From Pseudomonadota bacterium (GTDB taxonomy: Bacteria > Pseudomonadota > Gammaproteobacteria > Burkholderiales > Burkholderiaceae_C), in NCBI GenBank assembly GCA_020161065.1, contig JAIUPH010000011.1:248001-312000 (forward strand): 64,000 bases of DNA, given 5' to 3'. A model generated the notes under the pieces. It ran no database searches, was not told where the DNA came from, and was given only the letters and a program-made list of their open reading frames with translations. Shown here piece by piece: positions 1 through 64,000 of the stretch (position 1 is the first letter of the stretch; the number at the start of each line of letters is the position of its first letter). The position numbers and the translations under genes were made by a program.

Positions 1-136
1 AAACGTCGTGATAGTTGAACGACGAAGCGCGGACCCGAATCACGACGTGCCCTTCGATCGCCACGGGCCGCGGATGGTCGGCGACGACCTCGAGTTGCTC
101 GAGGCCGCCATGCTGTCTGAGAACGAGGGCTTTCAC
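1..136 (-). CDS. Medium-chain dehydrogenase/quinone oxidoreductase, N-terminal part only
   Basis: Only the first 45 codons lie in the window; the rest continues beyond its left edge. The start is a GTG at 136, preceded by GGAGA at a 7-nt spacing. The N-terminus (MKALVLRQHGGLEQLEV, then GHVVIRVRASSFNYHDV) is typical of the GroES-like domain of zinc-independent MDR proteins (quinone oxidoreductases and alcohol dehydrogenases), where the SSxNYHD segment sits near the active site. Such enzymes reduce or oxidise carbonyl, enoyl or alcohol groups with NAD(P). The gene has the same orientation as the hydrolase and the dioxygenase-like gene upstream of it, so it may belong to the same catabolic unit. 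Substrate unknown. Confidence 0.75.
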   Translation of the reverse strand, partial: MKALVLRQHGGLEQLEVVADHPRPVAIEGHVVIRVRASSFNYHDV

Positions 137-220
137 AGTCGAGTCTCCATGTTGGGGGATTCAAAGGCTCAGGGCCGGTCGGCGACATCGACCGCCGCAG
201 GCGGCGGCGGCGCCATCCGC

Positions 221-1402
221 TCAAGGCAGGGAACGGGCCCAGTCGACCATCGTGCGGCAGGCGATCGCTTTCTCCTCGGGCTGGCCATCGAGGTAGTGGC
301 CGGCGCGCGCGATGCCGGTGATCCGCCGCTGCGCGTGCCTGACGCCGTCGAACAGCGACTGCGCATAGCTTGGATAACACCCCGGGTCGGCGGTGCCGTA
401 GATGACGTGCACCGGCACCGAGACCGACGCCAGGCGCTGCGGCCCGTTGCCGTTGGAGCAGCGCAGGCTCCACTGCGACAGCCAGGAGCGCAGGCTCGTG
501 TAGTGGCCGATCGAAGCCGGGATCAGGTTGGCGACATAGGGCTCGCCCCATTGCGTGGTGGCCTTGCGGTCCGAAGGCTCGAGGCTGAGGTCGAGGTTGC
601 GCGGGTCGGCCATGGTGCCATGCACCACGAACGGCAAATCGTGGACGCGATCAGCGGTGCGATGGCGCAGGAATTCGAGCCGCTCCAGCGCCCAGTCGGT
701 GATGCGATCGTTGCGCGCGATCTGCCCGGCGCGATAGCGCTGCAGGAACTCGGGCGCATACGGTGGGCCGTTGCGCTCGTCGAACATGTCCAGCGACGGA
801 TCGCGCCGGAACGGATCGAACTCATCCAGCAGCGCGGCGTCGAGCTTCTCGGTCAGCACCGTGTTGCGGCCGGGATGCGCCATCAGCATGACCAGCGCAT
901 CGGCGCGCGGCAAGCGCGCCTGCGTCAGATCGGGGCCGGCGCCGCAAGGCGCAGCCTGGATCGAAGGGTGTTCGGCCTGGTTCTGATACAGCGCCACCAA
1001 ACCGCCGCCCCCGGAGTTGCCGACGAGCACGATGCGCCGGTATCCCTCCTCGCGCAAGTGCAGCAGCACGGAGCCGATGTCGACCACACAGTCTTCGAGC
1101 AGCAGCGTCGACTCGTTGTTGATGTACCGCGTGGACATGCCGACGGCGTCGACGCCCAGTTGCGACATCGTCGCCAGCGCATAGTGCGCCATGAAGTTCG
1201 ACGACGGGTGCACGAACACGAACACCGTGTCGGATCGCTCGGCCGCGCGGTGCCGCGTGCACCACAGCAGTCCCGCCCGCCGGGCGACGCCCGATTGCTG
1301 GTTCAGGCGCCCGCCGTCGCTGCTGGCCAGCGGCTGCATGCGTACCGCCAGAAGCTCGCGTTCGCCGGCCGGTGCGGCGGCCATCGGGGATGCACTGCTC
1401 AT
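221..1402 (-). CDS. Alpha/beta-hydrolase family protein
   Basis: This is a 393-residue cytoplasmic protein without a signal peptide. The nucleophile elbow is GNSGGG, near residue 130 after the strand RRIVLV. A late Asp (YGTADPG) and a late His (ARAGHYLDG) complete a plausible Ser-Asp-His triad. An early strand, TVFVFVHPSSNF, matches the position of the oxyanion-hole loop. The gene follows the homogentisate-dioxygenase-like gene by 39 bp on the same strand, so it may hydrolyse a ring-cleavage product or an ester in the same pathway; that role is inference. The start is uncertain: no good ribosome binding site precedes the ATG at 1402, and an internal ATG at 1384 would also serve. Substrate unknown. 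Confidence 0.75.
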   Translation of the reverse strand: MSSASPMAAAPAGERELLAVRMQPLASSDGGRLNQQSGVARRAGLLWCTRHRAAERSDTVFVFVHPSSNFMAHYALATMSQLGVDAVGMSTRYINNESTLLLEDCVVDIGSVLLHLREEGYRRIVLVGNSGGGGLVALYQNQAEHPSIQAAPCGAGPDLTQARLPRADALVMLMAHPGRNTVLTEKLDAALLDEFDPFRRDPSLDMFDERNGPPYAPEFLQRYRAGQIARNDRITDWALERLEFLRHRTADRVHDLPFVVHGTMADPRNLDLSLEPSDRKATTQWGEPYVANLIPASIGHYTSLRSWLSQWSLRCSNGNGPQRLASVSVPVHVIYGTADPGCYPSYAQSLFDGVRHAQRRITGIARAGHYLDGQPEEKAIACRTMVDWARSLP

Positions 1403-1441
1403 GGCGTCGAGGCTCGAGGTCGCTGACGAGGGGCAACGGGC

Positions 1442-2608
1442 TCAGACGGCGCGGGCCGTCCACGAATGCAGGTAGCCGGACTGCTCGATGCCGGGCGCGC
1501 GCGCCGCCAGGCGCAGCGGCCTGAAGGTGTCCAGCATGATGGCGACCTCTTCGGTGCGCTGGCCGACGCGCTCGGCGGCCTTGTCGGTGCTGCCCGGGTG
1601 CGGCCCGTGCACGTGGCCGGCGGGATGCAAGGTGACCGATCCGCGCTCGATGCCCGAGCCGCGCCGAGAGAAGAAGTTGCCCTCGGCATAGAAGATGAAC
1701 TCATCGGAATCGACGTTCGAATGGAACGACGGGATCGGCATGGCCCGGCTGTCGTAGTCGAGCATGCGTGGCACGAAATTGCAGAACACCATGTTCGGCG
1801 CTTCGAACACCTGGTGCACCGGCGGCGGCCGATGGAAGCTGCCGGTGATGGGCGAGAAATCGGCGATGTTGAAGGCGAAGGGATAGTTGCAGCCGAACCA
1901 GCCGACCACGTCGAACGGATGGCGTTCGAAGGTGTAGCGCGTGAGGCCGGCGCCCGTGCGCACCAACACGTCGACGCCCTCGCCTGCCACGAGCAGCGGC
2001 CCGGCCGGTGCGCGCAGGTCGAGTTCGCTGAACGGTGCCGTCTGCAGGAACTGGCCGTGCGCCGACAGGTAGCGCGCCGGCACCGTCACGTGGCCGGTGG
2101 TTTCGAAAACCAGCGCCCGCAGGCTCGGCGCCGGCAGCCAGCGGTGCGTCACGCCCTTGGGCAGCAGCACGTAGTCGCCGGGGCCTGCCTCCAGCGTGCC
2201 GAAGATCGTTTCCAGGCGCGCCCGGCCGTCGTGCACGAAGAACAACTCGTCGGCGGCCGCATTGCGGTACAAGGGCGAGGGCTCGCCGGCCGTCACGAAG
2301 CTCGCGATCACGTCCTGGTTGCCGCACAGCGCGAAACGCGACGAGACGGTATCGCCCGCGGCCTCGACGCGGCCCGTGTGCCACAAGCGGGGCAGCAACG
2401 GATGGTTGTCCATGAATTCCACCGGCGCACGGCCGACGCTTTCGCAGGCGACGATCGACGAGGGCGGGTGGCGGTGATGCAGCAGCGAGAAGTCCGACGA
2501 GAAACCCTCGAGCCCCATCACCTCGGTGCTGTACAAAGAGCCGTCTTCCCGGCGGAACTGCGAGAAGCGCTTGCGCGGGACATCGCCCACCTTCATGAAG
2601 CTTGGCAT
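1442..2608 (-). CDS. Homogentisate 1,2-dioxygenase family protein
   Basis: This 388-residue cupin-type ring-cleavage dioxygenase resembles HmgA, which opens homogentisate to maleylacetoacetate using Fe(II). The start at 2608 has GGGAG 7 nt upstream; an in-frame ATG at 2653 lacks this. The N-terminus (VGDVPRKRFSQFR, EVMGLEGFSSDFSLLHH) and the C-terminal block FHSNVDSDEF ... HPAGHVHGPHPG fit the family. The His, the Glu of the first segment and the His of the second are in the positions of the iron ligands. It is shorter than classical HmgA (about 430-440 residues), so the substrate may be another hydroquinone-like acid. It is divergent from a flavin hydroxylase whose product could be its substrate. 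Confidence 0.75.
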   Translation of the reverse strand: MPSFMKVGDVPRKRFSQFRREDGSLYSTEVMGLEGFSSDFSLLHHRHPPSSIVACESVGRAPVEFMDNHPLLPRLWHTGRVEAAGDTVSSRFALCGNQDVIASFVTAGEPSPLYRNAAADELFFVHDGRARLETIFGTLEAGPGDYVLLPKGVTHRWLPAPSLRALVFETTGHVTVPARYLSAHGQFLQTAPFSELDLRAPAGPLLVAGEGVDVLVRTGAGLTRYTFERHPFDVVGWFGCNYPFAFNIADFSPITGSFHRPPPVHQVFEAPNMVFCNFVPRMLDYDSRAMPIPSFHSNVDSDEFIFYAEGNFFSRRGSGIERGSVTLHPAGHVHGPHPGSTDKAAERVGQRTEEVAIMLDTFRPLRLAARAPGIEQSGYLHSWTARAV

Positions 2609-2736
2609 CGAACGACTCCCGCCACGGACAAGACCGGAAGAATGGAGGATCAATTGCTACGAACAGAATCTACTACAGCATCGAATCCGACGTAAATGCC
2701 AGCGGCGAAGATTTATCTTATCCTTGCATCGCACCA

Positions 2737-2759
2737 TGAGGTAAATTTCTTTCACCTCA
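2737..2759. promoter_or_regulatory. Inverted repeat TGAGGT-N11-ACCTCA in a divergent promoter region
   Basis: The only A+T-rich stretch between the divergent dioxygenase-like gene (start 2608) and flavin hydroxylase gene (start 2776) contains perfect 6-bp inverted arms. The dyad lies immediately before the hydroxylase start. It could be an operator for a regulator encoded outside the window, or a stem sequestering the translation start. No regulator gene is adjacent. Confidence 0.35.
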
Positions 2760-2775
2760 CCCAGCATCCGACGCC

Positions 2776-4569
2776 ATGCCGCCCAACGCCAAGCCCGCCG
2801 TCGTCGATCACAACCGCGCGCCGGACGGCAGCGCGCCCCAGCCGAGCTACGAGGTGGTGTTCGGCGAATACTTTCCTTACTCGGTGCACCCGCCGCAGCT
2901 TCCGGCCTCGGTTCGCGACGGCCGCGACGGACGTCGAGCCACGGTCGCGATCGTCGGCGGCGGCCCGACGGGCTTGACCCTGGCATTGGACCTCGCCAAC
3001 CACGGCATCGCATCGGTGGTCATCGAAGCCGACGCGACGGTCTGCTCCGGCAGCCGCGCGGGTGCCTTCACCCGGCGCACGCTGGAGATCATGGATCAAC
3101 TCGGCGTGGGCGAGGAGATTGCGGCTTCGGGCCTGGGCTGGAATCGCGGCTGGACCTACTACCGCGATGCGCTGGTCGCCGAATCGCTCATCCCCGACCG
3201 GCCCGACCAGCGCTTTCCCGCCACGCTCAGCCAGTTGCAGAACCTGATCGAGGAGCGGCTGGTCGCGCGCGCCGCGGCCTTCGAGGAACTCGTCGACATT
3301 CGCTGGCATTCGAAGGTGGTCGGCTTCGAGTCCGGTGCCGGCGGCGCGCGGCTGCGCATCGAACATCCGCACGGCCCCTACGACATGGAGGCCGACTGGG
3401 TCGTCGCCTGCGACGGCGGCCGCAGCATGATCCGCCAGTCGATGGGCCTGACGATGGAAGGTCAGCGCCATGCGGGGCGCTACGCCATCATCGATGTGCG
3501 CATCGACACCAGCGACTTTCCCGTGGGCCGCCGCTGGTGGTTCGACCCGCCGTCCAACCCCGGCGGCACGCTGATCATGTTCAAGAAGCCGGGCGGCATG
3601 CTCCGCTTCGACTACCAGTTGCGCGACGACGAGCCGACCGAAGAAGCCATGCAGCCCGAGCGCGTGCTCGCCAAGGTGCGCGCCCACCTGGCGATGCTGG
3701 GCGTCGACAAGCCGTGGCAGCCGGTCTGGCTGAGCCTGTATCGGGCCAGCGCGATGACGCTGCCGTCCTACCGACACGGCCGCGTGCTGTTTGCGGGCGA
3801 CGCCGCCCATCTGGTGCCGATCTTCGGCGTCCGCGGCATGAACTCGGCCGTCGAGGATGCGCACAACCTGGCCTGGAAGCTGGCGTGGCACATCCGTGGG
3901 CTGGCCGCGGACGCGCTGCTCGACAGCTATTCGCTGGAGCGCGTCGCCGCGGCGCGCGAGAACCTGCGCTACGCCTCGAAAGGCGCCGAATTCATGTCCC
4001 CGCCGTCGGCGCCGCACCGCCTGATGCGCAACGCCGTGCTGGCGCTGAGCGCGCGGCATCCGGCGCTCACGTCGCTGATGAGCCCGCGCCAGCATTCGGC
4101 GAACGACTATGCGGGTTCGCCGTTGAACCAGGCCACGGCCGACGAGGCCGCCTTCGACGCCGGGCCCAGGCCCGGCATGGCGCTGCCCGACGGCCCGCTG
4201 CAACGGCTGGTCGACGGCGCGCCGGTCGATGGCGATCTGACGCAACTGCTGGGCCCCTGCTTCGACCTGTTCCACTTTGCCGCCGACCGCGGGCCCAGCC
4301 CGGCGCTCGCCGCCAGCGTCGCGTCGCTCGGCGCCGTGGCGCCGATCCGCCTGCACACCCTTGCGACGTCGGGCACGCCGGCCACGGCCGGCATCGACGC
4401 CATCGACCCCGGTGGCCGCCTGCACGGCCTCTACGGCGCGGTCGCCGGCGCCTGCTACCTCGTGCGGCCCGATGGTCACCTGCTCGCCCGGTGGAAGACC
4501 GTGCCCTCGGAGACCGAGCTGCATAGCGCGCTGGCGCATGCGCTCGGGCGGCCGGCCGCTGCGGCCTGA
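2776..4569 (+). CDS. FAD-dependent monooxygenase (PheA/TfdB/MhpA type aromatic hydroxylase)
   Basis: This 597-residue group A flavoprotein hydroxylase inserts oxygen into a phenolic ring using NAD(P)H. The dinucleotide motif GGGPTGL lies at residues 61-67. The middle DG motif is ACDGGRSMIRQ, and the FAD-ribityl motif GRVLFAGDAAHLVPIFGVRGMNS is near residue 340. The last 130 residues match the thioredoxin-like C-terminal domain of MhpA/PheA enzymes. About 50 residues precede the Rossmann strand, including EYFPYSVHPPQLP, which is longer than in most relatives. It is followed by a DUF2783 gene, a common partner of this subfamily, and then ubiX/ubiD. The likely role is ring hydroxylation in the local aromatic-acid pathway. 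Substrate not determined. Confidence 0.85.
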   Translation: MPPNAKPAVVDHNRAPDGSAPQPSYEVVFGEYFPYSVHPPQLPASVRDGRDGRRATVAIVGGGPTGLTLALDLANHGIASVVIEADATVCSGSRAGAFTRRTLEIMDQLGVGEEIAASGLGWNRGWTYYRDALVAESLIPDRPDQRFPATLSQLQNLIEERLVARAAAFEELVDIRWHSKVVGFESGAGGARLRIEHPHGPYDMEADWVVACDGGRSMIRQSMGLTMEGQRHAGRYAIIDVRIDTSDFPVGRRWWFDPPSNPGGTLIMFKKPGGMLRFDYQLRDDEPTEEAMQPERVLAKVRAHLAMLGVDKPWQPVWLSLYRASAMTLPSYRHGRVLFAGDAAHLVPIFGVRGMNSAVEDAHNLAWKLAWHIRGLAADALLDSYSLERVAAARENLRYASKGAEFMSPPSAPHRLMRNAVLALSARHPALTSLMSPRQHSANDYAGSPLNQATADEAAFDAGPRPGMALPDGPLQRLVDGAPVDGDLTQLLGPCFDLFHFAADRGPSPALAASVASLGAVAPIRLHTLATSGTPATAGIDAIDPGGRLHGLYGAVAGACYLVRPDGHLLARWKTVPSETELHSALAHALGRPAAAA

Positions 4570-4590
4570 TCAACCCTGCGGAGCCTGACG

Positions 4591-4776
4591 ATGAATGCCC
4601 AGGAACTCGACGATGTCTACACGCAGCTCTGCCACGGGCTGACCGCGGCCGGCGAGGCGGAGACGCCGAACGTGCTGGCGCGACTCGTGTTGCTGCTGTT
4701 GCTGCAGGTGCCGTTGGCCGAGGCGGCATCGAAAGCCGTCGCCGACGCGCTGGCAGGCGCCGGGTCCGCGACATGA
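4591..4776 (+). CDS. DUF2783 family small protein
   Basis: This 61-residue protein starts at an ATG preceded by GGAG at a 7-nt spacing. The pattern LDDVYTQLCHGL followed by NVLARLVLLLLLQ matches DUF2783, a short, mostly helical family usually encoded right after MhpA-like flavin monooxygenases. Its function is unknown. It lies 21 bp after the monooxygenase, and its stop overlaps the ubiX start by 4 bp (ATGA), so it is probably translationally coupled to ubiX. It may be an accessory subunit of the hydroxylase; that is inference from context. Confidence 0.7.
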   Translation: MNAQELDDVYTQLCHGLTAAGEAETPNVLARLVLLLLLQVPLAEAASKAVADALAGAGSAT

Positions 4777-5420
4777 CGACGAGCGCCGCCCCGCAGCGCC
4801 TGGTGGTCGCCATCACCGGCGCGACCGGCGCGATCTACGGCGTGAAGCTGCTGCAGCAGATCGCCCGCCTGCCCGGGTGGGAAAGCCACCTGGTGGTCAC
4901 CGATGCCGCCGTGCTCAACGCCTGGCAGGAACTGGGGCTGTCGCGCAGCGACCTGGAGGCGCTGGCCACGGTGGTCCACAAGCCGCGCGACATCGGCGCC
5001 AGCATCGCCAGCGGCTCGTTCCTGACGCGCGGCATGGTGGTCGCCCCGTGCTCGATGAAGACGCTGTCGGCCATCGCCAACGCCTACTCCGACAACCTGG
5101 TCAGCCGCGCCGCCGACGTGATGCTCAAGGAACGCCGTCGCCTGGTGCTGCTCACGCGCGAGACGCCGCTCAACCTGGCCCACCTGCGCAACATGACGGC
5201 CGTGACCGAGATGGGCGGCGTCATCTTCCCGCCCGTGCCAGCCTTCTACACGCGCGCCGATTCGATCGATGCGCTGGTCGAGCACACGGTGCACCGCGTG
5301 CTCGACCTGTTCGACGTGCACTGCGACCGCATGGCGCGCTGGGAAGGCCTGAAGGCCGGCGCGGCGCGGCCCGATGCCGGCACCGAACCCGCAGCACCCG
5401 ACTCCCCTTCGAAGGACTGA
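4773..5420 (+). CDS. UbiX-type flavin prenyltransferase
   Basis: UbiX-family enzymes attach a dimethylallyl group to FMN to make prenylated FMN, the cofactor of UbiD decarboxylases. The 215-residue protein has the N-terminal motif ITGATGAIYGVKLL for the flavin phosphate, the segment GSFLTRGMVVAPCSMKTL and the C-terminal RETPLNLAHLRNM with the conserved Arg and Glu. The tail is about 20 residues longer than the core. The gene overlaps DUF2783 by 4 bp and sits 6 bp before the ubiD homologue. The pair most likely serves a dedicated aromatic-acid decarboxylase rather than ubiquinone synthesis, since neighbours are catabolic. It belongs to the UbiX/Pad1/VdcB group; finer naming is not justified. 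Confidence 0.9.
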   Translation: MTTSAAPQRLVVAITGATGAIYGVKLLQQIARLPGWESHLVVTDAAVLNAWQELGLSRSDLEALATVVHKPRDIGASIASGSFLTRGMVVAPCSMKTLSAIANAYSDNLVSRAADVMLKERRRLVLLTRETPLNLAHLRNMTAVTEMGGVIFPPVPAFYTRADSIDALVEHTVHRVLDLFDVHCDRMARWEGLKAGAARPDAGTEPAAPDSPSKD

Positions 5421-5426
5421 CGCCAC

Positions 5427-7022
5427 ATGGACGAGAACTTCCGCGGCTTCCTGGACCGCCTGGAGCGTGAGGGCGACCTGATCGACGTCGACCAGCCGGT
5501 CGACATCCGCCACGTCGCCACGCTGGTCGACCAGAGCGACAAGGCGCTGCGCTTCAAGCAGCCGATCGGCTACGACATGCCCATCGTCTCCGGCATCATC
5601 CGCACGCAGCAGCGCGCCATGAAGTCGATGGGCGCGAGCACCTATGCGGAGATCGAGCAGAAGCTGCAGCGCGGCATCGACCAGCCGATCCCGCCGCGCT
5701 ACGTGGAGCGCCCGCCGGTCAAGGAGGTCATCGCCACCGGCAGCGACGTCGACCTCTTCCGGCTGCCGATCCCGATGTCGTCCATCTACGACGGCGGGCC
5801 GATGATCACCGCCGGCATCGTGATGGCCCGCGATCCGGAGTACGGCATCAACTCCGGCATCTATCGCTTCATGGTCAAGGAGAAGGCGCTCACCGGCATC
5901 GACATCGTCACGCCGAACAACATGCGGCTGTTCGCGCAGCGCGCCTACGAGCAGGGGCGGCCGTGCGAGATCTCCATCTCCATCGGCAACCACCCGATGG
6001 AGATCATGGGCGCCGGCTACCGGGCGCCGATCGGCGTCGACGAGATGGGCATCGCCGGCGGCATGCGCGGCGTGCCGGTGGAGCTCGGCCGCTGCGAGAC
6101 CGTCGACCTGCCCTTCCTGGCCGATTCGGAGATCGTGCTCGAGGCGGAGATCCTGCCCACCGGATGGACGCAGCCGGAGGGCCGCTTCGGCGAGTTCACG
6201 GCCCTGATGGGCGGCCTGCACTGGAACCCCAACGTGCGCATCAAGGCCGTCCTGCAGCGCCGCGACGCGCAGTACTACGCCTTGCACATGCCTTGGGAGA
6301 ACACCTGGCTCGCCGCGCCGACGCGCTACCAGGCGATCCGGCGTGCACTGCGCACGGCCGGCGTGCAGGTCAAGGACATCAACGTCACGCTGGGCGGCCG
6401 CGCGTTCTGGCATGCGGTCATCTCGATCAAGAAGCAGGCCGGCGAAGGCAAGAACGCGCTGCTTGCCGCGTTGTCGGTGATGGACCTCAAGCATGTCGTC
6501 GTGGTCGACGACGACATCGACGTGTTCAACGGCGAGCAGGTCGAATGGGCCATTGCGACCCGCGTGCAAGGCGACCGTGACGTGATGGTCATCCCCGGCG
6601 CGCGCGCCAAGCCGCTGGACCCCAGCCTGCCCGTGATGCCGCCCGGCGTCGTGCCGACCGGCGCGAAGGTCGGCATCGATGCGACGATCTCCGAAGGCAT
6701 TCCGCACGAGCGCTACGAGCGCATCTCGTACGCCTACGCCGACCGCGCGAAGATCGCCGACTACCTGGGCGGCAAGAGCGATGCCGCCGGCCTGACGGGC
6801 GACGCGCAAGCGGCCGAGGCCGAAGCAGCCATCGTGCAACTCTTGACGCAGGCGCCGATGTACTACCAGAAGCTTGCCGAGACGCTGGGCCGCTTCGGCT
6901 TCAACGTGATCGCCCGCGCGCTGGGGCAACTCCACGAGAAGCAGCAGCTGTGGCAGACCGACGAGGGGCGCCTGTGCCTGCGCGGCTCGAAGTTCGACGC
7001 CAAGCCGCCCGGCAAGCGCTGA
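5427..7022 (+). CDS. UbiD family (prenyl-FMN dependent) decarboxylase
   Basis: This 531-residue protein is a probable reversible decarboxylase of an aromatic or unsaturated acid, using prenyl-FMN made by the preceding UbiX. UbiD hallmarks are visible: NSGIYRFMV at residues 142-150 (Asn and Arg of the prFMN/metal site) and EGRFGEF at 251-257, holding the conserved E-G-x-x-G-E acid pair. The N-terminal part (RGFLDRLEREGDLIDV) and the late DVMVIPGARAKPLDP are also family-like. Its length and context resemble catabolic members (hydroxybenzoate, vanillate, gallate or phthalate types) more than E. coli UbiD. It could remove a carboxylate before hydroxylation and ring cleavage by the neighbouring enzymes; order and substrate are inference. 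Confidence 0.9.
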   Translation: MDENFRGFLDRLEREGDLIDVDQPVDIRHVATLVDQSDKALRFKQPIGYDMPIVSGIIRTQQRAMKSMGASTYAEIEQKLQRGIDQPIPPRYVERPPVKEVIATGSDVDLFRLPIPMSSIYDGGPMITAGIVMARDPEYGINSGIYRFMVKEKALTGIDIVTPNNMRLFAQRAYEQGRPCEISISIGNHPMEIMGAGYRAPIGVDEMGIAGGMRGVPVELGRCETVDLPFLADSEIVLEAEILPTGWTQPEGRFGEFTALMGGLHWNPNVRIKAVLQRRDAQYYALHMPWENTWLAAPTRYQAIRRALRTAGVQVKDINVTLGGRAFWHAVISIKKQAGEGKNALLAALSVMDLKHVVVVDDDIDVFNGEQVEWAIATRVQGDRDVMVIPGARAKPLDPSLPVMPPGVVPTGAKVGIDATISEGIPHERYERISYAYADRAKIADYLGGKSDAAGLTGDAQAAEAEAAIVQLLTQAPMYYQKLAETLGRFGFNVIARALGQLHEKQQLWQTDEGRLCLRGSKFDAKPPGKR

Positions 7023-7026
7023 GCCG

Positions 7027-7665
7027 ATGAAGCCCGCCGCGCTGCCGGCCGAAGGCCGCATGACGGACACGACGCCAAGCCGCCCGCAAGGCAGCAGCGG
7101 TTCCGGCTTCTGGGAGCATTCCCTCAAGCTTTATGCAGACCCCGAGATCGCAAGCATCTGCCTGGATCTGCAGGACCGCTTCGGCCTCGATGTGAACCTG
7201 CTCCTGTTCTGCCTCTATGCCGGCCACCGGGGCCGCACCTTGTCGGCCGACGATCTGAGGCTGCTCGATGAGGTCGTCCGTCCGTGGCGCGCCCAGGTCA
7301 TCCAGCCCCTGCGCTTGGTCCGCAACTGGATCAGGTCGACGACGACCGAAGCCGCCGCCGACGCGGTCCGCCGACAAGTGCTCGATGCCGAACTCGCGGC
7401 CGAGCATCGGCAACAGCGCTTGATGGAGGAAACCTTACCCATCGCGCCCGGGCCCACCGATCACGAGGCAAGCGCAGCAAACCTGGCCCGCTATGCCGAA
7501 ATCCTGAACCCTCAGCCCGCCGGACCGCTCGAGGCCGCGTTGTCGACGCTGTGCCAGCGTTCAACGGAAGCACTCGACCGCGCAGACGCGGCCGGCGCGA
7601 CGCGAGATCAAGCACTTCATCATGGCCTGGTCTCGTCGGCGCAGCGGCCTGCTGCGTCGGCATGA
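7027..7665 (+). CDS. TIGR02444 family protein
   Basis: This 212-residue soluble protein begins 4 bp after ubiD. The segment FWEHSLKLYADPEIASICLDLQ and then FGLDVNLLLFCLYAG are characteristic of TIGR02444, a proteobacterial family without a known activity. The matching region spans roughly residues 27-140; the remaining C-terminal third has no recognised domain. Two starts are possible: the ATG at 7027, close to the ubiD stop, and the ATG at 7060, which has GAAGG just upstream and brings the conserved FWEHS motif nearer the N-terminus. Its position at the end of the cluster may be incidental. Confidence 0.7.
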   Translation: MKPAALPAEGRMTDTTPSRPQGSSGSGFWEHSLKLYADPEIASICLDLQDRFGLDVNLLLFCLYAGHRGRTLSADDLRLLDEVVRPWRAQVIQPLRLVRNWIRSTTTEAAADAVRRQVLDAELAAEHRQQRLMEETLPIAPGPTDHEASAANLARYAEILNPQPAGPLEAALSTLCQRSTEALDRADAAGATRDQALHHGLVSSAQRPAASA

Positions 7666-7858
7666 AGAACTCCACGCGCCACCCAACTGAGCGTCTTGTC
7701 TTGGCCCGTCGGCCCAGGCACAGTCGCGGGTCGCCAACGTGCCGCCCTTGTCGGCACGGTGATACTGTGGGTGTGTACAGCCATCGGGTTCTGAATTCAG
7801 ACGCCATGCGCCGGGACACGACCAAAACAACCGGCTCTTCACCCGACTGTCGCACCTG

Positions 7859-8311
7859 ATGAGCGTACTCAGCGAACTTCAACGCCATCGAGGGACTTTG
7901 CTCTTTGCGCGCAGGCTGCTCACCCTCGCTTTGGTTCTGCAATTGCCGTTTCTCGTCGTCATCGCGCTTCGGCAAACCGACCTCTTCTTTCACCTCCATC
8001 TGATCGGCGACAAGCAGTTGCCGAAGTCGGTCACCGGGCTCACGTGGGTCGGATCATCGCTGCTCGCCATTGCGGGCTTCACCCTGGTCTGTCGCCAGTT
8101 GTCCCTGTGGGAGGGCCATCTTGAACAGACCGCCTTGGCGCAACGCACGAGGGTGTTGGGGTCGCGGAAGATCGCCGCCGGCCTTCAGTTCTTCTTCTAT
8201 TTCGTCTTCCTCGTTCCCGTCTTCAATCTCGTTCCGGTCCTCTGGGCGCGCGCGCAGGCGTCGTCGGCCCTGGCTGACCTTGCGCACATGATTCCGGCCC
8301 GTCGTCGTTGA
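7859..8311 (+). CDS. Hypothetical membrane protein (three predicted TM segments)
   Basis: A 150-residue protein with no recognised family. Hydrophobic stretches are near residues 18-37 (LLTLALVLQLPFLVVIAL), 63-80 (GLTWVGSSLLAIAGFTLV) and 108-128 (LQFFFYFVFLVPVFNLVPVLW). A charged loop lies between the second and third. The start ATG overlaps an upstream TGA and has no clear ribosome binding site. The 193 bp upstream are less GC-rich than the surroundings and hold no gene. It begins a row of three small membrane-protein genes (7.86-9.20 kb) that look like a separate unit. Function unknown. Confidence 0.6.
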   Translation: MSVLSELQRHRGTLLFARRLLTLALVLQLPFLVVIALRQTDLFFHLHLIGDKQLPKSVTGLTWVGSSLLAIAGFTLVCRQLSLWEGHLEQTALAQRTRVLGSRKIAAGLQFFFYFVFLVPVFNLVPVLWARAQASSALADLAHMIPARRR

Positions 8312-8327
8312 TCCAGCAGAGCGTTGC

Positions 8328-8732
8328 ATGAAGTATCGCCATCGAGGCAGGGTGTTGTTCAAGATCCTTGGCGTTCTCGCAGGGCTCGTTTTCGTGATCT
8401 TCGGCTTCAAGGAAAACTCGGAACTCTCGCGCATTCAAAAGCTGGGCAAGCGCGCGACGGTCGAGCCGATCGGTCAGTACATGCAGTTCAAGCGCAGCGG
8501 CTCCACCACCTACATGGCCGAGTTTCACTTCACCACGGAAGACGGCCGCCCAATCGTTGCCAAGCATCGGTTCCCCGAGGAGGTGCTGGCTGACTTCAAG
8601 GCCAGCAGGCCGGTTCAAGTCATCTACCTGCCGAGCGATCCGCAAACCTTTGTCTTCGCCAGCGAACGGCGGTCTTGGACGCTCACCATCATCGGCGTCA
8701 TCCTGGCGCTGGCGGCGCTCGTCCTGGCGTAG
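8328..8732 (+). CDS. DUF3592-like membrane protein
   Basis: A 134-residue protein with one transmembrane segment at each end: residues 9-26 (VLFKILGVLAGLVFVIFGF) and 116-133 (LTIIGVILALAALVLA). Between them is an extramembrane beta-rich domain: an early RATVEPIGQY strand, then AEFHFTTEDGRPIV and VQVIYLPSDPQTFVF. This layout and the V-x-Y-L-P-x-x-P motif resemble DUF3592 proteins, which are uncharacterised. It lies 16 bp after the preceding membrane-protein gene, so co-transcription is likely. Function unknown. Confidence 0.6.
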   Translation: MKYRHRGRVLFKILGVLAGLVFVIFGFKENSELSRIQKLGKRATVEPIGQYMQFKRSGSTTYMAEFHFTTEDGRPIVAKHRFPEEVLADFKASRPVQVIYLPSDPQTFVFASERRSWTLTIIGVILALAALVLA

Positions 8733-8823
8733 GCAGGCGCGCCGGTCGCGCGAGTGCGGCCCGGCCGTCGCTCCGCTCGAACCTGGGACCGCAAGCCAAG
8801 CTTCCCCTCACACCTTTTCCCGC

Positions 8824-9201
8824 ATGGCCAATTCATTCAACGGCATCGGCACGACCTTCTACGGTCAGTGCGCATTCGAGCAAGACGGCTCGTTCATCAC
8901 GACCAAGTGGTTCGTCCTGTTCTTCTTCCCTTGTGTGCCGATGGGCAGCCTGCGCGTGCAGCAGTTGGAGAGCAAGGGAATTCCGTTCCTGAGCCGCAGC
9001 ACGGGCTACAACGTCATCGAGCAACTGCCCACGCATTGGCCGCAGGTGCTCCGAACCTGGGGCTTCGTGCTGTTCTACGGCTTGCTGCTGGCCAAGGTCC
9101 TTTCGTTCAACATGCCGCCGCTGGCCAAGTTCATCTTCCTGGCGGCCGGGGCGTTCTTGCCCTACGGCCTGCGGGCGATTGCCAAGTTCGGGCAGCGGTA
9201 G
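8824..9201 (+). CDS. Hypothetical membrane protein with GIGTTFYG...TTKWFVLFFFP motif
   Basis: A 125-residue protein. I place the start at 8824 because the conserved-looking N-terminus MANSFNGIGTTFYG begins there, although the frame is open further upstream. The pattern GIGTTFYGQCAFEQDGS followed by ITTKWFVLFFFPCVPMGS recurs in small uncharacterised bacterial membrane proteins. I recognise the pattern but not a named family. Hydrophobic segments lie around residues 30-42, 77-96 and 100-117. It is the third of three co-oriented small membrane-protein genes and converges on the PepSY gene, whose stop is 6 bp away. Function unknown. Confidence 0.6.
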   Translation: MANSFNGIGTTFYGQCAFEQDGSFITTKWFVLFFFPCVPMGSLRVQQLESKGIPFLSRSTGYNVIEQLPTHWPQVLRTWGFVLFYGLLLAKVLSFNMPPLAKFIFLAAGAFLPYGLRAIAKFGQR

Positions 9202-9207
9202 GCACGG

Positions 9208-10368
9208 TCAGCCGCTTCGGCCGCGGGGCGCCGGTTCTTGCGGCAGGCCGGTCCGCCGCCCCAGCCACAGGTACAGGCCGCTGCCCAGCACGACGATGGT
9301 GGCCATGTCCAGCAGCGCCCACAGCAGCTTCAACGGCAGGGCGCCGTCGCCGGCGACATGCAGCGGCCGCGCCAGCAGCGCCACCTTCAGATACCAGGGC
9401 AGTTCGAGCGATGCCGTGACCGCCGCGGTGCGCGCGTCCACCAGCACCGGGCGCGGCAGCCGGCTCGCCAGCGGGTCGTCGCCGTTCAGGTAGCAGGTTA
9501 CGTGGTAGGGGCTTGAGTAGGCCGTGCCCGGAAACGCCGCGAACGCCAGCCGCCGGCCCGGCGCTTGCGCCTGCGCGGCGGCCAGCACGGCCTGCAGCGG
9601 CGCGCGCTGGTCTTCGGGCACGGGCGGCTGGCCGCGGTAGGCCGCCAGCCGTTCGGCAACTTCGGTGCGCTGCCAATGCGACAGCAGCAGCCCGGCTCCG
9701 GTGTTGACGACCCCGGTGGCGGCCACCGCCAGCGCCCAGACCAGGGTGCCGATGCCCAGCAGGTTGTGCAGGTCCAGCCACTGCAGCCGCGGCGAACGGC
9801 CGCGGCGCACGGTGCCGAAGTCCAGCCGCCGCATGAAGGGCGCGTACAGCACCACGCCGGAGATGATGGCGACGACCAGCAGCAGGCCCATCAGGGCGAG
9901 GAACAACTGGCCCGGCAGGTCGGCATAGAGGTCGGCATGCAGGCGGCGCAGCCCGCCCATCCAGCCGGGGTGGCTGGCGGCGTCGCGCAGCACGTGGGCG
10001 GTGCGGCCGTCCACCATCACCACGCGGGCGCCGTCGGTGGCGGCCGGCGTCGGCGCCAGCGTGACCTGCCAAAGCCACGCGTTGCGCGGATCGACCGCGG
10101 CGTGCTGCAGCATGAGCTCCGGGTGCCGTTCGCGCGCGGCGCGCAGCACGGCGTCGGCGGTGGCGGTGGCGTCGGCACCGGAAATCATCGGCGCCCCGCC
10201 GTTCCGCAGCGCCGGTGCCGCCACCGCGTCGCCCGACAGGCGCTCGATCTCGTCGTGGAAGATCAGCGGCAGGCCGGTCAGGCATTGCAGCAGGATGAAC
10301 AGCGTGCAGACCAGGCTGCTCCAGGTGTGCAGCCAGGACCACGCGCGCAGCGACCGGGCGGCGGCCAT
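9208..10368 (-). CDS. PepSY-associated transmembrane protein
   Basis: This 386-residue inner-membrane protein has the PepSY_TM/PiuB layout. An N-terminal helix contains WLHTWSSLVCTLFILLQCLTGLPLIFHD, with the usual H and W residues. A periplasmic PepSY-like region follows, then GLLLVVAIISGVVLYAP, LLGIGTLVWALAVAATG and a last helix, DMATIVVLGSGLYLWLGRR. Family members are often linked to siderophore or ferric-iron uptake and proposed to reduce periplasmic iron complexes; no TonB receptor is present in this window. The gene lies 6 bp downstream of a small membrane-protein gene in the same orientation. Function inferred by family only. Confidence 0.8.
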   Translation of the reverse strand: MAAARSLRAWSWLHTWSSLVCTLFILLQCLTGLPLIFHDEIERLSGDAVAAPALRNGGAPMISGADATATADAVLRAARERHPELMLQHAAVDPRNAWLWQVTLAPTPAATDGARVVMVDGRTAHVLRDAASHPGWMGGLRRLHADLYADLPGQLFLALMGLLLVVAIISGVVLYAPFMRRLDFGTVRRGRSPRLQWLDLHNLLGIGTLVWALAVAATGVVNTGAGLLLSHWQRTEVAERLAAYRGQPPVPEDQRAPLQAVLAAAQAQAPGRRLAFAAFPGTAYSSPYHVTCYLNGDDPLASRLPRPVLVDARTAAVTASLELPWYLKVALLARPLHVAGDGALPLKLLWALLDMATIVVLGSGLYLWLGRRTGLPQEPAPRGRSG

Positions 10369-10374
10369 GCCGTC

Positions 10375-10575
10375 TCAGCCCCGGCGCCAGGCGAACCAGG
10401 CCATCACGGCCACCGGCACGCCGAGCGCGAACCAGGACCAGGCGTGAACCCAGGGGTCACCCGAAAGTTCGACCGAAGGATCGGCCAGCAGCGCGGCGGC
10501 CAGGCCCGACGCCGTCAACGCACCCAGCGCGACGGGCCAGGCCCAGATGCGGCGCCGGCGGCTCGGCTTAAGCAT
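10375..10575 (-). CDS. Small membrane protein (66 aa) upstream of PepSY gene
   Basis: The ATG at 10575 lies inside the last codons of the gentisate dioxygenase gene, overlapping it by 8 bp, which suggests translational coupling. The protein has a basic start (MLKPSRRRR), a first hydrophobic helix (WAWPVALGALTASGLAAALL) and a second (AWSWFALGVPVAVMAWFAW). Similar two-helix proteins often precede PepSY_TM genes, so it may be a partner of that protein; I do not recognise a named family. Confidence 0.6.
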   Translation of the reverse strand: MLKPSRRRRIWAWPVALGALTASGLAAALLADPSVELSGDPWVHAWSWFALGVPVAVMAWFAWRRG

Positions 10576-11692
10576 CCACCTGCACGCGCTGGGCGTGCAG
10601 CGCCTCGAAGATCGGCGCGTCGCCGAAGCGGAACAGGTCCAGTGCGCCCCCCTCATCGGCGCTGGCGGAGAACGGCTGCCACGTGGGCACGACGAACAGG
10701 TCGCCGCGGCCGACGGTCCAGCGCTGCTCGCCCACGCTGACCTGGCCGGTGCCCTCGAATACCTGGTAAACCGAGGAGCCGACCTCGCGCCGCGGCAGCG
10801 TGCGCGCGCCGCCGCGCACGCGGTGCATTTCGGCGCGGATGGTCGGCAGCACGTCGCCGCCGGTGGTCGGGTTGCTGAAGCGCACCGCGGCGTGGCCGGG
10901 GCTCAGCGTGGCCGCGTGGCCATCGTCTTCCAGCGCCAACTGGTCGGCCAGCGCGCGGTCGGTGTCGGCCCAGCGGTAGGCGAGCAGCGGCGTGGCCGGC
11001 AGCGCCGCCGGCTGCGAGACCGGGCGCAGCCCCGGGTGGCCCCACAGCCGCTCGGACCGCGAGCGCTCGGGCGTGGCCTGCTCGGCGGCGCTGATCCGAT
11101 GGCGGCCCACCTCGAAGAACTGGCTCTCGGTGTAGGCCGCGAACGGGATGTCCAGCCCGTCGATCCAGGCCATGGGTTCGCTGGCGGCGTTGTGGTGGGC
11201 GTGCCAGTTCCACGCCGCCTGCGGCAGGAAGTCGCCGCGCGCCATGCGCACGGGGTCGCCGTTGACGACGGTCCACACGCCCTCGCCTTCGACCACGAAG
11301 CGGAAGGCGTGCTGCGTGTGGCGGTGCTCGGGCGCGTGCTCGCCGGGCATCAGGTACTGGATGGCCGCCCACAGCGTGGGCGTGGCGTAGGGCCGCCCGC
11401 CCAGCGAGGGGTTGGCCAGCGCGATGGCGCGGCGCTCGCCACCGCGGCCCACCGGCACGATGCGCCCGGCCTCGGCGGCCAGTGCCTTCAGCCGCTGCCA
11501 GCGCCACAGGTGGGGCGCGGCGCGCGAGCGCGGGCTTGCCGGCATCAGGCCGCTGATCTCGGTCCACAGCGGCACCAGCAGCTCGCGCTCGAAGCCGCGG
11601 TACAGCTGCTCCAGCGCGGGCGTGGGCTCGGGCTGCCCGGGCCCGGCCACGGCCTGCAGGCGCACCGGGGACGGCGTGGCATTGGCGGTCAT
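10568..11692 (-). CDS. gtdA: Gentisate 1,2-dioxygenase
   Basis: This 374-residue bicupin Fe(II) dioxygenase cleaves gentisate (2,5-dihydroxybenzoate) to maleylpyruvate. The start at 11692 has AGGAG 8 nt upstream. The first cupin carries the metal-binding segment GEHAPEHRHTQHAFRF, with His near residues 123 and 125. VVNGDPVRMARGDFLPQAAWNWHAHHN continues the metal site, and the second cupin contains GSSVYQVFEGTGQVSVGEQ. These are diagnostic of gentisate/1-hydroxy-2-naphthoate dioxygenases. Maleylpyruvate isomerase and fumarylpyruvate hydrolase genes, the usual partners, are absent here; the downstream genes are PepSY-type membrane proteins instead. A related salicylate or hydroxynaphthoate substrate cannot be excluded. 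Confidence 0.85.
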   Translation of the reverse strand: MTANATPSPVRLQAVAGPGQPEPTPALEQLYRGFERELLVPLWTEISGLMPASPRSRAAPHLWRWQRLKALAAEAGRIVPVGRGGERRAIALANPSLGGRPYATPTLWAAIQYLMPGEHAPEHRHTQHAFRFVVEGEGVWTVVNGDPVRMARGDFLPQAAWNWHAHHNAASEPMAWIDGLDIPFAAYTESQFFEVGRHRISAAEQATPERSRSERLWGHPGLRPVSQPAALPATPLLAYRWADTDRALADQLALEDDGHAATLSPGHAAVRFSNPTTGGDVLPTIRAEMHRVRGGARTLPRREVGSSVYQVFEGTGQVSVGEQRWTVGRGDLFVVPTWQPFSASADEGGALDLFRFGDAPIFEALHAQRVQVDA

Positions 11693-11739
11693 GCGCGGTC
11701 TCCTCTCGACCCGTGCATCGTAGTGGCGTTCGACCCCGC

Positions 11740-11783
11740 GGCGCGGGCCCGGCGCGGGCGCGGCGCGGGCGCGGCGCGGGCGC
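11740..11783. repeat. 11-bp tandem repeat, about four copies
   Basis: Three exact copies of GGCGCGGGCGC (11751-11783) follow one degenerate copy (11740-11750). They lie in the 162-bp gap between the divergent gentisate dioxygenase and antiporter genes. Such pure G/C repeats can slip and could alter promoter spacing. Confidence 0.7.
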
Positions 11784-11854
11784 GCAAAGCCCCTTCGGCA
11801 AAGGCCCAAAAGGTCTTGCTGACAAAGCCCGGGCTTCCGGGCGATCATCGCCCG

Positions 11855-13630
11855 ATGCACGCGCACATGCCCCTCATCGTGACGCTGGCCGCCGCGCTGG
11901 GGCTGGCGCTGGTGCTGGGCTTCGCGGCCGCGCGCGTCGGCCTGCCGGCGCTGGTGGGCTACCTGCTGGCCGGCGTGCTGCTGGGGCCTTACACGCCGGG
12001 CTTCGTGGCCGACCTCGACCTGGCGGCGCAGCTGGCCGAGATCGGCGTCATGCTGCTGATGTTCGGCGTCGGGCTGCACTTCTCGATCGACGACCTGCTG
12101 TCGGTGCGCCGCATCGCGGTGCCTGGCGCCATCGTGCAGATGGCGGTGGCCACCGCGATGGGCGCCGCGCTGGCGCTGGGCTGGGGCTGGACGCCGGCGG
12201 CCGCGCTGGTGTTCGGCGTCTCGCTGTCTTGCGCCAGCACCGTGGTGCTGCTGCGCGCGCTGGAGTCGCGCGGGCTGCTCGATTCGCACAACGGCCGCAT
12301 CGCCGTCGGCTGGCTGGTGGTGGAAGACCTGGCGATGGTGCTGGTGCTGGTGCTGCTGCCCACGCTGGTGGGGCTGGCCGGCTCGGGGCCCGCCGCGGCA
12401 GGCGCCGGCGCGGACGTAGCAGCCGGCGCCGCCGGCGCCGGGGCGCTGGGCTTCACGCTGCTGCGCACGCTGCTGGCGGTGTCGGCCTTCGTCGCGCTGA
12501 TGCTGCTGGGCGGCCGCCGGCTGCTGCCGTGGCTGCTGTGGCAGATCTCCAAGACCGGCTCGCGCGAGCTGTTCACGCTGTGCGTGATCGCGGTGGCGCT
12601 GGGCATCGCCTACGGCGCCTCGGCGCTGTTCGGCGTCTCGGTCGCGCTGGGCGCCTTCTTCGCCGGGCTGGTGCTGCGCGGCTCGGAGTTCAGCCACCGC
12701 GCGGCGGAAGAATCGCTGCCGTTTCGCGACGCCTTCGCGGTGCTGTTCTTCGTGTCGGTGGGCATGCTGTTCGACCCCCGCGTGCTGATCGAGCTGCCGC
12801 TGCAGGTGCTGGCCGTCACCGGCGTCATCATGCTGGGCAAGTCGCTGGCCGCGGCGGCGCTGGTGCTGGCCTTTCGCTACCCCTTCAGCACGGCGCTGAC
12901 GGTCTCGGTCAGTCTGGCGCAAATCGGCGAGTTCTCGTTCATCCTGATCGCGCTGGGCGGCTCGCTGGGCGTATTGCCGCCGCAGGCCAAGAGCCTGGTG
13001 GTGGCCGGGGCGCTGCTGTCGATCGCGCTCAACCCGCTGCTGTTCGGCCTGGTGGAGCCGGTGCGGCGCTGGATCCTGGCGCACTCGGCGCGCGCGCGGC
13101 GGCTCGACGCGCGCGACGACCCGCTGGCCGAGCTGCCGCTGTCCACCGACCGCCGCTACCTCGCGCGCCAGGTGGTGCTGGTGGGCCACGGCTTCGTCGG
13201 CCGCCGCATCGCGGCGGCGCTAGCGGCGCGCGACGTGCCCTTCATCGTGGTGGAGCACCACCGCGAGCGCGTGGAAGCGCTGCGCCAGGCCGGCGTGCAC
13301 GCAGTGGCCGGCGACGCCACCGAGCCGATGACGCTGGTGCAGGCGCACATCGCCGATGCCGGGCTGCTGGTGATCTGCGTGGCGCAGAGCACGGCGCTGC
13401 GGCCCATCATCGAGACGGCGCGCCAGCTCAACCCCGGCATCCCGGTGATCGTGCGCGCGCCCAACGCCGAAGAAGCCGAGCTGCTGCGCCGCGACGCCGG
13501 CGTGCGCAGCGCCGTGCACCCGCAGGGCGCGGTGGCCGAGGTGATGCTGAGCGAGGTGGCCGAGGCGCTGGCCGCCGCGCCGGCAGCGACGCCCGCGCCG
13601 GCGGCGCGCGTGGCCGGCGCGGTGCACTGA
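11855..13630 (+). CDS. Cation/proton antiporter with RCK domain (YbaL/KefB type)
   Basis: A 591-residue CPA2-family protein. About 12 membrane segments cover residues 1-400, with family motifs GLPALVGYLLAGVLLGPYTPGF, LLMFGVGLHFSIDDLL, FGVSLSCASTVVLLRALE and LVVEDLAMVLVLVLLP. A cytosolic RCK/TrkA-N Rossmann domain follows (VVLVGHGFVGRRIAAAL, then VVEHHRERVEALRQAG and AGDATEPMTL). It probably exchanges K+ or Na+ for protons across the inner membrane. The Gly-rich nucleotide motif is intact, and the order of domains is that of E. coli YbaL. The start could also be the ATG at 11867. The segment near 12390-12440 encodes an unusually Ala/Gly-rich loop. Confidence 0.85.
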   Translation: MHAHMPLIVTLAAALGLALVLGFAAARVGLPALVGYLLAGVLLGPYTPGFVADLDLAAQLAEIGVMLLMFGVGLHFSIDDLLSVRRIAVPGAIVQMAVATAMGAALALGWGWTPAAALVFGVSLSCASTVVLLRALESRGLLDSHNGRIAVGWLVVEDLAMVLVLVLLPTLVGLAGSGPAAAGAGADVAAGAAGAGALGFTLLRTLLAVSAFVALMLLGGRRLLPWLLWQISKTGSRELFTLCVIAVALGIAYGASALFGVSVALGAFFAGLVLRGSEFSHRAAEESLPFRDAFAVLFFVSVGMLFDPRVLIELPLQVLAVTGVIMLGKSLAAAALVLAFRYPFSTALTVSVSLAQIGEFSFILIALGGSLGVLPPQAKSLVVAGALLSIALNPLLFGLVEPVRRWILAHSARARRLDARDDPLAELPLSTDRRYLARQVVLVGHGFVGRRIAAALAARDVPFIVVEHHRERVEALRQAGVHAVAGDATEPMTLVQAHIADAGLLVICVAQSTALRPIIETARQLNPGIPVIVRAPNAEEAELLRRDAGVRSAVHPQGAVAEVMLSEVAEALAAAPAATPAPAARVAGAVH

Positions 13631-13655
13631 AGCCTGGCACACGCGCGGGCACCGG

Positions 13656-13714
13656 CCCCGCGGGCCCGACCCCGCGGGTACCGACCCCGCGGGCACCGAC
13701 CCCGCGGGTACCCA
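13656..13714. repeat. 15-bp tandem repeat CCCCGCGGGYACCGA, about four copies
   Basis: The gap between the antiporter stop and the convergent small secreted-protein gene is filled with units of 14-15 bp: 13656-13669, 13670-13684, 13685-13699 and 13700-13714, with partial copies on each side. Each unit contains the palindrome CCGCGG and can form short stems. It may act as a bidirectional transcription end, but there is no T-tract. Confidence 0.7.
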
Positions 13715-13735
13715 CCCGCGGACCCTAACGCGCGA

Positions 13736-14137
13736 TCAGCGCGGCGAGCGCATGCGCAGCGTGTTGCCGCTGCCGCGGCTGCTGCGGGTGACGGCCGGCA
13801 GGCCTTGCGCCTCGCGCGCCTCGGCCTCGGTGAGGTCGCCCACCTCGCGCGCGTTGCGGAAGATCGCCGAATCCTCCACCGAGCGCGACGCGCCGGCCGG
13901 GTTGCCGGGCGTCGGCCGGGTGTCGATCTCGTTGCAGTCGACCGAGCTGGTCGCCATCACCAGGTGGTGGCCCGGGTAGCGCGCGGCCAGCGTCCGCGAG
14001 AACGGCCGCGACAGGTCGAACGGCGGGTTGATCGACTGGTACACGGTGCGGTTGTCGGGGCCGATCAGCGTGAAGCAGTAGGCGTCGGCCTGGGTGTGCA
14101 AGGCCACGGCGGCCAGCGCCAACAGGGGCTTGATCAT
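13736..14137 (-). CDS. Hypothetical secreted protein
   Basis: A 133-residue protein with a short signal peptide (MIKPLLALAAVALHTQADA). The mature part starts YCFTLIGPDNRTVYQS, reminiscent of small periplasmic proteins whose N-terminus holds a Tyr-Cys pair and an NxTVY motif. GGAGG lies 10 nt before the ATG at 14137 and 7 nt before a GTG at 14140, which is an alternative start. A second Cys (SVDCNEID) could form a disulfide with the first. No family recognised and no operon partner; it lies between the glg cluster and the antiporter gene. Confidence 0.6.
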   Translation of the reverse strand: MIKPLLALAAVALHTQADAYCFTLIGPDNRTVYQSINPPFDLSRPFSRTLAARYPGHHLVMATSSVDCNEIDTRPTPGNPAGASRSVEDSAIFRNAREVGDLTEAEAREAQGLPAVTRSSRGSGNTLRMRSPR

Positions 14138-14194
14138 CACGGGCAGTCCTCCATCAGTCACGGCGGGTCACGGCGGGTCACGCGCTGCATTGTG

Positions 14195-15654
<1,460 letters not shown>

Positions 15655-15658
<4 letters not shown>

Positions 15659-16920
15659 TGCAGCGCCCGCAGCATGCTGCTGGTGACGAGCGTGATGCCG
15701 TTGTCGCTGCGCCAGAAGCGCGCCGCGTCGGCGACCGGGTCTTCGCCGATCACCATGCCGGCCGGGATGCGGCAGCCGCGGTCGGCCACCACGCGCGTCA
15801 GCCGCGCGCCGCGGTCGACCTCCACGCCGGGCAGCAGCACCGATTCACTGACCCTGGCGTAGGAGTGCACGCGCACCTGCGAGAACAGCACCGAGCGCCA
15901 GGCGGCGCCGGAGACGATGCAGCCGCCCGAGACCATCGATTCGACCGCCATGCCGCGCCGGTCGTCGGCGTTGTGCACGAACTTGGCCGGCGGCAGCTGC
16001 GGCTGGTAGGTCCAGATCGGCCAGTGCGTGTCGTACAGGTTGAGCTTGGGGTCGGTGGCGGTGAGGTCGATGTTGGCGTCCCAGTACGCGTCGATCGTGC
16101 CGACGTCGCGCCAGTACGCTTCTTCGCCGCGGCGCGTGCCCACGCAGCTGAGGTCGAAGGGGTGCGCCGCGGCAACGCCGGCCTTCACCATCGCCGGGAT
16201 GATGTCCTTGCCGAAGTCGTGGCTCGAATTCAGGTCGGCCATGTCGCGTTCGAGCTCGCGGTAGAGGTAGCGCGCGTTGAAGATGTAGATGCCCATGCTG
16301 GCCAGCGCGCGGTCGGGCTTGCCCGGCATGGCCGGCGGGTCGGCCGGCTTCTCGACGAAGTCGATGATGCGGCGCTTGTCGTCGACGTGCATCACGCCGA
16401 AGGCCGTGGCTTCCATGCGCGGCACCTCGATGCAGCCCACCGTCACCTCGGCGCCCTGCGCCGCGTGGTCGGCCAGCATCAGCGCGTAGTTCATCTTGTA
16501 GACGTGGTCGCCGGCCAGCACCACCACGTAGTCGGCGCGGTAGGAGGCCAGGATGTCCTGGTTCTGGTAGACCGCGTCGGCGGTGCCGCGGTACCAGCTT
16601 TCCTCGTCCACGCGCTGCTGCGCGGGCAGCAGGTCGACGAACTCGTTCATCTCGGGCTTCAGGAAGGCCCAGCCGCGCTGCAGGTGGCGCAGCAGGCTGT
16701 GGCTTTTGTACTGGGTGATCACGCCCATGCGGCGGATGCCCGAGTTGATGCAGTTGGACAGCGCGAAGTCGACGATGCGGAACTTGCCGCCGAAGTACAC
16801 CGCCGGCTTGGCGCGATTGTCGGTCAGGTTGCGCAGCCGGCTGCCGCGGCCGCCGGCCAGCACCAGTGCCACGGTGCGCTTGGGCAGGTCCAGACTCTGG
16901 GCCAGGTCCTGTGGTTTCAT
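15655..16920 (-). CDS. glgC: Glucose-1-phosphate adenylyltransferase
   Basis: GlgC makes ADP-glucose from glucose-1-phosphate and ATP, the committed and allosterically controlled step of glycogen synthesis. The 421-residue protein begins with a short leader, then the nucleotidyltransferase motif [34 protein letters not shown]. Further on are [22 protein letters not shown] and FVEKP at the sugar-phosphate site. A C-terminal left-handed beta-helix follows ([23 protein letters not shown]). Arg and Lys residues typical of the activator site occur near the N-terminus. It is the first gene of the glgC-glgA operon; the divergent glgP start is 92 bp away. Confidence 0.95.
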
Positions 16921-17012
16921 CGGGTTTCCTCGCTACGATGGGATCGATTGTCATCCGGCTGGAACGGCCATTGCATGCGGCTGCGCATCCATTGCCCTTC
17001 CGGTCTTTCATC

Positions 17013-19477
<2,465 letters not shown>

Positions 19478-19481
<4 letters not shown>

Positions 19482-21694
19482 GCGATGCTGAGCCGATGCT
19501 GAGCGACGACGCCATCACGCGCCTGGCCGCCGGCCGCGACGGCGACGCCTTCGCGTCGCTCGGCCCGCACACCGATGGCGAAGGCCGGCACTGGCTGCGC
19601 GCGCTGCTGCCGCTGGCCGAAAGCGTGCAGGCCATCGGTGCCGACGGCAGCGTGGCCGAGCTGCCATCGCGCGGCCAGGGCGTCTTCGAAGGCCGGCGCG
19701 CGCGACCCGGCCCTTACCGGCTGCGCGCCCGCTGGCCGGGCGGCGAGGCGGTCGAGTTCGACGACCCCTACCGCTTCGGCCCGCTGCTGGGCGAGCTGGA
19801 CGCCTGGCTGCTGGCCGAAGGCACGCACCTGCGCCCCTTCGAGCTGCTGGGCGCCACGCCGCGCGTGCACGAAGGCGTGGCCGGCACCGGCTTCGCGGTG
19901 TGGGCGCCGAACGCCGCGCGCGTCAGCGTGGTCGGCGACTTCAACCACTGGGACGGCCGCCGCCACCCGATGCGGCTGCGCCGCGAGTGCGGCGTGTGGG
20001 AACTCTTCCTGCCCGGCGTCGCGCCGGGCGCGCGCTACAAGTTCGAGCTGCTGGACGGCCACGGCCAGGTGCTGCCGCTGAAGGCCGACCCCTACGCCCG
20101 CGCCGCCGAGCTGCGCCCGGCCACCGCCAGCGTGGTGGCCGAGCTGCCGCCGCGCGTGGCGGCCGATCCGCGGCGCGCCGCGGCCAACGCGCGACAAGCG
20201 CCGATCGCCATCTACGAAGTGCACCTGGCCAGCTGGCGCCGCGTGCCCGAGCAGGGCAACCGCTGGCTCGACTGGGACGAGTTGTCCGCTCAACTGGTGC
20301 CTTATGCCGCCGGCCTGGGCTTCACGCACCTGGAGCTGCTGCCGGTCAGCGAATACCCGTTCGACGGCTCCTGGGGCTACCAGCCGATCGGCCTGTACGC
20401 GCCCACCGCGCGCTTCACGGCGCCGACCACGGCGCCGCACCGCCACGGCGACGCGCAAGGCCTGCGCCGCTTCGTGCAGGCGGCGCACGCGGCCGGGCTG
20501 GGCGTCATCCTCGACTGGGTACCGGCGCATTTCCCCAGCGACGCGCACGGCCTGGCGCGCTTCGACGGCAGCGCCCTCTACGAATACGCCGACCCGCGCG
20601 AAGGCTTCCACCCCGACTGGAACACGCTGATCTACAACTTCGGCCGCACGGAAGTGCGCAACTTCCTCGTCGGCAACGCGCTGTACTGGATCGAGCGCCA
20701 CGGCATCGATGGCCTGCGCGTCGACGCCGTCGCCTCCATGCTCTACCGCGACTACAGCCGCAAGGCGGGCGAATGGCTGCCCAACGCGCATGGCGGGCGC
20801 GAGAACCTGGAGGCCATCGCCTTTCTGAAGCGCGTCAACGAAGTGATCGGCAGCGAATGCCCGCAGGCCGTGACGCTGGCCGAGGAGTCGACCGCGTTCC
20901 CCGGCGTCTCGCGCCCCACCTACGACGGCGGCCTGGGCTTCCACTACAAATGGAACATGGGCTGGATGCACGACACGCTGCAGCACCTGAAGCGCGACCC
21001 CGTGCACCGCCGCTGGCACCAGGGCGAGCTGAGCTTCGGCCTGGTCTACGCCTTCAGCGAGAACTTCGTGCTGCCGCTGTCGCACGACGAGGTGGTTCAC
21101 GGCAAAGGCTCGCTGCTGACCAAGATGCCCGGTGACCGCTGGCAGCGCTTCGCCAACCTGCGCGCCTACCTGGGCTACATGTGGGGCCACCCGGGCAAGA
21201 AGCTGCTGTTCATGGGCGGCGAGTTCGCGCAAGCACGCGAGTGGAACGACGAGCAAAGCCTGGACTGGCATCTGCTGGACCAGCCCGAACACGCCGGCAT
21301 GCAGCGCCTCGTGCGCGACCTCAACCACCTGTACCGCGAGCAGCCGGCGCTGCACCGGCGCGACAGCGAAGCCGGCGGCTTCGAGTGGATCCGCCACGAC
21401 GACGCCGAGCGCTGCATCGTCGCTTTCGTGCGCCATGGCGACGACGGCGATGCGCCCGTTTTGGTCGTCAGCAACCTCACGCCGACGGTGCACCACGGGC
21501 TGCGCCTGGGCGTGCCGCGCGCCGGCGCCTGGGTCGAGCGGCTGAACACCGACTCGGCGCACTACGGCGGCAGCAACGTCGGCACGCCGCTGGGCCGCGC
21601 GCAAAGCGCAAGCCCCGGCGCCGACGGCCGCGCGCAAGCCATCGTGATCGACCTGCCGCCGCTGGCCACCGTGTTCTTCGAATGGACGAGCTGA
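19478..21694 (+). CDS. glgB: 1,4-alpha-glucan branching enzyme
   Basis: GlgB makes alpha-1,6 branches in glycogen. From the GTG at 19478, which overlaps the glgP stop, the protein has 738 residues; the ATG at 19496 ([13 protein letters not shown]) is an equally good start. It resembles E. coli GlgB throughout: N1 domain, then CBM48 ([23 protein letters not shown]) and a GH13 barrel with [33 protein letters not shown] (nucleophile Asp), [10 protein letters not shown] (acid Glu) and [15 protein letters not shown]. The C-terminal all-beta domain ends in [12 protein letters not shown]. The full-length N-terminal domain is present. Confidence 0.95.
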
Positions 21695-23715
21695 AGCCCG
21701 GCCGCGCCTGGCCGCTGGGCGCCAGCGTGCGCGACGGCGGCGTCAATTTCGTCGTCGCGTCGGAACACGCCAGCGCCATCGAGCTGTGCCTGTTCGACGA
21801 CGAAGGCAAACCAGAGCGCCAACGCCTGACGTTGCCCGGCCGCAGCGGCGACCTGTGGCACGGCTTCCTGCCCGGTGCCGGCGCCGGGCTGGTCTACGGC
21901 TTGCGCGCGCACGGCCCCTGGCGGCCCGAGCGCGGCCAGCGCTTCAACCCGCACAAGCTGCTGCTCGACCCCTGGGCGCGCGAGATCGTCGGCCGCTTCG
22001 ACTGGGCCGCGGAAACGCCGCAGCCGCAAGCGCTGGACCCGCACGACAACGCCGCCACCGCGCTGAAGGCGCGCGTCGTCGACGACCATTGGGACTGGTC
22101 CGGCGACCGGCCGCCGCACACGGCGCTGGCCGACACCGTGCTCTACGAGGCTCACGTGCGCGCTTTCACCAAGCAGCTGCCGGGCCTGCCCGACGACTTG
22201 CGCGGCACCTACCTCGGCCTGGCCTCGGCACCGGCGATCGACCACCTGCAGCGCCTGGGCGTCACCGCGCTCAGCCTGCTGCCGGTGCAGCAGCACCTGG
22301 ACGAGCGGCGGCTGGTGCAGTTGGGCCTGGTCAACCACTGGGGCTACAACACGCTGGGCTTCTTCTGCCCGTCGCCGCGCTACGCCAGCCGGCCTGACGG
22401 CCGCAGCGCGCGCGACGAGTTCCGCACCATGGTGCACCGGCTGCACACGGCCGGCATCGAGGTGCTGCTGGACGTGGTGTTCAACCACACCGCCGAGAGC
22501 GACGAACTGGGCCCGTTCATCAGTTGGCGCGGCCTCGACAACGCGAACTGGTACCGCCTGATCGAGCACCAGCGCAACGCCTACGAGAACTGGAGCGGCT
22601 GCGGCAACACGCTCGACCTGCACCAGCCGCGCGGCCTGCAGTTCGTGCTGGACTGCCTGCGCTACTGGGTGGGCGAGATGCACGTCGACGGCTTTCGCTT
22701 CGACCTGGCGCCGGTGCTGGGCCGCGGCGCGCAGGCCTTCGACCGCCAGGCTGCGCTGTTCAAGGCCATCCGCCAAGACCCGCTGCTGGCCGGCGCCAAG
22801 CTCATCGCCGAGCCCTGGGACCTGGGGCCGGGCGGCTACCAGCTCGGCCACTTTCCGCGCGGCTGGCTGGAGTGGAACGACCGCTTCCGCGACACGCTGC
22901 GCGCCTTCTGGCTGGGCCACGGCGGCGACCGCGGCGCGCTGGCGCAGCGCCTCGCCGGCTCGGCCGACGTCTTCCAGGCGCCGGGCCGCACGCCGCTGGA
23001 ATCGGTCAACTACGTGGTCTCGCACGACGGCTTCACGCTGCGCGACCTGGTCAGCTACGACCAACGGCACAACGAAGCCAACCTCGAAAGCAACCGCGAC
23101 GGCCACGCCCACAACCTGAGCTGGAACGCCGGCGCCGAAGGCCCGAGCAGCGACCCCGCGGTGCTGCGCAATCGCGCGCGGCTGCAGCGCGCGCTGCTGG
23201 CCTGCGTGCTGCTGGCCCAGGGCACGCCAATGATCGCCGCCGGCGCCGAGATCGGCCACACCCAGCAAGGCAACAACAACCCCTACTGCCTGGACAACGC
23301 GATCACCTGGCTCGACTGGGCGGCCGCCGATGAAGACCTGGTCGCCTACACCGCGCACCTGACCGGCTTGCGCCGCCGCCTGCTGCCGCTGGGCCCGCGC
23401 TGGTACAGTGGCCAGCCCGATGCGCAGGGCCGCGTCGACCTGGCGTGGCGGCTGCCCTCGGGCGCGCCGCTCGCCGCCGCCGACTGGCACGGCCCCGGCC
23501 GCACGCTGGCCGCGCTGATCGGCGCGCCGGGCCACGGCGGGGCGCCCTTGCGGCTGCTGATCAACGGCGACGAGGCCGACTGCGACTTCGAGCTGGACGC
23601 CGGCCGCTGGACGCTGGAACTCGACAGCAGCCAGCCGCGCGGCTGGCGGCCGTGGCGCGGCGAAGGCTCGCTGCGGGTGGCAGGGCGCAGTGTGGTGCTG
23701 CTGCGCGCGGACTGA
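21682..23715 (+). CDS. glgX: Glycogen debranching enzyme
   Basis: GlgX hydrolyses alpha-1,6 branches of phosphorylase-limit dextrin. The ATG at 21682 overlaps the end of glgB by 13 bp, so translation is probably coupled. The 677-residue protein has an N-terminal CBM48 domain ([20 protein letters not shown]) and a GH13_11 barrel with [51 protein letters not shown] (nucleophile Asp), [18 protein letters not shown] (acid Glu) and [19 protein letters not shown]. The late [20 protein letters not shown] is GlgX/TreX-specific. It closes the glycogen degradation operon. Confidence 0.95.
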
Positions 23716-23743
23716 CGAGCGCCCGAACGCAGGATGAGTTGAT

Positions 23744-23775
23744 GGGGCGCGCGGCCAGACCGGCCGCGCCGCCCC
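23744..23775. terminator. Strong GC hairpin between convergent glgX and brnA
   Basis: The arms GGGGCGCGCGGCC (23744-23756) and GGCCGCGCCGCCCC (23762-23775) can pair almost completely around a 5-nt loop, 29 bp after the glgX stop and just before the end of the convergent antitoxin gene. There is no T-tract on either strand, so it may be a pausing or Rho-assisted end, or an mRNA-stabilising stem. Confidence 0.4.
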
Positions 23776-23780
23776 GCGCG

Positions 23781-24056
23781 CTACGCCGTCAGCTTGTGCT
23801 TCTTGAGCCAGTCTTGAAGCGCCGAATCGACTCTCGTTTGCCAACCGTCGCCGGTGGCGCGAAAGCGTTCGAGGACGTCTCGCGACAGGCGAATGGTGAT
23901 CCGCTCCTTCGTCGGCGACTTCTGCGGCCCGCGGACGCCGAGCTTGCGCTGGAGTCCGGCCGAGAGCGAGGCCGCGTCGCGAAAGCGCTTCAGGTCTTCA
24001 GTCTTGATCTCTCGGACTTCGCCGTCAGGCTTGGTCAGGGGAGCGGGCCTTGGCAT
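23781..24056 (-). CDS. brnA: BrnA family antitoxin
   Basis: This 91-residue antitoxin neutralises the BrnT RNase and represses its own promoter. The N-terminal half is disordered and charged. The C-terminal ribbon-helix-helix-like segment reads RITIRLSRDVLERFRATGDGWQTRVDSALQDWLKKH, the BrnA/DUF4415 signature (R-D-V-L-x-x-F ... G-W-Q-T-R). The ATG at 24056 overlaps the toxin gene by 32 bp, and the toxin lies upstream, the usual brnT-brnA order. The pair separates glgX from a binding-protein gene. Confidence 0.85.
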   Translation of the reverse strand: MPRPAPLTKPDGEVREIKTEDLKRFRDAASLSAGLQRKLGVRGPQKSPTKERITIRLSRDVLERFRATGDGWQTRVDSALQDWLKKHKLTA

Positions 24057-24315
24057 ATCGGTTGACCTCACGGGCATTGGCCTTGCGGAAGCTGATGACG
24101 CGAATCCCTTCGTCGGTTTCGATGAAGCACAGGACATGGACTCGATCACCGAGCAGGCCGAGGGCGACCACTCGCGTCTCGCCGTACGCCTGGCGATCAT
24201 CGACGGCGAACACGGCCGACTCGAAAGCAAAGTCCGCCGCGCGCTCGAAGGACAGCCCTCGAAGGCGGACGTTGCGCTCGCTCTTGGCCGGATCGAAGGT
24301 GACGCGCACCGGCAA
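24025..24315 (-). CDS. brnT: BrnT family toxin
   Basis: BrnT is a small RelE-like ribonuclease that blocks translation when freed from BrnA. The 96-residue protein has the family pattern: VTFDPAKSERNVRLRGLSFERAADF at the start, then YGETRVVALGLLGDRVHVLCFIE and the C-terminal RVISFRKANAREVNRYAK, with the catalytic-type Arg and Lys residues. The start appears to be TTG at 24315, with GTG at 24309 as an alternative; both follow a short TTGT/ACAA dyad likely bound by BrnA. No sign of truncation, so the module may be active. Confidence 0.8.
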   Translation of the reverse strand: MPVRVTFDPAKSERNVRLRGLSFERAADFAFESAVFAVDDRQAYGETRVVALGLLGDRVHVLCFIETDEGIRVISFRKANAREVNRYAKARSPDQA

Positions 24316-24316
24316 A

Positions 24317-24328
24317 TTGTATGCACAA
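24317..24328 (-). promoter_or_regulatory. Short dyad TTGTATGCACAA before brnT, probable autoregulatory operator
   Basis: The arms TTGT and ACAA lie directly upstream of the brnT start, in the place where BrnA antitoxins bind to repress their own operon. On the coding strand the same sequence supplies ATACAAT, usable as a -10 element. Inference from position; no other copy of the dyad was seen near other genes. Confidence 0.4.
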
Positions 24329-24358
24329 CATGATCACCCCCGCCGATGCCGGACGAAC

Positions 24359-24385
24359 AAAAAAGGGGCGCCCTTGGCGCCCCTT
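24359..24385 (-). terminator. Rho-independent terminator of the binding-protein gene
   Basis: Read on the minus strand, GGGGCGCC-AAG-GGCGCCCC (24383-24365) forms a perfect 8-bp stem with a 3-nt loop, followed by six T residues (24364-24359). It starts 27 bp after the stop of the substrate-binding-protein gene and also ends transcription before brnT. It is the clearest intrinsic terminator in the window. Confidence 0.9.
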
Positions 24386-24409
24386 CGTCGATCGTGGGTC
24401 GGCTGAAGC

Positions 24410-25549
24410 TCAGCGCACCACCGCGATCTGGTCGCGCTTGCCGCCCTTGAAGGTGTACAGCGTCAACGCACCGTTCTTGATGTCGCCCTTGGCGTCGAAA
24501 GCGATCTTGCCGGTGACGCCGTTGTAGTCGATCTTGGCCAGCACCGGCAGGTACTTGGCGGGGTCGGCCGAGCCGGCCTTGACCATCGAGGCCACCAGCA
24601 CGTTCACGGCGTCGTAGACGTACGGGGCGTAGACCTTGACGTCGTCGTTGTACTTCTTCTTGTACGCGACGTAGAAGTCTTCCATCGACTTCTTGGCCGC
24701 GCCTTCGACGCCGCCGGCCTCGGCGCAGACCACCTGGCCGTCGCTCATGCCTTCCTGGGCCAGCTTGGGCAGCTCGCCGGTGCAGATGCCGTCGCCGCCC
24801 ATGAACTTGGCTTCGATGCCGAGCTGCTTCATCTGGCGCATCATCGGGCCGGCCACGGCGTCCATGCCGCCGAAGAACACGATGTCGGGCTTCTTGGCCT
24901 TCAGGCTGGTCAGGATGGCGGTGAAGTCGGTCGCCTTGTCGTTGGTGAACACGCGCGCCACGGTCTTGCCGCCGGCGCCCTTGACGCCCTTCTCGAACTC
25001 GTCGGCCACGCCCTGGCCGTAGGCGGTGCGGTCATCGACCACGGCGATGTTCTTGCCCTTGAGTTCCTTGACGGCGTACTTGCCGAGCGTGCCGCCCAGG
25101 TGCACGTCGTCGGCCACCACGCGGAAGGCCGTCTTGTAGCCCTGGCGGGTGTACTTCGGGTTGGTGGCGCTGGGGCTGATCTGCGGGATGCCGGCGTCGC
25201 TGTAGATCTTGGACGCGGGAATCGTGGTGCCCGAGTTCAGGTGGCCGACCACGCCGTTGACCTTGGCGTCGACCAGCTTCTGCGCGGCGGCCGTGCCCTG
25301 CTTGGGATCGGCGGCGTCGTCTTCGGCCAGCAGTTCGAACTTGGCCTTCTTGCCGCCGATGGTCACGCCCTTGGCGTTGAGCTCGTCGATGGCCATGCGG
25401 GCGCCGTTTTCATTGTCCTTGCCCAGGTGCGCGATCTGGCCGCTGGTGGGGCCGACGTGGCCGATCTTGACGACCAGTTCCTGGGCGTAAGCCGTGCCCG
25501 CCATCAGGAGGACGGCGGCGCCGATGATCGCGTTGAACTTGACTTGCAT
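24410..25549 (-). CDS. Branched-chain amino acid ABC transporter substrate-binding protein (LivK type)
   Basis: This 379-residue periplasmic receptor is of type I fold. The start at 25549 has GGAGG 8 nt upstream. A signal peptide (MQVKFNAIIGAAVLLMAGTAYA) ends at an AYA-Q site. The mature protein has the family motifs VKIGHVGPTSGQIAHLGKD near the N-terminus, NGVVGHLNSGTTIPASKIY and FRVVADDVHLGGTLGKYAVKEL. It likely binds Leu/Ile/Val or a related compound for a LivHMGF importer, whose other genes are not nearby. The codon choice is strongly biased and a perfect terminator follows, suggesting high expression. It is monocistronic. Confidence 0.9.
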   Translation of the reverse strand: MQVKFNAIIGAAVLLMAGTAYAQELVVKIGHVGPTSGQIAHLGKDNENGARMAIDELNAKGVTIGGKKAKFELLAEDDAADPKQGTAAAQKLVDAKVNGVVGHLNSGTTIPASKIYSDAGIPQISPSATNPKYTRQGYKTAFRVVADDVHLGGTLGKYAVKELKGKNIAVVDDRTAYGQGVADEFEKGVKGAGGKTVARVFTNDKATDFTAILTSLKAKKPDIVFFGGMDAVAGPMMRQMKQLGIEAKFMGGDGICTGELPKLAQEGMSDGQVVCAEAGGVEGAAKKSMEDFYVAYKKKYNDDVKVYAPYVYDAVNVLVASMVKAGSADPAKYLPVLAKIDYNGVTGKIAFDAKGDIKNGALTLYTFKGGKRDQIAVVR

Positions 25550-25608
25550 GAACGAACCTCCGGTAGATGTTGTCGAGCCGACAAACTCATCAGGTTGAAA
25601 AACGGATG

Positions 25609-25636
25609 ACGATACCGCAAAGCACCGACCGCACAA
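25609..25636 (-). promoter_or_regulatory. Sigma-70-like promoter of the LivK-type gene
   Basis: On the coding strand TTGTGC (25636-25631) and TATCGT (25614-25609) are separated by 16 bp, about 60 bp upstream of the start codon. This is the best promoter match in the otherwise empty 199-bp gap between holC and the binding-protein gene. Moderate match only. Confidence 0.4.
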
Positions 25637-25748
25637 CAGGGGATTGCGCGCGGCACCGCCTCAACGCCCGGCGGGCCGAAGCGGCTGACAGGGCCTGCCG
25701 CAAGGCCTTGTCGTGCCCCGTGTCGGGGCGCTGCTTCGGCACCTGGCG

Positions 25749-26186
25749 TCAGTGGCCGTGGTGCTGCATCTCCAGCCCGGCGGCCTTGTAGGCGCGCCAG
25801 CGCTCGCGCCCGCCGGCCTGGTCGTCGGGCTCGTTGCCGACGATCTCGATGATGCGTTCGAAGGCGCCGAGGTCGCTCACCAAGTCGGCGCCCAGGTTGA
25901 CCAGCACGGCGGGCACGCCCGCGGCGGCTTCGGGCAGCGCACCGTCGACCAGCCAGATCGGCGTGCGCGCCGCCTGCGCTGGCAGCGCGCCTGCCGCGGC
26001 AAAGCGCAGGTGCGGCAGGAACTCGCGCTCGACGAAGGTCCACAGCTCGCGGTCGAGCCGGGCCAGCCGCTCGCGCGGCGCGCGCACCAGCACGCGAACG
26101 CCCTGGCCGTAGGCCTTGCGCAGCAGCCGGCAGGCGAAGCCGATGTCGTCGGCCACGCCGGTGTGGAACTCGACGCGCGTCGCCAC
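25749..26186 (-). CDS. holC: DNA polymerase III subunit chi
   Basis: HolC binds SSB and links it to the clamp loader through HolD. The 145-residue protein has the chi-family features TRVEFHTGVADDIGFACRLLRKAYGQGVRVLV, ELWTFVEREFLPH, IWLVDGALPEA and VLVNLGADLVSDLGAFERIIEIV. It follows pepA by 17 bp, the same pepA-holC linkage as in E. coli. The GTG at 26186 is chosen because it gives the usual N-terminus a few residues before the VEFH motif; no ATG fits. Confidence 0.9.
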   Translation of the reverse strand: MATRVEFHTGVADDIGFACRLLRKAYGQGVRVLVRAPRERLARLDRELWTFVEREFLPHLRFAAAGALPAQAARTPIWLVDGALPEAAAGVPAVLVNLGADLVSDLGAFERIIEIVGNEPDDQAGGRERWRAYKAAGLEMQHHGH

Positions 26187-26203
26187 CGGCGGACCGCCCA
26201 GGC

Positions 26204-27661
26204 TCAGCCCGCGCGGTTGATCAGGAAGTGCGTCAGCAGCGCCACCGGCCGCCCGGTGCCGCCCTTGGCGGCGCCCGACTTCCACGCGGTGCCGGCGATG
26301 TCCAGGTGCGCCCAGTCGTACTTGGCGGTGTAGCGCTGCAGGAACTTGGCCGCGGTGATGGCGCCGCCGGCGCGGCCGCCGACGTTGCCCATGTCGGCGA
26401 AGTTGCTCTTCAGCGCCTCGTCGTATTCAGCGTCCAGCGGCAGCCGCCAGGCGGGGTCGCAGCCGCGCTCGCCGGCGGCCAGCAGTTCGGCGGCCAGCGC
26501 GTCGCTGCTGCTGAACAGGCCCGAGCGGTGGTGGCCCAGCGCGATCACGCAGGCGCCGGTGAGCGTGGCGATGTCGACCACCGCCGCCGGCTTGAAGCGC
26601 TCGGCATAGGTCAGCGCATCGCACAGGATCAGCCGGCCCTCGGCATCGGTGTTGAGGATCTCGATGGTCTGGCCCGACAGGCTGGTCACCACGTCGCCGG
26701 GCTTCACCGCGGCGCCGCCGGGCATGTTCTCGCAGCTCGGGATCAGGCCGACGACGTTGAGCTTGAGCTTCAACTCGGCCACCGCGCGCAGCGTGCCCAG
26801 CACGCTGGCGGCGCCGCCCATGTCGAACTTCATCTCGTCCATCTCGGGCGCGGCCTTGAGCGAGACGCCGCCGGTGTCGAAGGTGATGCCCTTGCCGACC
26901 AGCACCACCGGCGCCGCCGCCTTCGGAGCGCCGTTCCAGCGCAGCACGATGAACTTGGGCGCCTCGTGCGAAGCCTGGGCCACGGCCATGAAGGCGCCCA
27001 TGCCCAGCTTCTCGCAGTCCTTGCGCTCCAGCACTTCGAGCTTCAGGCCGTGCGACTTGGCCAGCGCCTTGGCGGCGGCCGCCAGGTCGCTGGGCGTGCA
27101 GTGGTTGCCGGGCCGGTTGGCGTATTCGCGCGCCAGGCCGATGCCGTCGGCAATGGCGCGGCCGCGCGCCAGGCCGGCGTCCAGCGCCGGCGCCTCGGCC
27201 TTGGCGCAGACCAGGCTGACGCGCGCGAGCTTCGAGTCCGGCGGCGCGCTCGGCTTGGTGTGGCGGTAGACGTAGGTCTGCTCGGTGGCCACCGCCACCA
27301 GCGCCTCGGCCTTGGCCGCGTCGAGCGCGGCGCCGGACAGCGCCACCGCCAGGTGCTGCGCGCCGCTGCCTTTCAGCAGCTTGAGGCCTTCGGCCAGCGC
27401 CTTGCGCCACGCCGCGGGCGCGGCGTCGCCGCAGGTGGCCACGGCCACGCGCGCGGCCTTGACGCCGGCCACGCGGTGCAGGTACAGGCATTGGCCGGGC
27501 TTGAGCGCCAGGTCGCCGTCGGCCAGCGCGGCCTTCAGCGGCGCGGCCAGCGCGGCGTCCAGATCGGCCGGCAACTGCTCGCCGGCCAGCAGCAGCAGCA
27601 GCGCATCGGCGGCGACGGCGCCGAGCCCTTCCTTGGGGGCGGGCTGGGTCTTGAAGTCCAT
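26204..27661 (-). CDS. pepA: Leucyl aminopeptidase (M17)
   Basis: PepA is a hexameric di-metal aminopeptidase that removes N-terminal residues from peptides; in E. coli it also acts as a DNA-bending factor. The 485-residue protein has the C-terminal catalytic domain with VLVGKGITFDTGGVSLK (metal-binding Lys and Asp), MKFDMGGAASVLGTLRA and the signature NTDAEGRLIL near residue 340, then GACVIALGHHRSGLF. The ATG at 27661 has AAGGA about 11 nt upstream. It is divergent from lptF, with 74 bp between the starts. Confidence 0.95.
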   Translation of the reverse strand: MDFKTQPAPKEGLGAVAADALLLLLAGEQLPADLDAALAAPLKAALADGDLALKPGQCLYLHRVAGVKAARVAVATCGDAAPAAWRKALAEGLKLLKGSGAQHLAVALSGAALDAAKAEALVAVATEQTYVYRHTKPSAPPDSKLARVSLVCAKAEAPALDAGLARGRAIADGIGLAREYANRPGNHCTPSDLAAAAKALAKSHGLKLEVLERKDCEKLGMGAFMAVAQASHEAPKFIVLRWNGAPKAAAPVVLVGKGITFDTGGVSLKAAPEMDEMKFDMGGAASVLGTLRAVAELKLKLNVVGLIPSCENMPGGAAVKPGDVVTSLSGQTIEILNTDAEGRLILCDALTYAERFKPAAVVDIATLTGACVIALGHHRSGLFSSSDALAAELLAAGERGCDPAWRLPLDAEYDEALKSNFADMGNVGGRAGGAITAAKFLQRYTAKYDWAHLDIAGTAWKSGAAKGGTGRPVALLTHFLINRAG

Positions 27662-27735
27662 AATGATCCGTTTCCTTCCAAGCCCTTTGCGCGGCGTGGC
27701 GCCAGGGGGAAAAAGCGACAAAGCGAAAAGCGCGG

Positions 27736-28830
27736 ATGCTATTCGATTCAACCGTGCGTCGAGAGCTGGCGCGCAGCTTCGGTGCGACCCTGGTGGTGAT
27801 CCTCACCATCGTCATCACGATGTTCCTGCTGCGCACCGTGCGGCTGGCGGCGCTGGGCAGCGTGTCGCCGCAGGACGTGGTGCTGGTGCTGGGCTACACC
27901 GCCCTCGGCCACCTGCCGACGATGTTGAGCCTGTCGATGTTCGTGGCCATCGTCGTCACGCTGGGCCGCATGTACCGCGACAGCGAGATGGTCATCTGGT
28001 TCAGCGGCGGCATCGGGCTGGCGCGCTTCGTGCGGCCGGTGCTGCGCATGGCCTGGCCGGTGCTGCTGGTGGCCGCGGTGCTGCTGCTGGTGGTGTGGCC
28101 CTGGGGCAACCGCAACAGCTTCGACCTGCGCGACCGCTACGCGCAGCGCTCCGACCTGTCGCGCGTGGCGCCGGGCGTGTTCCAGACCTCCAGCGACGGC
28201 AAGCGCGTGTTCTTCATCGACCGCGACAGCCCCGACAGCCTGGACGCCCGCAACGTCTTCGTGCTGACCCGGCTGCCCAACGGCGAGAGCCTGACCTCGG
28301 CGCGCAGCGGCCACCTGGAAGCCAAGGGCGACGAACGCTGGCTGGTGCTGGAGCGCGGCCAGCGCAACGACTTCGACGACAAGACCGGCGACCGCACGCT
28401 GGCCAGCTTCGACGCCTACCGCGTGCTGGTGCGCGAGCAAAGCGCGCGCGAAGCCGAGACGCGCCCGCCCAAGGCGCTGCCCACGCTGGAACTGGTGCGC
28501 GCGCCGAACGCGCGCAACCAGGGCGAGCTGGCCTGGCGCTTCGGCATGCTGCTGGCCACCGCCAACCTGCTGCTGCTGGGCGTGGGGCTGGCCGCCACCA
28601 ATCCGCGCCGGCCGAGCAACTGGAACCTGCTGTTCGCGCTGCTCGGCTTCTTCGCCTACTTCAACCTCATCAACCTCAGCCAGGCCTGGGTGGGCAACGG
28701 CCGCCTGAGCCTGGGCGCGGCGCTGGCGCTGCTGCACGGCGGCGCCTTCGCGCTGGCGCTGGCGCTGCTGTGGTGGCGCGACCATGCGGCGGTGCTGCGG
28801 CTGCTGCCGCGGCGGAAGCTGTCGACATGA
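27736..28830 (+). CDS. lptF: LPS export ABC transporter permease LptF
   Basis: LptF and LptG form the inner-membrane permease of the LptB2FG complex, which extracts LPS and passes it to LptC/LptA. The 364-residue protein begins MLFDSTVRRELARSFGATLVVI, has three N-terminal helices, a periplasmic beta-jellyroll (VAPGVFQTSSDGKRVFFIDRD) and three C-terminal helices (FGMLLATANLLLLGVGL). The conserved coupling helix MYRDSEMVIWFSGGIG contacts LptB. It is divergent from pepA, and lptG follows after a 129-bp gap that holds two inverted repeats. Confidence 0.95.
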   Translation: MLFDSTVRRELARSFGATLVVILTIVITMFLLRTVRLAALGSVSPQDVVLVLGYTALGHLPTMLSLSMFVAIVVTLGRMYRDSEMVIWFSGGIGLARFVRPVLRMAWPVLLVAAVLLLVVWPWGNRNSFDLRDRYAQRSDLSRVAPGVFQTSSDGKRVFFIDRDSPDSLDARNVFVLTRLPNGESLTSARSGHLEAKGDERWLVLERGQRNDFDDKTGDRTLASFDAYRVLVREQSAREAETRPPKALPTLELVRAPNARNQGELAWRFGMLLATANLLLLGVGLAATNPRRPSNWNLLFALLGFFAYFNLINLSQAWVGNGRLSLGAALALLHGGAFALALALLWWRDHAAVLRLLPRRKLST

Positions 28831-28858
28831 GCGCGCAGGGCCGCTCCCAAGCGCTCAT
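28827..28858. repeat. Hairpin element 1 (ATGAGCGC ... GCGCTCAT) at the lptF stop
   Basis: Perfect 8-bp inverted arms enclose a 16-nt loop (GCAGGGCCGCTCCCAA). The element includes the lptF stop codon. A second element of the same design follows 30 bp later. There is no T-run, so it is not an intrinsic terminator. It may be a copy of a dispersed palindromic repeat or an intercistronic stabilising stem. Confidence 0.7.
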
Positions 28859-28888
28859 ACCGGAGCGCGCAAGCGCGGAGGTTGCCTT

Positions 28889-28918
28889 ATGAGCCCGCAG
28901 GCTTTGCCAAGGGCTCAT
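28889..28918. repeat. Hairpin element 2 (ATGAGCCC ... GGGCTCAT) before lptG
   Basis: Perfect 8-bp inverted arms enclose a 14-nt loop (GCAGGCTTTGCCAA). Arms and loop ends (ATGAGC, GCAGG and CCAA, GCTCAT) match those of the element at 28827-28858. The arm differences (GC/GC versus CC/GG) are compensatory, so pairing is kept. It lies 41 bp before the lptG start. Confidence 0.7.
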
Positions 28919-28959
28919 TCCCGCTCGGCGGGACCGGCCGCAGGCCGTAGGGTGCGCCA

Positions 28960-30069
28960 ATGAGGACGGTGCGCCGGCTCTTCTACCGCGACATCCTGTC
29001 GTCGGTGGGCTTCGTCGCGGCGGCCTTCATCGGCCTTTTCTACTTCATCGACTTCGTCGACGACCTCGACACCGTCGGCCGCGGCGGGCGCGCCGCCTGG
29101 CACGTGGCGCTGGCATCGCTGTACCAGGTGCCCAGCCACTTCTACGACCTGTTCCCGATCGCGGTGCTGATCGGCACCATCTACGCGCTGGCGCGCATGG
29201 CGCAGGCCTCGGAGTACACCATCCTGCGCACCGGCGGCCTGGGCCCCGGGCGCGCGCTGCGGCTGCTGGCCACGCTGGGCGTGGCCTTCGGGGCGCTGAA
29301 CTTCGTGGTCGGCGACTACCTCACGCCCTGGGCCGACCGCGCCTCGCTGCTGCTGACGGCGCAGTTCGACGGCGTGCGCCAGATCGGCGGCGCCGGCGCC
29401 TGGCTGAAGGAACGCCACCCCACCGCCGAAGGCGAGCACAGCGTGTCGATCAACGTCGGCGGCGTTGCCGCCAGCGGCCGGCTGCAAGGCGTGCGCGCCT
29501 ACGAGTTCGACGCCGACGGCCGCCTCGTCTCGCGCACCAGCGCGCGCGAGGCCGACGTGGCCGCCGACGGCACCTGGACGCTGCACGAAGTGCGCCGCAC
29601 CACCTGGCCGCGCGCGCGCAGCGACGCGCCGCTGGTGCGCGACGAAACGCTGCCGCAACTGACGATCAAGACCGGCCTCGACGCCCGCGTGGTGGCCGCC
29701 GCGGTGCTGCCGCTCAGTTCGATGACGACGCTGGAGCTGTGGCGCTACCGCGTGCACCTGGACGACCAGTCGCAGGCCTCGGCGCCGGTGGAGATCCGCT
29801 TCTGGAAGAAGGCGCTGTACCCGCTGTCGTGCCTGGTAATGGTGGCGCTGGCGCTGCCCTTCGCCTACCTGCACGCGCGCGCCGGCAGCGTCAGCCTGAA
29901 GGTCTTCGGCGGCATCATGCTGGGCATCGGCTTCGTGCTGCTGAACAACCTGGCCGGCCACATCGGCATGCTGCGCGACTGGACGCCGTGGGTGGTGGCC
30001 TCGGCGCCCAGCCTGCTGTTCCTGCTGCTGTCGCTGGCGGCGTTTGCCTGGCTGGTGCGCTACCGATGA
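28960..30069 (+). CDS. lptG: LPS export ABC transporter permease LptG
   Basis: Partner of LptF in the LptB2FG LPS extractor. The 369-residue protein starts MRTVRRLFYRDILSSVGFVAAAF and has the conserved DLFPIAVLIGTIYALARMAQASEYTILRTGG coupling region. A periplasmic domain covers residues 110-260, with C-terminal helices at WKKALYPLSCLVMVALALPFAY and GGIMLGIGFVLLNNL. The ATG at 28960 lies 41 bp after the second hairpin element. An intrinsic-looking terminator follows at 30103. Confidence 0.95.
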   Translation: MRTVRRLFYRDILSSVGFVAAAFIGLFYFIDFVDDLDTVGRGGRAAWHVALASLYQVPSHFYDLFPIAVLIGTIYALARMAQASEYTILRTGGLGPGRALRLLATLGVAFGALNFVVGDYLTPWADRASLLLTAQFDGVRQIGGAGAWLKERHPTAEGEHSVSINVGGVAASGRLQGVRAYEFDADGRLVSRTSAREADVAADGTWTLHEVRRTTWPRARSDAPLVRDETLPQLTIKTGLDARVVAAAVLPLSSMTTLELWRYRVHLDDQSQASAPVEIRFWKKALYPLSCLVMVALALPFAYLHARAGSVSLKVFGGIMLGIGFVLLNNLAGHIGMLRDWTPWVVASAPSLLFLLLSLAAFAWLVRYR

Positions 30070-30102
30070 GGAGGCCGCCGGTCCCGGGTTGACCAAAAGT
30101 GC

Positions 30103-30126
30103 CGTCGATCGATCGCGACGTTTTTT
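30103..30126 (+). terminator. Probable intrinsic terminator of lptF-lptG
   Basis: CGTCG (30103-30107), an 8-nt loop ATCGATCG and CGACG (30116-30120) are followed by six T residues. It begins 33 bp after the lptG stop. The stem is short (5 bp) but all-strong except one pair, and the T-tract is right after it. The loop also contains ATCGAT, which matches a possible operator box. Confidence 0.6.
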
Positions 30127-30160
30127 CGATTGGACTCGCGTGGCCCGGCCGGTCGATAGT
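30126..30160 (+). promoter_or_regulatory. TCGATTGGAC-type promoter before the amidohydrolase gene
   Basis: TCGATTGGAC (30126-30135) followed after 19 bp by GATAGT (30155-30160) resembles the two promoters upstream of the Bug-receptor genes at 35.9 and 38.3 kb, which have TCGATTGGAC and AATACT or GATACT after 18 bp. It lies 9 bp before the start codon at 30169. The extra base in the spacer may weaken it. Confidence 0.4.
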
Positions 30161-30168
30161 GGCGCCAC

Positions 30169-30786
30169 ATGCTGATCGTCGACGCCCAGGTCCATCTCTG
30201 GAAGGCCGATTCCCCGGCCAGCCGCCACCAGGTGGCTGCGTGGAAGCATCAAAGCGGCATGCTGGGGATGCGCTTCACCTTTCACACGCCGCAGCATCGG
30301 CGCTGGATGGAAGACGGCACCGCCGACTGGCTGTGGCCGCTGGCCGAGGCGCACGGCGTGCCGCTGATGGTCAACGTGCCCGGCTCGGTGGACCTGATCG
30401 ACCGCGTCGCCGAGCGCCATCCGGCCCTCCGGCTGACGATCGATCACCTGGCCTGCGCCGCGCACCAGAAGGACGAAGCAGCGTACGGCGACACCGAGCG
30501 GCTGATCCGCCTGGCGCGCCACCCCAACGTGGCCGTCAAGGCCACCGCAGTAGCCCGTTATACGAGCGAACCGTATCCCTGCCGCGGGACTCAGCCGCGC
30601 CTGCGGCGCATCTTCGACGCCTTCGGGCCCGAGCGCTATTTCTGGGGCAGCGACATCAGCAGCCTGCCGTGCACCTACCGCCAGGCGGTGACGCTGTTCA
30701 CCGAGGAGCTGGACTGGCTGTCCGGCGGCGACCTGGAGCAGGTCATGGGCCTCGCGATCTGCCGCTGGCTGGGCTGGGCGGCCTGA
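30169..30786 (+). CDS. Amidohydrolase (2-pyrone-4,6-dicarboxylate lactonase-like), internally deleted
   Basis: The 205-residue reading frame matches both ends of amidohydrolase_2 TIM-barrel enzymes. The start is MLIVDAQVHLWKADSP and the later part contains GMLGMRFTFHTPQHRRW, LTIDHLACAAHQKDEAAY, NVAVKATAVARYTSEPYPCR and YFWGSDISSLPCTYRQAV. Full-length relatives have about 270-290 residues. The missing portion falls between residues 17 and 28, where about 65-75 residues of the barrel should lie. The frame is preserved across the junction, so a protein may be made, but it lacks core strands and is probably inactive. Two further genes in this region show the same kind of damage. The start lies just downstream of a Bug-type promoter. 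Confidence 0.7.
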   Translation: MLIVDAQVHLWKADSPASRHQVAAWKHQSGMLGMRFTFHTPQHRRWMEDGTADWLWPLAEAHGVPLMVNVPGSVDLIDRVAERHPALRLTIDHLACAAHQKDEAAYGDTERLIRLARHPNVAVKATAVARYTSEPYPCRGTQPRLRRIFDAFGPERYFWGSDISSLPCTYRQAVTLFTEELDWLSGGDLEQVMGLAICRWLGWAA

Positions 30787-30819
30787 AGCGCCCAGCGGCG
30801 GCCAGCGGCCGCCGGGCCG

Positions 30820-31197
30820 TCATTCGACCTTGAGGTTCAGCTCGCGCGCGAAATCGAACGACGGGTGGTTGGACAGCAGCACCTCGACGCGCTGCTCGCG
30901 CACGAGTTGCTGCATGCGCTCGGTCGAGCGGATGTAGGCATCCATGCGGTCGAGGTCGCGGCCGAAGTTGAAGCCGGTGCCGCCCCAGATCACGGCGCGC
31001 CAGCTCCGGGCGCCGGACTTGACTTCGATGATCGGCGAGATCGTTCCCAGCGTATGGCCGGGCGTCAGCGGCAGCAGGATCTCGGCGTCGCCCTGGCGCA
31101 GCTCGGCGCCGCCGTAGTGGTCGCCATGGCCATGCGTGACCAGCACGGTCTTGATCTGCGCCGAGGCCGGCTGGCACAGGCGCAGGAAGCTCGTCAG
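30820..31197 (-). pseudogene. MBL-fold metallohydrolase remnant
   Basis: The minus strand encodes a recognisable metallo-beta-lactamase-fold fragment: IKTVLVTHGHGDHYGGA (the HxHxDH metal motif), TPGHTLGTISPI, VIWGGTGFNFGRDLDRMDAYIRSTERM and VEVLLSNHPSFD. There is no start codon or N-terminal domain in front. Only about 17 residues separate the HxHxDH motif from TPGHT, where intact enzymes have about 60 or more. The gene has thus lost its 5' end and an internal segment. The fragment abuts, and overlaps by 4 bp, the stop of the SMP-30 gene, so the 5' loss probably happened where the two genes now join. Confidence 0.75.
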
Positions 31198-32129
31198 GTC
31201 CTGGCCCGCGGCCCGCGGTGGATCGTCAACCCGGCGTGCTCCAGTTCCGCGCGCAGCACGGTGCCGGTCACCGACTCGGTGGCGTACAGCGTCTTGCGCT
31301 CGGGCCCGCCGAAGGCGATGTTGGTCAGCGAGCGGCCGGCCACGCTCTTCAGCACGAGTTCGGGCTCGGCGCGCTCGTTGAGCACCCAGCACAGCCCCAG
31401 GCCGGGGTTGGCGACGATCACGCGGCCGTTCACGTCGACGGCCAGGCCGTCCGGCCCGCTGGGGCCGTAGGAGGTGAAGAACGCGCCGACCTTGGCGACG
31501 CTGCCGTCGTCGAGCAGCGGCACGCGCCAGACCTGGTTGCCGCGCGTCACGCCGAGGTACAGCACGCGCTCGTCGCTCGACAGCGCCACGCCGTTGGGGC
31601 TGGGCACGTTGGCCAGCAGCAGATCGAACTGTCCGTTCGGCCGCAGGCGGTACAGCCGCCCGCTCGGGTCGTGCAGCCCGGTCTGGCCCTGGTCGCTGAA
31701 ATACAGGTTGCCGAGGCTGTCGAAGACGAGGTCGTTGACGCCCTTGAAGCGCTCGCTGTTGCGGCGCTCAAGATAGGGGCGCACGGCGCCCGTCGTCACG
31801 TCGCAGGCCATCAGGCCGTTGCGGTAGTCGGTGACCAGCAGCTCGCGCTCGTTCAGGAACTTGGCGCCGTTCGGCTCGCCGTCCCATTCGGCCACCAGGT
31901 CCCATTCGCCGGCGGCGTCGATGCGGAAGATGCGGCCGAACGGGATGTCGGTGACGTAGAGGTTGCCGGCCGCGTCGAACACCGGCCCTTCGAGGAAGCA
32001 GTCGGTCGGCTGCCCCGCCCGATTCGCATCGGCCCAGGCCGAGCGCACGCCGGCGCGGCGAAAGCGCTCGGGCATGCGCGTGAAGACCTCGGTCTCGCGC
32101 ACCCGGGGTGGCTGCAGCACGACGATCAT
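31194..32129 (-). CDS. SMP-30/gluconolactonase family protein
   Basis: A 311-residue six-bladed beta-propeller hydrolase, likely a lactonase. Motifs include the metal-binding FLEGPVFDAAGNLYVTDIPFGRI (Glu), GEPNGAKF, FKGVNDLVFDSLGNLYFSDQGQT (Asn and Asp), SPNGVALSSDERVLYLG and GPDGLAVDVNGRVIVANPG. The ATG at 32129 overlaps the stop of the upstream Bug-receptor gene (ATGA), so the two are co-translated. With the receptor it probably serves import and opening of a lactone or sugar-acid derivative; the substrate is unknown. It runs directly into the MBL-fold remnant. Confidence 0.85.
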   Translation of the reverse strand: MIVVLQPPRVRETEVFTRMPERFRRAGVRSAWADANRAGQPTDCFLEGPVFDAAGNLYVTDIPFGRIFRIDAAGEWDLVAEWDGEPNGAKFLNERELLVTDYRNGLMACDVTTGAVRPYLERRNSERFKGVNDLVFDSLGNLYFSDQGQTGLHDPSGRLYRLRPNGQFDLLLANVPSPNGVALSSDERVLYLGVTRGNQVWRVPLLDDGSVAKVGAFFTSYGPSGPDGLAVDVNGRVIVANPGLGLCWVLNERAEPELVLKSVAGRSLTNIAFGGPERKTLYATESVTGTVLRAELEHAGLTIHRGPRART

Positions 32130-33085
32130 TGCCGTTCGAAGGCGGTGTTGGCCGCGATCCTGCCCCAGTACGCGGTGCGCTCGTGCAGGTCTTTGGCGAA
32201 GGTGGCCGCGTCCCAGTAGCCGGGCTCGGACGCGATGCCGTCGGCGAAGGCCTTCATGTCGGCCGAGGCCATTGCCGTGGCGATCTCTTTCTGCAGCCGT
32301 TCGATCACCGCCGGCGGCGTGCCCTTGGGCGCCCACAGGCCGGTGAAGTTGATCAACCCGGGGAACTTGACGCCGGCCTCGGTGAACGTCGGCACGTCGG
32401 GCAGCGACGCCAGCCGCTTGCTGCCGCTGATGCCCAGCAGCCGCGCCTTGCCGCCCTTCACCTGGCCCATGATGCCCGGCGTCGACGCGACCTGGAAATC
32501 GATGGTGCCCGAGAGCATCGCCAGCGTGGCCTCGCCGGCGCCCTTGAACGGCACGTGCAGGAAGTTGACGCCGGCGGCGATGCCCAGCGCTTCGCTGACG
32601 AAGTGCGGCGCCGAGCCCGCGCCGCCGGTGCCGTAGGTCACCTTGTCGGGCTCGGCCTTGGCGGCGGCGACCATCTCGGCCAGCGTCTTGAACTTCGAGT
32701 CGGCCTTGACGGCCACCGTCATCGGCGCGAACACGTAGGCGGCCACCGGCAGCAGCGCGTGCTCGTGGTCGAACGGCAGCTTCTTGAAGATGTGCGGCAG
32801 CAGCGCGTAGGTGGTGTCGTTGGCGGCCAGCGTGTAGCCGTCGGCCGGCGCCTGCACCACGGTCATCAAACCGATGGTGCCGGTGGCGCCGGCCTTGTTT
32901 TCGACGAAGAAGGTCTGGCCGGTCTGTTCCTGCAGCTTGGCCGCCATCTTGCGGGTGACCACGTCGACCGCGCCGCCCGGCGGATAGGGCACGACGATCT
33001 TCACCGGCTTGTCGGGCCAGGCCTGGGCCAGCATCGTGAGCGAGGCCATCGCGGCGCCGAGCAGCGCCTTCATCGTTCGGGTCAT
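32126..33085 (-). CDS. Bug-family (TctC) tripartite tricarboxylate receptor, copy 1
   Basis: This 319-residue periplasmic receptor of the Bug/TctC family binds carboxylated compounds. The signal peptide MTRTMKALLGAAMASLTMLAQA is followed by WPDKPVKIVVPYPPGGAVDVVTR, the carboxylate-loop signature, and later ENKAGATGTIG, PADGYTLAANDTTYALLPHIFKKLPFD and GVNFLHVPFKGAGEA. No TctA/TctB membrane genes are nearby, as is common for the many orphan Bug receptors of Burkholderiales. It is followed by, and overlaps, the SMP-30 gene. Confidence 0.9.
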   Translation of the reverse strand: MTRTMKALLGAAMASLTMLAQAWPDKPVKIVVPYPPGGAVDVVTRKMAAKLQEQTGQTFFVENKAGATGTIGLMTVVQAPADGYTLAANDTTYALLPHIFKKLPFDHEHALLPVAAYVFAPMTVAVKADSKFKTLAEMVAAAKAEPDKVTYGTGGAGSAPHFVSEALGIAAGVNFLHVPFKGAGEATLAMLSGTIDFQVASTPGIMGQVKGGKARLLGISGSKRLASLPDVPTFTEAGVKFPGLINFTGLWAPKGTPPAVIERLQKEIATAMASADMKAFADGIASEPGYWDAATFAKDLHERTAYWGRIAANTAFERQ

Positions 33086-33200
33086 GTCGTTCTTTCCGGT
33101 TGATTCAGACGGTGGCGATCGGCGTCCCCGACCGCGTACGACCGGGAAAAAACCCTGCTGCCCGGCGGCGACTGCATCCAGCGCTGCGCCATGGCGGACC

Positions 33201-34124
33201 TCAGCCGTTCAAGACGGCCAGCGCGTTGCGCGCCGCGCCGACACCCATCTTCACGTAGGCATCGGCGGTCACGCCGCCGATGTGCGGGCTGAGCGTGATG
33301 CGCGGCTCGCCGTGGAAGGGGTGCGGCGCCGTCATCGGCTCGACGGCGAAGCTGTCGAGCCCGGCGGCCGCCACCTGGCCGCTGCGGATCGCGTCCAGCA
33401 GCGCGGCCTCGTCGATCAGCCCGCCGCGCGCGGTATTGACGACGATGACGCCGCGCTTGCACGCCGCCAGCGTCTGCGCGTTCAGCAGCCTGGCGTTGTC
33501 GGCCGTCAGCGGGCAGTGCAGCGAGATGGCGTCGGATTCGCGCCAGATCGCTGCCAGCTCGACGCGCTGCACATAACCAGGCAGCTGAGAGGCGTAGGGA
33601 TCGAAGCCCAACACGCGCATGCCCATCGCATCGGCCATGCGCGCGAAGCGCAGGCCGATGGCGCCGAGGCCGACCAGGCCCACGGTGCGGCCTTCGAGTT
33701 CCACGCTCTTGTGCGTGGACTTGTCCCAGTGGCCGGCGTGCATGCGCGCGTCGAGCGCCGTCACCGACTTGGCGCAGGCCAGCAGCAGCGCCAGCGCATG
33801 CTCGGCCACCGCGGCCGCGTTGGCGCCGGCCGCCGCCAGCACCTGGACGCCGCGCGCCGCGGCCGCGGCCTTGTCGATGGTGTCGGTGCCGCTGCCGTGC
33901 TTGGAGATCACCTTCAGTCTCGGCGCAGCATCCATCGCCGCGGCGTCCACCTTGCCGTAGCGCACGATGATCGCCACCGGGTCGTGTCGCTGGCACAGCG
34001 CGACGATGTCGCCGTCGGTCGGCGCCTTGCCGGCGTAGACGACCTCGTAGTCGCCCAGCAACGCCAGCGCCGGCTCGGCGAGGTCGTTGCCGGTGACCAG
34101 GAAGACGGGCTTCTTCGTGCTCAC
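33201..34124 (-). CDS. D-2-hydroxyacid dehydrogenase family protein
   Basis: This 307-residue NAD-dependent dehydrogenase resembles phosphoglycerate dehydrogenase/hydroxypyruvate reductase. Motifs are VISKHGSGTDTID, the dinucleotide-binding GRTVGLVGLGAIGLRFARMADAMGMRVLGFDPY (GLGxIG), SLHCPLTADNARLLNA, VNTARGGLIDEAAL (catalytic Arg) and the C-terminal SPHIGGVTADAY (catalytic His). The GTG at 34124 overlaps the stop of the RraA-like gene, so the two are coupled. It probably reduces or oxidises a 2-oxo/2-hydroxy acid made by that aldolase. Confidence 0.85.
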   Translation of the reverse strand: MSTKKPVFLVTGNDLAEPALALLGDYEVVYAGKAPTDGDIVALCQRHDPVAIIVRYGKVDAAAMDAAPRLKVISKHGSGTDTIDKAAAAARGVQVLAAAGANAAAVAEHALALLLACAKSVTALDARMHAGHWDKSTHKSVELEGRTVGLVGLGAIGLRFARMADAMGMRVLGFDPYASQLPGYVQRVELAAIWRESDAISLHCPLTADNARLLNAQTLAACKRGVIVVNTARGGLIDEAALLDAIRSGQVAAAGLDSFAVEPMTAPHPFHGEPRITLSPHIGGVTADAYVKMGVGAARNALAVLNG

Positions 34125-34819
34125 AACGACTCTCCGTCCTTCAGCACGCCGGCGGCGCGCAAGGCGCCGTCCAGCCAGCCCGGGCGCAGCGCCTTGCGGC
34201 TCTTGATGTCGGCGATGCGCTTGGTTTCCGCGGCCAGCTTGTCGGCCGCCAGCGGCAGCATCGCGGCGGCCTTGGCGCGCTCGATCACGGTCACGCCGTC
34301 GGCATCGCCGACGACCAGGTCGCCCGGGTTCACGCTGACGCCGCCGATCGAGATCGGGTGGTTGACGCGGCCCGGCACCGACTTGGTCGGGCCGTTGGGA
34401 TTGAGGCCCGCCGCGTACATCGGAAAGCCCAGCGCGCGGATCGCCTCGCTGTCGCGCACGGCGCCGTCGATCACCACGCCAGCGATGCCCAGCGCGGCGG
34501 CCTGCTGGCACATGATCTCGCCCATCAGCGCGCTGCTCAGGTCGCCCTTGCCGTCGACGACGATCACGTCGCCGGGCTGCGCGATGGCCAGCGCGGCGTG
34601 GATCATCAGGTTGTCGCCGGGCCGCACTTCGACGGTGACGGCGGCGCCGGCCACGCGCATCGCCGGCGACAACGCCGCGATGCGCCCGTTCAGCGCGCCG
34701 CGGCGCCCGGCCACATCGGCGAGGATCGACGAGGGGTATTGCGAAGCCTGTTCGACGACGGCCGGATCGACGCGCTCGATGGTCTTGATCACGTCGGGCC
34801 ATGCAGCGGCTTGACTCAT
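34121..34819 (-). CDS. RraA-like 4-hydroxy-4-methyl-2-oxoglutarate aldolase/oxaloacetate decarboxylase family protein
   Basis: A 232-residue RraA-fold protein. It has the family core PGDVIVVDGKGDLSSALMGEIMCQQAAALGIAGVVIDGAVRDSEAI, with the Gly-Glu-metal loop and VIDGAVRD (Arg and Asp of the active site). The C-terminal extension is longer than that of true RraA. It is therefore more likely an HMG/CHMG-type aldolase, which releases pyruvate from 2-oxo-4-hydroxy acids. The ATG at 34819 has GGAG 7 nt upstream; an in-frame ATG at 34834 does not. It is the second gene after the Bug receptor (37 bp apart) and overlaps the dehydrogenase. Confidence 0.85.
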   Translation of the reverse strand: MSQAAAWPDVIKTIERVDPAVVEQASQYPSSILADVAGRRGALNGRIAALSPAMRVAGAAVTVEVRPGDNLMIHAALAIAQPGDVIVVDGKGDLSSALMGEIMCQQAAALGIAGVVIDGAVRDSEAIRALGFPMYAAGLNPNGPTKSVPGRVNHPISIGGVSVNPGDLVVGDADGVTVIERAKAAAMLPLAADKLAAETKRIADIKSRKALRPGWLDGALRAAGVLKDGESL

Positions 34820-34855
34820 GTGAATCTCCAGCAAATGAAAGGGAAGGCGAAGCGC

Positions 34856-35824
34856 TCAGTCCACCCTTGCGCCGGATTCCTTGACGACCTTGCCCCAACG
34901 CGGGATGTCGTCGCGGATCAACGCGGCGAACTGCTCTGACGTGCCGCCGGCCGGGTCGGCGCCTTCGTCGCCGAGCTTCTTGCGCAACTCGGCGTTCTGC
35001 AGTGCCTTGTTGAACTCGGCGTTGATGCGCGCGACCACGTCCTTGGGCGTGCCGGCCGGCGCCAGCAGGCCGAACCAGGTGACGGCATCGAAGCCCTTGT
35101 AGCCCGACTCGTTGATCGTCGGCACGTTGGGCAGGTCGTCCACGCGCTTGGCCGAGGTCACCGCCAGCGCACGCACCTTGCCCTGCTTGATGTGGCCCAG
35201 CAGCGTGGGCACCGACGACAGGTAGATCTCCACGTTGCCGCTGATCACGTCGACGATGGCCTGCGACGCGCCCTTGTACGGCACGTGCTGCGCCTTGATG
35301 CCGGCGGCCTTCTGGAACAGCTCGCTCGTCAGATGGGCCACCGTGCCGTTGCCCGGCGACGCGAAGTTGATCGCGCCCGGCTTGGCCTTGGCGGCGTTCA
35401 CCGCGTCGGCCAGCGTCTTGTAGGGCGTGACGGTGCCGGTCACCACCACCAGCGGTGCGTTGGCCAGCAGCACGATGGGCGCCAGGTCCTTCTGCGAGTC
35501 GTACGGCATCTTCGCGTACAGCGTCGGGTTGATCGCCAGGTTGCTGGTCTGGCCGATCACGATGGTGTAGCCGTCAGCCGGCGACTTGGCGACCGCGTCG
35601 ACGCCGAGGTTGCCGCCGGCGCCGGGCTTGTTTTCGATGACGAAGGTCCAGCCGGTGGCGGCGGCGACGCGCTGGCTGGTCTCGCGGGCAATGATGTCGG
35701 TGCCGCCGCCGGGCGGGAACGGCACCACCAGGCGGATCGGCTTGGCCGGCCAGGCCTGCGCCAGGGCGCCGGTGCACAAGATCGTGCCGGCCAGGGCCAG
35801 CAGCAGGCGTCGAGAGGTGTCCAT
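34856..35824 (-). CDS. Bug-family (TctC) tripartite tricarboxylate receptor, copy 2
   Basis: A 322-residue periplasmic receptor. Its start at 35824 has GGAG 6 nt upstream. The signal peptide is MDTSRRLLLALAGTILCTGALAQA. The mature protein has AKPIRLVVPFPPGGGTDIIAR, ENKPGAGGNLGVDAVAKSPADGYTIVIG, INFASPGNGTVAHLTSELFQ and HVPYKGASQAIVDVISG, all typical of intact Bug proteins. It heads an operon with the RraA-like aldolase and the 2-hydroxyacid dehydrogenase. It is divergent from a LysR gene, its likely regulator. Confidence 0.9.
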   Translation of the reverse strand: MDTSRRLLLALAGTILCTGALAQAWPAKPIRLVVPFPPGGGTDIIARETSQRVAAATGWTFVIENKPGAGGNLGVDAVAKSPADGYTIVIGQTSNLAINPTLYAKMPYDSQKDLAPIVLLANAPLVVVTGTVTPYKTLADAVNAAKAKPGAINFASPGNGTVAHLTSELFQKAAGIKAQHVPYKGASQAIVDVISGNVEIYLSSVPTLLGHIKQGKVRALAVTSAKRVDDLPNVPTINESGYKGFDAVTWFGLLAPAGTPKDVVARINAEFNKALQNAELRKKLGDEGADPAGGTSEQFAALIRDDIPRWGKVVKESGARVD

Positions 35825-35888
35825 GCTTGTCTCCGTCGATGTCGGGTTGGCGCCGCTCGTGAAACGTCGGGCGCATCGCTCTGAACGC

Positions 35889-35944
35889 AGTATTGGCGAG
35901 CGCGGATATCGAGTCCAATCGATAATTTCTCGCCAATCATCGAT
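35889..35944 (-). promoter_or_regulatory. Bug-receptor promoter with paired ATCGAT boxes
   Basis: On the coding strand of the receptor gene, TTGGAC (35918-35913) and AATACT (35894-35889) are 18 bp apart. ATCGAT overlaps the -35 (35923-35918) and a second ATCGAT lies 15 bp upstream (35944-35939). The 15-bp string AATTATCGATTGGAC recurs exactly at 38312-38298 before another Bug gene. The region is shared with the divergent LysR gene, so the boxes are candidate LysR sites. Confidence 0.5.
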
Positions 35945-35956
35945 GGAGCTTTTGGC

Positions 35957-36847
35957 ATGGACCTTCGCGACCTGCGCTACTTCGAGACCATCGCCGAGCT
36001 GCAGCACCTGGGGCGCGCGACGACCAAGCTGCACCGCTCGCAGCCGGCACTGACCAGCAGCATCCGCCGGCTGGAAGCGCAGTGCGGCGCCGCGCTGTTC
36101 GAGAAGTCGGGCCGCGGCATCCGCCTCACCGAGGCCGGCAAGGTGCTGCAGAAGTGGGCACAGCGCGTGCGCTTCGACGTCGACGACGCCAAACGCGAGC
36201 TGTCGTCGATCGGCGCGGGCCTCAGCGGCCACGTGCGCCTGGGCATCGTGCCGACGGCGGCGCAGTTCCTGCTGCCGCCGGTGGCGCGGCAGTTGCTGCA
36301 AGAGGCGCCGGGCGTCACGCTGCACACCGTGGTCGGCCTGGTCGACACGCTGCGGCCGCAGTTGCGCGCCGGCGAGCTGGACCTGATGGTCGGCACCGAG
36401 AGCGCGGCCGAGCCGGGCTACACGGCGCAGGTGCTGGCCGAGGACATGATCGTCGTGGCCGCGAGCGAGCGCCACGAGGTCTTCAAGAAGCCCGTCACGC
36501 TGAAGGAGCTGGCCCACCAGGCCTGGGCCCTGCAGCCGCCGGGCCTGCCGACGCGCGACTGGCTGGACCACACCTTCGACCGCAAGCGCCTGCCGCGGCC
36601 GCGCGTGCAGGTGGAGGCGACCAGCCTGCTGGCGCTGCCCGCGCTGATCGTCGAGACCGGCTTGCTGAGCTTCATCTCGCGCCACCACCTGCAAGGGCAG
36701 GCGCGCATCCGCGGGCTGAAGGAAGTGCCGGTGCAGGGCGCGACGATGCGCCGGCGGCTGGTCGTCACCCACCGCGCGAACAGCTTCCTGTCGCCGGCGG
36801 CGCAGCGGCTCGTCGAGCTGTTCGTGCGCTCGGCGTCGGCCGGCTGA
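35957..36847 (+). CDS. LysR-family transcriptional regulator
   Basis: A 296-residue regulator. The N-terminal winged helix-turn-helix covers residues 1-60 (MDLRDLRYFETIAELQHLGRATTKLHRSQPALTSSIRRLE in short segments; recognition helix near residues 28-42). The C-terminal inducer-binding domain includes GHVRLGIVPTAAQFLLPPVARQLL. GGAG lies 8 nt before the ATG. It is divergent from the Bug-receptor/aldolase/dehydrogenase operon, the standard LysR layout, and presumably activates it in response to the transported acid or a catabolite. Confidence 0.9.
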   Translation: MDLRDLRYFETIAELQHLGRATTKLHRSQPALTSSIRRLEAQCGAALFEKSGRGIRLTEAGKVLQKWAQRVRFDVDDAKRELSSIGAGLSGHVRLGIVPTAAQFLLPPVARQLLQEAPGVTLHTVVGLVDTLRPQLRAGELDLMVGTESAAEPGYTAQVLAEDMIVVAASERHEVFKKPVTLKELAHQAWALQPPGLPTRDWLDHTFDRKRLPRPRVQVEATSLLALPALIVETGLLSFISRHHLQGQARIRGLKEVPVQGATMRRRLVVTHRANSFLSPAAQRLVELFVRSASAG

Positions 36848-36859
36848 GCGGCCTTCGGG

Positions 36860-37792
36860 TCAGGCCAGCGCGGCGGCGTTGGGCATCGTGAAGTCCACGC
36901 CGTCCAGCGACGCGGCCAGCTGGTGCTGCTGGGCGGCGTCCAGTTCGACCAGCGGCGGGCGCACGTGGCGCCAGTCGGCGCGGCCGGTCTTCAGTGCGAT
37001 GGCCGCCTTCATCGCCGGGATCATCGGGAACTGGGCGAAGGCGGCGCGCTGCGCATCGAGCTGCCGCTGCTGCTCGTCGGCGTCGGCGTGCTTCCAGGTC
37101 TTGTACAGGCGCACGATCGCGCTCGGGTTCACGTTGCCGGTGGCGGTGATGCAGCCGGCGCCGCCGCCGCGCAGCGTGGCGAGCAGGAAGTTCTCGCTGC
37201 CGGCGAAGACGTCGAAGCCCCGCGGCTGGAAGCGCTGCAGCATCGCCGCGGTGTGGCTCCAGTCCCCGGCGCTGTCCTTGATGCCGGCGACGATGCGCGG
37301 GAAGCGCGTCAGCAGCCGCTCGATCAGCGGCAGCGGGATCGGCACGCCCGAGACCGCGGGGATGTGGTACAGGTAGATGCGCAGCCGCTCGTCGGCCACG
37401 CCGTCGATGACCGACGCATAGGCGCGGTAGAGCCCTTCTTCGCTGACGCCCTTGTAGTAGAACGGCGGCAGCATCAGCACGCCGCCGCACCCGCAATCCA
37501 CTGCATGCTTCGTTAGTTCAACGGCGTCGGCCAGCGCGCAGGCGCCGGTGCCCGGCATCATGCGCGACGCCGGCAACCCGGCGGCCAGCAGGCCGTCGAG
37601 CAGGCGGCGCTTCTCGGCCACCGACAGCGAGTTGGCTTCCGAGTTGGTGCCGAAGACCGCCAGGCCGACGTCCTGGTCCAGCAGCCAGCGGCAATGGCGC
37701 GTGAAGCGATCGGGGTCGGGCCGGAAGTCGGCGCCGAAAGGCGTCAGCACCGGAGAGAAGATGCCTTGCAGCCGGTCGGTCGTGGGGGTCAC
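36860..37792 (-). CDS. Dihydrodipicolinate synthase (DapA) family aldolase/dehydratase
   Basis: This 310-residue NAL-superfamily TIM barrel acts through a Schiff-base lysine. Motifs are GIFSPVLTPFGADF, VFGTNSEANSLSVAEKRRLL, GVLMLPPFYYKGVSEEGLYRAY, YLYHIPAVSGVPI (Tyr) and RIVAGIKDSAGDW (the Schiff-base Lys). Its sequence is closer to the catabolic members (keto-deoxy sugar acid dehydratases/aldolases) than to lysine biosynthesis. The GTG at 37792 has GAGGAG 4 nt upstream. It lies 21 bp after the broken third Bug gene and was probably its operon partner. Confidence 0.85.
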   Translation of the reverse strand: MTPTTDRLQGIFSPVLTPFGADFRPDPDRFTRHCRWLLDQDVGLAVFGTNSEANSLSVAEKRRLLDGLLAAGLPASRMMPGTGACALADAVELTKHAVDCGCGGVLMLPPFYYKGVSEEGLYRAYASVIDGVADERLRIYLYHIPAVSGVPIPLPLIERLLTRFPRIVAGIKDSAGDWSHTAAMLQRFQPRGFDVFAGSENFLLATLRGGGAGCITATGNVNPSAIVRLYKTWKHADADEQQRQLDAQRAAFAQFPMIPAMKAAIALKTGRADWRHVRPPLVELDAAQQHQLAASLDGVDFTMPNAAALA

Positions 37793-37813
37793 GGCGCTCC
37801 TCGTTGGTCGTGT

Positions 37814-38223
37814 TCAGTCGAGCTTGATGCCGGCTTCGCGGATCACCGCGCCCCAGCGCTGGGAGTCGGCGGCCTGGCGCTGGGCGAGCTGTTCGGGCGA
37901 GCCGTTGCCGCCCGAAGCGAACGAGATGCTGCCGGGCTGGTCCCTGGCGGCCGCCACGAGCTGGGCCCCCGTGGTGAAAGGCGAGCTGCCGCCCACCACC
38001 AGCAGATGCGGCACGGTGCCGATCAAGGCCACCGGCTCGTAGGCCTTGGCGGGGTCGTAGGGCAGCTTCATCAGGTGCGGCACGATGGCCTGCGGGCCGA
38101 TGGAGGTGGCCAGCAGCGTCTGGCCGTCGGGCGCGGCGCGGGCGACGAAGGCGCCGCGAGGCCGGCGCCCAGCGCGGCCAGCGAAAGAACGAGGCTGATG
38201 CGGGAGCGGGCGGCAGGGTTCAA
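37814..38223 (-). pseudogene. Bug-family (TctC) receptor, copy 3, broken by two deletions
   Basis: A likely TTG start at 38223, with GGAGA 6 nt upstream, opens a signal-peptide-like stretch (NPAARSRISLVLSLAALGAGLA). The frame then shifts, and the family's N-terminal PGG-loop region (about 60-70 residues) is missing. The next recognisable part, in another frame, is FVARAAPDGQTLLATSIGPQ and then PHLMKLPYDPAKAYEPVALIG to SISFASGGNGSPEQLA. It jumps directly to the C-terminal QRWGAVIREAGIKLD, omitting roughly 150 residues. About a third of the gene remains. The promoter upstream is intact, so the DapA-like gene may still be transcribed from it. Confidence 0.8.
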
Positions 38224-38273
38224 TCGATGTCTCCGAACGGCGCGGCGCGCGCAGCGGCGGCCTCTCGGCAGCG

Positions 38274-38325
38274 AGTATCGGCAGCGCCTGACGCTCGGTC
38301 CAATCGATAATTCATGCCGATCGAT
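38274..38325 (-). promoter_or_regulatory. Bug-type promoter with paired ATCGAT boxes (copy 3)
   Basis: On the coding strand TTGGAC (38303-38298) and GATACT (38279-38274) are 18 bp apart. ATCGAT overlaps the -35 (38308-38303) and a second ATCGAT lies exactly 11 bp upstream (38325-38320). The string AATTATCGATTGGAC is identical to the one at 35927-35913. It drives the broken receptor and the DapA-like gene. Confidence 0.5.
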
Positions 38326-38448
38326 TCACGGCACTTGGGTGGACGGCCGGCCCGGCCACGCACGCGCCGGCGCCGGGCCGGGCGGCGGCGGCGTCGACAA
38401 CGGTTGCGCCCGCACCCGCGCGCCGCGTGCTGAGACAATCGGCGCCCG

Positions 38449-38868
38449 ATGACACAAGGCCTGATCCTCTTCGCCCACGGCGCGCGCGACCCGCGCTGGG
38501 CCGCGCCTTTCGAAGACCTGGCGGCGCGGGTACAGGCGCAGCGGCCCGGGTTGGCCGTGCGACTGGCCTACCTGGAGTTCCTGGCGCCCGACCTCGGCGC
38601 CGCGGTGGCCGAGCTGGCCGCCGCCGGCTGCACGCGCATCGAGCTGCTGCCGATGTTCCTGGGCAGCGGCGGCCACGTGCGCCGCGACCTGCCGCAGCTG
38701 CTGGACGAGCTGCGGCAACGGCACGCGGGCCTGGCGATCGCGCTACACACGGCCGTCGGCGAGCTCGACGCCGTGCTGCAGGCGATGGCCGACGCCGCCG
38801 TGGCGCTAGCCGACGCCGGCGCCGCCGGCGCCGCGGGCGCCGCGGGCGCCGCGGAGAGGGCGGCATGA
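38449..38868 (+). CDS. Sirohydrochlorin chelatase/CbiX-type protein
   Basis: This 139-residue chelatase inserts iron or cobalt into sirohydrochlorin for siroheme or cobalamin. The N-terminal LILFAHGARDPRW contains the catalytic His; the second conserved part is IELLPMFLGSGGHVRRDLPQLL with the second His. The length is that of single-domain CbiX-S/SirB. The last 20 residues are an Ala-Gly repeat (AGAAGAAGAAGAA) encoded by 9-bp tandem repeats. Its stop overlaps the start of the CysB-type regulator gene (ATGA), consistent with a role in sulfite reductase siroheme supply. Confidence 0.85.
   Translation: MTQGLILFAHGARDPRWAAPFEDLAARVQAQRPGLAVRLAYLEFLAPDLGAAVAELAAAGCTRIELLPMFLGSGGHVRRDLPQLLDELRQRHAGLAIALHTAVGELDAVLQAMADAAVALADAGAAGAAGAAGAAERAA
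38815..38850 (+). repeat. 9-bp tandem repeat in the chelatase 3' end
   Basis: Two copies of GCCGGCGCC (38815-38832) are followed by two of GCGGGCGCC (38833-38850), encoding four Ala-Gly-Ala units. Because the unit is a multiple of three, copy-number change keeps the frame and only lengthens the tail. Confidence 0.75.
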
Positions 38869-39815
38869 ACCTGCACCAGTTCCGCTTCGTGCAGGAGGCG
38901 GTGCGCCGCAACCTCAACCTCACCGAGACGGCCAAGGCGCTGTTCACCTCGCAGCCCGGCATCAGCAAGGCCATCATCGAGCTGGAGGAAGAGCTGGGCG
39001 TCGACATCTTCGTGCGCCACGGCAAGCGCTTGCGCCGCGTCACCGAGCCGGGGCAGCTGGTGCTGAAGTCGATCGAGACCATCATGCGCGAGGTGGCCAA
39101 CCTCAAGCGCATCGGCGAGGAGTATTCCAAGCAGGACGCCGGCACGCTGTCGATCGCCACCACGCACACGCAGGCGCGCTACTTCCTGCCGCAGCGCGTG
39201 GCCGAGCTGCGGCGGCGCTTTCCCAAGGTGCAGGTGGTGCTGCACCAGGGCATGCCCGAGCAGGTGGCGCGCATGCTGCTGGACGACGTGGCCGACATCG
39301 GCATCGCCACCGAGGCGCTGGCCGGCTACGACGAGTTGCTGACCCTGCCCTGCTACGAGTGGCAGCACGTGATGGTGCTGCCCGAGAGCCATCCGCTGGC
39401 CGCGGTGGAGCGGCCGACGCTGGAGCAGCTGGCCGCCGAACCGCTGGTGCTGTACCACCCGACGATGACCGGCCGCACGCGCATCGACCAGGCCTTTGCG
39501 CGCGCGCGGCTGAAGCCGGTGGTGGCGCTGGAAGGCATCGACTCCGACGTCATCATGACCTACGTGCGCATGGGCATGGGCGTGGGCCTGGTCACCGAGC
39601 TGGCGGCGCGCGCCGACACGCTGGCCGGCGGCCTGGTGGCGCGGCCGCTGGGGCACCTGTTCGGCCTCAACACCACGCGCGTGGCCTTCAAGCGCGGCGC
39701 CTACCTGCGGCACTTCGTCTTCGCCTTCGCCGAGCTGCTGTCCGAGCGGCTGTCGGCCACGCTGATCCAGCGCGCGATGAGCGGCACCGCCGACGGCGCC
39801 GACTACGAACTCTGA
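38865..39815 (+). CDS. cysB: CysB-family LysR regulator of sulfur assimilation
   Basis: A 316-residue CysB-type regulator. The N-terminus MNLHQFRFVQEAVRRNLNLTETAKALFTSQPGISKAI and the following IELEEELGVDIFVRHGKRLRRVTEPG are diagnostic for CysB/Cbl, not general LysR proteins. The effector domain has ATTHTQARYFLP (the Thr/Gln loop that binds sulfate or acetylserine) and YHPTMTGRTRIDQAF. Start at 38865 overlaps the chelatase stop. It should activate cysteine and sulfur-assimilation genes elsewhere in the genome; coupling with siroheme chelatase fits that role. Confidence 0.9.
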   Translation: MNLHQFRFVQEAVRRNLNLTETAKALFTSQPGISKAIIELEEELGVDIFVRHGKRLRRVTEPGQLVLKSIETIMREVANLKRIGEEYSKQDAGTLSIATTHTQARYFLPQRVAELRRRFPKVQVVLHQGMPEQVARMLLDDVADIGIATEALAGYDELLTLPCYEWQHVMVLPESHPLAAVERPTLEQLAAEPLVLYHPTMTGRTRIDQAFARARLKPVVALEGIDSDVIMTYVRMGMGVGLVTELAARADTLAGGLVARPLGHLFGLNTTRVAFKRGAYLRHFVFAFAELLSERLSATLIQRAMSGTADGADYEL

Positions 39816-39829
39816 ACCCAACGCTCGAC

Positions 39830-41005
39830 ATGACCGACTTGGCCTCCCCCCTGATCCGCACCCCCGCCCTGCCCTCGCGCCTGCCGCAGGTCGGCACCAC
39901 CATCTTCACCGTGATGTCGGCGCTGGCCGCCGAGGTGGGCGCGGTCAACCTGGGCCAGGGCTTCCCCGATTTCGACTGCGACCCGCGGCTGCTGCAGCAC
40001 GTCAGCGAGGCGATGGCCGCCGGCTTCAACCAGTACCCGCCGATGCCCGGCGTGCCCGCGCTGCGCCAGGCGGTGGCGGCGAAGACCGAGGCGCTGTACG
40101 GCCACGCCTACAGCCCCGACACCGAGATCACCGTGACGGCCGGCGCCACGCAGGCCATCCTGACCGCCGTGCTGGCCTGCGTGCACCCGGGCGACGAGGT
40201 GATCGTGCTCGAACCCTGCTACGACAGCTACGGCCCCAACGTCGAACTGGCCGGCGGCGTGGTGGTGCGCGTGCCGCTGTTGCCGGGCACTTTTCGCCCC
40301 GACCTGCCGCGCATCGCCGCGGCGATCACGCCGCGCACGCGCGCGCTCGTCGTCAACTCGCCGCACAACCCGACGGCCACGGTGTGGACGCGCGCCGAGA
40401 TGCTGCAGCTGGCCGAGATCCTGGCGCCCACCGAGGTGCTGCTGATCAGCGACGAGGTCTACGAGCACATGGTCTACGACGGCGTGCCGCACGTCAGCGC
40501 GTCGTCGATCCCGGCACTCGCGGCGCGCGCCTTCGTGGTGTCGAGCTTCGGCAAGACGTTTCACGTCACTGGCTGGAAGGTCGGCACCGTCGCCGCGCCG
40601 GCGCCGCTGACGGCCGAGTTCCGCAAGGTGCACCAGTTCAACGTGTTCACCGTCAACACGCCGATGCAGCACGCGCTGGCGCGCTACCTGCAGGACCCGC
40701 GGCCCTACCGGGAACTGCCGGCCTTCTACCAGCGCAAGCGCGACCTCTTCCGCGCCGGGCTGGCGAAGACGCGGCTCAAGTTGCTGCCGAGTGCCGGCAG
40801 CTATTTCCAGAGCGTGGACTACAGTGCCGTCAGCAGCCTCAACGAGGCCGACTTCTGCCAGTGGCTGACGCGCGAAGTGGGCGTGGCCGCGATCCCGATC
40901 TCGGCCTTCTACGACGCCGGCTTCGAGCAAGGCTTTGCCCGGCTGTGCTTCGCCAAGAAGGACGAGACGCTGAACGCGGCGCTGGCGCGGCTGGCGCGCC
41001 TCTGA
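39830..41005 (+). CDS. PLP-dependent methionine aminotransferase-type class I aminotransferase
   Basis: A 391-residue fold-type I aminotransferase. Motifs are AVNLGQGFPDFDCD, TVTAGATQAILTAVLA, NSPHNPTATVWTRAEM, LISDEVYEHMVYDG and SSFGKTFHVTGWKVG (Schiff-base Lys). The pattern is closest to E. coli YbdL/methionine aminotransferase and the kynurenine aminotransferase/glutamine transaminase K group, which use methionine or aromatic amino acids and 2-oxo acids. It begins 14 bp after cysB, consistent with a sulfur-amino-acid role. It converges on the FimV-like gene. Confidence 0.85.
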   Translation: MTDLASPLIRTPALPSRLPQVGTTIFTVMSALAAEVGAVNLGQGFPDFDCDPRLLQHVSEAMAAGFNQYPPMPGVPALRQAVAAKTEALYGHAYSPDTEITVTAGATQAILTAVLACVHPGDEVIVLEPCYDSYGPNVELAGGVVVRVPLLPGTFRPDLPRIAAAITPRTRALVVNSPHNPTATVWTRAEMLQLAEILAPTEVLLISDEVYEHMVYDGVPHVSASSIPALAARAFVVSSFGKTFHVTGWKVGTVAAPAPLTAEFRKVHQFNVFTVNTPMQHALARYLQDPRPYRELPAFYQRKRDLFRAGLAKTRLKLLPSAGSYFQSVDYSAVSSLNEADFCQWLTREVGVAAIPISAFYDAGFEQGFARLCFAKKDETLNAALARLARL

Positions 41006-41039
41006 AGCGCCGCCGGCGGTTTGGGCCCTGGGCTTTCGG

Positions 41040-43046
41040 CTAGCGGCGGCGGCGGCCGCCGCCGTTGCCGTTGCCGCTGCCATTGCCCGGCACGCCGGGC
41101 TCGGTGGCCGTCTCGCCGAACAGGCTTTCCGGCACCTGCGGCTGGGTGACGTCGAGGTCCACCGGCACCGTGGGCGCGTTGTCCAGCGGCACCAGGCCCG
41201 AGTCGAGCGCGGGCGGCATCTCGTCCAGCGACATCGGCTGCGTGAAGTCGGCACCGTCGCCGATGGGCAGCAGCACGTCGACGCGGCCCGACTCCAGCGG
41301 CTCGCGGTCCAGCAGGTCGCGCGCCAGCGAGTACAGGAACAGCACGTCGCGGTAGGCCGGCATGTCGAACAGCTCGCCGCGCGACTTGCGGAACAGCAGC
41401 GACTCCAGCGCCGCCATCGCGTCGATCGGCGACGGCCACACCATCTGCAGCCGGCCCACCACCGCGGGGTAGTCCTCCAGCGAACGGCCCTCGGCGCTGT
41501 CGGCCTCCCAGTCGGGCGCGTAGGCGTTGAAGCGGTGGTTGAAGCGCGCACGCGTGCGCTCGTAAGCCTCGCGGTCGCCGCGCCGGCGGTAGATTTCCAG
41601 CAGCTTCAGGTAGGGCAGCGGGCTGCTGCCGCCGGTGCTGCGCAGGTGGTCCACCAGCAGGTCGATGGCCGCTTCGTCCTGGCCCAGCACGACGAAGAAC
41701 TCGGCCTGCTGCTCGAGGTCGATCAACTCCTCGATCGTCACGTCGCGCGGCGGCGGCTCCTCGCGCCAGCCGACCGGCAGCGCATGCGTCTGCTCGACCA
41801 CCGTGGGCGGCGGCTCGATCAGGCTGCTGACGCTGGGCAGCTCGGTCGCGAACACCGGGCCCAGCGTGGCCGGTCGCGTGCTGTTGTAGCCGCCGCTGGA
41901 CGGCAAGGCGCCGGGGGCGCTGGCGTCGGCGCCGCCGCCGGAGTCGCCGCGCGACTCGGCGGCCCCCGTGCTCACCGCCGCCGCGCCGGCCGCGGTGGAC
42001 TTGCCAGCCGCCGTGGCCTGCCACCAGGCCTGCTGGCGCTCGCGCTGCAGGCGGCGCAGCCGCAGCGCCAGGCCGAGCGCCAGCGCCGCCAGCAACACCG
42101 CCAGCGCCGCCAGCCAGGGCGTCCAGGCCGACATCGAATCGTTCTCGGCGGCCTTCTGGCGCAGCAGCCGCAGTAGCTCGCGGTCGGCCGCCGCGTCGGC
42201 GCGCATCTTCTCGATCACCTGCTCGAGCGCGGCCACGCGCGCGTCGGCCGACGAGGCGGCCAGCGCGGCCGCCTGCACCTCGGCGGCCGAGGCCGCGGCG
42301 CTGGCGGCTGCGGCTGCTTCCGCCGTTTGAGGCGGTTGAGGCGCTTGAGCCGCTTGAGAGGCTGGCGCCGCTTCAGCGCCGACCGCCGGTGCCGCGCTGG
42401 CGGCCGGCGGCGGCGGCTCCACCGCATCCAGCCGCAGCCGCGGCCGGGCCGCGCGCGCCGCCGCCTCGCCGGCCGGCGGGGTGGCGGCCGCCGCGGTGCG
42501 GCGCGGTGCCGGGCGCGGGCGGCGCACCGTGGGCCTGGCGGCGGCCGGCGGCGTGGTCGCATCGGCCCGCGGCCGCGCGGGCGCCGTCAGCGCCTCGCCG
42601 GCGGCCGGCGACGCCAACGCCGCCGCGGGCACCGGCTCCACCGCCGCGGCCAGCGCCGGCGCTGACTGCACCGGCGCCGGGTCGGCCAACAGCGTGAAGC
42701 GCCGCTGCAGCCGCGGCGGGCAGCCCAGCGAGACGGCCACCGTCACCACCGGCTCGTCGATGATCGAATGGGTTTGCACGCGCAGCAGCGTCGCGCTGCC
42801 GTCGCTTTCCAGCCGCGTGCGCACGGCGGCTGCGGGCAAGCGCTGCTCGCCGACCAGCACCTCGGCGCTGACGCATTCGGGGGCCAGCGTTTCGCCGGGG
42901 TCCAGGCGCAAGGCGATGGTCTGGTCCAGGCTCTGGCCCAGCGTCGCGACCGTGCCCGCGGCACCAAACCCCAGGGCACCAGCCCCGGCCGACCAGGCGG
43001 CCAGCGCGAAGGCGATTGCGAGGGGATGGAACCGCTTCTTCTGCAT
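41040..43046 (-). CDS. fimV: FimV-like pilus assembly/polar hub protein
   Basis: A 668-residue membrane protein. The N-terminus (MQKKRFHPLAIAFALAAWSAGAGA) is a signal peptide, followed by the FimV-type domain LGFGAAGTVATLGQSLDQTIALRLDPGE. A long Ala/Pro-rich stretch covers residues 130-290. One transmembrane helix follows (WLAALAVLLAALALGLALRL), then a cytoplasmic acidic region with TPR-like repeats (EFFVVLGQDEAAIDLLVDHLRS, YLKLLEIYRRRGDREAYERTRARFNHRF). The end is a Gly/Asn run and RRRR. FimV/HubP proteins organise type IV pili, chemotaxis and polarity. A LysM motif, common in FimV, was not seen. The low-complexity middle makes the exact family name less certain. Confidence 0.7.
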   Translation of the reverse strand: MQKKRFHPLAIAFALAAWSAGAGALGFGAAGTVATLGQSLDQTIALRLDPGETLAPECVSAEVLVGEQRLPAAAVRTRLESDGSATLLRVQTHSIIDEPVVTVAVSLGCPPRLQRRFTLLADPAPVQSAPALAAAVEPVPAAALASPAAGEALTAPARPRADATTPPAAARPTVRRPRPAPRRTAAAATPPAGEAAARAARPRLRLDAVEPPPPAASAAPAVGAEAAPASQAAQAPQPPQTAEAAAAASAAASAAEVQAAALAASSADARVAALEQVIEKMRADAAADRELLRLLRQKAAENDSMSAWTPWLAALAVLLAALALGLALRLRRLQRERQQAWWQATAAGKSTAAGAAAVSTGAAESRGDSGGGADASAPGALPSSGGYNSTRPATLGPVFATELPSVSSLIEPPPTVVEQTHALPVGWREEPPPRDVTIEELIDLEQQAEFFVVLGQDEAAIDLLVDHLRSTGGSSPLPYLKLLEIYRRRGDREAYERTRARFNHRFNAYAPDWEADSAEGRSLEDYPAVVGRLQMVWPSPIDAMAALESLLFRKSRGELFDMPAYRDVLFLYSLARDLLDREPLESGRVDVLLPIGDGADFTQPMSLDEMPPALDSGLVPLDNAPTVPVDLDVTQPQVPESLFGETATEPGVPGNGSGNGNGGGRRRR

Positions 43047-43268
43047 CGGGTTTGCGGTACGAAAACAGCGTTGGACTCTAGCATGTGGCTTGCCCGCCAA
43101 GAGGTGGGTCAAGCCCCTGCATCCGGGGTGCGCCGCCGGGTGTAGCCGCCGCGCGATGGCCGCAGCGGGGCCGTGCCGCGGCGGCGCCGGGCATGGCGGC
43201 GCGCCGGGACGCATCGACAACAATGCGCCGACGCGATGCACCCTCGCATGTCGCTTCAGAGACAAGGC

Positions 43269-43976
43269 ATGAACACCTCGGTTCTTACAATCGAAGAACG
43301 TCAAAACATCGAGGCCGGCGCGTGGTTTTCCAAGCTGTCGCAACCCCTGCGTCAAGCCATCTTGTCGTGCAGCATCGTGCGCCGTCTCGGCGACGGCGCG
43401 GCGCTGACGGCGCGCGGCACGGCGGCCGAAACCTGGTGCGGCGTGGCGCGCGGCGCGGTGCGCGTCAGCACGGTGTCGCTGTCGGGCAAGCAGGTCACGC
43501 TGACCTACGCCGAGCCCGGCGTCTGGTTCGGCGACATCTCGCTGTTCGACGGCCTGCCGCGCACGCACGATGCGCACGCCCACGGCGACACCACCTTGCT
43601 GATGGTGCGCAAGCCCGACTTCAAGGACCTGCTGGCCCGGCACGTGGAGCTGTACGACGCGCTGCTGCGCCTGAACTGCCGCCGCCTGCGGCTGATGTTC
43701 GACCAGGTCGAAGACCTCAACACGCGCCCGCTGCAGGCGCGGCTGGCCAAGCAGTTGCTGCTGCTGGGGCGCAGCTACGGCATCGCGCAGGGCGACGAAA
43801 TCCGCATCGGCCTGCAGCTGGCGCAGGAAGACCTGGCGCAACTGCTCGGCGCCTCGCGCCAGCGCGTCAACCAGGAGTTGAAGGGCTTCGAGCGCGACGG
43901 CGCGCTGCGCGTCGAGCCGACGCGGCTGGTGCTGCTGTCGCGCGACAAGCTGGTCGCGGCGGCTGAACGCTGCTGA
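43269..43976 (+). CDS. Crp/Fnr-family transcriptional regulator
   Basis: A 235-residue regulator. The N-terminal cyclic-nucleotide-binding-like domain includes GVARGAVRVSTVSLSGKQVTLTYAEPGVWFGDISLFDGLPRTHDAHA. The C-terminal winged helix has LAQEDLAQLLGASRQRVNQELKGFERDGAL as recognition region. The Cys cluster of oxygen-sensing FNR is absent, and the Arg-Ser pair of the cAMP pocket is not evident, so the signal is unknown. An upstream in-frame ATG at 43248 is possible. It lies 30 bp before the phosphotransferase gene and may be its regulator or simply an adjacent gene. Confidence 0.85.
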   Translation: MNTSVLTIEERQNIEAGAWFSKLSQPLRQAILSCSIVRRLGDGAALTARGTAAETWCGVARGAVRVSTVSLSGKQVTLTYAEPGVWFGDISLFDGLPRTHDAHAHGDTTLLMVRKPDFKDLLARHVELYDALLRLNCRRLRLMFDQVEDLNTRPLQARLAKQLLLLGRSYGIAQGDEIRIGLQLAQEDLAQLLGASRQRVNQELKGFERDGALRVEPTRLVLLSRDKLVAAAERC

Positions 43977-44006
43977 TTCCTTTCAATCTCACGAGGAGCT
44001 TCGACG

Positions 44007-45083
44007 ATGGACGCCTTCACCGGCACCACGGACATGGCCGCCAGCCACGCCTTCGACGTGGCGGCGCTGGAGCGGCACCTGTCGGCCACGCTGCCCGGCT
44101 TTGCCGGCCCGCTGACGGTGCGGCAGTTCAAGGGCGGCCAGTCCAACCCCACCTACCAGCTGGTGACGCCCGGCGCCCGCTACGTGATGCGCAGCAAGCC
44201 CGGCCCGAAGGCGCGGCTGCTGCCCTCGGCGCATGCCATCGAACGCGAGTTCCGCGTGATGAGCGCGCTGGCGCTCACCGCCGTGCCGGTGCCGCGCATG
44301 CACCTGCTGTGCGACGACGAGGCGGTGATCGGCCGCGCCTTCTACGTGATGGAATGCGTCGAAGGCCGCGTGCTGTGGAACCCGGCGCTGCCCGAGCTCG
44401 GCCGCGACGAGCGCGCCGCCGTCTACGACGAGATGAACCGCGTCATCGCCGCGCTGCACACCGTGGACCTGCGCGCCGTGGCGCTGGAAGACTACGGCAA
44501 GCCCGGCAGTTATTTCGAGCGCCAGATCGGCCGCTGGAGCAAGCAGTACCTGGCCTCGGCCACCGAGCGCATCGAGGCGATGGAGCGGCTGATCGAATGG
44601 CTGCCGGCGCACCTGCCGGCCAGCGCGCGCGACGACGGCCAGGCCACCATCGTGCACGGCGACTACCGGCTCGACAACCTGATCTTCCACCCCACCGAGC
44701 CGCGCGTGGTGGCCGTGCTCGACTGGGAGCTGTCGACCATCGGCCACCCGCTGGCCGACTTCAGCTACCACTGCATGGCCTGGCACATCCCGCCGGGCGA
44801 ATTCCGCGGCATGGCCGGCGCCGACTTCGCGGCGCTCGGCATCCCGACCGAAGCCGCCTACATACAGCGTTATTGCCAGCGCACCGGCCGCGGCGACCCC
44901 GGCGCGCTGATGGCCGACTGGAACTTCTACCTGGCCTACAACCTGTTCCGCATCGCCGCCATCACCCAGGGCATCGCGCGGCGCGCGCTCGACGGCACGG
45001 CGTCCAGCGCGCAGGCCAAGGCCACCGGCGCCGCCACGCGCCCGCTGGCCGAGCGCGGCTGGGCGGTGGCGCAGCGCGCCTGA
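44007..45083 (+). CDS. Phosphotransferase (aminoglycoside phosphotransferase/ACAD10-like)
   Basis: A 358-residue protein kinase-like phosphotransferase. It has an N-lobe with [26 protein letters not shown], the catalytic loop [13 protein letters not shown] (Asp and Asn) and the metal-binding [18 protein letters not shown]. This pattern is that of APH-fold proteins coupled with acyl-CoA dehydrogenases, as in human ACAD10/ACAD11, where the kinase phosphorylates 4-hydroxy acyl groups to allow their removal. GAGGAG stands 7-8 nt before the start. The next gene, 43 bp downstream, is an acyl-CoA dehydrogenase, so the bacterial pair probably handles 4-hydroxy or branched fatty acids. Confidence 0.85.
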
Positions 45084-45126
45084 CCCCGAACGAACGAACG
45101 AACGAACCGCTGAAGGAGCAACGACG

Positions 45127-46377
45127 ATGGACTTCGACTACACCCCGCGCGTCAAGGAACTGCAGGGCCGGCTCAAGGCCTTCATGGACGAGCACGTCTA
45201 CCCGGCCGAGCCGGCGTACTGGGCCGAGATCCAGGCCAACACCGCCGCCGGCCGCCGCTGGACGCCGCTGGAAGTGATCGAGCAGCTCAAGCCCAAGGCG
45301 CGCGCCGCCGGGCTGTGGAACCTGTTCCTGCCGGCGCGCGCCGAAGCCCACGGCCCGGCGCTGAACTACGGCATGGGGCTGACCAACCTCGAATACGCGC
45401 CGCTGTCGGAAATCATGGGCGCCGTGCCCTGGGCCAGCGAGGTGTTCAACTGCTCGGCGCCCGACACCGGCAACATGGAGACCATCGCCCGCTACGGCAC
45501 GCCCGAGCACCACAAGCAGTGGCTGGAGCCGCTGCTGGAAGGCCAGATCCGCAGCGCCTTCGCGATGACCGAGCCGGCGGTGGCCTCGTCTGACGCCACC
45601 AACATCGAGGCGCGCATCGAGCGGCAGGGCGACGACTACGTGATCAACGGCCGCAAGTGGTGGACCAGCGGCGCCGGCGACCCGCGCTGCAAGATCTTCA
45701 TCTTCATGGGCAAGACCGACCCCGAGGCGCCGCGGCATTCGCAGCAGTCGATGGTGCTGGTGCCGCGCGACACGCCGGGCATCACCATCAAGCGGCCGCT
45801 GGGCGTGTTCGGCTACGACGACGCGCCGCACGGCCACATGGAGGTGCTGTTCGAGAACGTGCGCGTGCCGGTGTCGAACATCCTGCTCGGCGAAGGCCGC
45901 GGCTTCGAGATCGCCCAGGGCCGGCTGGGCCCCGGCCGCATCCACCACTGCATGCGCACCGTCGGCCTGGCCGAGCGCTCGCTGGAGCTGATGTGCCGCC
46001 GCGCGCTGTCGCGCGTGGCCTTCGGCCGCCCGATCGCGCAGCAAGGCGTGACGCAGGAGCGCATTGCCGAATCGCGCTGCCTGATCGACCAGGCGCGGCT
46101 GCTGACGCTGAAGGCGGCGTGGATGATGGACGTGGCCGGCAACAAGGCCGCCAAGGCCGAGATCGCGATGATCAAGGTGGTGGCGCCGACGATGGCCGGC
46201 CGCGTCATCGACTGGGCGATGCAGGTGCACGGCGCCGCCGGCATGTGCGAAGACTTCCCGCTGGCCTACTTCTACACGCTGGTGCGCACGCTGCGCTTCG
46301 CCGACGGCCCCGACGAGGTGCACCGCAACGCCATCGCCAAGCTCGAACTGGGCAAGTACGCCGCGGCCAAGGCGTGA
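45127..46377 (+). CDS. Acyl-CoA dehydrogenase (ACAD10/11-like)
   Basis: A 416-residue FAD enzyme. It begins [28 protein letters not shown] and has [21 protein letters not shown] (FAD and substrate loop), [23 protein letters not shown] and [22 protein letters not shown]. It ends with [34 protein letters not shown], which contains the GxxG-type FAD contact. The usual catalytic Glu region is replaced by the ACAD10/11-like pattern. AAGGAG precedes the start by 8 nt. It forms a two-gene unit with the phosphotransferase; together they could convert 4-hydroxyacyl-CoA to intermediates of beta-oxidation. Substrate length unknown. Confidence 0.9.
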
Positions 46378-46394
46378 CGCGGCGGCGGCTTTGA

Positions 46395-46419
46395 GCGGCC
46401 TGAAACGGCTCTAGGCCGC
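46395..46419. other. Inverted repeat between convergent genes
   Basis: GCGGCCT (46395-46401) and AGGCCGC (46413-46419) form a 7-bp stem with an 11-nt loop, between the acyl-CoA dehydrogenase stop and the end of a convergent gene. A longer GGCGGCGGC/GCCGCTGCCGCC pairing continues to 46465. No T-tract; it may be a bidirectional end. Confidence 0.35.
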
Positions 46420-46443
46420 CGGCGGCGGCGGCCCGAATCGGCT

Positions 46444-47130
46444 TTAGGCCGCTGCCGCCGGCGGCGGACCGTCGCCGACGCGCCGCGCCTCGCGCAGCGC
46501 CGCCTCGAACAGCCGCAGGTGCGGCTCGAAGGCGCGCGGCGAGGCCTCGTCGGCCTCGGTGCGCAGCGTGACCTTGCCGCGGTTGATCATCAGCACGAAG
46601 GCGGTGGCCGGGTCGATCGCCAGGGCGGCCAGCTGCGCGCTCAAAGGGCCCGCCAGCCACTGCTGCAGCCAGGGCTTGAGGCTGGACGCCGCCGTGTAGC
46701 GCTCGGCCAGCTCGCCCAGCTCGGGGCGGCTGAGCTTGGGGTACATCACCACCCAGCGCATCTCGGCCGGGGTCTCGGTGTCGATGCGCGTCTGCACGCC
46801 TTCGACGAACTGGTCGAACATCGCCTTCTCGATGGCTTCCTGCAGCACGCGGTTGAGCACGATGAGCTGCAGCTCGGCCGGCAGCGGCAGCTCGGCGCGG
46901 ATGCGCAGCTCGCGCCCCAGCACGTAGGGCCGCTGCGAAGGGCCCCACTCCAGCCGCCAGGGCACGTTGCCGGCCTTGCCGTCGATGATGACGCCCTCGC
47001 CTTCGCGCGGGGTGCGGATCTGGATCTGCCCCGCGCGCGACCAGCCGGCAAAGGCCTCGGGGCCGACCTTGGCCGCCGACTTGGCGTTGCTGCCGGCGCC
47101 GGACAGCCAGCGTTTGATTCCGTCGAGCAT
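46444..47130 (-). CDS. Hypothetical conserved protein (228 aa)
   Basis: No family recognised. The protein starts MLDGIKRWLSGAG, with no signal peptide or membrane segment. It contains an ordered region of alternating beta strands (QIQIRTPREGEGVIIDGK, PWRLEWGPSQRPYVLGRELRIRAEL), then a helical region (ELQLIVLNRVLQEAIEKAMFDQFVEG) and EMRWVVMYPKLSRPELGELAERY. The charge pattern suggests a soluble cytoplasmic protein. It is transcribed divergently from the GST gene, 56 bp apart. Nothing in its neighbours hints at the function. Confidence 0.65.
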   Translation of the reverse strand: MLDGIKRWLSGAGSNAKSAAKVGPEAFAGWSRAGQIQIRTPREGEGVIIDGKAGNVPWRLEWGPSQRPYVLGRELRIRAELPLPAELQLIVLNRVLQEAIEKAMFDQFVEGVQTRIDTETPAEMRWVVMYPKLSRPELGELAERYTAASSLKPWLQQWLAGPLSAQLAALAIDPATAFVLMINRGKVTLRTEADEASPRAFEPHLRLFEAALREARRVGDGPPPAAAA

Positions 47131-47186
47131 GGTTTAGAGTGCCAGCGCAAGGCGCCGCAACCGGCAGCGCGCGAAAGGGTTCCCCG

Positions 47187-47879
47187 ATGATCGAAGTGTA
47201 TTCGTGGGCCACGCCCAATGGACACAAGGTCCACATCATGCTGGAGGAATGCCGGCTGCCCTGGCGCGCGGTGCCGGTGGACATCGGCAGCGGCGAGCAG
47301 TTCCGGCCCGAGTTCCTGAAGATCAGCCCCAACAACAAGATCCCGGCGCTGGTCGACCCCGAGGGCCCCGACGGCCGGCCGATCACGTTGTTCGAATCCG
47401 GCGCCATCCTGCTGTACCTGGCGGGCAAGACCGGCCGCTTCCTGCCTGACAGCACGCGCGGCAAGTACGAGGTGCTGCAGTGGCTGATGTTCCAGATGGG
47501 CAGCGTCGGCCCGATGCTGGGCCAGGCGCACCACTTCCGCATCTATGCGCCGGAGAAGATCGCCTACGCGATCGAGCGCTACAGCAACGAAGCCAAGCGG
47601 CTGTATGGCGTGATGAACCGCCAGCTGGCCAAGAGCACCTACCTCGCCGGACCCGAGTACAGCATCGCCGACATCGCGGTGTTTCCGTGGCTGCGCTCGT
47701 GGAAGAACCAGGGCATCGACTGGAACGACTTCCCGCACCTGAAAGGCTGGTTCGACGAGATCGCCGCGCGCCCGGCCGTCGTGCGCGGCGTGCAGGTGCT
47801 GGCCGACCAGCGCAAGTCCATCACCGACGACCGCGCGCGCGAAGTGCTGTTCGGGCAGGAGCAGTACAAGGCCCGCTGA
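47187..47879 (+). CDS. Glutathione S-transferase (Nu/YfcG-type)
   Basis: A 230-residue GST. The thioredoxin-like N-terminal domain starts MIEVYSWATPNGHKVHIMLEE (Thr/Asn catalytic loop instead of Cys), with SPNNKIPALVDPEG (cis-Pro and glutathione binding) and LFESGAILLYLAGKTGRF. The helical C-terminal domain includes AYAIERYSNEAKRLYGVMNRQLAKSTYLAGPEYSIADIAVFPWL (N-capping box). It matches YfcG/YghU disulfide-bond reductases more than detoxifying GSTs. The start at 47187 follows GAAAGGG by 6 nt. The tRNA-Arg gene follows 16 bp after the stop. Confidence 0.85.
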   Translation: MIEVYSWATPNGHKVHIMLEECRLPWRAVPVDIGSGEQFRPEFLKISPNNKIPALVDPEGPDGRPITLFESGAILLYLAGKTGRFLPDSTRGKYEVLQWLMFQMGSVGPMLGQAHHFRIYAPEKIAYAIERYSNEAKRLYGVMNRQLAKSTYLAGPEYSIADIAVFPWLRSWKNQGIDWNDFPHLKGWFDEIAARPAVVRGVQVLADQRKSITDDRAREVLFGQEQYKAR

Positions 47880-47895
47880 CTAGAATCGCGCCCCA

Positions 47896-47972
47896 CTGCC
47901 CGTAGCTCAACTGGATAGAGCACCAGCCTTCTAAGCTGGGGGTCGCAGGTTCGAGTCCTGCCGGGCAGGCCA
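47896..47972 (+). tRNA. tRNA-Arg (anticodon TCT)
   Basis: The acceptor stem CTGCCCG pairs with CGGGCAG and is followed by discriminator G and encoded CCA at 47970-47972. The D arm is GCTC-AACTGGATA-GAGC, the anticodon stem CCAGC/GCTGG holds loop CTTCTAA, and the T arm contains GGTTCGAGTCC. It reads AGA codons (and probably AGG), which are rare in this GC-rich genome. Confidence 0.95.
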
Positions 47973-48333
47973 GTGGGGCTGCCGCTGTCGAGGTGGCCGC
48001 GGCCCAAACAACGGCGAATGCGATGTCGGGGGCGCACCGGTGACGAGGTGACCGATCGCTCGCGGCGCCCACGCAAGACTCGGACTTGCAAGGTCGATTT
48101 GCCGCCACCAAGCTGCACAAACGTACCATCTTTCCGCCCATGCACGCCTTCGCACGACGGGCGTCGCTGGCCCACACTCGTCGCCGGCCGTTTCGTTGGA
48201 TGCTTCTCGCGGACAGCGGTATCGCGCCCGCGCGGCCGCCGCGCCTTGGTCAGCTGCGCGAACGCAACCGTTGCCTGCACGGCAGCATCTGCACGGGGCC
48301 GACTGACGTCCATTTGAAGCCCAGACGGAACAG
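47973..48333. other. Non-coding stretch downstream of tRNA-Arg
   Basis: No gene is supported between the tRNA and the toxin-antitoxin promoter. The open frames crossing it contain no known motifs, and the minus-strand frame through the tRNA is a well-known false ORF type. It is noticeably less GC-rich than the flanks. No second copy of the tRNA 3' end was found in the window, so there is no direct proof of an integrated element. Confidence 0.5.
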
Positions 48334-48349
48334 GCTAGCTAGCTACAAT
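48334..48349 (+). promoter_or_regulatory. Palindrome GCTAGCTAGC overlapping a TACAAT -10 box
   Basis: A perfect 10-bp palindrome (48334-48343) directly precedes TACAAT (48344-48349), about 48 bp before the antitoxin start. A palindrome at the -10 is the usual operator of self-repressing Phd-type antitoxins. The -35 region (near 48321) is weak. Confidence 0.5.
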
Positions 48350-48396
48350 CAAACCATCACCACCGCCGCTCGCCCCGTCGAAAAATGGGAACCGCC

Positions 48397-48639
48397 ATGA
48401 CCGAAGTCGCCTTGTACGAAGCCAAGAACCGGCTGTCCGAGTTGATCGACCGCGTCCAGCGCGGCGAGGTCATCGCCATCACGCGGCGCGGCAAGGTCGT
48501 GGCGCAGTTGGGCCTGCCCGCTGCACACGACAGCTCCGCCGTCGCCCGCCAGGCCGTGGCCGGGCTGCGCAGCGCGCGCCAGAACGTCCGGCTCGGCCGG
48601 CTGTCGGCGCGCGAGCTGATTGCCGAAGGGCGCCGGTGA
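48397..48639 (+). CDS. Phd/YefM family antitoxin
   Basis: An 80-residue antitoxin. The N-terminal DNA-binding part MTEVALYEAKNRLSELIDRVQRGEVIAITRRGKVVAQLG is typical of Phd/YefM; the C-terminal half (RQNVRLGRLSARELIAEGRR) binds and inhibits the toxin. The ATG at 48397 gives the standard N-terminus; an in-frame ATG at 48385 has no better ribosome binding site. The stop overlaps the toxin start. It should also repress its own promoter through the palindrome upstream. Confidence 0.85.
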   Translation: MTEVALYEAKNRLSELIDRVQRGEVIAITRRGKVVAQLGLPAAHDSSAVARQAVAGLRSARQNVRLGRLSARELIAEGRR

Positions 48640-49046
48640 GCGGGTTGGTGGTGGACGCCTCGGTCAGCGCCGCATGGTTCCTGCCCGACGAAGCGACGCC
48701 CTACACCGAGGCCGCATTGCAAGCGACGATCGACCGCGCGGTGTGGATACCGGCGCTGTGGCTGCTGGAGATCGGCAATCTGCTGCTCAGCGCACAGCGC
48801 CGCCGGCGCATCACCGCGGCCAAGCGGCGCGAATTGGTCTCCCATGCCCAGGCGCTGCGGCTGCAGGTGGACCGCACGCCGGTGCCGATGACGACGCTGG
48901 ACGATCTGGCGGCGGCGCACGGCCTGACCACCTACGACGCGGCCTACCTCGAACTGGCGCTGCGCCGTGCGCTGCCGCTGGCCACGCTGGACGTCAAGCT
49001 GCTGCAGGCCATGATCGCCAGCGGCGTGGCGCTCGCCGAGCCTTGA
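48636..49046 (+). CDS. VapC-type PIN-domain toxin
   Basis: A 136-residue PIN-domain ribonuclease. The four expected acidic residues are visible: Asp7 (LVVDASVSAAWF), Glu45 (LLEIGNLL), Asp101 (TTYDAAYLELA) and Asp119 (ATLDVKLL). It starts with a GTG overlapping the antitoxin stop (GTGA). VapC toxins cleave tRNA or rRNA until bound by the antitoxin. The pair with Phd/YefM, about 0.4 kb downstream of a tRNA gene, is typical of mobile or accessory DNA. The active site looks complete. Confidence 0.85.
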   Translation: MSGLVVDASVSAAWFLPDEATPYTEAALQATIDRAVWIPALWLLEIGNLLLSAQRRRRITAAKRRELVSHAQALRLQVDRTPVPMTTLDDLAAAHGLTTYDAAYLELALRRALPLATLDVKLLQAMIASGVALAEP

Positions 49047-49104
49047 GGGCTTGAACCAGCCCTGCCCTTGACCCCATCCGGCGCTGCCGGAGCCCGCGCT
49101 CCGC

Positions 49105-49491
49105 TCACTTCGGCGCCGAAGTGCTGCCGCCCACCTTCTGCGCCGCGCCGTCCACCGCCTCGGCCGTCGCCTTGGCGCCGCGGGCCACGCCGCTGGCGGC
49201 GGCCTTGGCGCCGCGCTCGACCCCGCTGGCCGCCGCCCGGGCACCACGCGCCGCGCCGCTGGCTGCGGCCTTCACGCCGCGGGTGGCGGCTTTCGCGCCG
49301 CGTTCCACGCCGCTGGCGGCCGCCTTGGCGCCGCGCTGGACGCCGCTGGCCGCGGCCTGCGCGCCGTGCACCACGGCCTGCTCGACCTTCTCCACCGTCG
49401 ACGGCGCCTCGGCCGCCGCTGCCACGCCGGCGGTAAGGGCCAAGGCCAGCGCCGCGAGGCGGCCGGCAACGGCCGCGTTGCTGATGTTCAT
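49105..49491 (-). CDS. Secreted Ala/Gly/Arg/Lys-rich repeat protein
   Basis: A 128-residue protein with a signal peptide (MNISNAAVAGRLAALALALTAGVAAAAEA) and AAAGGAC-like ribosome binding site (AAAGGACGAAC before the ATG). From about residue 40 to 110 it is built of about six 11-residue units of the type AAASGVERGAK, with variants VQ, VA, AATRG and AARGAR. Encoded by 33-bp tandem DNA repeats. The period and composition (Ala-rich with regular Arg/Lys/Glu) resemble LEA-like or apolipoprotein-like amphipathic helices. No family name can be given. It is transcribed divergently from the helicase gene. Function unknown; copy number may vary between strains. Confidence 0.65.
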   Translation of the reverse strand: MNISNAAVAGRLAALALALTAGVAAAAEAPSTVEKVEQAVVHGAQAAASGVQRGAKAAASGVERGAKAATRGVKAAASGAARGARAAASGVERGAKAAASGVARGAKATAEAVDGAAQKVGGSTSAPK

Positions 49492-49590
49492 GTTCGTCCT
49501 TTCGTCCCTGACGGGCCGCCGATCATAGGCAGCGGCCGCCATGGTCTTGATCGCCTTGCGACCGCGATCGCGCCCGCCTGCCCGCGCTGG

Positions 49591-51690
49591 ATGCCTATAC
49601 AGTTGCAAGCCGTGAACGCCATCGCCGAATCGCCCGCCCCTGCCGCCGTCTTCGACGCGCTCAACCCCGAGCAGCGCGCCGCCGTGCAGCACGGCGACGA
49701 GCCGCTGGTGGTGGTGGCGGGCGCCGGCTCGGGCAAGACGGCGATGCTGGCCGCCCGCGTCGCGCGGCTGGTGCTCGACGGCGCCGACCCGCGGCGCATC
49801 CTGCTGATGACCTTCTCGCGCCGCGCCGCCGCCGAGATGCAGCGCCGCGCCGGCCGGCTGCTGCAGCGCGCGCTGGGCCTGCCCGCCACCGCGCGGCCGC
49901 CCGAGCTGCCCTGGTGCGGCACCTTCCACAGCGTGGGTGCGCGGCTGCTGCGCGAGCACGCCGCCGCCTTGGGGCTAACGAACGACTTCAACGTCATCGA
50001 CCGCGCCGACGCCGAAGAGCTGCTGGCGCAGACGCGCACCCGGCTCGACCTGCACGCCGCCGAGCAGCGCTTTCCGCTGGCGCGCACGGCGCAGGCCATC
50101 CTCTCGCGCACCGTCAACAGCGCGCAGCCGCTGGCCGCCGTGCTGGCCCAGCACTTTCCCTGGTGCGCCGAGTCGCAAGACGGCCTGCGCCGCCTGTTCG
50201 CCGCCTACACCGAGGCCAAGCAGGCGCAGCGGCTGCTGGATTACGACGACCTGCTGCTGTACTGGCGCCTGGCGCTGCAGGAGGGCGCGATCGCGCACGC
50301 GATGGGCCGCCGCTTCGACCACGTGCTGGTCGACGAGATGCAGGACACCAACCAGCTGCAGGCCGACATCCTGCTGGCGCTGAAGCCCGACGGCCGCGGC
50401 CTCACCGTGGTGGGCGACGACGCGCAGGCCATCTACGGCTTCCGCGCCGCCGACGTGGCGCACCTGCTCGACCTGCCCCAACGTTTCACGCCACCGGCGC
50501 GGGTGCTGCTGCTGGAGCACAACTACCGCAGCACGCAGCCGCTGCTGGCCGCCGCCAACGCCGTCATCGAACAGGCCGGCCGGCGCTTCGCCAAGACCTT
50601 GTGGAGCGAGCGCGCCTCGTCGCACAAGCCGCAGCTCGTGCACGTGGCCGACGAGGCGGCGCAGGCCGCCTGGGTGGCCGACACCGTGCTGCGCCAGCGC
50701 GAGCAGGGCACGCCGCTGACGCGGCAGGCCGTGCTGTTCCGCACCGGCCACCACAGCGCGGCGCTGGAGCTGGAGCTGACGCGGCGGCGCATCCCCTTCG
50801 TCAAGTACGGCGGCCTGCGCTTCCTGGAAGCGGCGCACGTGCGCGACCTGCTGGCGCTGCTGCGCTGGACGCACAACCTGCGCAGCCGACTGGCCGGGCT
50901 GCGCGTGCTGCGCCTGGTCAGCGGCATCGGGCCGGCGGCGGCGCTGCAGGTGCTGGACCGCATGGACGCCGGCGCCGACCCCGCCGCCGCGCTGCTGGCC
51001 TGGGCGCCGCCGCGCCGCGCGGCCACCGACTGGGCAGCGTTCATCGACACCTGCCGCGCGCTGATCGAGCCCGATGCCGCGTGGCCGGCGGCGATGGCGC
51101 CGGCGCAGCGCTGGCTGCAGGCCCAGTTGCCGCGGCTGTATGGCGACGATGCGCCGGTGCGCAGCGGCGACCTCGACCAGTTGGGCCGCCTGGCCGGCGC
51201 CCACGGCAGCCGCGAGCGATTCTTGACCGAGCTGGCGCTGGACCCGCCGGCCGCCAGCAGCGACGAATCGGGCCCGCCGCATCGCGACGAGGACTACCTG
51301 ATCCTGTCCACCATCCACGCCGCCAAGGGCCAGGAATGGCATTCGGTGCACTTGCTCAACGTCGTCGACGGCTGCATGCCGGCCGACGTGGCCACCGGCA
51401 GCCCGACCGAGATCGACGAAGAGCGCCGGCTGCTGTACGTGGCGATGACGCGCGCCCGCGAACGGCTGCACCTGCTGCTGCCGCAGCGCTTCTACGTCAC
51501 CCAGCAGCGCAGCCGCGGCGACCGCCACCTCTACGCCGGCCGCAGCCGCTTCATCCCGCCGGCGCTCGACCCCTTGTTCGAGCCGGTGGCGCCGATGGCA
51601 GCCGGCGATGCTAACGAGCAAATGGATGAGCTGCCGATGCCCGCCATCGACCTGGCGGCGCGCCTGCGCCGCAGCGGCGGGCTGCCCTGA
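49591..51690 (+). CDS. UvrD/Rep-family ATP-dependent DNA helicase
   Basis: A 699-residue superfamily 1A helicase. Motifs in order: ALNPEQRAAVQHG (Q motif), VVAGAGSGKTAMLAAR (Walker A), LMTFSRRAAAEMQRR (Ia), HVLVDEMQDTNQLQADIL (II, DEMQD), VVGDDAQAIYGFRAAD (III), LEHNYRSTQPLL (IV), LILSTIHAAKGQEWHSV (V) and LLYVAMTRARERLHLLLP (VI). It is slightly shorter than UvrD and the C-terminal 2B part is divergent, so it fits the proteobacterial 'ATP-dependent helicase' subgroup rather than UvrD or Rep themselves. A GTG at 49612 is an alternative start. Confidence 0.9.
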   Translation: MPIQLQAVNAIAESPAPAAVFDALNPEQRAAVQHGDEPLVVVAGAGSGKTAMLAARVARLVLDGADPRRILLMTFSRRAAAEMQRRAGRLLQRALGLPATARPPELPWCGTFHSVGARLLREHAAALGLTNDFNVIDRADAEELLAQTRTRLDLHAAEQRFPLARTAQAILSRTVNSAQPLAAVLAQHFPWCAESQDGLRRLFAAYTEAKQAQRLLDYDDLLLYWRLALQEGAIAHAMGRRFDHVLVDEMQDTNQLQADILLALKPDGRGLTVVGDDAQAIYGFRAADVAHLLDLPQRFTPPARVLLLEHNYRSTQPLLAAANAVIEQAGRRFAKTLWSERASSHKPQLVHVADEAAQAAWVADTVLRQREQGTPLTRQAVLFRTGHHSAALELELTRRRIPFVKYGGLRFLEAAHVRDLLALLRWTHNLRSRLAGLRVLRLVSGIGPAAALQVLDRMDAGADPAAALLAWAPPRRAATDWAAFIDTCRALIEPDAAWPAAMAPAQRWLQAQLPRLYGDDAPVRSGDLDQLGRLAGAHGSRERFLTELALDPPAASSDESGPPHRDEDYLILSTIHAAKGQEWHSVHLLNVVDGCMPADVATGSPTEIDEERRLLYVAMTRARERLHLLLPQRFYVTQQRSRGDRHLYAGRSRFIPPALDPLFEPVAPMAAGDANEQMDELPMPAIDLAARLRRSGGLP

Positions 51691-51733
51691 AGCCCATCGG
51701 CGCTGACAAGCGTGCATAGGCCGCAGCGCGGTG

Positions 51734-51824
51734 CTGGCGCGAACCATGGCCATCGCCGCGCTGGCGCGAACCATGACCATCGCCGCGCTGGCGCGAACCA
51801 TGACCATCGCCGCGCTGGCGCGGC
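51734..51824. repeat. 27-bp minisatellite, 3.4 copies
   Basis: Units CTGGCGCGAACCATGRCCAT plus CGCCGCG (27 bp) lie at 51734-51760, 51761-51787 and 51788-51814, with a partial fourth copy to 51824. The last two full units are identical and the first has one change. It lies between the helicase stop and an antitoxin-like remnant. A 27-bp period is a multiple of three. Confidence 0.8.
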
Positions 51825-51894
51825 GTGCGCGTGCCGTTGCCAAGGGCGGTGGCAATGCCAATGGCGATGCCGTCGGCATGCTGACGAGTCGGAC

Positions 51895-52032
51895 GGCGCC
51901 GTGATCGAGCACTTCGAGGCCAAGCCCGGCGAGCGCGACTACCAGACGCTGATCAACGAAGCGCTCGAGCAGGCCGCATTGCGGCTGGAGTTTGAACGGG
52001 CGACCAGGCCTGCGGCGCCTGCCGGGGCCTGA
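51895..52032 (+). pseudogene. Remnant of a BrnA-type antitoxin gene
   Basis: The reading frame ending at 52032 contains DGAVIEHFEAKPGERDYQTL then INEALEQAALRL, which matches the C-terminal DNA-binding segment of BrnA-like antitoxins (V-I-E-H-F ... G-x-x-Y-Q-T-x-I-N-x-A-L). The N-terminal half is missing and is replaced by minisatellite-derived sequence. No brnT toxin is nearby. A GTG at 51901 could start a 43-residue product. Probably a decayed toxin-antitoxin locus. It sits between the helicase gene and tRNA-Pro. Confidence 0.6.
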
Positions 52033-52048
52033 GGCCCAAGGCCTTGTG

Positions 52049-52125
52049 TGGTCGGGGTGAAAGGATTCGAACCTTCGACCCACTGGTCCCAAACCAGTTG
52101 CGCTACCAGGCTGCGCTACACCCCG
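52049..52125 (-). tRNA. tRNA-Pro (anticodon TGG)
   Basis: On the minus strand CGGGGTG (52125-52119) pairs with CACCCCG (52059-52053), followed by discriminator A and encoded CCA (52051-52049). The anticodon stem ACTGG/CCAGT carries loop TTTGGGA with anticodon TGG, and the T arm contains GGTTCGAATCC. Complete cloverleaf of 77 nt. Confidence 0.95.
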
Positions 52126-52141
52126 AAGCTGCGCATTGTAT

Positions 52142-52660
52142 TCAGGCCGCGGCCGGGGCCGGCAGGGCCAGCCGGCGGCGCACGCTCAGGCACTGCTGGA
52201 TGTGCTGCTCGCACACGTAGCGCAGCGCCGAATAGGTCAGCGCCGCCGAGACCGCCTGGCCGGCGAAGGGCACGAACTTGGCGGCCTGCTGGGTGGTCAG
52301 CCGCACGCCCACCAGCTTGAGCATCCACATCACCAGCTCGCGCGTGACGACGCGGCCGATCAACATGCCGCCGCCGGCGCTGATGGCCTTGTAGACCACC
52401 ACGCGGCGGTCGGGCGCGAGGCGCTCGATCTGCTCGTTGCTCAGCCCGAAGGCGCCGTTGATGCGCGGCAGCAGTTCCACCAGCAGGCCCACGTCGGTCA
52501 GCCAGTCCAGCCCGGGCACCGGCACCATCGCCACGCCGGCGGCCAGCAGCGCGCGGCGCTTGACCATCTGCCGGCAGCGCTGGGCAATGGCCTGCAGGTC
52601 GTCATCGCCCGCGGCGGGCAGCACTTCCCACTCGGGGGCGGTCTTGTCGGCAACGGCCAT
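52142..52660 (-). CDS. Hypothetical protein with EcsC/DUF697-like hydrophobic core
   Basis: A 172-residue protein without a signal peptide. After a charged N-terminus come hydrophobic helical stretches at residues 37-62 (ALLAAGVAMVPVPGLDWLTDVGLL), 91-112 (AISAGGGMLIGRVVTRELVMWML) and 120-145 (TTQQAAKFVPFAGQAVSAALTYSAL). The pattern of P-[VF]-[PA]-G turns followed by amphipathic helices resembles DUF697/EcsC-like proteins, but I cannot name the family with certainty. It lies 12 bp downstream of rraA on the same strand and 17 bp before tRNA-Pro. Function unknown. Confidence 0.6.
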   Translation of the reverse strand: MAVADKTAPEWEVLPAAGDDDLQAIAQRCRQMVKRRALLAAGVAMVPVPGLDWLTDVGLLVELLPRINGAFGLSNEQIERLAPDRRVVVYKAISAGGGMLIGRVVTRELVMWMLKLVGVRLTTQQAAKFVPFAGQAVSAALTYSALRYVCEQHIQQCLSVRRRLALPAPAAA

Positions 52661-52672
52661 CGCGGTCTTCCT

Positions 52673-53167
52673 TTAAGCGGGCTGCGGCATCACGACGATG
52701 CCATCCTCGTCAGCGTACAGCCATTCGCCGGGCCGCACGATCACCCCCTGGATCGTCACGGGCACGTCGGCCTGGCCCTGGTTGCGCTTCTCGGTCGGCA
52801 GCGGCATCGTGGCCAGCGCGCGGATGCCCACGTCGCAGGCCGCCAGCTCGGCCACGTCGCGCACCGCGCCGTCGACCACCACGCCGGCCCAGCCGTTGCG
52901 CGCCGCGGCGGCGCCCAGGTTGCCGCCGACCAGCGCGCGGCGCAGCGAGCCGCCGCCGTCGACCACCAGCACGCGGCCCTGGCCGGGGCTGTCGACCGCG
53001 GCCTTGACGAGGCTGTTGTCCTCGTGGCACTTGACGGTGACGACGGCGCCGCTGAACCTGCGGCGGCCGCCGAAATCGCGCAACCCCGGCGGCAGCACGC
53101 GAAAGGCGCCGTCGCTGTCGTTCTTGTGGGCGTCGCAGAGGTCGCAGGTGGCGAAGTCGCTGCTCAT
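52673..53167 (-). CDS. rraA: Ribonuclease E activity regulator RraA
   Basis: A 164-residue protein that matches canonical RraA in length and order: FATCDLCDAHKNDSDGAFRVLPPGLRDFGGR, AVVTVKCHEDNSLVKAAVDSPGQGRVLVVDGGGSLRRALVGGNLG, NGWAGVVVDGAVRDVAEL and GVIVRPGEWLYADEDGIVVM. RraA-fold proteins are trimers; some modulate RNase E, others are pyruvate aldolases or oxaloacetate decarboxylases. Here the start overlaps the stop of a ThDP enzyme gene (ATGA), so a metabolic role in that operon is possible. A longer RraA-like protein is encoded at 34121-34819. Confidence 0.85.
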   Translation of the reverse strand: MSSDFATCDLCDAHKNDSDGAFRVLPPGLRDFGGRRRFSGAVVTVKCHEDNSLVKAAVDSPGQGRVLVVDGGGSLRRALVGGNLGAAAARNGWAGVVVDGAVRDVAELAACDVGIRALATMPLPTEKRNQGQADVPVTIQGVIVRPGEWLYADEDGIVVMPQPA

Positions 53168-54876
53168 GACGGGTTCCTCTCGATGGTGGCGGCCAGCGCC
53201 GCGGCGCGGATGGCCGACAGCGTGCTGCGGGTGGTGCTGACGTCGGTGGCCAGCTTCAGGTGCAGCAGCGTGGGCTGCTGCGCGGCCAGCGCGCGCGCGA
53301 ACGCGGGCTCGAAGTCCGCGGTGCGGTCGACGAACGCCGCCTGCCAGCCGTAAGCGCGGGCCAGCGCGGCGAAGTCGGGGTTGGCGAGGTCGCTGCCGCT
53401 CACGCGGCCGGGGTACTCGCGTTCCTGGTGCATGCGGATGGTGCCGTAGCTGCCGTTGTCGACGACCACGCAGACCAGCTTGCGCGCGCCGTGGGCGACC
53501 GCGGTGATCAGCTCCTGCCCCGTCATCAGGAAGTCGCCGTCGCCGGCGATGTTGACCACCGTGCGCTGCGGCTGCAGCAGCGCGGCGGCCACCGCGGCGG
53601 GCACGCCGTAGCCCATGGCGCCCGAGGTCGGCGCCAGCTGCGTGCGGCCGTGGCGCTGCAGGCCCGGGTACTCGATATAACGGTGCATCCAGCCGGCATA
53701 GTTGCCGGCGCCGTTGGTGTAGACGGTGTCTTCGGGCGCCAGCCGGGTGATGGTCTTGACCACCTGGGCCATGTCCAGCGGCTCGACCACCGGCGCCTGC
53801 AGGTTGGCCTGGTAGTCGGCGCGCGCCGCCGCGGTGTGCTCGCGCCAGGGCAGCATGGCCGGCGCGGCCAGCGCTTCCAACGCCTTGGCGGCGCAGCCCA
53901 TCGAAGCCTGCAGCAGCAGGTCGGCCGCGTAGACGCGGCCCAGTTCCTCGGGCCCGGCGTGGACGTGCACCAGCGCCTGCCGCGGCCGCGGCGCCTGCAG
54001 CAACTGGTAGCCGCCGGTGGTCATCTCGCCCAGGCGGGCGCCGATGGCGATGACGAGATCCGATGCGCGGATGCGCTCGGCCAGCTTGGGGTTGATGGCG
54101 ATGCCGACGTCGCCCGCGTAGTTGGGGTGGCGGTTGTCGAACAGGTCCTGGAAGCGGAAGGCGCAGCCCACCGGCAAGGCCCAGTTCTCGGCAAAGTGCT
54201 GCAGCGCCAAGCAGGCCTCGGCGTCCCAGCCGCTGCCGCCGGCAATGACGAAGGGCCGCTTCGCCGCCAGCAACCTTTCGCGCAACTGGCGCAGGCCGCC
54301 GGGCGCGGGCCAGGCCTGCACCGGCTCCACCCGCGCCAGCACCGGCGCCATGGTGGCCTGCGTCAGCATGTCTTCAGGCAGCGCCAGCACCACCGGCCCG
54401 GGGCGGCCCTGCATCGCCACGTGGAAGGCGCGCGCCACGTACTCGGGCAGGCGGTCGGCGTCCTGCACCTCGGCCGCCCACTTGGCCATGCCCAGCGTGC
54501 CGGGACCGAAGAACTGGCGGTAGTCCAGTTCCTGGAAGGCCTCGCGGTCGCGCTGGTCGCTGGCCACCTGGCCGACGAACAGGATCATCGGCGTGCTGTC
54601 CTGGAACGCCGTGTGCACGCCGATGCTGGCGTTGGTGGCGCCGGGCCCGCGGGTGACGAAGCAGATGCCGGGGCGGCCACTGAGCTTGCCCTGCGCCTCG
54701 GCCATGAAGGCGGCGCCGCCTTCCTGCCGGCAGGCGATGAAGCGGATGCGCTCGCGCTGCTCGTAGAAGCCGTCCAGCACCGCGAGGTAACTCTCTCCCG
54801 GCACGCCGAAGGCGGTGTCCACGCCCTGGGCGATCAGGGCTTCGACGAGGGCGTGGCCGGCAAGGCGCGAGGTCAT
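53164..54876 (-). CDS. Thiamine diphosphate-dependent enzyme (acetolactate synthase-like)
   Basis: A 570-residue ThDP enzyme. The N-terminal PYR domain has MTSRLAGHALVEALIAQGVDTAFGVPGESYLAVLDG and the catalytic Glu in RFIACRQEGGAAFMAEAQGKL. The central domain has FVIAGGSGWDAEACLALQHF. The C-terminal PP domain has AMGYGVPAAVAAAL and the Mg/ThDP motif NIAGDGDFLMTGQELITAV ... VVDNGSYGTI. It resembles catabolic IlvB-like proteins (glyoxylate carboligase, benzoylformate or 2-oxo acid decarboxylases) and no ilvN gene is near, so valine synthesis is unlikely. It is co-translated with rraA and divergent from the tetR gene, whose operator lies between them. Confidence 0.85.
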   Translation of the reverse strand: MTSRLAGHALVEALIAQGVDTAFGVPGESYLAVLDGFYEQRERIRFIACRQEGGAAFMAEAQGKLSGRPGICFVTRGPGATNASIGVHTAFQDSTPMILFVGQVASDQRDREAFQELDYRQFFGPGTLGMAKWAAEVQDADRLPEYVARAFHVAMQGRPGPVVLALPEDMLTQATMAPVLARVEPVQAWPAPGGLRQLRERLLAAKRPFVIAGGSGWDAEACLALQHFAENWALPVGCAFRFQDLFDNRHPNYAGDVGIAINPKLAERIRASDLVIAIGARLGEMTTGGYQLLQAPRPRQALVHVHAGPEELGRVYAADLLLQASMGCAAKALEALAAPAMLPWREHTAAARADYQANLQAPVVEPLDMAQVVKTITRLAPEDTVYTNGAGNYAGWMHRYIEYPGLQRHGRTQLAPTSGAMGYGVPAAVAAALLQPQRTVVNIAGDGDFLMTGQELITAVAHGARKLVCVVVDNGSYGTIRMHQEREYPGRVSGSDLANPDFAALARAYGWQAAFVDRTADFEPAFARALAAQQPTLLHLKLATDVSTTRSTLSAIRAAALAATIERNPS

Positions 54877-54952
54877 GGCGTCGGCAGGGTGGGCAGTGGA
54901 TGCAGACCTGGGATTATCCCGGCCCGGCCGCGGCGCCGCCGCGTGGCGCGGC

Positions 54953-54975
54953 CATACTTGCACACTTGGTGAATT
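54953..54975 (+). promoter_or_regulatory. Operator TTGCAC-N4-GGTGAATT at the tetR start
   Basis: The putative -10 CATACT (54953-54958) is followed by TTGCAC-ACTT-GGTGAATT (54959-54975), which ends 1 bp before the ATG of the TetR gene. TTGGTGAATT (54966-54975) occurs again exactly at 57417-57426, and TGGTGAATT on the other strand at 60667-60659. The leader would be very short, with GGTGA serving as both operator and ribosome binding site. Confidence 0.55.
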
Positions 54976-54976
54976 G

Positions 54977-55681
54977 ATGGCTTCCTCGCCCGCTTCCGCC
55001 GCCGCTTCTGCCGCCACCGCTCGCCGGGCCGCCGCCCCCGGACGGCCGGCGGCCGCCGAGCCGCGCGCGCGCGACGCCGACCGCTCGCAGAAAGACATCC
55101 TCGACGCCGCGCTGGCCGAGTTCGCCGACGCCGGCCTCGGCGGTGCGCGCATGGACCGCATCGCCGAGCGCGCCGGCGTCAACAAGCGGCTGATCTACTA
55201 CTACTTCGACAGCAAGCAGGGCCTGTTCCTGGCCGTGCTGGAGCGCGCCTACGAAGGCATCCGCGGCGAGGAGCAGCAGCTCAACCTGTCGCAGGAAGAG
55301 CCGATCGAGGCCATCCGCCGGCTGATCGCCTTCACCTGGAACTACTACATCGCGCACCCCGAGTTCCTCACGCTGCTCAACAGCGAGAACCTGCACCGCG
55401 CGCGCCACCTGAAGCAGTCGCCCAACGTGCGGCGGCTGAACTCGCCGCTGGTGGCGATGCTGGCCGACGTGCTGGAGCGCGGCCACAAGGCGGGCCTGTT
55501 CCGCACCGGGGTCGACCCGGTGCAGCTCTACATCTCGATCGCCGGGCTGTCGTACTTCTACCTCGGCAACTGCCACACGCTGTCGACCATCTTCGACCGC
55601 GACCTGCTCGGCACCAAGGCCAAGGTCGAGCGGCTGTCGCACATGACCGAGCTGGTGCTGGGCTACCTCGTGCGCGACTGA
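54977..55681 (+). CDS. TetR-family transcriptional regulator
   Basis: A 234-residue repressor. After an Ala/Arg-rich, probably disordered N-terminus comes the TetR helix-turn-helix: SQKDILDAALAEFADAGLGGARMDRIAERAGVNKRLIYYYFDSKQGLF. The C-terminal ligand domain includes NYYIAHPEFLTLLNSENLHRARHLKQSP and GVDPVQLYISIAGLSYFYLGN, typical of the RutR-like/PsrA-like C-terminal family. The operator near 54966 lies directly at its start. It likely represses itself, the divergent ThDP enzyme-rraA operon, the transporter and the phyH region until a catabolite binds. Ligand unknown. Confidence 0.85.
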   Translation: MASSPASAAASAATARRAAAPGRPAAAEPRARDADRSQKDILDAALAEFADAGLGGARMDRIAERAGVNKRLIYYYFDSKQGLFLAVLERAYEGIRGEEQQLNLSQEEPIEAIRRLIAFTWNYYIAHPEFLTLLNSENLHRARHLKQSPNVRRLNSPLVAMLADVLERGHKAGLFRTGVDPVQLYISIAGLSYFYLGNCHTLSTIFDRDLLGTKAKVERLSHMTELVLGYLVRD

Positions 55682-55691
55682 CCGCAGCCGT

Positions 55692-56465
55692 TCAGTCCAT
55701 GCCAAGCAGCTTGTAGATGCGCCGCGTGTAGGCGCCGAAGCGCTCGTGGGTCTTGATGTCCAGCGTGCGCGGGTGCGGCAGCTCGATCTCGAAGTTGTCG
55801 GCCATGCGCGCCGGGCCGGCGGTGAAGACCACCACGCGCGTGCCGAGGAACACCGCTTCAGAGATGCCGTGCGTGACGAAGACGATGGTCTTGCCCGACT
55901 CCTTCCAGATGCGCAGCAGCTCGAGGTTCATCTTCTCGCGCGTCAACGCATCGAGCGCGCCGAAGGGCTCGTCCATCAGCACCAGCTTGGGGTCGTGCAC
56001 CAGCGAACGGGCGATGGCCGCGCGCTGCTGCATGCCGCCTGACAGCTCGTACGGATACTTCTCTTCGTAGCCGGCGAGGCCGACCATCGCCATCAGCGAG
56101 CGCGCGCGCTCGCGCGCCTCGCGCATCGGCAGGCCCAGCAGTTCGGCGGGCAGCAGCACGTTGTCGATGATGCGGCGCCACTTCAGCAGCAGCGGCGCCT
56201 GGAACACCATGCCGACGTCGCGCGCCGGGTCGAAGGGGTGCGTGGCCGAGCCCATGCGCAGCTCGCCGCCGTCGTGCGGGTGCAGGCCGGAGAGGATCTT
56301 CAGCAGCGTCGACTTGCCGCAGCCCGAGGGCCCGACCAGCGCCACCAGCTCGCCGGGCATGACGTCGAAGCTGGCGTCGGAGATCGCCAGGTGCTGCTTG
56401 CGCCCGCTGCGGTAGGTCTTGCTGACGCCGACGAGGTGGATGAAGGGGTCGACGGCGGCAGTCAT
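55692..56465 (-). CDS. ABC transporter ATP-binding protein (NitT/TauT/SsuB type)
   Basis: A 257-residue ATPase that powers an importer. Walker A is VGPSGCGKSTLL, the Q-loop is VFQAPLLLKWRRI, the signature LSGGMQQRAAIAR, Walker B LVLMDEPFGALD, and the H-loop FVTHGISEAVFL. It belongs to the nitrate/sulfonate/taurine/pyrimidine-precursor importer family. The ATG at 56465 overlaps the permease stop (ATGA), so the two are co-translated. The matching periplasmic receptor is encoded divergently at 57519. Confidence 0.9.
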   Translation of the reverse strand: MTAAVDPFIHLVGVSKTYRSGRKQHLAISDASFDVMPGELVALVGPSGCGKSTLLKILSGLHPHDGGELRMGSATHPFDPARDVGMVFQAPLLLKWRRIIDNVLLPAELLGLPMREARERARSLMAMVGLAGYEEKYPYELSGGMQQRAAIARSLVHDPKLVLMDEPFGALDALTREKMNLELLRIWKESGKTIVFVTHGISEAVFLGTRVVVFTAGPARMADNFEIELPHPRTLDIKTHERFGAYTRRIYKLLGMD

Positions 56466-57229
56466 GACACGCGCGCATCCTTGGCCACGAGCAGCCGTTC
56501 CAGCAGCATCACCAGCCCATACAGCAGCATGCCCAGCAGCGTGATCAGGATCACCGCCATGAACATCGCCGGCGTGTCCAGCGTCACCTGCACCTGCAGC
56601 ATCAGGTAGCCCAGGCCGCGGTCGGAGCCGAGGAACTCGCCGACCACGGCGCCGGCCACCGCCAGGATGGCCGCCACCTTCATGCCCGAGAAGATGTACG
56701 GCAGCGCGCCGGGCAGCTGGATCTTGGTGAACAGCTGCCAGCGCGAGCCGCGCAGCGAGCGCACCAGGTCGAGCAGCTCGGGCTCGATCTCGCGCAGCCC
56801 GCGCGCGGTGGTCAGCAGGATCGGGAACACCGCGATCGAAAACGCCATGATGGTGTTCGGGAACACGCCGTACTTGAACCAGACGATGATCAGCGGCCCC
56901 AGGGCGACCTTGGGTACCATGTTCAGCGTCACCAGCAGCGGCAGCACCAGCGCCTCCAGCGTCTTCGACCAGGTGAACACCAGCGCCAGCGCGACGCCCA
57001 CCACCAGCGCCAGCGCATAGCCGCCGAAGATCTCGGTACCGGTGACCAGCGCGTTGTGCCACCAGTCGTAGTTGGGCACGAACAGCGCGGCCAGCGTGTC
57101 GGCCGGCGACGGCATCACGAACTTGGGCACCTCGCCCAGGCGCACGAACAAATACCAGGCCAGCAGCAGCAGCAGGTGGGCGGCGATGCCCAGCGCGTAC
57201 TGGCCGAGCCGCGAGTTCAGGCGGTCCAT
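56462..57229 (-). CDS. ABC transporter permease (NitT/TauT/SsuC type)
   Basis: A 255-residue inner-membrane protein with about six helices. The EAA loop is ELLDLVRSLRGSRWQLFTKIQLPGALPYIFSGMKVAAILAVAGAVVGEF, the contact with the ATPase. Other parts: AAHLLLLLAWYLFVRL, PSPADTLAALFVPNYDWWHNALVTGTEIFGGY. The ATG at 57229 is preferred; a TTG two codons upstream is possible. It lies 290 bp from the divergent NMT1-like receptor gene. Between them is a TetR-type operator. Confidence 0.9.
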   Translation of the reverse strand: MDRLNSRLGQYALGIAAHLLLLLAWYLFVRLGEVPKFVMPSPADTLAALFVPNYDWWHNALVTGTEIFGGYALALVVGVALALVFTWSKTLEALVLPLLVTLNMVPKVALGPLIIVWFKYGVFPNTIMAFSIAVFPILLTTARGLREIEPELLDLVRSLRGSRWQLFTKIQLPGALPYIFSGMKVAAILAVAGAVVGEFLGSDRGLGYLMLQVQVTLDTPAMFMAVILITLLGMLLYGLVMLLERLLVAKDARVS

Positions 57230-57392
57230 GGTCAAGCGAGCCGGCGCACGGCGTGGGCGGCGGCGCAGCCGTCGTCGACGGGCGCGGCGGCAACCACGGT
57301 CATGGCGGGCGGTGCGGAACGGTGTCGGGGCATAGGGAAAGTCTGTACCGTCTGGAGCGGCCAGCAGCGGGTGCGAAACGCGTCGCCGACCC

Positions 57393-57427
57393 TATACTGA
57401 ACCCGCAAATCACCGATTGGTGAATTT
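57393..57427 (+). promoter_or_regulatory. TATACT -10 and operator AAATCACC-GATT-GGTGAATTT
   Basis: TATACT (57393-57398) is followed 8 bp later by the near-palindrome AAATCACCGATTGGTGAATTT (57407-57427), so a bound repressor would cover the transcription start. TTGGTGAATT is identical to the site before the tetR gene. The site lies 92 bp before the receptor gene and also upstream of the permease-ATPase operon on the other strand. Confidence 0.6.
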
Positions 57428-57518
57428 ACTCTAGCCCAGGCCCCGGGGCCCGTCAACGAGGCCGCACCCTGCCCCGGACCGCGGGGGCCCGCGCCCTGAT
57501 CCACGCCAAGGAGACCGC

Positions 57519-58514
57519 ATGTTCGCAAGACTCGCCAGACTCGCACTGGGCGCCGTGGCCGCCATGGCCGCCGCCGCACCGGCGGCCGCCCAGACCAAGG
57601 TCGACTTCATCCTCAACTGGGTGCCCGGCGGCGACCACGCGCCCTACTACTACGCCAAGAAGCTGGGCTGGTACGCGCAGGCCGGCATCGACCTCAACAT
57701 CGAGCCCGGCAAGGGCTCGGCGCTGTCGACGCAGCGCGTGGGCGCCGGCGCCACGCCCTTCGGCCTGGCCGACATGGCCGGCGTGCTGGTGGCCAAGGGC
57801 AAGGGCGCCGACACGGTGGCCGTGTACAACGTCTACGCCAACTCGCCGCAAGGCATGTACTGGCTCAAGAGCTCGGGCATCAAGGGCGTGAAGGACTTCG
57901 CCGGCAAGAAGATCGGCAACCCCGCCGGCGACGGCGCGCGCGTGATGTGGCCGGCGCTGGCCAAGGCCAACGGGCTGGACCCGAAGAGCGTCACCTGGGT
58001 CAACATCGACGCCAACGGCAAGCTGGCGGCGCTGAAGGCGAAGTCGGTCGACGTGACGACCTCGTTCTACAACATCCACCACATCTTCGAGCGCGAGCTC
58101 GGCGCCGACATGGGCTTCCTGGCCTGGCGCGACGCCGGGCTCAACCCCTACGGCAACTCGATCATCGTCAACGCCAAGTACCTGGAGGCGAACAAGCCGC
58201 TGGTGGACAAGTTCGTCAAGGTGACGCAGCGCGCCTTCGCCGCCTGCGTGAAGGAGCCGCGGCCCTGCGTGCAGGCGCTGGTGGACGCCAACGGCGCGCT
58301 CAAGCTCGACAACGAGCTGGAGAACTGGGGCCTGGTCGAGAAGCTGATGAGCGACAAGTTCTCGCGCGAGATGGCGCTCGGCATCCACGAAGACGGGCGC
58401 ATGAAGGCCGACTACGAACTCGTCAGCGAGTACATCGGCCTCGACAAGCCCTTCGACGTGAAGACGACCTACACCAACGAGTTCCTCGACCGCTCGATCA
58501 AGATGACCAAGTAG
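57519..58514 (+). CDS. NMT1/THI5-like ABC transporter substrate-binding protein
   Basis: A 331-residue periplasmic receptor. It has a signal peptide (MFARLARLALGAVAAMAAAAPAAA) and the NMT1-like core KVDFILNWVPGGDHAPYYYAKKLGWYAQAGIDLNIEPGKGS. GVKDFAGKKIGNPAGDGARVMWPALAK is the phosphate-like loop, and HIFERELGADMGFLAWRDAG follows. GGAG lies 6 nt before the ATG. Relatives bind hydroxymethylpyrimidine, riboflavin, sulfonates or aromatic sulfur compounds. It belongs with the divergent permease and ATPase. The ligand is probably the substrate of the downstream catabolic genes. Confidence 0.9.
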   Translation: MFARLARLALGAVAAMAAAAPAAAQTKVDFILNWVPGGDHAPYYYAKKLGWYAQAGIDLNIEPGKGSALSTQRVGAGATPFGLADMAGVLVAKGKGADTVAVYNVYANSPQGMYWLKSSGIKGVKDFAGKKIGNPAGDGARVMWPALAKANGLDPKSVTWVNIDANGKLAALKAKSVDVTTSFYNIHHIFERELGADMGFLAWRDAGLNPYGNSIIVNAKYLEANKPLVDKFVKVTQRAFAACVKEPRPCVQALVDANGALKLDNELENWGLVEKLMSDKFSREMALGIHEDGRMKADYELVSEYIGLDKPFDVKTTYTNEFLDRSIKMTK

Positions 58515-58522
58515 GCCCGCGG

Positions 58523-59512
58523 CTAGCCCAGCTCGGGCCCGGCAACCAGCAGCAATGCGGCCGGGTCGCCGGGGGCGCGCGCTGGGGCGGCGCTGTCGTC
58601 GTCATCGCCGCTGCCGCTGCCGCTGCCTTTGACCATGCGTGTGAACGGCCGCTGGAACTCGAAGCCGAGCGCCTGCAGCGCCGGCAGCAGCGCCTGGCGG
58701 TGGTCGCACAGGTCGACGTAGACGCCGCCGGGCTGCTCGCTCGGCGCCACCAGACTCGAAAGCGCCGCCTGCAGCAGCGCCAGCGCCACCGTGTCGTCGG
58801 CGGCCAGCAGCGGGCCGATCTGGCCGGCCTCGCGGCCATCGCGGGCGAAGACATGGCCGCACAGGCGGCCGTCGGCCGCTGCCGCCACCAGCGCGGCTTG
58901 CGGCCGGCGCTGCGCCAGCGCGCGCAGCAGCGGCGTGCGGTCGGCGCCGAAGGCCGGCGCGTCCAGCGCCTGCAGCGCGGGCCAGTCGCCGTCGTGCAGC
59001 GGGCGCAGCGTGATGCCGGCCGGCGGCCGCAGCAACGGCGGCGCCGGCCGCGCGGCGCGCCGGTAGCGCGCAAAACCCCAGCTGTCGCGGAAGCCTTCGC
59101 GCGCATAGACGTCGTGGCCGGCGGGCGTGGCGTCGAGCACGGCCGGCAAGCCCTGCTCGCGCAGGTACGCCAGCGCCTCGCGCAGCAGCCGCGTCGCCAG
59201 CCCCAGGCGGCGGAACTCCTGCCGCACCAGCACCATGCTGACCCACGCGAAGCGGCTGCCGGGCGTGCCCGGTGGCGCGGACTCGGACGCGGACGCGGCC
59301 GGCCCATAAGGCAGCACCAGCGTCGATGCCACGAGCGGCTGCGTGCCGTCGGCCAGCCGCGCGCGCAAGCCCCAGCCGCGGCCCAGCGCCAGCATCGTGC
59401 GCCAGTCGTCGGCGTTCTGGTTCCAGTGCGCCGATGCCGACAGCGCCACCGCATCGCCGACGTCGGCCGCACCCAGCGGCAGCACCGGGCTGTGCTCGGG
59501 CGAGGTGTCCAT
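58523..59512 (-). CDS. GNAT-family N-acetyltransferase, two-domain
   Basis: A 329-residue protein. The N-terminal GNAT domain contains the acetyl-CoA motif FAWVSMVLVRQEFRRLGLATRLLREAL (R/Q-x-x-G-x-A) and GHDVYAREGFRDSWGFARYRR. The second half has GITLRPLHDGDWPALQALDAPAFGADR and GHVFARDGREAGQIGPLLAADD, like the YitH/HSE1-type C-terminal GNAT domain. The tail is Ser/Gly/Asp-rich. RBS GGGGAG is 9 nt before the start. It lies 21 bp upstream of the end of the MetE-like gene, same strand. Substrate unknown. Confidence 0.8.
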   Translation of the reverse strand: MDTSPEHSPVLPLGAADVGDAVALSASAHWNQNADDWRTMLALGRGWGLRARLADGTQPLVASTLVLPYGPAASASESAPPGTPGSRFAWVSMVLVRQEFRRLGLATRLLREALAYLREQGLPAVLDATPAGHDVYAREGFRDSWGFARYRRAARPAPPLLRPPAGITLRPLHDGDWPALQALDAPAFGADRTPLLRALAQRRPQAALVAAAADGRLCGHVFARDGREAGQIGPLLAADDTVALALLQAALSSLVAPSEQPGGVYVDLCDHRQALLPALQALGFEFQRPFTRMVKGSGSGSGDDDDSAAPARAPGDPAALLLVAGPELG

Positions 59513-59533
59513 CGCCGCCCGCTCCCCGGCTTG

Positions 59534-60538
59534 TCAGGACGCGATGCCCTCGAAGCGGTCGCGCCCCAGCGCCAGCGCGCGCATCTTGGCGTCGGCGATG
59601 CTGCGCTTGAGCATCCAGAAGCCGCAGTCGGGGTGGATGTAGCGCACGCGGCCCGGGCCCAGCAGCGTCTCGGCGCGCTCGATCGCGCGCGCCACCGCGT
59701 CGGCGCTCTCGACGTCGGTGCGCTTGATGTCGACCACGCCGAGGCCGAGGCCGATCTCCGGCCGCAGCTCGCGCAGCGCGGCCAGTTCCTCGGGCGGGCG
59801 GTGCGCGCATTCCAGCACCACGTGGTCGGCGTGCAGCGCGTTCAGGTAACGCAGCAGTTGATCCCACGTGCCCTTCTGCACCGTCTGCCCGCCGTAGTTG
59901 CCGAAGCACAGGTGCACCGCGGGCGTGCCGCGCACGGCATCGAGCACGCGGTTGATCGCCGCGGCCGCCCACTCCCATTCGGCGGGGTGGCCGGGCAGGT
60001 TGGCCTCGTCGATCTGCACCACGTCGGCGTCGAGGTGGCGCACCTGCGCGGCCAGCGCGTCGGCGATGGCCAGCGCCAGCGCGGCGGGGTCGCCGTAGTG
60101 CTTGTCGATCAGCGTCTTGGCCAGCATGTGCGGGCCGGTGACGGTGAACTTGAAGGTCTTGTTCGCCAGCGCGTGGGCGCGCGCGCAGGCCAGCGGCAGG
60201 TCCAGGCTGCCGTGACCGATGGGGCCGACCACGGTGCCCGGAGGCCGCGTGCGGAACTTCATGCCGCTGGCCGAGCGGTAGGCGATCAGGTCGTCGAACG
60301 AGAAGCGCTGCGTGATGCCGTCCATCGGCCGCACGAAGTACTCGATCATGCCGTTGGTCTCGGGGTGGTTCACGTCGAAGCGGTAGAGCTCGCCGTCGCA
60401 GACGACATCGATGCCGGCCTGCTCCTGCGTGCCGATGACGACGCGCGTGGCGTCGAGCAGCGCCTGCTCGGACGGTGCCGCGAGCAGCCAGTCCGGCACG
60501 GGATAGGAGCCGACGACGGTGGTCTGGATGCGGGGCAT
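59534..60538 (-). CDS. Cobalamin-independent methionine synthase family protein (MetE C-domain-like)
   Basis: A 334-residue protein that corresponds to the C-terminal catalytic barrel of MetE. Zinc ligands are visible: His and Cys of HLCFGNYGG, Glu of LECAHRPPEEL and Cys of IHPDCGFWML. The start MPRIQTTVVGSYPVP is typical of stand-alone proteins of this family, which transfer methyl groups between unidentified small molecules. DVVQIDEANLPG provides the conserved Asp-Glu near the thiol. The gene is divergent from phyH; the TetR-type operator lies between. The ATG at 60538 is chosen by homology; an in-frame ATG at 60601 is unlikely. Its real methyl donor is unknown. Confidence 0.85.
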   Translation of the reverse strand: MPRIQTTVVGSYPVPDWLLAAPSEQALLDATRVVIGTQEQAGIDVVCDGELYRFDVNHPETNGMIEYFVRPMDGITQRFSFDDLIAYRSASGMKFRTRPPGTVVGPIGHGSLDLPLACARAHALANKTFKFTVTGPHMLAKTLIDKHYGDPAALALAIADALAAQVRHLDADVVQIDEANLPGHPAEWEWAAAAINRVLDAVRGTPAVHLCFGNYGGQTVQKGTWDQLLRYLNALHADHVVLECAHRPPEELAALRELRPEIGLGLGVVDIKRTDVESADAVARAIERAETLLGPGRVRYIHPDCGFWMLKRSIADAKMRALALGRDRFEGIAS

Positions 60539-60628
60539 GGTGGCGCTCGTGTTAACCGTTCGGTGACGATCGATGCTAGGGCGGCCCTGCCGGAGCGTCA
60601 ATCGGCCCCAGGGAAAGCGCGCATGTCC

Positions 60629-60680
60629 TTGACGCCGCCCGAGGGCCGCGTCTACATTAATTCACCAGATGGGGATTAAC
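60629..60680 (+). promoter_or_regulatory. phyH promoter TTGACG-N18-TACATT with overlapping TetR-type operator
   Basis: TTGACG (60629-60634) and TACATT (60653-60658) are 18 bp apart. Directly after the -10 comes AATTCACC-AGAT-GGGGATTAA (60659-60679), an imperfect inverted repeat that shares TGGTGAATT (minus strand 60667-60659) with the sites at 54966 and 57417. A repressor there would block transcription of the phyH operon and perhaps of the divergent MetE-like gene. Confidence 0.6.
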
Positions 60681-60748
60681 AGCCGGGATCCCCGCGTCGG
60701 GCGCCGTGCGCGGCGTCGCCGCGGGCCCCGCTGCCGCAGGAGGCCCAC

Positions 60749-61492
60749 ATGCGCATCGACGACAGCGACCTGGCGGTCTACCGCCACAGCGGCCACCTCA
60801 CGGTGCCGGGCGTGTTCGCCGCCGGCGTCGTCGATGCGCTGGTCGCCGACATCGAGCGCTGGGGCGAAAGCTTCCTCGCCGAGCTGCCGGCCGAGCAGCG
60901 CGCCTGGTACGTCGACGGCGGCGTCAAGGCGCGCTCGGTGCTGCGCAAGCTGGACAACCCGCACCACCACCGCGACGCGGTGCGCGAGCTGGCGCGCTCG
61001 CCGGCACTGGTCGAGCGGGTCGAGTCGTTCATCGGCCGCGGCGTCTCGGTTTACTTCAGCCAGATCTTCTTCAAGCCGCCCGAAGGCGGCGGCCCGAAGC
61101 CGGCGCACCAGGACAACTTCTACTTCGGCCCGAACGACCTTGAAGGCGTGGTGACGGCGTGGATCGCGCTCGACGACGCGACGCTGGACAACGGCTGCCT
61201 CTACTTCGGCGAAGGCAGCAACCGCGGCCCGGTCTACCCGCACGAGGCGCCGCCCGACGAGCCCTACAACCTGCAGTTGCCGGCCGCGCTGCTGGCGCGC
61301 CAGCCGATGACGCCGGCGCCGGTGATGAAGGGCGGCGTGTCGTTCCACCACGGCAACACCTTCCACCAGTCGGCGCCCAACCTGTCGACGCGGTGGCGCC
61401 GCGCCTGCGCGCTGCACTACGTCAACCACGGCACCTTCTTCGAGCGCCCTGCGCTGCCCTACGACCACGCGCTGAAGCTGCGCGTGAGCTGA
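60749..61492 (+). CDS. Phytanoyl-CoA dioxygenase (PhyH) family protein
   Basis: A 247-residue Fe(II)/2-oxoglutarate-dependent oxygenase. The facial triad is His120-x-Asp122 (PAHQDNFYFG) with distal His206 (FHHGNTFHQSAPN), and Arg215 (STRWRRA) binds 2-oxoglutarate. The start MRIDDSDLAVYRHSGHLTVPGVF is typical. GGAGG lies 5 nt before the ATG. It is the first gene of a four-gene operon with an oxidoreductase, a DUF993 protein and a sugar-isomerase-like protein. It probably hydroxylates the imported compound. The true substrate is unknown; nothing links it to phytanic acid. Confidence 0.85.
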   Translation: MRIDDSDLAVYRHSGHLTVPGVFAAGVVDALVADIERWGESFLAELPAEQRAWYVDGGVKARSVLRKLDNPHHHRDAVRELARSPALVERVESFIGRGVSVYFSQIFFKPPEGGGPKPAHQDNFYFGPNDLEGVVTAWIALDDATLDNGCLYFGEGSNRGPVYPHEAPPDEPYNLQLPAALLARQPMTPAPVMKGGVSFHHGNTFHQSAPNLSTRWRRACALHYVNHGTFFERPALPYDHALKLRVS

Positions 61493-61519
61493 ACCCCGTT
61501 TCCCCCGAAAGACATCGCC

Positions 61520-62683
61520 ATGACGACCGAACGTCTGGGCCTGATCATGCACGGCGTCACCGGCCGCATGGGGCTCAACCAGCACCTGATCCGCTCCATC
61601 GTCGCCATCCGCAACCAGGGCGGCGTGCTGCTGTCGGACGGCCGCCGCGTGCTGCCCGACCCGGTGCTGATCGGCCGCGACGCGGCGAAGATCGAGGCGC
61701 TGGCGCGCGCGCACGACATCAGCCGCTGGGGCACCAATCTCGACGCCGCGCTGGCCAGCCGGGAAGACAGCGTCTTCTTCGACGCCGGCACCACGCAGAT
61801 GCGCCCGGCGCTGCTGGCCGCCGCGCTGCGCGCCGGCAAGCACGTGTACTGCGAGAAGCCGATCGCCACCACGCTGGCCGAGGCGATGGAGATCTGCCGC
61901 GTCGCCAAGGCCTCCGGCCTGAAGCACGGCGCGGTGCAGGACAAGCTGTTCCTGCCCGGGCTGCGCAAGCTCGACCTGCTGCGCCGCGCCGGCTTCTTCG
62001 GCCGCATGCTGGCGGTGCGCATCGACTTCGGCTACTGGGTGTTCGAAGGCGACCTGCAGCCGACCCAGCGCCCGAGCTGGAACTACCGCCGCGAAGACGG
62101 CGGCGGCATGATCCTCGACATGATGTGCCACTGGCGCTACGTGCTGGACAACCTGTTCGGCGAGGTGCAGTCCATCACCTGCCTGGGCGCCAGGCACATC
62201 GATCGCCGCTGGAACGAGGCCGGCCAGCCCTACGAGGCCACCGCCGACGACGCCGCCTACGCCACCGCGCAGCTGCGCGGCCACGGCGGCGAGCCGGTGG
62301 TCGCGCAGTTGACGATGAGCTGGGCCACGCGCGTGCGCCGCGACGACCTCGTCACCTTCCACGTCGACGGCACGCACGGCTCGGCCGTCGCCGGGCTGCA
62401 GGAATGCCGCGCGCAAAGCCGCGTGACCACGCCGCGCCCGGTGTGGAACCCCGACGTCAAGCAGACCATGAACTTCTTCGACCAGTGGCAGGACGTGCCC
62501 GACGCCCAGGCCTACGACAACGGCTTCAAGCTGCAGTGGGAAGCCTTCATCCGCCATGTCGCCGAAGATGCGCCTTATGCCTGGACGCTGGCCGAAGGCG
62601 CCAAGGGCGTGCAACTCGTCGAGGCGGCGCTGCAGAGCTGGCAGGAGCGGCGCTGGATCGACGTGCCGGCGCTGGCGGTGTAG
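61520..62683 (+). CDS. Gfo/Idh/MocA-family NAD(P)-dependent oxidoreductase
   Basis: A 387-residue oxidoreductase. The N-terminal Rossmann domain begins LGLIMHGVTGRMGLNQHLIRSI; CEKPIATTLAEAMEIC is the conserved E-K-P motif. The C-terminal domain includes VRIDFGYWVFEGDLQPTQRPSWNYRREDGGGMILDMMCHWRYVLDNLFGEV, with the catalytic-type His, and YAWTLAEGAKGVQLVEAAL. It probably oxidises a sugar- or polyol-like alcohol group. It begins 27 bp after phyH. The DUF993 start is 6 bp downstream. Relatives often occur next to DUF993 genes. Confidence 0.85.
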   Translation: MTTERLGLIMHGVTGRMGLNQHLIRSIVAIRNQGGVLLSDGRRVLPDPVLIGRDAAKIEALARAHDISRWGTNLDAALASREDSVFFDAGTTQMRPALLAAALRAGKHVYCEKPIATTLAEAMEICRVAKASGLKHGAVQDKLFLPGLRKLDLLRRAGFFGRMLAVRIDFGYWVFEGDLQPTQRPSWNYRREDGGGMILDMMCHWRYVLDNLFGEVQSITCLGARHIDRRWNEAGQPYEATADDAAYATAQLRGHGGEPVVAQLTMSWATRVRRDDLVTFHVDGTHGSAVAGLQECRAQSRVTTPRPVWNPDVKQTMNFFDQWQDVPDAQAYDNGFKLQWEAFIRHVAEDAPYAWTLAEGAKGVQLVEAALQSWQERRWIDVPALAV

Positions 62684-62689
62684 GCGGCC

Positions 62690-63883
62690 ATGGCCACCAC
62701 GATCACGCTGCCCACCGCCGACGGCCGGCTGGCGCCCTGGACGCTGCTGGGCCCCGGCTCGTTCACCCCCGCGGCGCCGGGCACGCCGCTGCCGCGCATC
62801 GCCTATTCGGCCGCCCACGTGGTGGCCGATGCGCGCGCCGCGATCGACCCCTGGCTGCAATGCGCGATCGACTGGGACGCCACCATCGGCTACCGCCGGC
62901 GCCTGTGGCGGCTGGGCCTGGGCGTGGCCGAGGCGATGGACACCGCGCAGCGCGGCATGGGGCTGGACTGGCCGACCTCGCTGGCGCTGATCGGCCGCAG
63001 CCTCGACGCGGCGCGCGACCTGCCCGGCGCGCGCATCGCCAGCGGCTGCGGCACCGACCACCTGGCGCCCGAGGCGGCGCGCAGCGTCGACGACGTGATC
63101 CGCGCCTACGCCGAGCAGATGGCGGCGATCGAAAAGCTCGGCGGCAAGCTCATCGTGATGGCCAGCCGCGCGCTGGCGCGCGTGGCGCGCGGGCCGGCGG
63201 ACTACGAGCGCGTCTACGACTTCGTGCTGAGCCAGGCGCGCGAGCCCGTCATCCTGCACTGGCTGGGCGAGATGTTCGACCCCGCGCTGGCCGGCTACTG
63301 GGGCAGCGGCAGCGACGTCGCGGCGGCGATGGACACCGCGCTGGGCGTCATCGCCGCGCATGCCGGCAAGGTGGACGGCATCAAGATTTCGCTGCTCGAC
63401 AAGGCGCAGGAAATCCGCATGCGCCGCCGCCTGCCGCCGGGCGTGCGCATGTACACCGGCGACGACTTCGACTACGCCGAGCTGATCGCCGGCGACGGCG
63501 TCGGCGCGCACCCGAACCAGCGCCAGAGCGACGCGCTGCTGGGCATCTTCGACGCCGTGGCGCCGGCGGCCAGCGCGGCGCTGGCGGCCCTGGGGCGCGG
63601 CGACGCCGATCGCTTCCACCAGATCCTGGCGCCGACCGTGCCGCTGTCGCGCCACATCTTCCAGGCGCCGACGCGCTTCTACAAGACCGGCGTCGTCTTC
63701 ATGGCCTGGCTCAACGGCCACCAGGACCACTTCGTGATGGTCGGCGGCCAGCAGAGCACGCGCTCGCTGCCGCACCTGGCCGAGTTGTTCCGCCTGGCCG
63801 ACACGGCCGGGCTGATCGAGCAGCCGGACCTCGCCGTGCAGCGCATGCGCACGCTGCTGGCGCTGCACGGCGTGGCCGGTTGA
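62690..63883 (+). CDS. DUF993 (dihydrodipicolinate synthase-like) family protein
   Basis: A 397-residue TIM-barrel protein. The start MATTITLPTADGRLAPWTLLGPGSF and IAYSAAHVVADARAAIDPWLQCAIDWDATIGYRRRLW are typical of DUF993, a distant relative of DapA-type aldolases. IDGIKIS-like segment VDGIKISLLDKAQEIRMRRRLPPGVRMYTGDDFDYAEL includes a Lys at the Schiff-base position. The family is found in sugar-acid and inositol-like catabolic clusters; the reaction is not known. It is the third gene of the phyH operon. Confidence 0.85.
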   Translation: MATTITLPTADGRLAPWTLLGPGSFTPAAPGTPLPRIAYSAAHVVADARAAIDPWLQCAIDWDATIGYRRRLWRLGLGVAEAMDTAQRGMGLDWPTSLALIGRSLDAARDLPGARIASGCGTDHLAPEAARSVDDVIRAYAEQMAAIEKLGGKLIVMASRALARVARGPADYERVYDFVLSQAREPVILHWLGEMFDPALAGYWGSGSDVAAAMDTALGVIAAHAGKVDGIKISLLDKAQEIRMRRRLPPGVRMYTGDDFDYAELIAGDGVGAHPNQRQSDALLGIFDAVAPAASAALAALGRGDADRFHQILAPTVPLSRHIFQAPTRFYKTGVVFMAWLNGHQDHFVMVGGQQSTRSLPHLAELFRLADTAGLIEQPDLAVQRMRTLLALHGVAG

Positions 63884-63896
63884 CGGCGGTGACGCC

Positions 63897-64000
63897 ATGA
63901 GGGACTTCTCCGCCGACCATCGCTGGCTGTCGATCAACACCGCCACCGTGCGCCGCCAGCGCGGGCAGGACTGGAACCTGCTGCAGATCCTCGATGCCTG
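63897..64000 (+). CDS. Sugar phosphate isomerase/epimerase-like protein, N-terminal part only
   Basis: The first 34 codons are present; the gene runs off the right edge. MRDFSADHRWLSINTATVRRQRG then WNLLQILDA is the start of a xylose-isomerase-like TIM barrel, as often encoded beside Gfo/Idh and DUF993 genes. The ATG at 63897 is 13 bp after the DUF993 stop. It extends the phyH catabolic operon. Family call is tentative because of the short length. Confidence 0.5.
   Translation, partial: MRDFSADHRWLSINTATVRRQRGQDWNLLQILDA

Follow-up and report, generated by a model that had tools for sequence, protein, structure and literature searches.

Towards the end of the window, the whole stretch of 64,000 nucleotides analysed here, lie genes for uptake, regulation and catabolism (Table 1). 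A sequence-only reading had placed them together, and each one is indeed there with an intact open frame. The NMT1-type ABC importer that it had named holds as well, with receptor (PF09084), permease and ATPase each scoring above the Pfam cut-off. Start codons of the ThDP, TetR, ATPase and MetE-like genes are our choice from the open frames; that of the ATPase is an ATG located 4 bp within the permease gene, and the RraA and ThDP genes share a 4-bp overlap. The sugar-isomerase-like gene begins inside the window (63897-64000), and its greater part was read from the same contig beyond the window end. Those active-site motifs that we recognised were found in the Gfo/Idh, isomerase-like, PhyH and MetE-like proteins. 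Immediately beyond the window, MFS and AraC genes come next.

Table 1. Genes and operator-like sites of the cluster, in order of position.
Feature	Position	Strand	Family, score or remark
RraA-like protein	52673-53167	-	PF03737; optional member
ThDP enzyme, PRK08199 subfamily	53164-54876	-	NCBIfam NF006052; loosely tied member
Operator-like site, single good half GGTGAATT	54956-54975		Between ThDP and TetR; 12.1 bits, third in 88 kb
TetR regulator (TetR_C_29)	54977-55681	+	PF00440 + PF17938
ABC importer ATPase	55692-56465	-	PF00005 above cut-off
ABC importer permease	56462-57235	-	PF00528 above cut-off
Operator palindrome AAATCACC-GATT-GGTGAATT	57407-57426		Importer/NMT1 divergent promoter; 32.6 bits, best of 88 kb
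NMT1/THI5-type substrate-binding protein	57519-58514	+	PF09084, 164.4 bits
GNAT acetyltransferase	58523-59512	-	PF00583, PF18014; optional member
MetE-like, core-methionine-synthase-type methyltransferase	59534-60538	-	PF01717
Weaker second operator-like site	60550-60569		At MetE start; 10.2 bits, fourth in 88 kb
Operator-like palindrome AATTCACC-AGAT-GGGGATTA	60659-60678		MetE/PhyH divergent promoter; 23.2 bits, second in 88 kb
PhyH Fe(II)/2-oxoglutarate dioxygenase	60749-61492	+	PF05721; variable member
Gfo/Idh/MocA dehydrogenase	61520-62683	+	PF01408/PF22725; core
DUF993 protein	62690-63883	+	PF06187, 601.6 bits; core
AP_endonuc_2 sugar-isomerase-like protein	63897-64775	+	PF01261; core

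DUF993 is found in 20 of 250 Burkholderiales genomes. Around it, in 78 stretches longer than 15 kb, there is an isomerase-like gene in 74, Gfo/Idh in 71 and a related TetR in 63. The sequence-only reading had staked itself on such linkage, which is seen and spans families and classes: the core of Gfo/Idh, DUF993 and isomerase occurs with a related TetR in Burkholderiales, Acetobacteraceae, Bradyrhizobium, Sinorhizobium and others. In every locus holding both (87 of 87, leaving out L039, where the contig stops within DUF993), Gfo/Idh lies on the same strand as DUF993 and within 233 bp of it; it went undetected at our identity floor in 15 of 103 loci, in some of them owing to a short stretch. 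The isomerase-like gene is present in 93 of the 103, and at least 97% of 76 sequences retain its metal-ligand set (E156, D195, H221 and E265). Genes in the loci were labelled by BLAST at identity floors of our choosing (27% for NMT1, 35% for several others), at which broad families (NMT1, MFS, AraC) may be over-counted, and gene presence was recounted with tblastn because the gene caller had overlooked some genes. The 103 loci include near-duplicates (two Chelatococcus, three Pseudacidovorax and many Bradyrhizobium) and are not independent samples, while 80 loci are the best-scoring 80 of at least 594 DUF993-encoding places in one genome scan and are tilted towards close relatives. Both the linkage and the intact motifs are well supported by the sequences.

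Within DUF993, residue K232 is invariant (33 of 33 sequences). A comparison with DapA proteins by hhalign gave a weak match (probability 11%, E 0.0027) covering residues 215-327, which pairs K232 with the GIK of a DapA-type protein of the same genome and also takes in a GDD motif. Class I aldolases of the DHDPS/NAL type have a GTTGE-type substrate-binding motif and a catalytic Tyr; neither was visible by eye in the DUF993 alignment. DUF993 and PF00701 are separate Pfam families, and DUF993 is probably a DapA-like TIM barrel. The structures 3ju2 (SMc04130 of Sinorhizobium meliloti), 4dnh and 3oqb match the core families at 335.6, 520 and 607.8 bits, respectively, and by these strong matches belong to the same three protein families as the cluster. 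Their molecules are titled uncharacterized protein or oxidoreductase, 4dnh, the solved relative of DUF993, being among the uncharacterized, and we found no published function for them. We take 4dnh to be SMc04132 and 3oqb to come from Bradyrhizobium. In the one S. meliloti record covered, the core is flanked by importers of sugar type and by a gene annotated as mandelate racemase. SMc04132 is listed once in PMC12542648, in an expression table.

TetR relatives of at least 40% identity occur in 73 of the 103 loci, and the presence of a palindrome with the consensus AATTCACC-N4-GGTGAATT follows their identity: it is found in 27 of 31 loci having a TetR of at least 60% identity, in 2 of 42 at 40-60% and in 3 of 30 with no TetR hit. 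This palindrome gave 60 sites, compared with 0, 9, 3 and 1 for four control palindromes. When a matrix derived exclusively from other loci was scored on 88 kb of this contig, the top four sites (57407, 60659, 54956 and 60550) all fell at the divergent promoters of the cluster, so the operator-like sites that had been described as shared are real. A pattern scan of the whole 6.29-Mb genome, allowing up to three mismatches, returned four places, two in the cluster and two elsewhere, and the reversed control returned two. Site 57407, with one mismatch, is the sole place in the genome with fewer than three; 60659 has three, equal to the two outside places, and 54956 is missing from the places with up to three. 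Because the reversed control also gives two and the two external places stand at three mismatches, 57407 is the one site that the number of mismatches by itself sets apart from the rest of the genome. Further regulon members elsewhere in the genome were rejected on the same numbers, and the pyrimidine regulator RutR was rejected as the identity of this TetR, which scores below the model cut-off. With up to 11 candidates scored per genome, a TetR of at least 60% identity was found in 8 of the 20 Burkholderiales genomes with DUF993 and was missing from 12. The association of operator and regulator is well supported at the level of sequence, and control of the cluster by its own TetR as a local regulon, as the earlier reading had it, is most likely.

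Importer types alternate among the 78 long loci, with NMT1 in 32 (at the 27% floor), TctA in 18 and both in none. Many ligands of the NMT1 family are non-sugar. A sulfonate importer was considered and rejected, the receptor scoring 64.5 bits on the SsuA model TIGR01728 (cut-off 163.5). The MetE-like methyltransferase has an orthologue in six of the 250 Burkholderiales genomes (E up to 1e-80, up to eight candidates scored per genome), in all six on the DUF993 contig and 2-11 kb apart; it is missing from 14 of the 20 Burkholderiales genomes that have DUF993. Its Zn ligands (H210, C212, E244 and C306) and homocysteine positions (S12, E51 and D178) are identical in eight of eight sequences including the query. 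The zinc- and homocysteine-binding residues of core methionine synthases are named in PMC7857596, and their matching to ours is our own motif reading. Like MesA-MesD as described there, the protein has no folate domain and carries the H-C-E-C zinc ligands and the S/E/D homocysteine positions; unlike them, it is placed in a catabolic cluster and scores far below the family cut-offs. DUF1852 was not found among the cluster neighbours scanned.

These retained positions, and the grouping of the protein with methionine synthases in Pfam and NCBIfam, would suit an ordinary methionine synthase that says nothing about a methylated substrate, a reading that we regard as possible but doubtful. Against it, the best model score is 148.2 where 406 is the cut-off (PRK04326), far under every cut-off listed, and 97.5 is reached against 392 for PRK09121, which appears to be the MesD-type model. 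In addition, at E up to 1e-80 the gene is confined to DUF993 genomes among the 250, and its own genome has three other PF01717 places as well as MetH. Since MetH is present, housekeeping probably does not depend on the MetE-like protein.

The remaining members are looser. PhyH occurs in 7 of the 103 loci and, among the 250 genomes, in the query genome itself and no other. In all seven sequences, the query included, the iron triad (H120-x-D122 and H201/H206) and the 2-oxoglutarate arginine R217 are identical. Given how few loci and genomes have PhyH, the hydroxylation step of the earlier reading is an add-on. PhyH as a strict substitute for the enolase-like gene was rejected, as four of six long PhyH loci also hold that gene. 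The ThDP enzyme scores 821.4 bits on NF006052 (cut-off 539), and in 14 of the 15 loci where TetR is present too, the two genes lie divergently no more than 600 bp apart. Its relatives, counted with up to five candidates scored per genome, are found in 86 of the 250 genomes, mostly not linked to DUF993; among the places reported, its own genome alone has the two within 10 kb, with 18.9 kb and 39.3 kb in two others (G038 and G131). On these counts it was rejected as a core enzyme. The RraA-like protein scores 221.5 bits on the NCBIfam RraA model (cut-off 136) and recurs in 2 of the 103 loci when at least 50% identity is required, while GNAT recurs at 40% or more in 5 and lies near MetE in L027, L033 and L035. 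ThDP, RraA and GNAT are tied to the core weakly. The claim that a single compound is handled by the whole set of ten genes is supported in part: a linked cluster for uptake and catabolism is upheld, but PhyH is an add-on, ThDP relatives are mostly unlinked, GNAT is rare, RraA fits the ordinary model and the TetR itself is not universal. It is nevertheless very unlikely, in our judgement, that two systems merely adjoin here, a DUF993 core pathway and an unrelated group of NMT1 importer, MetE-like and ThDP genes. The mostly unlinked ThDP relatives and the core loci (many of them) that lack MetE-like, PhyH, GNAT and RraA genes would fit such a division; the six-of-six linkage of MetE-like with DUF993 does not, nor do the NMT1 receptor orthologues of 77-78% identity, of which the 250 genomes hold two others, both on DUF993 contigs, nor the operator-like sites at all three promoters, weak as they are at two.

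Taken as a whole, the cluster is read, with moderate confidence, as a substrate-inducible catabolic regulon run locally by TetR for an imported polyhydroxylated compound. In this regulon we infer repression and induction, the class of compound, the order of reactions, the Schiff base and the demethylation. TetR would repress three divergent promoters (ThDP-RraA/TetR, ABC importer/NMT1 receptor and MetE-like/PhyH-Gfo/Idh-DUF993-isomerase) through the putative palindromic sites, and would be released by a ligand, either the imported compound or its breakdown product. The compound brought in by the NMT1-type importer would be small and polyhydroxylated, with a sugar acid, a lactone or a cyclitol derivative as the likeliest candidates. 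Gfo/Idh would convert a hydroxyl into a ketone, the isomerase-like protein, a TIM barrel that depends on metal, would then isomerise this product, and DUF993 may cleave or rearrange the carbon skeleton via a lysine Schiff base at K232. PhyH and the MetE-like protein would serve as optional front-end modules, the latter passing a methyl group of the substrate on to homocysteine.

A sugar-like substrate is suggested by the enzymes that variant clusters add, with kinds assigned from scanned representatives: an MR_MLE enolase-like gene in 48 of the 78 long loci, and a ketose-3-epimerase-like and a tartronate-semialdehyde-reductase-like protein in 27 and 7 of the 103. Four DUF993 loci with a CoA-transferase and without Gfo/Idh count against this reading, as they suit an acid or ring compound equally. 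A planar aromatic, heteroaromatic or carboxylate substrate, with a Gfo/Idh like the dehydrogenase of protocatechuate 4,5-cleavage and RraA as a hydroxy-oxo-acid aldolase, is nonetheless unlikely. In its favour, there are known cases of aromatic acids carried by NMT1 importers and by tripartite tricarboxylate importers, Gfo/Idh shows a weak match to PmdC (E 1.5e-6), acyl-CoA enzymes accompany the CoA-transferase in some DUF993 loci, and a ring-cleaving dioxygenase is annotated in one Chelatococcus record some 6 kb beyond DUF993. However, the window genes identified next to the core include no ring-cleaving dioxygenase, the isomerase and the accessory enzymes resemble sugar epimerases, tartronate reductases and enolases in kind, and RraA is as rare and as ordinary as given above.

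Some known systems come close to the favoured polyhydroxylated-compound regulon. In myo-inositol catabolism (IolG, IolE/IolI and IolD), Gfo/Idh oxidation, an AP_endonuc_2 isomerase/dehydratase and a ThDP enzyme are combined, a logic that the cluster shares; to our knowledge, DUF993 is no part of it. The inositol pathway itself was rejected, since Gfo/Idh fails the IolG equivalog, the inositol dehydrogenase model, at 62.7 bits against a cut-off of 355; the ThDP enzyme is of the PRK08199 kind, and the IolD model is absent from the best 25 of its 56 matches. Sugar-acid pathways use an enolase-superfamily dehydratase, a DapA-like aldolase and tartronate semialdehyde reductase, to which the MR_MLE, PF00701 and tartronate-reductase-like accessory genes of related clusters may be likened. 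The window cluster differs from them in that no MR_MLE gene was found among its own genes and in the separateness of DUF993 from PF00701. The earlier reading knew of no described pathway with this gene set, and none was found in the searchable literature, where queries by family, PDB code and locus tag, several of them narrow, returned no paper naming DUF993 or describing such a pathway.

A bolder proposal for the window version, which we hold to be improbable, is an aerobic pathway whose substrate is a sugar acid or cyclitol methylated at O or N. The MetE-like protein would here be a fifth kind of core MetE, demethylating the imported compound onto homocysteine and so turning a carbon source into methionine, and DUF993 would found a new family of Schiff-base lyases that cleave the oxidised sugar skeleton. 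Conservation within the DUF993 family is strong, a relative has been solved and at least 594 places in one genome scan encode it, yet our searches turned up no paper mentioning DUF993 by name. Its function can be tested directly in a cluster that brings along an importer, a receptor, a regulator and an operator of its own, and the linked MetE-like enzyme suggests a possible bacterial route by which methyl groups may be taken from a growth substrate.

Judged from its genes and their neighbours in other genomes, the cluster is a real and conserved one, apparently catabolic, with a putative operator set of its own. Its core is four genes, encoding TetR, Gfo/Idh, DUF993 and the sugar-isomerase-like protein (AP_endonuc_2); the importer is exchangeable between loci and the other modules are variable. 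Every gene named in the sequence-only reading was found in place with an unbroken open frame, with two details altered: 54977 is the most likely start of the TetR gene, and most of the isomerase-like gene lies beyond the window end, where its sequence was taken from the same contig. The run of PhyH, Gfo/Idh, DUF993 and isomerase-like genes has intergenic gaps of 27, 6 and 13 bases, an operon-like arrangement. Beyond it come genes for an MFS transporter and a divergently oriented AraC regulator, which may be cluster members, since relatives (at least 35% identity; both families are broad) recur in 24 and 16, respectively, of 103 DUF993 loci.

Features of the cluster, their recurrence around DUF993 and matrix scores of the operator-like sites (window coordinates)
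Feature	Coordinates	Loci longer than 15 kb with the gene	Matrix score (bits)
Isomerase-like gene	63897-64775	74/78	
Gfo/Idh		71/78	
TetR		63/78	
MR_MLE enolase-like gene		48/78	
NMT1 receptor		32/78	
TctA of tripartite tricarboxylate importer		18/78	
ThDP enzyme		14/78	
PhyH		6/78	
MetE-like		5/78	
MFS transporter and divergent AraC regulator	64817-67011, same contig (L002:16817-19011)		
Best matrix site	57407		32.6
Second-best matrix site	60659		23.2
Third-best matrix site	54956		12.1
Fourth-best matrix site	60550		10.2

Of the 61 genomes in the relatives set, 19 have DUF993, as do 20 of 250 Burkholderiales genomes (own genome counted in both), and the distribution of the cluster is therefore patchy. 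The 103 loci collected around it comprise 18 stretches from relatives, 5 plasmid records and 80 genome contigs, the last being the best 80 of at least 594 matches, and are not independent of each other. The genes had been proposed to form a unit linked in related genomes, and in the 78 loci that exceed 15 kb the core genes do co-occur around DUF993. Wherever Gfo/Idh and DUF993 share a locus (87 of 87), they are on one strand and no more than 233 bp apart, and ThDP and TetR are divergent within 600 bp in 14 of the 15 loci with both. The NMT1 receptor and TctA share none of the 78 longer loci. Some loci (L046, L047, L060 and others) have a lone TctC-type receptor gene immediately 5' of Gfo/Idh, with TctA not found in the stretch. 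In L091, from a marine-type Rhodospirillaceae MAG, relatives of NMT1, PhyH, a PF00701 protein, an epimerase, both isomerase-like proteins and MR_MLE stand together; neither MetE-like nor ThDP was found in that stretch. In seven loci (L050:13159-13920, with relatives in L049, L051, L053, L055, L062 and L066), from Variovorax, Pseudacidovorax, Xenophilus and a Burkholderiales MAG, the cluster is followed by a gene for a lumazine-synthase-like protein, assigned to PF00885 from the one member scanned. L028 (6576-8165), L031 and L038 have, between DUF993 and the isomerase-like gene, a predicted frame of 529-720 aa that may be miscalled; the one member scanned matched nothing in Pfam or NCBIfam.

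Linkage was also viewed from the other genes in the 250 order genomes (requested completeness at least 90%). Six of them, own genome included, carry a MetE-like orthologue (E up to 1e-80), with DUF993 on the same contig in all six and 4.6 to 11.1 kb away in the other five; the chance of five out of five falling within the 19 DUF993 genomes among the other 249 is 1.5e-6, uncorrected for relatedness. Two other NMT1 receptor orthologues (77-78% identity) share a contig with DUF993, at distances of 8.2 and 13.8 kb, which two weaker matches (58% and 40%) do not. Seven other places encode a TetR of at least 60% identity: six lie 3.0 to 8.0 kb from DUF993 on its contig, and one is on a different contig of a DUF993 genome, adjoining a ThDP relative. 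Such a TetR is absent from 12 of the order's 20 DUF993 genomes and the MetE-like gene from 14, so neither is universal. The proposal of one linked system is partly supported: ThDP is tied to the core more loosely, its relatives occurring in 86 of the 250 genomes, mostly away from DUF993, and PhyH, a variable member, was found in no other genome among the 250 (E up to 1e-50).

The shared operator-like sites were borne out as a palindrome, AATTCACC-N4-GGTGAATT, common to promoter regions of the cluster. Allowing three mismatches, it occurs at 60 sites in 32 of 103 other loci, 55 of them outside labelled genes, versus 0, 9, 3 and 1 sites for one reversed and three scrambled controls; an initial count with 20 kb of the own contig added gave 62 versus 2 in one Markov shuffle. 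The sites track TetR, being present in 27 of 31 loci whose TetR is at least 60% identical, 2 of 42 with TetR at 40-60% and 3 of 30 without TetR in the stretch, although part of this association may come from common descent of close loci. With a matrix trained without the window and scored over 88 kb, the top four sites all fall at three divergent promoters of the cluster, and the fifth scores 6.6 bits. The whole-genome palindrome scan gave one strong place (57407) and one three-mismatch place in the cluster, and two three-mismatch places outside it, the same number as the reversed control. From these scans, the TetR regulon looks local to the cluster.

Residues that we take, from family knowledge, to be catalytic are kept in Gfo/Idh (unbroken E112-K113-P and D200/H204), the isomerase-like protein (E156, D195, H221, E265) and PhyH (H120-x-D122, H201/H206, R217). 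In DUF993, K232 is unchanged in 33 of 33 sequences, within GIK followed by Y-x-GDD. This segment aligns in hhalign with a DapA-type protein of the same genome, but weakly (probability 11%, E 0.0027), and a role as Schiff-base lyase is therefore no more than a lead. For Gfo/Idh, DUF993 and the isomerase-like protein, relatives of solved structure exist, none with a stated function. In the MetE-like protein, H210, C212, E244 and C306, with S12, E51 and D178, correspond by eye to residues named in PMC7857596. The protein scores under every listed methionine synthase cut-off, and it is probably dispensable for housekeeping, as MetH and three further PF01717 places are present in the genome; its simplest use would be to pass a methyl group of the substrate on to homocysteine.

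The extra proteins of related clusters resemble enolases, ketose 3-epimerases and tartronate semialdehyde reductases, judged by one or two representatives of each kind, and suggest that the substrate is a polyhydroxylated acid or lactone. DUF993 may act in the breakdown of several compounds, because four clusters with more distant DUF993 genes at 55-72% identity (L032, L036, L043, L040) carry a CoA-transferase beside it, with Gfo/Idh not found there. In some of them, genes for an acyl-CoA dehydrogenase, a short-chain dehydrogenase or an enoyl-CoA hydratase are present too, and the four clusters perhaps represent a second kind of pathway.

The statement that no described pathway has this gene set held, none being met in the literature searched. 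DUF993 is named by no paper there, mostly outside subscription journals, and a record may exist in print elsewhere; PF06187 and four S. meliloti locus tags yielded one incidental table entry, and PDB codes and family-name combinations led to no pathway. The cluster is a good target for study, because its receptor and operator render the question testable.
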